Origin: Rhizobacter sp.
GTDB taxonomy: Bacteria > Pseudomonadota > Gammaproteobacteria > Burkholderiales > Burkholderiaceae
Reading direction: 5' to 3'
DNA length: 11,976 bases
NCBI GenBank assembly: GCA_014379885.1
Contig: JACMKW010000135.1
Span: 1 to 11,976, forward strand
Shown here: positions 1 through 11,976 of the stretch, piece after piece
How positions within the stretch are numbered: position 1 is the first letter of the stretch
Layout: every line of letters starts with the position of its first letter
Made by a program: the position numbers and the translations under genes
The notes under the pieces: generated by a model
Database searches by the model: none
The model's input: only the letters and a program-made list of their open reading frames with translations
What the model was told of the DNA's origin: nothing

Positions 1-284
1 GAGAGGCCAAAACGGCATGGAGGCTCCAGTGGTGACGAGGAAGACGCTGTAGATGAGTGTCGCTGCCGGCCATTCAACCCTGCACGAGGCCTCGTCCTAA
101 GGCATATGAATGTAGATGCGGACTGCCACGCCTGCGGCAATGCACCGGAGTTGCAACGGTTGATGACCGAGTGAGCACGTGGCGGCTCGTCGGCGCAACC
201 GATGCAACCGCTCAACGAGAATGGCGCCGCACGCCGAGGTCTCAGGTCGGCACGCCGAAACACTCCCCCGAAAGGCTATGCGAC
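1..284. other. Leader region without a secure gene
   Basis: No gene is well supported here. The plus-strand reading frame of the zinc-ribbon gene stays open back to a GTG at 57, but that extension is Arg/Cys-rich, has no family-like motif and looks like non-coding sequence. On the minus strand an ATG at 18-16 is preceded by GGAG with 5-nt spacing and would begin M-P-F-W-P-L before running off the window. It could be the first codons of a divergent membrane-protein gene, but six codons are too few to call. Confidence 0.4.
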
Positions 285-290
285 GTGACC

Positions 291-1022
291 ATGCGTTCTG
301 AACCGCAGCTGGCGGGCTCCCAGCCCGTGGCGCACCACAATCGCTTCACCTTGCAGGGCAGCCCCAGTTCCCTGAGTTTCCCGCCACTCTGCCCCAACTG
401 CGGCGGCGCGGCAGCGGAGACGATCGAGTACGCCAAGGTTTTCCGCCGGGTGCACACCGACGCACCCACTGAACACATCGTGACAAGCGTTCGCGTGCCT
501 ATGTGCAGCCAATGCGCTGCCCTACATCACCAGCAGGCCGCCCCTCCAAGCCAGCTGTCCAAGGTGTTGTCGAGCTTTGCCACAGGCGACATGCTGGGGG
601 CGGTGCTGCCGGCGATCGCGGCCGTGTTCGTGGCCTATCTGGCGCTGAAGGAGTTGGTCAAGGGTCGCTTTGACGCGTTCGGCATCTTCGTGCTGGTCGC
701 AGCATTCTTTGCGGTGATTGCCTGGTCGCAACGCCGGCACGTCTGGCAGGCAACGCACCACCTTCGGGTCGCCCCCGCCACGGACATGACCCAGGCTTTC
801 GACTTCAGTGACGACATCGCATCGGCCTTTGAATCGCCTCGGTTCATCTGCTCCATGCGAGACGAGCGTTTTGCGAACGCTTTCAGCGCGCTCAACAGCG
901 AGCTCAAATACCGTGCGGACAGTGCCAGCGCTGTCGCGGATCGAAAGCAGGCCAATCGAACCATGTGGCTTGTAGGCGCCGTGGTCGTGGCGCTCGCATT
1001 GCTGGGCTACCTGGTCGGTTGA
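291..1022 (+). CDS. Zinc-ribbon membrane protein of unknown function
   Basis: I do not recognise a named family. Counting from the ATG at 291 the protein has 243 residues. Near its N-terminus are two CxxC pairs, CPNC at 34-37 and CSQC at 72-75, which look like a treble-clef or zinc-ribbon metal site split by a 34-residue insert. Three hydrophobic segments follow at about 102-122, 129-146 and 225-242, the last ending one residue before the C-terminus. The soluble stretch between segments two and three (about 150-222) contains FDFSDD and a later Phe/Arg-rich patch, suggesting a small cytoplasmic domain. The start is uncertain: GTG at 285 has AAAGG 9 nt upstream, and ATG at 291 lies two codons later; the frame is open back to 57, but that part does not look like protein. 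The gene converges on the ABC permease gene with only 5 nt between the stops, and no terminator hairpin is visible there. Confidence 0.65.
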   Translation: MRSEPQLAGSQPVAHHNRFTLQGSPSSLSFPPLCPNCGGAAAETIEYAKVFRRVHTDAPTEHIVTSVRVPMCSQCAALHHQQAAPPSQLSKVLSSFATGDMLGAVLPAIAAVFVAYLALKELVKGRFDAFGIFVLVAAFFAVIAWSQRRHVWQATHHLRVAPATDMTQAFDFSDDIASAFESPRFICSMRDERFANAFSALNSELKYRADSASAVADRKQANRTMWLVGAVVVALALLGYLVG

Positions 1023-1027
1023 ACCTG

Positions 1028-1870
1028 TCACCTCATCAGGACGCGCCTGATGGTGTAGCTCAACGCATCGACCATCGCCACCAGCAGCAGCATCGCGCCC
1101 AACACCGTCGCGGTCTTGGGCATCTGGAACAGGCTCATGTGGAACGACAGCAGCTGGCCCAAACCACCTGCACCCACCACCCCCAGGATGGCGGCGGCGC
1201 GAATGTTGTTCTCCCAGCGGTACAGCGAGTACGAGATCAGCTGCGGCAAAATCTGCGGCAGCGTCGCGTAGAAGAACACACCAACAGAGCCCACGCCTTG
1301 CGTGCGCAGCGCGAGCAACGCGCCCTGGGGCGAGTTCTCGATCGCTTCGGCGAACAGGCGGCCGAGCACACCGGTCGTGTGAAGCGCCAATGCCAGCGTC
1401 CCCGCAAGCGGGCCGAGGCCTGCCGAAATGAGCAGCAGCGTGGCCCACACCAGCTCGGGCACGGCACGCAGCGCGTTCAAGAGCAGCCGCGTCGGGGCAC
1501 GTGCGCGGGCGGGGTCACCCTCGTGGGTGCGGCTCGCGGGCAACGCCAACATCAAGCCGAAGAGAGCGGCCAGCAGCGTGCCAAGCGCCGACATCGCGAT
1601 CGTTTCAAGCGACGCTGCGCCCACCTTGCGCAAGAACGCAGCAGACAAGTCGGGCGGGAAAAACTCGCCGGCGAAGCGCCCCATGCTCCTGAGCGCCTCC
1701 CCCGACAGGAACGCACGCCACTGCAGATCGAGGCTCCAGAAACTTACACCGACCAGCACCACAAGACCGAGGCTGAGCCAGCATGCCTTGCAGCGCGCAT
1801 CAAACAGCGGTGGCGGCAGCCGATACGGCGGGCTGGTGGCAAGCGGCGTCGGGGTCGGGGTCGGCTTCAC
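1028..1870 (-). CDS. phnE: PhnE-type ABC transporter permease, second copy
   Basis: This is an inner-membrane permease subunit of a phosphonate-type (PhnCDE-like) ABC importer, 280 residues long. After a short Pro-rich N-terminus it has a first membrane span (CWLSLGLVVLVGVSFW), then the binding-protein-dependent transport core of several further helices. Near the C-terminus is the PhnE-type coupling region, with LPQILPQLISYSLYRWENN followed by VGAGGLGQLL. I chose the GTG at 1870 because its GTGA overlaps the stop of the preceding permease; upstream residues in this frame are Arg-rich shadow sequence. The N-terminus reads PTPTPTP and is encoded by a short hexanucleotide repeat (GTCGGG on the plus strand, 1848-1865), which could slip. 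It is the last gene of the senA-phnC-phnE-phnE operon. PhnE pairs of this kind normally form a heterodimer. The substrate cannot be read from the sequence; the operon suggests selenium rather than phosphonate. Confidence 0.88.
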   Translation of the reverse strand: MKPTPTPTPLATSPPYRLPPPLFDARCKACWLSLGLVVLVGVSFWSLDLQWRAFLSGEALRSMGRFAGEFFPPDLSAAFLRKVGAASLETIAMSALGTLLAALFGLMLALPASRTHEGDPARARAPTRLLLNALRAVPELVWATLLLISAGLGPLAGTLALALHTTGVLGRLFAEAIENSPQGALLALRTQGVGSVGVFFYATLPQILPQLISYSLYRWENNIRAAAILGVVGAGGLGQLLSFHMSLFQMPKTATVLGAMLLLVAMVDALSYTIRRVLMR

Positions 1871-2691
1871 GCGAGCACCCGCCTGAGCGCAGCGCTGATG
1901 CGGTCGGCGAAGGCCACCAGCGCGACGAACACCAGCAGCATGGTGGCCACCTCGCCGCCTGCGAACATCTTGGTGGAGTTGTCCAGCTGCTGGCCAAGCC
2001 CTCCGGCGCCCACAAAACCGAGCACGACCGACGACCGGATCGCGCACTCCCAGCGGTACACGGTGTACGACGTGAGTTCGGCCGCGTTCTGTGGCAGCAG
2101 GCCATAGGCGAACGCCTGCAGCCGGCCACCGCCATTGGCCAGCAGGCAGCGCGTGGCGTGGGCGTCACCGCTCTCCAGAATGTCGCTGTACACCTTGCCG
2201 AGCATGCCGCCATACGTGAGGGCAATGGCCAGCACGCCGGCCGTGGGGCCGAGGCCGACGACACGCACGAACACCAGCGCCCACACCAGTTCGGGAACAC
2301 TGCGCAACAGCACCAGCGTCCAACGCAACGCCTGCCGCAGCACCGCGGGCGCGGCCCCCATGCGCCCGGACAGGGCCGAGACCGACAGCACCCGCGTCGA
2401 CAGCAGCGTGGCCGGCACGGCAATCACCAATGCCAGCGTGATGCCGGCCGTGGCAATGGCCACCGTGCGCCAGGTTTCGCGGGCAAGCAGCCACAGGAAG
2501 TCGGCGCTCATGGCGGGCGGCACGAAAGCCGACAGAAAACGAAGCGTCGGCCCGCGGCTTTCAGCGCCGAACAGCGTCCAGGGCCGGAACTCCGTGACAA
2601 CCAACAGGGGCCAGAGCAGCACCAGGCCTGCCCCGATCCAGAACACGCGCCCGAGCCAGGCCGGGTCACGCTGAGGCGGCACGGTCGTCAT
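1867..2691 (-). CDS. phnE: PhnE-type ABC transporter permease, first copy
   Basis: This 274-residue inner-membrane permease is a paralogue of the gene downstream. It begins with a membrane span (about 17-33, GAGLVLLWPLLVV), has a periplasmic segment with the PPAMSADFLW sequence seen in many PhnE proteins (compare PPDLSAAFLR in its partner), and then the multi-helix transport core. The cytoplasmic coupling loop is LLPQNAAELTSYTVYRWE followed by VGAGGLGQQL. The ATG at 2691 overlaps the stop of the ATPase gene as ATGA, and its own stop overlaps the GTG of the second permease, so translation is probably coupled on both sides. The two permeases have diverged clearly outside the coupling loop, so they look like an old heterodimer pair rather than a recent duplication. 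Substrate: not determinable from sequence. Confidence 0.88.
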   Translation of the reverse strand: MTTVPPQRDPAWLGRVFWIGAGLVLLWPLLVVTEFRPWTLFGAESRGPTLRFLSAFVPPAMSADFLWLLARETWRTVAIATAGITLALVIAVPATLLSTRVLSVSALSGRMGAAPAVLRQALRWTLVLLRSVPELVWALVFVRVVGLGPTAGVLAIALTYGGMLGKVYSDILESGDAHATRCLLANGGGRLQAFAYGLLPQNAAELTSYTVYRWECAIRSSVVLGFVGAGGLGQQLDNSTKMFAGGEVATMLLVFVALVAFADRISAALRRVLA

Positions 2692-3512
2692 CGGCAGATC
2701 ATCACCACGGGCTGGGGCGAGGCAGCGGGCGCGCTGGGGCCGGGCACTCCATGAAGCTCGTCTTCGTGCTGGGCATAGAGCCGCAGCAGGTGATCGCGGC
2801 TGACCTGGGGCGTGGGCAGGTCAAAAGCGACGGTGCCCTGGCGCAAGCCCACGATGCGGTCGAAGTGCGCCAGCGCGGTGTCGACCTGGTGCATGGTGGT
2901 GAGCAGCGTGACGCCGCGCTCGCGCGCGATCGCGATCAGCGCGGCGATGGCCTGCTCAGAACGCGTCGGGTCGAGCGCCGACAGCGGCTCGTCGATCAGC
3001 CACAGCGTTGCCGGCGCAAGCAGCGCGCGCGCGAGGCCAACACGTTGGCGCTCACCGCCAGACAAGCGGTCAACACGCGCGTACAGCTTATCGGCCAGAT
3101 CGAAACGCTCCAGCGCCTGATGCGCGCCTGCGATATCGACCGGGTAGAAAAGCGAACGCAGGCTGGTGGCCAGGCTCCACGCCGGCAGCCGACCGGCCAA
3201 CACGGCGGTCACCACACGTTGGCGCGGTGGCAGCGGCGGGGTCTGCGGCGCCATGAACAAGCGGCCCCGCTGGCGTTGCAACGCGCGCACCGACAGCGCC
3301 CAGGGGTCAACCCCGTCCTGGGTCACGTTGCCTTGCAATGGCTTGAGCGCAGCGGCGGCCACCTGCAGCAGCGTCGTCTTTCCGGCGCCGGATGGCCCGA
3401 TCACAGCGAGTTGTTCCCCCGCTCGCAGGCTCAGGCTCACTCCGTTCAGAGCCATCGCGCCACGCGCGGCCGCGGGGTGGCGTGCGTGCACGGTCTGCAG
3501 ATCGATCTTCAT
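2688..3512 (-). CDS. phnC: PhnC-type ABC transporter ATP-binding protein
   Basis: This is the cytoplasmic ATPase that would power the two permeases; 274 residues. Walker A is GPSGAGKT at 39-46, the Q-loop glutamine is Q90, the signature motif is LSGGERQ at 150-156, Walker B is LWLIDEP at 170-176, and the switch histidine is H208 in TTMHQVD. All catalytic positions are intact. The segment VLAGRLPAWSLATSLRSLF after the Q-loop is characteristic of PhnC as opposed to general import ATPases. A Pro/Ala-rich tail of about 25 residues follows the domain. The ATG at 3512 sits in an ATGA overlap with the stop of senA. That ties the transporter to the selenoneine enzyme, so a selenium oxyanion or another pathway input is a better guess for the substrate than phosphonate. 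No binding-protein gene accompanies it in the window. Confidence 0.9.
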   Translation of the reverse strand: MKIDLQTVHARHPAAARGAMALNGVSLSLRAGEQLAVIGPSGAGKTTLLQVAAAALKPLQGNVTQDGVDPWALSVRALQRQRGRLFMAPQTPPLPPRQRVVTAVLAGRLPAWSLATSLRSLFYPVDIAGAHQALERFDLADKLYARVDRLSGGERQRVGLARALLAPATLWLIDEPLSALDPTRSEQAIAALIAIARERGVTLLTTMHQVDTALAHFDRIVGLRQGTVAFDLPTPQVSRDHLLRLYAQHEDELHGVPGPSAPAASPQPVVMICR

Positions 3513-4771
3513 GGCGCGCAGGTCCTGAAACCTGCGAACACATCAGCGCGGTCCGCAGGGAAAAAATTCCGATAACAAGGGTGCTTCAAGCGCGGCGAGG
3601 TGGCGAACGACGCACCCCGCAGCACCGGGCGGCCATCGAACCAGGGCTGCGAGTAATCACGATAGGGGTGCGGCTCGAAGCCGGCGTAGGGCATGAAGGG
3701 GCTGGCCGTCCATTCCCACACCTCGCCCCAGTCGAACGGCTCGCCGTCTGTGGCGGCGCGCAGCGCGGCCGTCTCCCACTCGGCTTCGCTGGGCAGGCGG
3801 CGGCCCGCCCAGCGGCACCAGGCTTCGGCCTCGTGAGCGCTGAGGTGCAGTGCTGGCGCCTCTGGGTCAAGCGGCACCCAAACGCCAAAACGATGCTGTT
3901 GCCAGTCTCCTTCGGCACGACGCAGGTGCAGCGGGCAGCTGCGAGCCTGGCGCGTGCGCCAGGCCCAGCCGGCGGGTGTCCAGAGACTTTCTGAGGCATG
4001 GCCGCCGGACTCGATGAACGGCAGGTACCGGGCCCACGACACCGGCGCCCGGTCGATCGCAAAATCAACCAGATCGACCGGGTGAGCGCGCAGCTCGTTG
4101 TCAAAAGCAAACCCGGCGCCATCGATGCCAAGGACGTAGCTGCCACCGGGAACCTGCATCTCGCCATGTGCGCTCGACGACTTCGGCGCCCTGCCGTTCA
4201 TCGCCGGCCCGAGGTCGATGCCCAGCTGCTGCGCCATGAAATGCCACGCTTCACGGTGCATGTCTTCATGCATCAACACCAGGCGGAAGAAATAGAGCTC
4301 ATCGTCACGGCCCCCACTTTGAGCCAGCAGTGCGAGCGTGGCCTGGCGCACTTGGACGAGGTAGTCACACGTTGCCTGCACGCCAGGAAGCTCAAGCAAC
4401 CAGCGCTGCTTGTGCGGCACCTTGGAAGAGTCGTACAGCCCATCGGCGCCGCTGAGCACCGACGCCGAGCGGGGCACGGTGGGGTCGCACGCGGTGCCGC
4501 GCAGCCGCTGCGGGTTGCGTGCCAACCAGAATTCTTCGAACCAGCCGATGTGGCCGAGTTCCCACAGCGGCAGGTTCAACACCGGATCGAACGCGACCTG
4601 CAAACCGCCGGGCCCCAACGCGCGTTCAAACCCGTCGAACAGCGTCAGCAGCTGGTCCCGCCCAGCGCGAAGCGCCTGGTCAAGCGTGGCGGGGCCGGCA
4701 TGGCGAATGTCACCCGACACAGCGGCATTGCGCCTTGCTTCCTGTTCCACTGACGGTATAACCGAACCCAT
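3509..4771 (-). CDS. senA: Selenoneine synthase SenA (EgtB-like)
   Basis: This is an EgtB-family non-heme iron enzyme. In the known Variovorax pathway SenA couples hercynine (trimethylhistidine) to the selenosugar made by SenB and yields selenoneine in the cytoplasm. The 420-residue protein has an N-terminal DinB-like half with the expected iron ligands: H74 in ELGHIGWFEEFW, and H168 and H172 in LMHEDMH. A C-terminal formylglycine-generating-enzyme/sulfatase-modifying-factor fold begins near GGSYVLGIDG (209) and holds LPSEAEWE, VWEWTASPF and the terminal AGFRTC. On its own it could be an EgtB acting in ergothioneine synthesis; adjacency to senB makes SenA the better call. Start: ATG at 4771 has a GGGGGAG stretch 4 nt upstream, but that lies inside senB. 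GTG at 4750 or 4720 would leave room for a promoter and keep every conserved residue. The gene overlaps the ABC ATPase by 4 bp. Confidence 0.88.
   Translation of the reverse strand: MGSVIPSVEQEARRNAAVSGDIRHAGPATLDQALRAGRDQLLTLFDGFERALGPGGLQVAFDPVLNLPLWELGHIGWFEEFWLARNPQRLRGTACDPTVPRSASVLSGADGLYDSSKVPHKQRWLLELPGVQATCDYLVQVRQATLALLAQSGGRDDELYFFRLVLMHEDMHREAWHFMAQQLGIDLGPAMNGRAPKSSSAHGEMQVPGGSYVLGIDGAGFAFDNELRAHPVDLVDFAIDRAPVSWARYLPFIESGGHASESLWTPAGWAWRTRQARSCPLHLRRAEGDWQQHRFGVWVPLDPEAPALHLSAHEAEAWCRWAGRRLPSEAEWETAALRAATDGEPFDWGEVWEWTASPFMPYAGFEPHPYRDYSQPWFDGRPVLRGASFATSPRLKHPCYRNFFPADRADVFAGFRTCAP
4735..4762 (+). promoter_or_regulatory. Possible senB promoter, -10 near-symmetric
   Basis: TTGCTT (4735-4740) and TATAAC (4757-4762) with a 16-bp spacer resemble a sigma-70 promoter. 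Initiation about 7 nt after the -10 would fall at 4769-4770, on the senB ATG itself, giving a leaderless or nearly leaderless mRNA; no Shine-Dalgarno is visible before that ATG. The -10 lies in GGTATAACC, which reads GGTTATACC on the other strand and so might also serve senA. This is inferred from consensus matching only. Confidence 0.4.
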
Positions 4772-5738
4772 GTCTCTCCCCCGGATCTGCATCGTGACGC
4801 CTGCGCTGGCCAGCGCCAACAATGGCAACTGGCAAACCGCCAGGCGATGGTCGCAGATGTTGCGATCTCACCATCCAGTGGACTTGGTCGACCAATGGCA
4901 GGGCGAGCCGGCCGAGCTGCTGGTGGCCCTGCATGCCGGCCGCTCTGCCGCCTCCATCCAGCGGTGGACCCGCGAGCAACCCGGCCGTCCACTGGCGGTG
5001 GTGCTGACGGGCACCGACCTGTACCGCGACATCCACGTCGACGCGCAAGCAAAGCGATCACTCGAACTGGCCGATCGGCTCGTCGTGCTGCATGAACGCG
5101 CCATCGACGACCTGCCTGCGCAGTACCGCGCCAAGGCCATCGTGTGCTTCCAGTCCGCCACGGCCCGTTTGCCGCAGGCCAAGACGGCGCAGCACTTGCG
5201 GTGCGTGATGGTGGGGCATTTGCGCGAAGAGAAGGCGCCGCAGACCTACTTCGAGGCCGTGCGCCAGCTTGCGCACCGGCACGACATCTTGCTCGACCAC
5301 ATCGGCGACGCACTCGACCCCGCCCTGGGTGCCCAGGCGCAGGCCTTGCAGCAAGGCTGCCCGCAGTATCGATGGCTGGGCGCCCTGCCCCACGACACAG
5401 CGCGCGGCCGCATCCAGAGCGCGCATGTGCTGGTGCACACCAGTCGCATCGAAGGCGGTGCGCATGTGGTCATGGAAGCGGTTTGCAGCGGCACGCCGGT
5501 GCTGGCGACGCGCATCTCGGGCAACGTCGGCATGCTGGGCGCCGACTACGCAGGCTACTTCGAAGCGGGTGACGCCGAGGGGCTTGCCCGGCTCATCGAA
5601 CGTTGCCGCGACCATCCGGCGATGCTGCAACAGCTGGGCAAACAGTGCGCGGCCCGGGCGCCGATTTTCAAGCCCGAACGCGAGCGCGCAACGCTGCGTT
5701 CACTGGTCAATGACCTGCTGGAAAAACCCCGATATTGA
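4770..5738 (+). CDS. senB: Selenosugar synthase SenB (GT-B glycosyltransferase)
   Basis: In the known pathway SenB forms the carbon-selenium bond of a selenosugar from selenophosphate and a UDP-sugar; SenA uses the product. The protein has 322 residues, a normal length for this group. Its N-terminus is the first strand and loop of a GT-B fold, IVTPALASANNGNWQTARRW at 8-27. VLTGTDLYRDI at 78-88 and the diverged linker follow. The C-terminal Rossmann domain starts near RCVMVGHLREEK (144-155). The GT4-type nucleotide-sugar site is E228-x7-E236 in RIEGGAHVVMEA, followed by GTPVLATRISGN. The start must be the ATG at 4770, because the conserved motif begins seven residues later and no upstream in-frame start fits. 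There is no Shine-Dalgarno. The gene diverges from senA; the two ATGs interlock in one CATG. A plain GT4 sugar transferase is the alternative, made unlikely by the neighbour. Confidence 0.88.
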   Translation: MSLPRICIVTPALASANNGNWQTARRWSQMLRSHHPVDLVDQWQGEPAELLVALHAGRSAASIQRWTREQPGRPLAVVLTGTDLYRDIHVDAQAKRSLELADRLVVLHERAIDDLPAQYRAKAIVCFQSATARLPQAKTAQHLRCVMVGHLREEKAPQTYFEAVRQLAHRHDILLDHIGDALDPALGAQAQALQQGCPQYRWLGALPHDTARGRIQSAHVLVHTSRIEGGAHVVMEAVCSGTPVLATRISGNVGMLGADYAGYFEAGDAEGLARLIERCRDHPAMLQQLGKQCAARAPIFKPERERATLRSLVNDLLEKPRY

Positions 5739-5807
5739 GCGAGATCCTGAGGAACACCAACCGCATGATGATGCCCAGGGATTTGTCGGTCGGCATTAAA
5801 AACTCGC

Positions 5808-6311
5808 CTACATCGCCCTGGAGATCATGACAGCGTCATACGGTGGAACGAGGGACTCGCGAGCCAACTTGCTGGCGATCTGAAACACGAGGGGCAGGTT
5901 CAGTTGGTCTGGATCGCGCGGCACCACGTCATAGTGGCAAAGCGTGCCCATCAAGAGCCCTTCCGCATCCATGATCGGTATGCCGGTGTAGCACTGGTAC
6001 ACCTCGCGCGCCGGATGGGCCGTCAGCCTCTCGTCAAGCAACGAAGCCGCTGTGGTGAACATGCCTTTGCTGTCTTTCACGTAGCAGCAATAAGTGGCCG
6101 ACTCCGGCATCTCCGGAGAAGTCATCTGACCGGGATGTTCACGGTCATAGAAGACCACGGCTTTGACCATGCCGTCATTGAATCTGAAGATACCGATGAA
6201 CCTGTAGTCGGTGTAGTCCAACAGGTGGGCAAGGCTCGCCCGCAGACCGTAGTCTTTCAGCATTGACTCGAAGCGGCGGAACGCCACTTCGGTGGGCAGG
6301 CGACCGAGCAT
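5808..6311 (-). CDS. GAF-domain protein
   Basis: This is a stand-alone GAF-like sensor domain of 167 residues. Visible GAF features are the strand YRFIGIFRFNDGMVKAVVFY (36-55), the pair ATYCCYV at 72-78, and the C-terminal core YTGIPIMDAEGLLMGTLCHY (108-127). No kinase, cyclase, HTH or other output domain is fused to it. The cysteines C75, C76 and C125 could bind a ligand or respond to redox state, but this is speculation. Start: ATG at 6311 has GGAG 10 nt upstream and begins directly before the conserved part. The frame is open to 6587, with ATG at 6473 as an alternative, but the added residues are Arg/Ser/Pro-rich and unlike the domain. The gene converges on senB, with about 70 nt of unremarkable sequence between the stops. 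I see no partner gene nearby that would tell what it senses. Confidence 0.75.
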   Translation of the reverse strand: MLGRLPTEVAFRRFESMLKDYGLRASLAHLLDYTDYRFIGIFRFNDGMVKAVVFYDREHPGQMTSPEMPESATYCCYVKDSKGMFTTAASLLDERLTAHPAREVYQCYTGIPIMDAEGLLMGTLCHYDVVPRDPDQLNLPLVFQIASKLARESLVPPYDAVMISRAM

Positions 6312-7051
6312 GTTGAAAAGACTCCGAATCTTGTTCCGGGCATCAGCATGACCAGCCGACGAGGGGAAATGAATGACTAAAGCTACCAGCTTGGCCGCCA
6401 CTCGCTTCGGCGTCTGTGCGTTCCCGTACTTAGACCGTTCCTTGTTGCTTGGCGAACGGAAAGGTCGAGTCATCGCCGTGAACTCGCTCGGCCCGGAACG
6501 CCGCCACCGCAGTCTGCGGGTGGGCGGCGTGCTGTGAGACCCGCAGATGAATTGATCCACATCATCAAATCCGAAGAAAGTCATCACGAGTGGCGAGAAG
6601 AGCCCTCTCGGCGTGGCATGCGAGGAGCATCATCTCGCTGCAACGCGGCACGTCTCAGCGGCGTAGTTCTGTCGAACCCCGGTACCACCAGCGTCATTTC
6701 GCTCGGCTTCAACGAGCAGGGAATCGTTCATGAAATCGAAAGTCATCGCTTCACCGCTGTGGGCAACCGCGTCGTTTGGTGACTCACCCGACACGTCACC
6801 GATGGAACTCTCGGCGCTCGGCGAGCACCTGGATGGCTGCAGGCGATCGCAAGGCCGATTGTTTACCCTTCGCTGTCATGTGGACGCCGTTAACGGGTTC
6901 CTCGTTCCGCGCGTCGTGACAGTCGTGACCGTGGTTGCGATCTTGATCGGCGTCATTTCTCATTTCCCTTGACGCCTGGCTGCGTCCGATCACGGCACTG
7001 TCTCCCGCGCCGTTACCCTGGCTGCAACTCCTAGCCCGCCTCGCAGGTCAT
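6312..7051. other. Gene-poor interval of about 740 bases
   Basis: I see no convincing gene. The best candidate is a plus-strand frame 6730-6972 (80 residues): its ATG follows AGGGA (6718-6722) with 7-nt spacing, its start MKSKVIASPLWATAS resembles a signal peptide, and the last 20 residues are hydrophobic, but the middle shows no family pattern. A GC-rich interrupted hairpin lies at 6501-6526 (CCGCCACCGC against GCGGGTGGGCGG) with no T-run after it, so it is not a clear rho-independent terminator. The interval may hold the promoter of the GAF gene and degraded coding sequence. Confidence 0.5.
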
Positions 7052-7465
7052 TCATTCCCCCAGTTCATCGAGGATCGGGCAGTCCGGCCGGTGGTCGCCA
7101 TGGCAACAATCGGCCAGTCGCTCCAGCGTGCGCTTCATGGCGGCCAACTCTTGCATGCGGCGGTCCAGATCAGCGACATGGCTGAGCGCAATGCGCTTCA
7201 CGTCCAGGCTGGCGCGGCGCCGGTTCTGCCACAGCTTGAGCAGCTCGGCGATTTCCGCCATGCTGAAGCCCAGTTCACGCGAGCGGCGGATGAAGCGCAG
7301 GGTGTGCACCTCGGCTTCACCGTAGAGACGGTAGCCGGCATCGGTGCGCTTGACCTTGGGCAGCAGCCCCAAGGATTCATAGTGCCGCACCATCTTCGCG
7401 GAGACCCCCGACTGAGCCGCGGCCTCGCCGATGTTGAACACGATCTGGGTTGCCTGGTCATTCAT
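7052..7465 (-). CDS. cueR: Cu(+)-responsive MerR-family regulator CueR
   Basis: This DNA-binding activator senses cytoplasmic Cu(+) and switches on copper-export genes by untwisting promoters with a long spacer. It has 137 residues. The winged helix-turn-helix is at the N-terminus ([20 protein letters not shown], 11-30, then the GYRLY wing at 44-48), followed by the long dimerisation helix and a metal-binding loop. The loop reads [11 protein letters not shown] at 120-130. C121 and C129 are eight residues apart, as are C112 and C120 of Escherichia coli CueR, and this marks a sensor of monovalent coinage metals rather than of Hg or Zn. The ATG at 7465 overlaps the copA stop as ATGA, so cueR is probably translated from the copA mRNA and so boosts its own synthesis when copper rises. 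No terminator hairpin is evident after its stop. Confidence 0.92.
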
Positions 7466-9906
7466 TGCTCGTTTCCTTTCCAGCGGCTCAGCATCAGCGC
7501 ATTGGTGACCACGCTCACGCTGCTGAATGCCATCGCGGCACCGGCAATCACCGGGTTCAGCAGCCCGAATGCTGCCAACGGGATGCCGACGACGTTGTAG
7601 ACAAATGCCCAGAACAGGTTCTGGCGGATCTTGCGGTAGGTGCGACGCGAAATGTCGATCGCGTCCGCCACCAGCGCCGGGTTGCCGCGCATCAGGGTGA
7701 TGCCGGCCGCGTGCATGGCCACATCGGTGCCGGTGGACATCGCAATGCCCACGTCGGCAGCGGCCAAGGCCGGAGCGTCGTTGATGCCGTCGCCGACCAT
7801 GGCGACCCGCTCGCCGGCACCCAACGATTGTTTGAGCTGCGCCACGATCGCCGCCTTGTCCTCGGGCAAGACCTCGGCGCGAATCTCGTCCAGTTCGAGC
7901 TCACGGCCAACCGCCTCCGCGCTGCCCCGGTTGTCGCCGGTGAGCATCACCGTCCTGATGCCTTGTGACCGCAGCTGACGCACTGCGTGGGCAGCCGAGG
8001 CCTTCAGCGTATCGCCGAAACCGAAGAGACCGAGCAGCCGCGGTTGCGCAGTCAGGTCGGCCAGCCAGGACACCGTGCGCCCCTGGTCTTGAAGCGCCTG
8101 GGCAAGCGCAGCCATTGGCCGCCAGTCGACCTTCAACTCGTCCATGTAGCGCGTGCTGCCCAAGTGCAGCTCACGCCCACCGACAGTCGCCACCATGCCG
8201 CGGCCGGCCACCGCCCGCACTTGGGCAGCGACCGGAACCCTCACCTGCTCGCGCTGCGCCGCAGCCGTCAGGGCCTTGGCCAAAGGGTGCTCGCTGTTGG
8301 CCTGGATGGCCGCGGCATCGGCCAGCAGCGTGGCGCGGTTCCCCTGTGCAGGTTCGCAGGCCACCAGTTCGGGCTTGCCTTCGGTCAGCGTGCCGGTCTT
8401 GTCGAAGGCCACAACCTTGACGGCATGGGCGGTTTCCAGGGCTTCGGCGTCCTTGATCAGGATGCCATGGCGTGCTGCCACGCCGGTGCCGGCCATGACC
8501 GCGGTCGGCGTTGCCAGGCCCAGGGCACACGGGCAGGCAATCACCAGCACAGCGACGGCGTTGAGCAGGGCCTGTTCCCAGTTGGCGGTGGCCATGCCCC
8601 AGCCCACCAGCGTCAGCAAGGCAATGCCGATGACCACCGGAACGAAAACCGCACTGACCTTGTCGACCAGGCGCTGGATCGGCGCCTTCTTGGCCTGGGC
8701 AGACTCAACCAGGCGCACGATGCGAGACAAGGTGGACTCAGAGCCGATGGCACGGGTGCGCACCAGCAGCAGGCCTTCGGCGTTGACCGATCCCCCGGTG
8801 ACTGCGTCGCCGAGCTGCTTGACCACGGGCAGGCTTTCGCCAGTGATCAGCGATTCGTCGACCTGGCTGGCGCCTTCGACGACCTCGCCGTCGACCGCGA
8901 TGCGTTCACCAGGTCGCACCACCACCACGTCACCCAGCCGCACCTGGGCGATGGGCACGTCGCTGTCCACACCCTCGCGGCGAACTCGCGCCACATCGGG
9001 GCGCAGCGCATTCAGGGCGCGGATCGCTTCGGTGGTCTGCCGCTTGGCGCGCGTTTCCAGCCACTTGCCCAGCAGCACCAGCGTGATGACCACCGCCGAG
9101 GCCTCGAAGTACAGGTGGCCGCTGTGGGCAGCGTGGGCGCCGTTGACCACCAGCAGGTACAAGCTCAGGCCGTAACCTGCGCTGGTGCCGAGGGCGACCA
9201 GCAGGTCCATGTTGCCTGCGCCGGCCTTCACCGCCTTCCAGGCCGCGCGGTAAAAACGCGCTCCCAGCCAAAACTGCACCGGCGTCGCCAGCGCGAGCTG
9301 CAGCCAACCGTTGACCATCCAGTCGCGGTTGAACAGCATGCCGAACATCGGCAAGACCAGCGGCGCCGACAGCACAGCGGCCACAGCGATCGGCCACCAG
9401 TCTGGCAGGCTGCGCGCGCTCGATCGAGCGGCCGCTGGCACTGCCGCCGCTTCTGGACGCACCTGGTAGCCCGCTCCTTCCACCGCAGCCGCCAGCGTCG
9501 CGGCGTTGACATCGCGGCTCACCACCTTGACGAGTGCGCGTTCGGTGGCCAGGTTCACTTCGGCGGACGCGACGCCGGGCACCTTCATCAGCGCCTTTTC
9601 GACCCGCGACACACAACTGGCGCATGTCATGCCCTCGATCTGCAGCCCGATCGACTGTTCCGGCACGGCATAGCCAGCCTTGGACACGGCTTCGCGCAGC
9701 CGACCCAGATCGACCGACCCGTCGTGTTCGACGAAGGCCGCTTCGGTGGCAAGGTTGACAGTGGCCGACGACACCCCCGGCACGGCCTTGAGCGAGCGCT
9801 CCACGCGCGACACGCAGGAGGCGCAGGTCATGCCCCCGACGGGGAAGGACCAGTGGGCCGGGGTAGATGCCGACGCAGAAGAAAGGGGAACTGACAGCGT
9901 GTTCAT
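7462..9906 (-). CDS. copA: Cu(+)-exporting P1B-type ATPase CopA
   Basis: This inner-membrane pump expels Cu(+) from cytoplasm to periplasm using ATP. It has 814 residues. Two N-terminal heavy-metal-binding domains each carry [11 protein letters not shown], with cysteines C28/C31 and C95/C98. The membrane part starts near residue 168. The actuator motif TGES is at 355-358 and the transmembrane copper site CPC at 458-460. The phosphorylated aspartate is D502 in [11 protein letters not shown], the P1B-specific SEHPLA is at 538-543, and GDGINDAP is at 705-712. The last helices contain YNVVGIP (770-776) and MAFSS (792-796), which supply the other Cu(+) ligands in class 1B-1 pumps, so Cu(+)/Ag(+) is the expected cargo. 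All catalytic residues are present. The start at 9906 is 7 residues before an Ala/Ser-rich leader and has only a weak GAG upstream. A CueR-type promoter lies about 40-65 nt before it, and cueR follows with a 4-bp overlap. Confidence 0.95.
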
Positions 9907-9943
9907 GGCGATCTCGATGACTGCTCAACCGCAGGATGCAGCG

Positions 9944-9974
9944 ATCTTCAACCTTTCCATGATGGTAGGGTCAA
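9944..9974 (-). promoter_or_regulatory. CueR-type promoter and operator of copA
   Basis: On the minus strand the -35 TTGACC (9974-9969) is followed after 19 bp by GAAGAT (9949-9944) as a weak -10. A 19-bp spacer is the hallmark of MerR/CueR-activated promoters. Within and beside the spacer is the dyad ACCCTACCAT-C-ATGGAAAGGT (9951-9971), with 8 of 10 positions symmetric, close to known CueR boxes. It lies directly upstream of copA-cueR, and transcription would start about 30 nt before the copA ATG. Binding by this CueR is inferred. Confidence 0.85.
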
Positions 9975-9990
9975 GCTTTTTCAAAGAACC

Positions 9991-10059
9991 ACCTGATTTA
10001 GCGTCACGCCTCAGCTGCACCCCAGTCTCCGTTCGGGCTGAGGAATGTCACTAAACAGC
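9991..10059. repeat. Short unit of compound repeat
   Basis: This 69-bp unit begins ACCTGATT and ends AAACAGC. Its core TCAGCTGCACCC, then TCCGTTCGGGCTGAG, recurs in the adjoining longer unit at 10060-10200. It lacks the internal palindromic part of that unit, so it looks like a deletion derivative. An AAGAACCA direct repeat lies outside the pair at 9984-9991 and 10201-10208. Confidence 0.65.
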
Positions 10060-10200
10060 ACCTGATTGGTGATCTTCGTCAGCTGCACCCAATTCCGTTC
10101 GGGCTGAGCTTGTCGAAGCCGGCGCAGTGCACGGCGCACCCTTCGACAGGCTCAGGGCGAACGGAGGGTGGCGGAGGTATGTCGCTAATCAGGAAACAGC
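10060..10200. repeat. Long unit of compound repeat with REP-like palindrome
   Basis: This 141-bp unit shares its beginning (ACCTGATT), its core and its end (AAACAGC) with the preceding 69-bp unit. It carries an imperfect inverted repeat, left arm 10095-10120 and right arm 10139-10164, with 21 of 26 positions pairing around an 18-nt loop. The right arm contains CTTCGACAGGCTCAGGGCGA, a sequence I know from dispersed intergenic repeats in many proteobacteria. It separates the end of the periplasmic copper operon from the copA promoter and may act as a transcription barrier. Confidence 0.7.
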
Positions 10201-10221
10201 AAGAACCATCACCACCGCAGG

Positions 10222-10617
10222 TCAGGACACGCGACGCAAGCGCAGCGTCAGGGGCGACGCCGCCGGAGACTTGTTGCTCCACATCCAGCAATAGTCCTGC
10301 TCGGTTTTCACCTGAAGCTCGCCTTCCAGCTTGACCTGCGCATCCTTGTTGGCCGAGAAGCGAACCTCCTTGCCCTCGTGGTAGTGAACGTTGAAGTTCA
10401 ACGGTGTGCCGGCTTCGAATTGCCACTCGACCTTCGCCGGTGGCGTGAGCTTGCCGCAGACCTCAACGAACTTGCCGGGCGCCACATCCAGGCTGCGGAT
10501 GAACTGCTGCTGCGCATCCCATTCGAGCTCGATCACCTGGGCATGGGCGATCGACGCGAAGGCGGCGGCCGTGGCGGCCGTCGCGACAAGCAGCAATTTG
10601 GAAGCGATGGGTTTCAT
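10222..10617 (-). CDS. Periplasmic protein of the copper operon, unknown function
   Basis: I do not recognise a named family. The product has 131 residues with a clear Sec signal peptide (MKPIASKLLL start, Ala-rich core, likely cut after AHA at residue 26), so the mature form is about 105 residues in the periplasm. It appears rich in beta strands and ends in a basic LTLRLRRV strand. Two cysteines, C54 in EVCGKL and C110 in DYCWMW, could form a disulfide. H78 and H80 in NVHYHEG, with the Met of WMW, are possible copper ligands. Overall layout recalls small extracellular beta-sandwich (GOLD-like) domains, but this is weak. It is the last gene of the MCO-cupredoxin-CusF series, 63 nt after the CusF-like gene, with GGAA 5 nt before the ATG. 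Its position argues for a role in periplasmic copper binding or in assisting its neighbours. Confidence 0.75.
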   Translation of the reverse strand: MKPIASKLLLVATAATAAAFASIAHAQVIELEWDAQQQFIRSLDVAPGKFVEVCGKLTPPAKVEWQFEAGTPLNFNVHYHEGKEVRFSANKDAQVKLEGELQVKTEQDYCWMWSNKSPAASPLTLRLRRVS

Positions 10618-10680
10618 GTGTTTCCGTGATCGAGAGCAGCCGTACCAGAGCAGATCGACACCCCAGCACGACGCTCGGTG

Positions 10681-11022
10681 TTACTTGGCTGCGTCCAGGG
10701 TGGTGACGGTGAACGCACCGTTGATCTTCTCAGCGGTGAAGCGCACCTTGTCACCCGCCTTGACTTTCTCGAGCATGGCGGGGTCCTTGACCTGGAACAC
10801 CATCGTCATGCCCGGCATGCCGAGGTTCTTGATCTCGGCGTGCTTCAAGGTGATCTTCTTGGCGTCCATATCGACCTTGCGCACCTCGCCGTCGGTCGCG
10901 GCGGGCGCGCTGTCGGTCGCTTGCATTTCCTTGGGCTGCGCGGCCGGCTGGTGGGTCGTCGCCCAGCTGGCGCATGTGGTCATCAGCAGAGAGAGCGAAA
11001 GAACTGTGGTTGGTTTCTTCAT
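10681..11022 (-). CDS. CusF-like periplasmic copper-binding protein
   Basis: This is a small metallochaperone-like protein of 113 residues. An N-terminal signal sequence spans about residues 1-21. A Thr/Ala/Pro-rich linker leads to a CusF-type OB-fold beta barrel from about residue 44 (DGEVRKVDMDAKKITLKH) to the end. Aligned by eye to E. coli CusF, the Cu(+)/Ag(+) ligands are H61, M72 and M74. The tryptophan that caps the metal in E. coli (W44) is replaced by M69 in NLGMPGMTM, giving a possible fourth sulfur ligand. In the Cus system CusF passes periplasmic copper to the CusCBA efflux pump; no such pump is in the window, so here the protein may act as a buffer or hand metal to the oxidase or cupredoxin. 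AGGAG lies 6 nt before the ATG. The LMTTC stretch is a poor lipobox, so a lipoprotein is possible but not favoured. Confidence 0.88.
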   Translation of the reverse strand: MKKPTTVLSLSLLMTTCASWATTHQPAAQPKEMQATDSAPAATDGEVRKVDMDAKKITLKHAEIKNLGMPGMTMVFQVKDPAMLEKVKAGDKVRFTAEKINGAFTVTTLDAAK

Positions 11023-11079
11023 GGGGTACTCCTGTGAGTGAACTCGTGGTGAATCGAAAATTCAGTGGCGTTGCTCGGA

Positions 11080-11664
11080 TCAGTGCTTGTGGTCGACGTG
11101 ACCATCTGTCTTGGCCTTGGCTGCACCTTTGGTGCCCGCGACCGTCACCGCGCCTTTCATGCCGGCGTCGTAGTGACCCGGTTGCAGGCAAGCAAAATCG
11201 ACCTTGCCCGATTGGGTGAACTGCCAGATCACCTCGCCGGCCTTGCCCGGGGCCACCGTCACCATGTTGGGATCGTCGTGTTCCATCTCCGGGAACTTCT
11301 TCATCACTTCGTAGTGCTCCTCCAATTCCTTCTCGGTACCCAGCACGAACTCGTGCTTGAGCTGGCCGGAGTTCTTGACGACGAAGCGAATGGTTTCGCC
11401 TTGCTTCACGGCAACGCTGGCCGGGTTGAAGCGCATCGTGTCGGTCATGTCGACGGTCACGGTGCGGCTGACCTTGTTGGGTTTGCCGGCCACGCCGATG
11501 GCGTCACCATGCCCGTGTGCATGGCCATCGGCCGCCTTGGTGGCGGCCTTGGTGAGGGCATTGCCCGCAGGGGCTGAGGCGCCGTGTTTTTCCTTGCCGT
11601 CCGCAAAAGCAAGACTCGAGGAAAGCAGCAGGCCGATCGCCAGAGTTCTGTGAAAAGTGTTCAT
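11080..11664 (-). CDS. Periplasmic cupredoxin (plastocyanin/azurin-like)
   Basis: This is a type 1 copper protein of 194 residues with a signal peptide (MNTFHRTLAIGLLLSSSLAF, likely cut after AFA near 21). The mature N-terminus is a flexible His-rich tract, DGHAHGHGD at 46-54. The cupredoxin beta sandwich runs from about 66 to 176. The predicted type 1 copper ligands are H104 in LKHEFV, C159 and H164 in ACLQPGH, and M169 in AGM. The C-terminal tail DGHVDHKH is again His-rich and could bind additional copper. Such proteins accompany multicopper oxidases in betaproteobacterial copper-resistance loci and may donate or accept electrons or sequester copper. I chose the ATG at 11664 because AAAGG lies 7 nt before it and the signal peptide begins there. 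It follows the oxidase stop by 10 nt, so the ribosome-binding site lies inside the oxidase gene end and co-transcription is nearly certain. Confidence 0.9.
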   Translation of the reverse strand: MNTFHRTLAIGLLLSSSLAFADGKEKHGASAPAGNALTKAATKAADGHAHGHGDAIGVAGKPNKVSRTVTVDMTDTMRFNPASVAVKQGETIRFVVKNSGQLKHEFVLGTEKELEEHYEVMKKFPEMEHDDPNMVTVAPGKAGEVIWQFTQSGKVDFACLQPGHYDAGMKGAVTVAGTKGAAKAKTDGHVDHKH

Positions 11665-11674
11665 GGCTTGCCTT

Positions 11675-11976
11675 TCAATGGCCGGAATGGCCCTTGGGTT
11701 TGCGGATCTGGACTTCGATGTCTTTGGCAGGCTTGCCGCGTGACGGCATGGAGCTGCCACCCTCGGAGGCAAACCGTGCGGGCTCGCTCAACGCACCGGC
11801 CCACTCGAACGCGTTGGTGCCCGTGGGGTGTTTGAACCAGCCGGGGTCGCTGTAGTCGCCGCGCTTCTGGCCGGCTCGAACCTTGAGCACACTGAACATG
11901 CCGCCCATCTCGACCGACCCGAACGGGCCCACGCCACCCATCATCTTGGCAGTGTTGTCGGGCAAGGGCATCTCCA
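11675..11976 (-). CDS. Multicopper oxidase, C-terminal part (runs off window)
   Basis: Only the last roughly 100 residues are inside the window; the gene continues past 11976. The visible part begins E-M-P-L-P-D-N-T-A-K and continues with MMGGVGPFGSVEMGGMFSVL. It then has GDYSDPGWFKHPTGTNAFEW, which matches the end of the copper-oxidase group found in Burkholderiales copper loci, downstream of the type 1 copper motif. The His/Cys cluster that would bind the type 1 and trinuclear copper sites must lie outside the window, so activity cannot be judged. In that family the enzyme acts in the periplasm and is thought to oxidise Cu(+) to the less toxic Cu(2+). The C-terminal tail is Pro/Lys-rich and ends KGHSGH. 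An internal ATG at 11971 is not the gene start. It is the first visible gene of a minus-strand operon with the cupredoxin and CusF-like genes. Confidence 0.8.
   Translation of the reverse strand, partial: EMPLPDNTAKMMGGVGPFGSVEMGGMFSVLKVRAGQKRGDYSDPGWFKHPTGTNAFEWAGALSEPARFASEGGSSMPSRGKPAKDIEVQIRKPKGHSGH

Follow-up and report, generated by a model that had tools for sequence, protein, structure and literature searches.

Which substrate would a transporter of the PhnC-PhnE-PhnE type carry, when its genes follow directly on senA, the gene of selenoneine synthase? The question is raised by a stretch of 11,976 nucleotides from a Rhizobacter sp. contig (hereafter the window), in which senA, phnC, phnE and phnE lie intact on one strand, with senB, encoding the selenosugar synthase, divergent from them. 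A first-pass annotation of the window had proposed that the transporter supplies selenium or another pathway input such as hercynine, or moves the product, with an oxyanion as its likeliest substrate. YedE belongs to a transporter class other than the PhnC-PhnE-PhnE type. It has been proposed as a selenium-related transporter, likewise from gene neighbourhood, in PMC9312934, which is also one of the reviews of 2022 and 2026 whose available passages describe a high-affinity selenium transporter as not known in prokaryotes. As far as the accessible text of PMC11097638 goes, five other transporters were tested as selenium carriers in Methanococcus maripaludis, with no clear one emerging, and the accessible part of a genome paper that uses the annotation 'putative selenate ABC transporter' suggests selenite export. 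In the open-access literature, represented mostly by titles, abstracts and passages and with the founding Nature 2022 paper outside its scope, we found no description of a link between a sen cluster and this transporter, no paper joining selenium with PhnD and SelD, and, within the same partial sources, no experiment on the substrate of a TIGR04553-type transporter or binding protein (SBP).

Gene content and integrity of the locus

The features of the locus are collected in Table 1. Open reading frame coordinates and the overlap letters bear out the first-pass description of a senA-phnC-phnE-phnE series joined by three 4-bp overlaps, i.e. GTGA at 1867-1870 (phnE1/phnE2), ATGA at 2688-2691 (phnC/phnE1) and the ATGA shared by senA and phnC. 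No internal stops occur in SenA, SenB, PhnC, PhnE1 or PhnE2, and the identities of SenA and SenB stand, with both proteins clearing the curated cut-offs of their families, NF041186 and TIGR04348. The ATG of senA is at 4771, and the NF041186 profile starts at residue 23, so that a later start, e.g. the GTG at 4720, is possible. SenA carries an HxxxHxE motif (HEDMHRE) at 168, which we take by analogy with EgtB to be the iron site, and PhnC has Walker A at 39, LSGGE at 150 and Walker B at 172. SenB keeps N20/T23, EGGAHV and the catalytic lysine of REEK, residues chosen from the accessible text of PMC10891094. Against the sister locus L003, dN/dS is 0.11-0.15 for the transporter genes, 0.20 for senB and 0.24 for senA, values that span the whole divergence and not solely the time since the SBP gene was lost; as synonymous change far exceeds amino-acid change, all five are real genes. 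An Rfam search of the window returned nothing at gathering scores, and a promoter scan of positions 1000-5900, the senA/senB start region included, found no consensus promoter.

Table 1. Features of the sen and transporter genes in the window.
Feature	Coordinates	Strand	Description
phnE2	1028..1870	minus	second permease of TIGR04553-type module; GTG start; TIGR01097 249 bits (cut-off 217); 83% identical to L003 PhnE2
phnE1	1867..2691	minus	first permease; TIGR01097 189 bits, under cut-off 217; 87% identical to L003
phnC	2688..3512	minus	ATPase; TIGR02315 187 bits, under cut-off 266; 85% identical to L003; Walker A/B and LSGGE
senA-phnC junction (ATGA)	3509..3512	minus	site of the SBP gene in L003 and L001
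senA	3509..4771	minus	selenoneine synthase; NF041186 515 bits (cut-off 420); solved SenA 8k5i/8ryz at E ~1e-125
senA/senB back-to-back start region	4745..4772	.	ATGs overlapping in CATG; GTTATACCG block at 4754-4762 common to L001-L003
senB	4770..5738	plus	selenosugar synthase; TIGR04348 457 bits (cut-off 300); solved SenB 8k5u/8fbx at E 1e-108 to 1e-106

The transporter belongs to a module with a TIGR04553 binding protein

The label 'PhnCEE-type' given by the first-pass annotation holds for general resemblance and, at the level of phosphonate family scores, for PhnE2 alone. PhnC and PhnE1 fall under their cut-offs, and 'PhnCEE' is therefore used here for family resemblance, with no phosphonate assignment; a phosphonate PhnCDE system with all subunits over the equivalog cut-offs of TIGR02315, TIGR01097 and TIGR03431 was not found. 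In a FastTree phylogeny of 112 modules, each represented by its PhnC+PhnE1 pair (46 of 158 stretches were left out for want of PhnC and PhnE1 at 45% identity), the window pair lies inside the clade of modules that bear TIGR04553 SBPs, as sister to L003 with support 100. The SBPs of three relatives score 356-408 bits against TIGR04553 (cut-off 250) and all lie under the PhnD cut-off of TIGR03431, that of L003 reaching 408 bits for the former and 168 against a cut-off of 261 for the latter. TIGR04553 is a 'putative selenate' binding protein family, of the kind hypoth_equivalog; the PhnD-like family of this description that the first-pass annotation had mentioned does exist, and the SBPs that accompany transporters of this clade come from it.

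Two surveys were used to follow the module across genomes. Among 200 genomes of the order, 45 had an SBP over the TIGR04553 cut-off, 46 a SenA over its cut-off and 145 SelD, and among 398 genomes of the phylum an SBP was found in 34, together giving 73 different SBP loci. A PhnC match, counted from about 31% identity up, occurs within 400 bp after the SBP at 42/45 order loci, 33/34 phylum loci and 69/73 loci of the union, vs two of the eight PhnD-like control loci below cut-off to which the same rule was applied. The conserved module is a TIGR04553 SBP followed by PhnC-PhnE-PhnE, and the window transporter belongs to it.

The senA-phnC join and the missing binding protein

Most relatives have the SBP gene, selD and egtD at this locus. 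No match to an SBP (tblastn, at 1e-8), selD or egtD was found anywhere in the window, which has neither a TIGR04553 SBP gene at the locus nor a complete sen cluster with selD/senC beside senB; selD is present in L001 and L003. Both of these loci, the latter being the nearest transporter relative, carry an SBP gene between senA and phnC, starting directly after senA (the L001 contig ends inside phnC, and the same senA-SBP-transporter order is seen in its genome, G216). The stop codon of the window senA is formed by the ATGA of phnC, and SenA of L003 and L001 is 16 residues longer than that of the window, although those two may instead have gained the extra residues. On the tree, SBP presence or absence changes three times (at the window, at three Hydrogenophaga, and at four modules of G580, G379 and G523 that form one clade), sen contexts change 10 times, with L041 and L059 assigned to 'sen' manually on a senA that is partial or stands alone, and selU contexts change five times. 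Since the window is sister to the SBP-bearing L003 and only three changes account for the pattern, the direct senA-phnC join is most simply read as a derived state, a by-product of losing the SBP gene between the two. The window is also without selD beside senB, and the locus may therefore be eroding.

The novelty that the first-pass annotation had seen in a direct fusion of transporter and senA thus becomes a secondary loss. We also discarded the join as a novelty in its own right, as SBP-free joins occur in Hydrogenophaga (L027, L033, L034, L035) and in L220 and L227. In L003, an 8-base repeat flanks the SBP segment and could mediate its deletion; the repeat and the junction in the window do not coincide exactly, and we gave the repeat no weight as the deletion site.

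Where, then, might the binding protein be encoded? The search for a distant SBP covered six genomes of the two remaining clades without an adjacent SBP (a seventh such relative, L033, was not among them), and all six, G004, G005, G006, G580, G379 and G523, carry a TIGR04553 SBP over the cut-off away from their SBP-less modules. In a survey of 399 genomes of the family, 89 match the window PhnE1 at 1e-115, and among the 30 best loci, which were fetched, the SBP lies directly upstream of phnC in 27 and about 0.9 kb farther up in G531, with none at the locus in G580 and G379. As an SBP serving in trans is the reading for the two other SBP-less lineages, the window SBP is probably likewise encoded elsewhere in the genome and acts in trans.

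Selenium genes accompany the module in several contexts

Scanning genome contigs with the window SenA gave 65 loci, in which partner genes were sought by tblastn. Both SenA and SenB are encoded at 49 of them, and PhnC at 45% identity or more at 32 of these 49, with a PhnD-like binding protein as well in 28 of the 32, so that the outcome named beforehand as counting against a functional link, that PhnC and PhnE genes are rarely adjacent to senA, is not what the survey returned. The common order in Burkholderiales is selD-senB divergent from senA, often with egtD on the other strand, and then SBP-phnC-phnE-phnE. At 24 loci the sequence reaches at least 7 kb upstream of senA and 9 kb downstream of it; the transporter is present at 16 of these and absent from eight. 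Within the eight, the genomes of L002, L011 and L048 carry the module elsewhere and that of L050 has no TIGR04553 match, the genomes of L006, L007, L026 and L037 being left out. L002, one of the three closest SenA relatives, has a SenA as close to that of the window as L003 (67%), and here the transporter is absent from the sen genes and the module lies elsewhere, beside selD-selU. The genus of L003 and G002 has the module in 9/10 genomes, in all nine beside senA with the SBP between, and with selD seen in eight of the nine (the ninth contig ends early). The importer is not obligatory for sen genes, as 21/46 order-survey genomes with SenA over the cut-off have no SBP over the cut-off, and TIGR04553 has no match in G011, a genome with a sen cluster.

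Selenium genes other than senA are also enriched near the module. At least one of selD, selU, selA, selB or senB lies in 22/73 fetched stretches, where chance would give about 2% per stretch (binomial 3e-19, on the assumption of independent loci), and no selenium gene was found in the stretch fetched at the other 51. None of the eight PhnD-like control loci has a selenium gene, a sample too small for significance alone, and the chance rate of about 2% is the stronger comparison. Across the order survey, selD is present in 41/45 genomes with the SBP vs 104/155 without it (Fisher 0.001), with no selD found in the remaining 4/45, and SenA exceeds its cut-off in 25/45. These samples hold one genome per species, the Fisher and binomial values ignore relatedness, and absences are uncertain because many of the genomes are MAGs. 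Depending on lineage, the neighbours of the module are senA/senB/selD, selD/selU, or selA; in the genus of G001, the module occurs in 10/11 genomes, each time (10/10) beside selD and selU and with no sen gene in the stretch, and distant modules, with PhnC 31-37% identical, adjoin selD-senB at four phylum loci. Because the contexts vary in this way, and because G958 and G972 have the module and no match to SenA-like proteins or to EgtD, what the contexts share is selenium. The placement of the module beside sen, selD/selU and selA genes supports the proposed role of the transporter in selenium supply, and a selenium oxyanion as its predicted substrate is well supported by this context.

Conservation of the oxyanion pocket

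The phosphate of PhnD1 is held by Y44, S124, T125, S126, H156 and D203, with Y204 as cap, according to the available text of PMC10284923. We mapped these residues through an alignment to 7s6g, the nearest solved SBP, which binds phosphate with the same pocket residues (the numbering offset was read by hand), and all of them are present in the L003 SBP. Over 136 SBP stretches of at least 100 bits each, a number of which share a genome, no substitution occurs at Y44, S124 or H156; T125 and S126 are found in 135/136 and the capping Y204 in 134/136. At the position of D203, 97 stretches have D and 38 have N, and D11 (103/136) and N174 (98/136) are less constant. Directly after the capping tyrosine, 135/136 SBPs have N or Q (N225 in L003), PhnD1 has H and 8/8 controls have P. 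The pocket residues are largely common to the eight control SBPs and are generic to proteins binding phosphate, phosphite or phosphonate. Retention of the PhnD1 residues by TIGR04553 SBPs agrees with the earlier choice of an oxyanion as likeliest substrate, and suggests a small oxyanion ligand, while the pocket by itself cannot separate selenite from phosphate.

Discussion

Taken together, the gene contexts and the pocket make it likely that the window encodes part of a dedicated importer of a small selenium oxyanion, whose SBP gene was lost from the gap between senA and phnC, is probably encoded elsewhere, and whose transporter genes are probably read on the senA transcript. The products of phnC-phnE-phnE would form the ATPase and two membrane subunits, and the imported oxyanion (selenite most likely, selenate less so) would be reduced to selenide inside the cell and converted by SelD, encoded elsewhere, to selenophosphate, which SenB would use to make the selenosugar and SenA to make selenoneine. 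The cognate periplasmic TIGR04553 binding protein would have been lost from its place between senA and phnC in the window lineage and would probably now serve PhnCEE in trans. Its loss left the 4-bp overlap of senA and phnC, from which we infer that the transporter is probably read on the senA transcript.

Other readings of the same genes have to be weighed. An importer of the ordinary kind, for phosphate, phosphite or phosphonate, lying by chance beside selenium genes, would fit the PhnC/PhnE resemblance, the one PhnE over its phosphonate cut-off, the shared pocket residues of the phosphate-binding 7s6g and the 51 SBP loci without a selenium gene in the stretch. We nevertheless regard it as quite unlikely, as PhnC and PhnE1 score under the phosphonate cut-offs, the L003 SBP fits TIGR04553 and not PhnD, and placement beside selD, selU, selA or sen genes recurs across many lineages. 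A supply of hercynine or an organic selenium compound, or uptake of selenoneine, is suggested by egtD, which in many relatives separates senA from the SBP gene, and by the absence of egtD from the window, and of 17 genomes with selD-, selU- or selA-linked modules that were searched for EgtD and SenA, 15 have EgtD over the cut-off and also a match to SenA or an EgtB-like protein, which in eight of them exceeds the SenA cut-off. Precisely because EgtD is present there, these 15 genomes do not discriminate on hercynine, and the case against it lies with G958 and G972, in which the module stands beside selD-selU and neither an EgtD nor a SenA-like match was found, and with the conserved oxyanion loop and capping tyrosine of the SBPs, which suggest a small oxyanion. 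Moreover, 8/45 order-survey SBP genomes have selD and no SenA match at 1e-60. We therefore rejected hercynine import and selenoneine transport, both raised by the first-pass annotation, as general roles, and consider this group of substrates very improbable.

The remaining alternative concerns the window itself, where the transporter may be a remnant, defunct after losing its SBP and the neighbouring selD, as the lack of SBP, selD and egtD matches in the window would suggest. This is unlikely, in that all three subunits are full length with their motifs present, dN/dS against L003 is low for the transporter genes (a figure that spans the whole divergence), and two other clades have retained modules of the SBP-less kind, with the SBP elsewhere.

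A selenium-oxyanion importer would differ from the systems it resembles. With PhnCDE, PtxABC and PhnD1 importers it shares subunit architecture and SBP pocket residues, but it stays under the phosphonate PhnC/PhnD cut-offs and has a selenium gene context. Like the sen cluster of Variovorax paradoxus (SenA, SenB, SenC/SelD), the window has SenA and SenB over the family cut-offs, whereas it lacks selD/senC at the locus and has the transporter joined to senA. Compared with TIGR04553 SBP systems, to whose partner clade its PhnC and PhnE1 belong and which in L003 show SBP-PhnC-PhnE-PhnE right after senA, the window lacks the SBP gene, and the family itself is a hypothetical equivalog. As a candidate for a dedicated selenium importer whose binding protein is detachable, the system would be a new form of a family so far known by a provisional name. 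The comparative evidence names one four-gene candidate, with gene partners in three selenium pathways, and a specific selenium importer would be a handle for making selenoneine.

We would put at about even chances the broader proposal that proteobacteria have here their long-missing dedicated selenium importer, one that works for the synthesis of selenoneine, 2-selenouridine and selenocysteine alike, with a detachable, shared SBP able to serve PhnCEE modules at a distance, in trans. The SBP is away from the permease operon in at least two lineages, and two genomes, G580 and G523, have it on the same strand as selA-selB, some 1.1-1.2 kb downstream of them. Of the two modules in G523, both SBP-less, the first adjoins selD and the second senA-senB-selD, and this genome has a single SBP over the cut-off. 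Genomes with binding protein and permease apart make the question testable by simple gene removals. Around the distant SBP of G379, the 14 kb fetched showed no selenium gene, nor did the 15 kb fetched around those of three Hydrogenophaga. In two of these Hydrogenophaga stretches (L086 and L087), a LysR-type regulator with a PBP_like domain adjoins the distant SBP, and in the third (L088) a tungstate-type permease lies about 1 kb from it.

Start region shared by senA and senB

The region in which senA and senB start back to back contains a GTTATACCG block that is common to the window and to L001-L003, the loci of its closest SenA relatives, and that is possibly a shared regulatory site, with the real senA start lying further in.

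Arrangement of selenium genes in surveyed genomes

In the genus of G001 (G001, G220-G224 and G226-G229), SenA-like matches of 417-507 bits occur together with EgtD, and the selenium module is located at selD-selU, away from the SenA match. The SBP-PhnCEE module lies close to senB-selD at L102 and L103 (G110 and G176, respectively), with a SenA match on the same contig, but ~50 kb off. At L086-L088 of the Hydrogenophaga genomes G005, G006 and G004, the putative selenate binding protein (SBP) has no adjoining module; it is either flanked by a LysR-type regulator that carries a PBP_like domain, or has a tungstate-type permease nearby. Several genomes of the order survey (e.g. G016, G022 and G056) carry a single in-frame TGA within selD, a sequence feature which suggests that SelD itself is a selenoprotein in these genomes.

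Other features of the window

A copper-resistance island lies beside the sen genes. The minus-strand ORF had no match in Pfam or NCBIfam, and its C-terminal half is GAF-like in appearance, as judged by eye.

Coordinates of window features
Feature	Position	Strand	Remarks
senA/senB start region	4745-4772		ATG codons overlap in CATG
ORF	5808-6587	minus	
Copper-resistance island	7052-11976		CueR-type regulator, CopA-type P-type ATPase, CusF-like protein, CopI-like cupredoxin
Repeat units	10020-10170		GTTCGGGCTGAG + CTTCGACAGGCTCAG; resemble REP-type inverted repeat by eye
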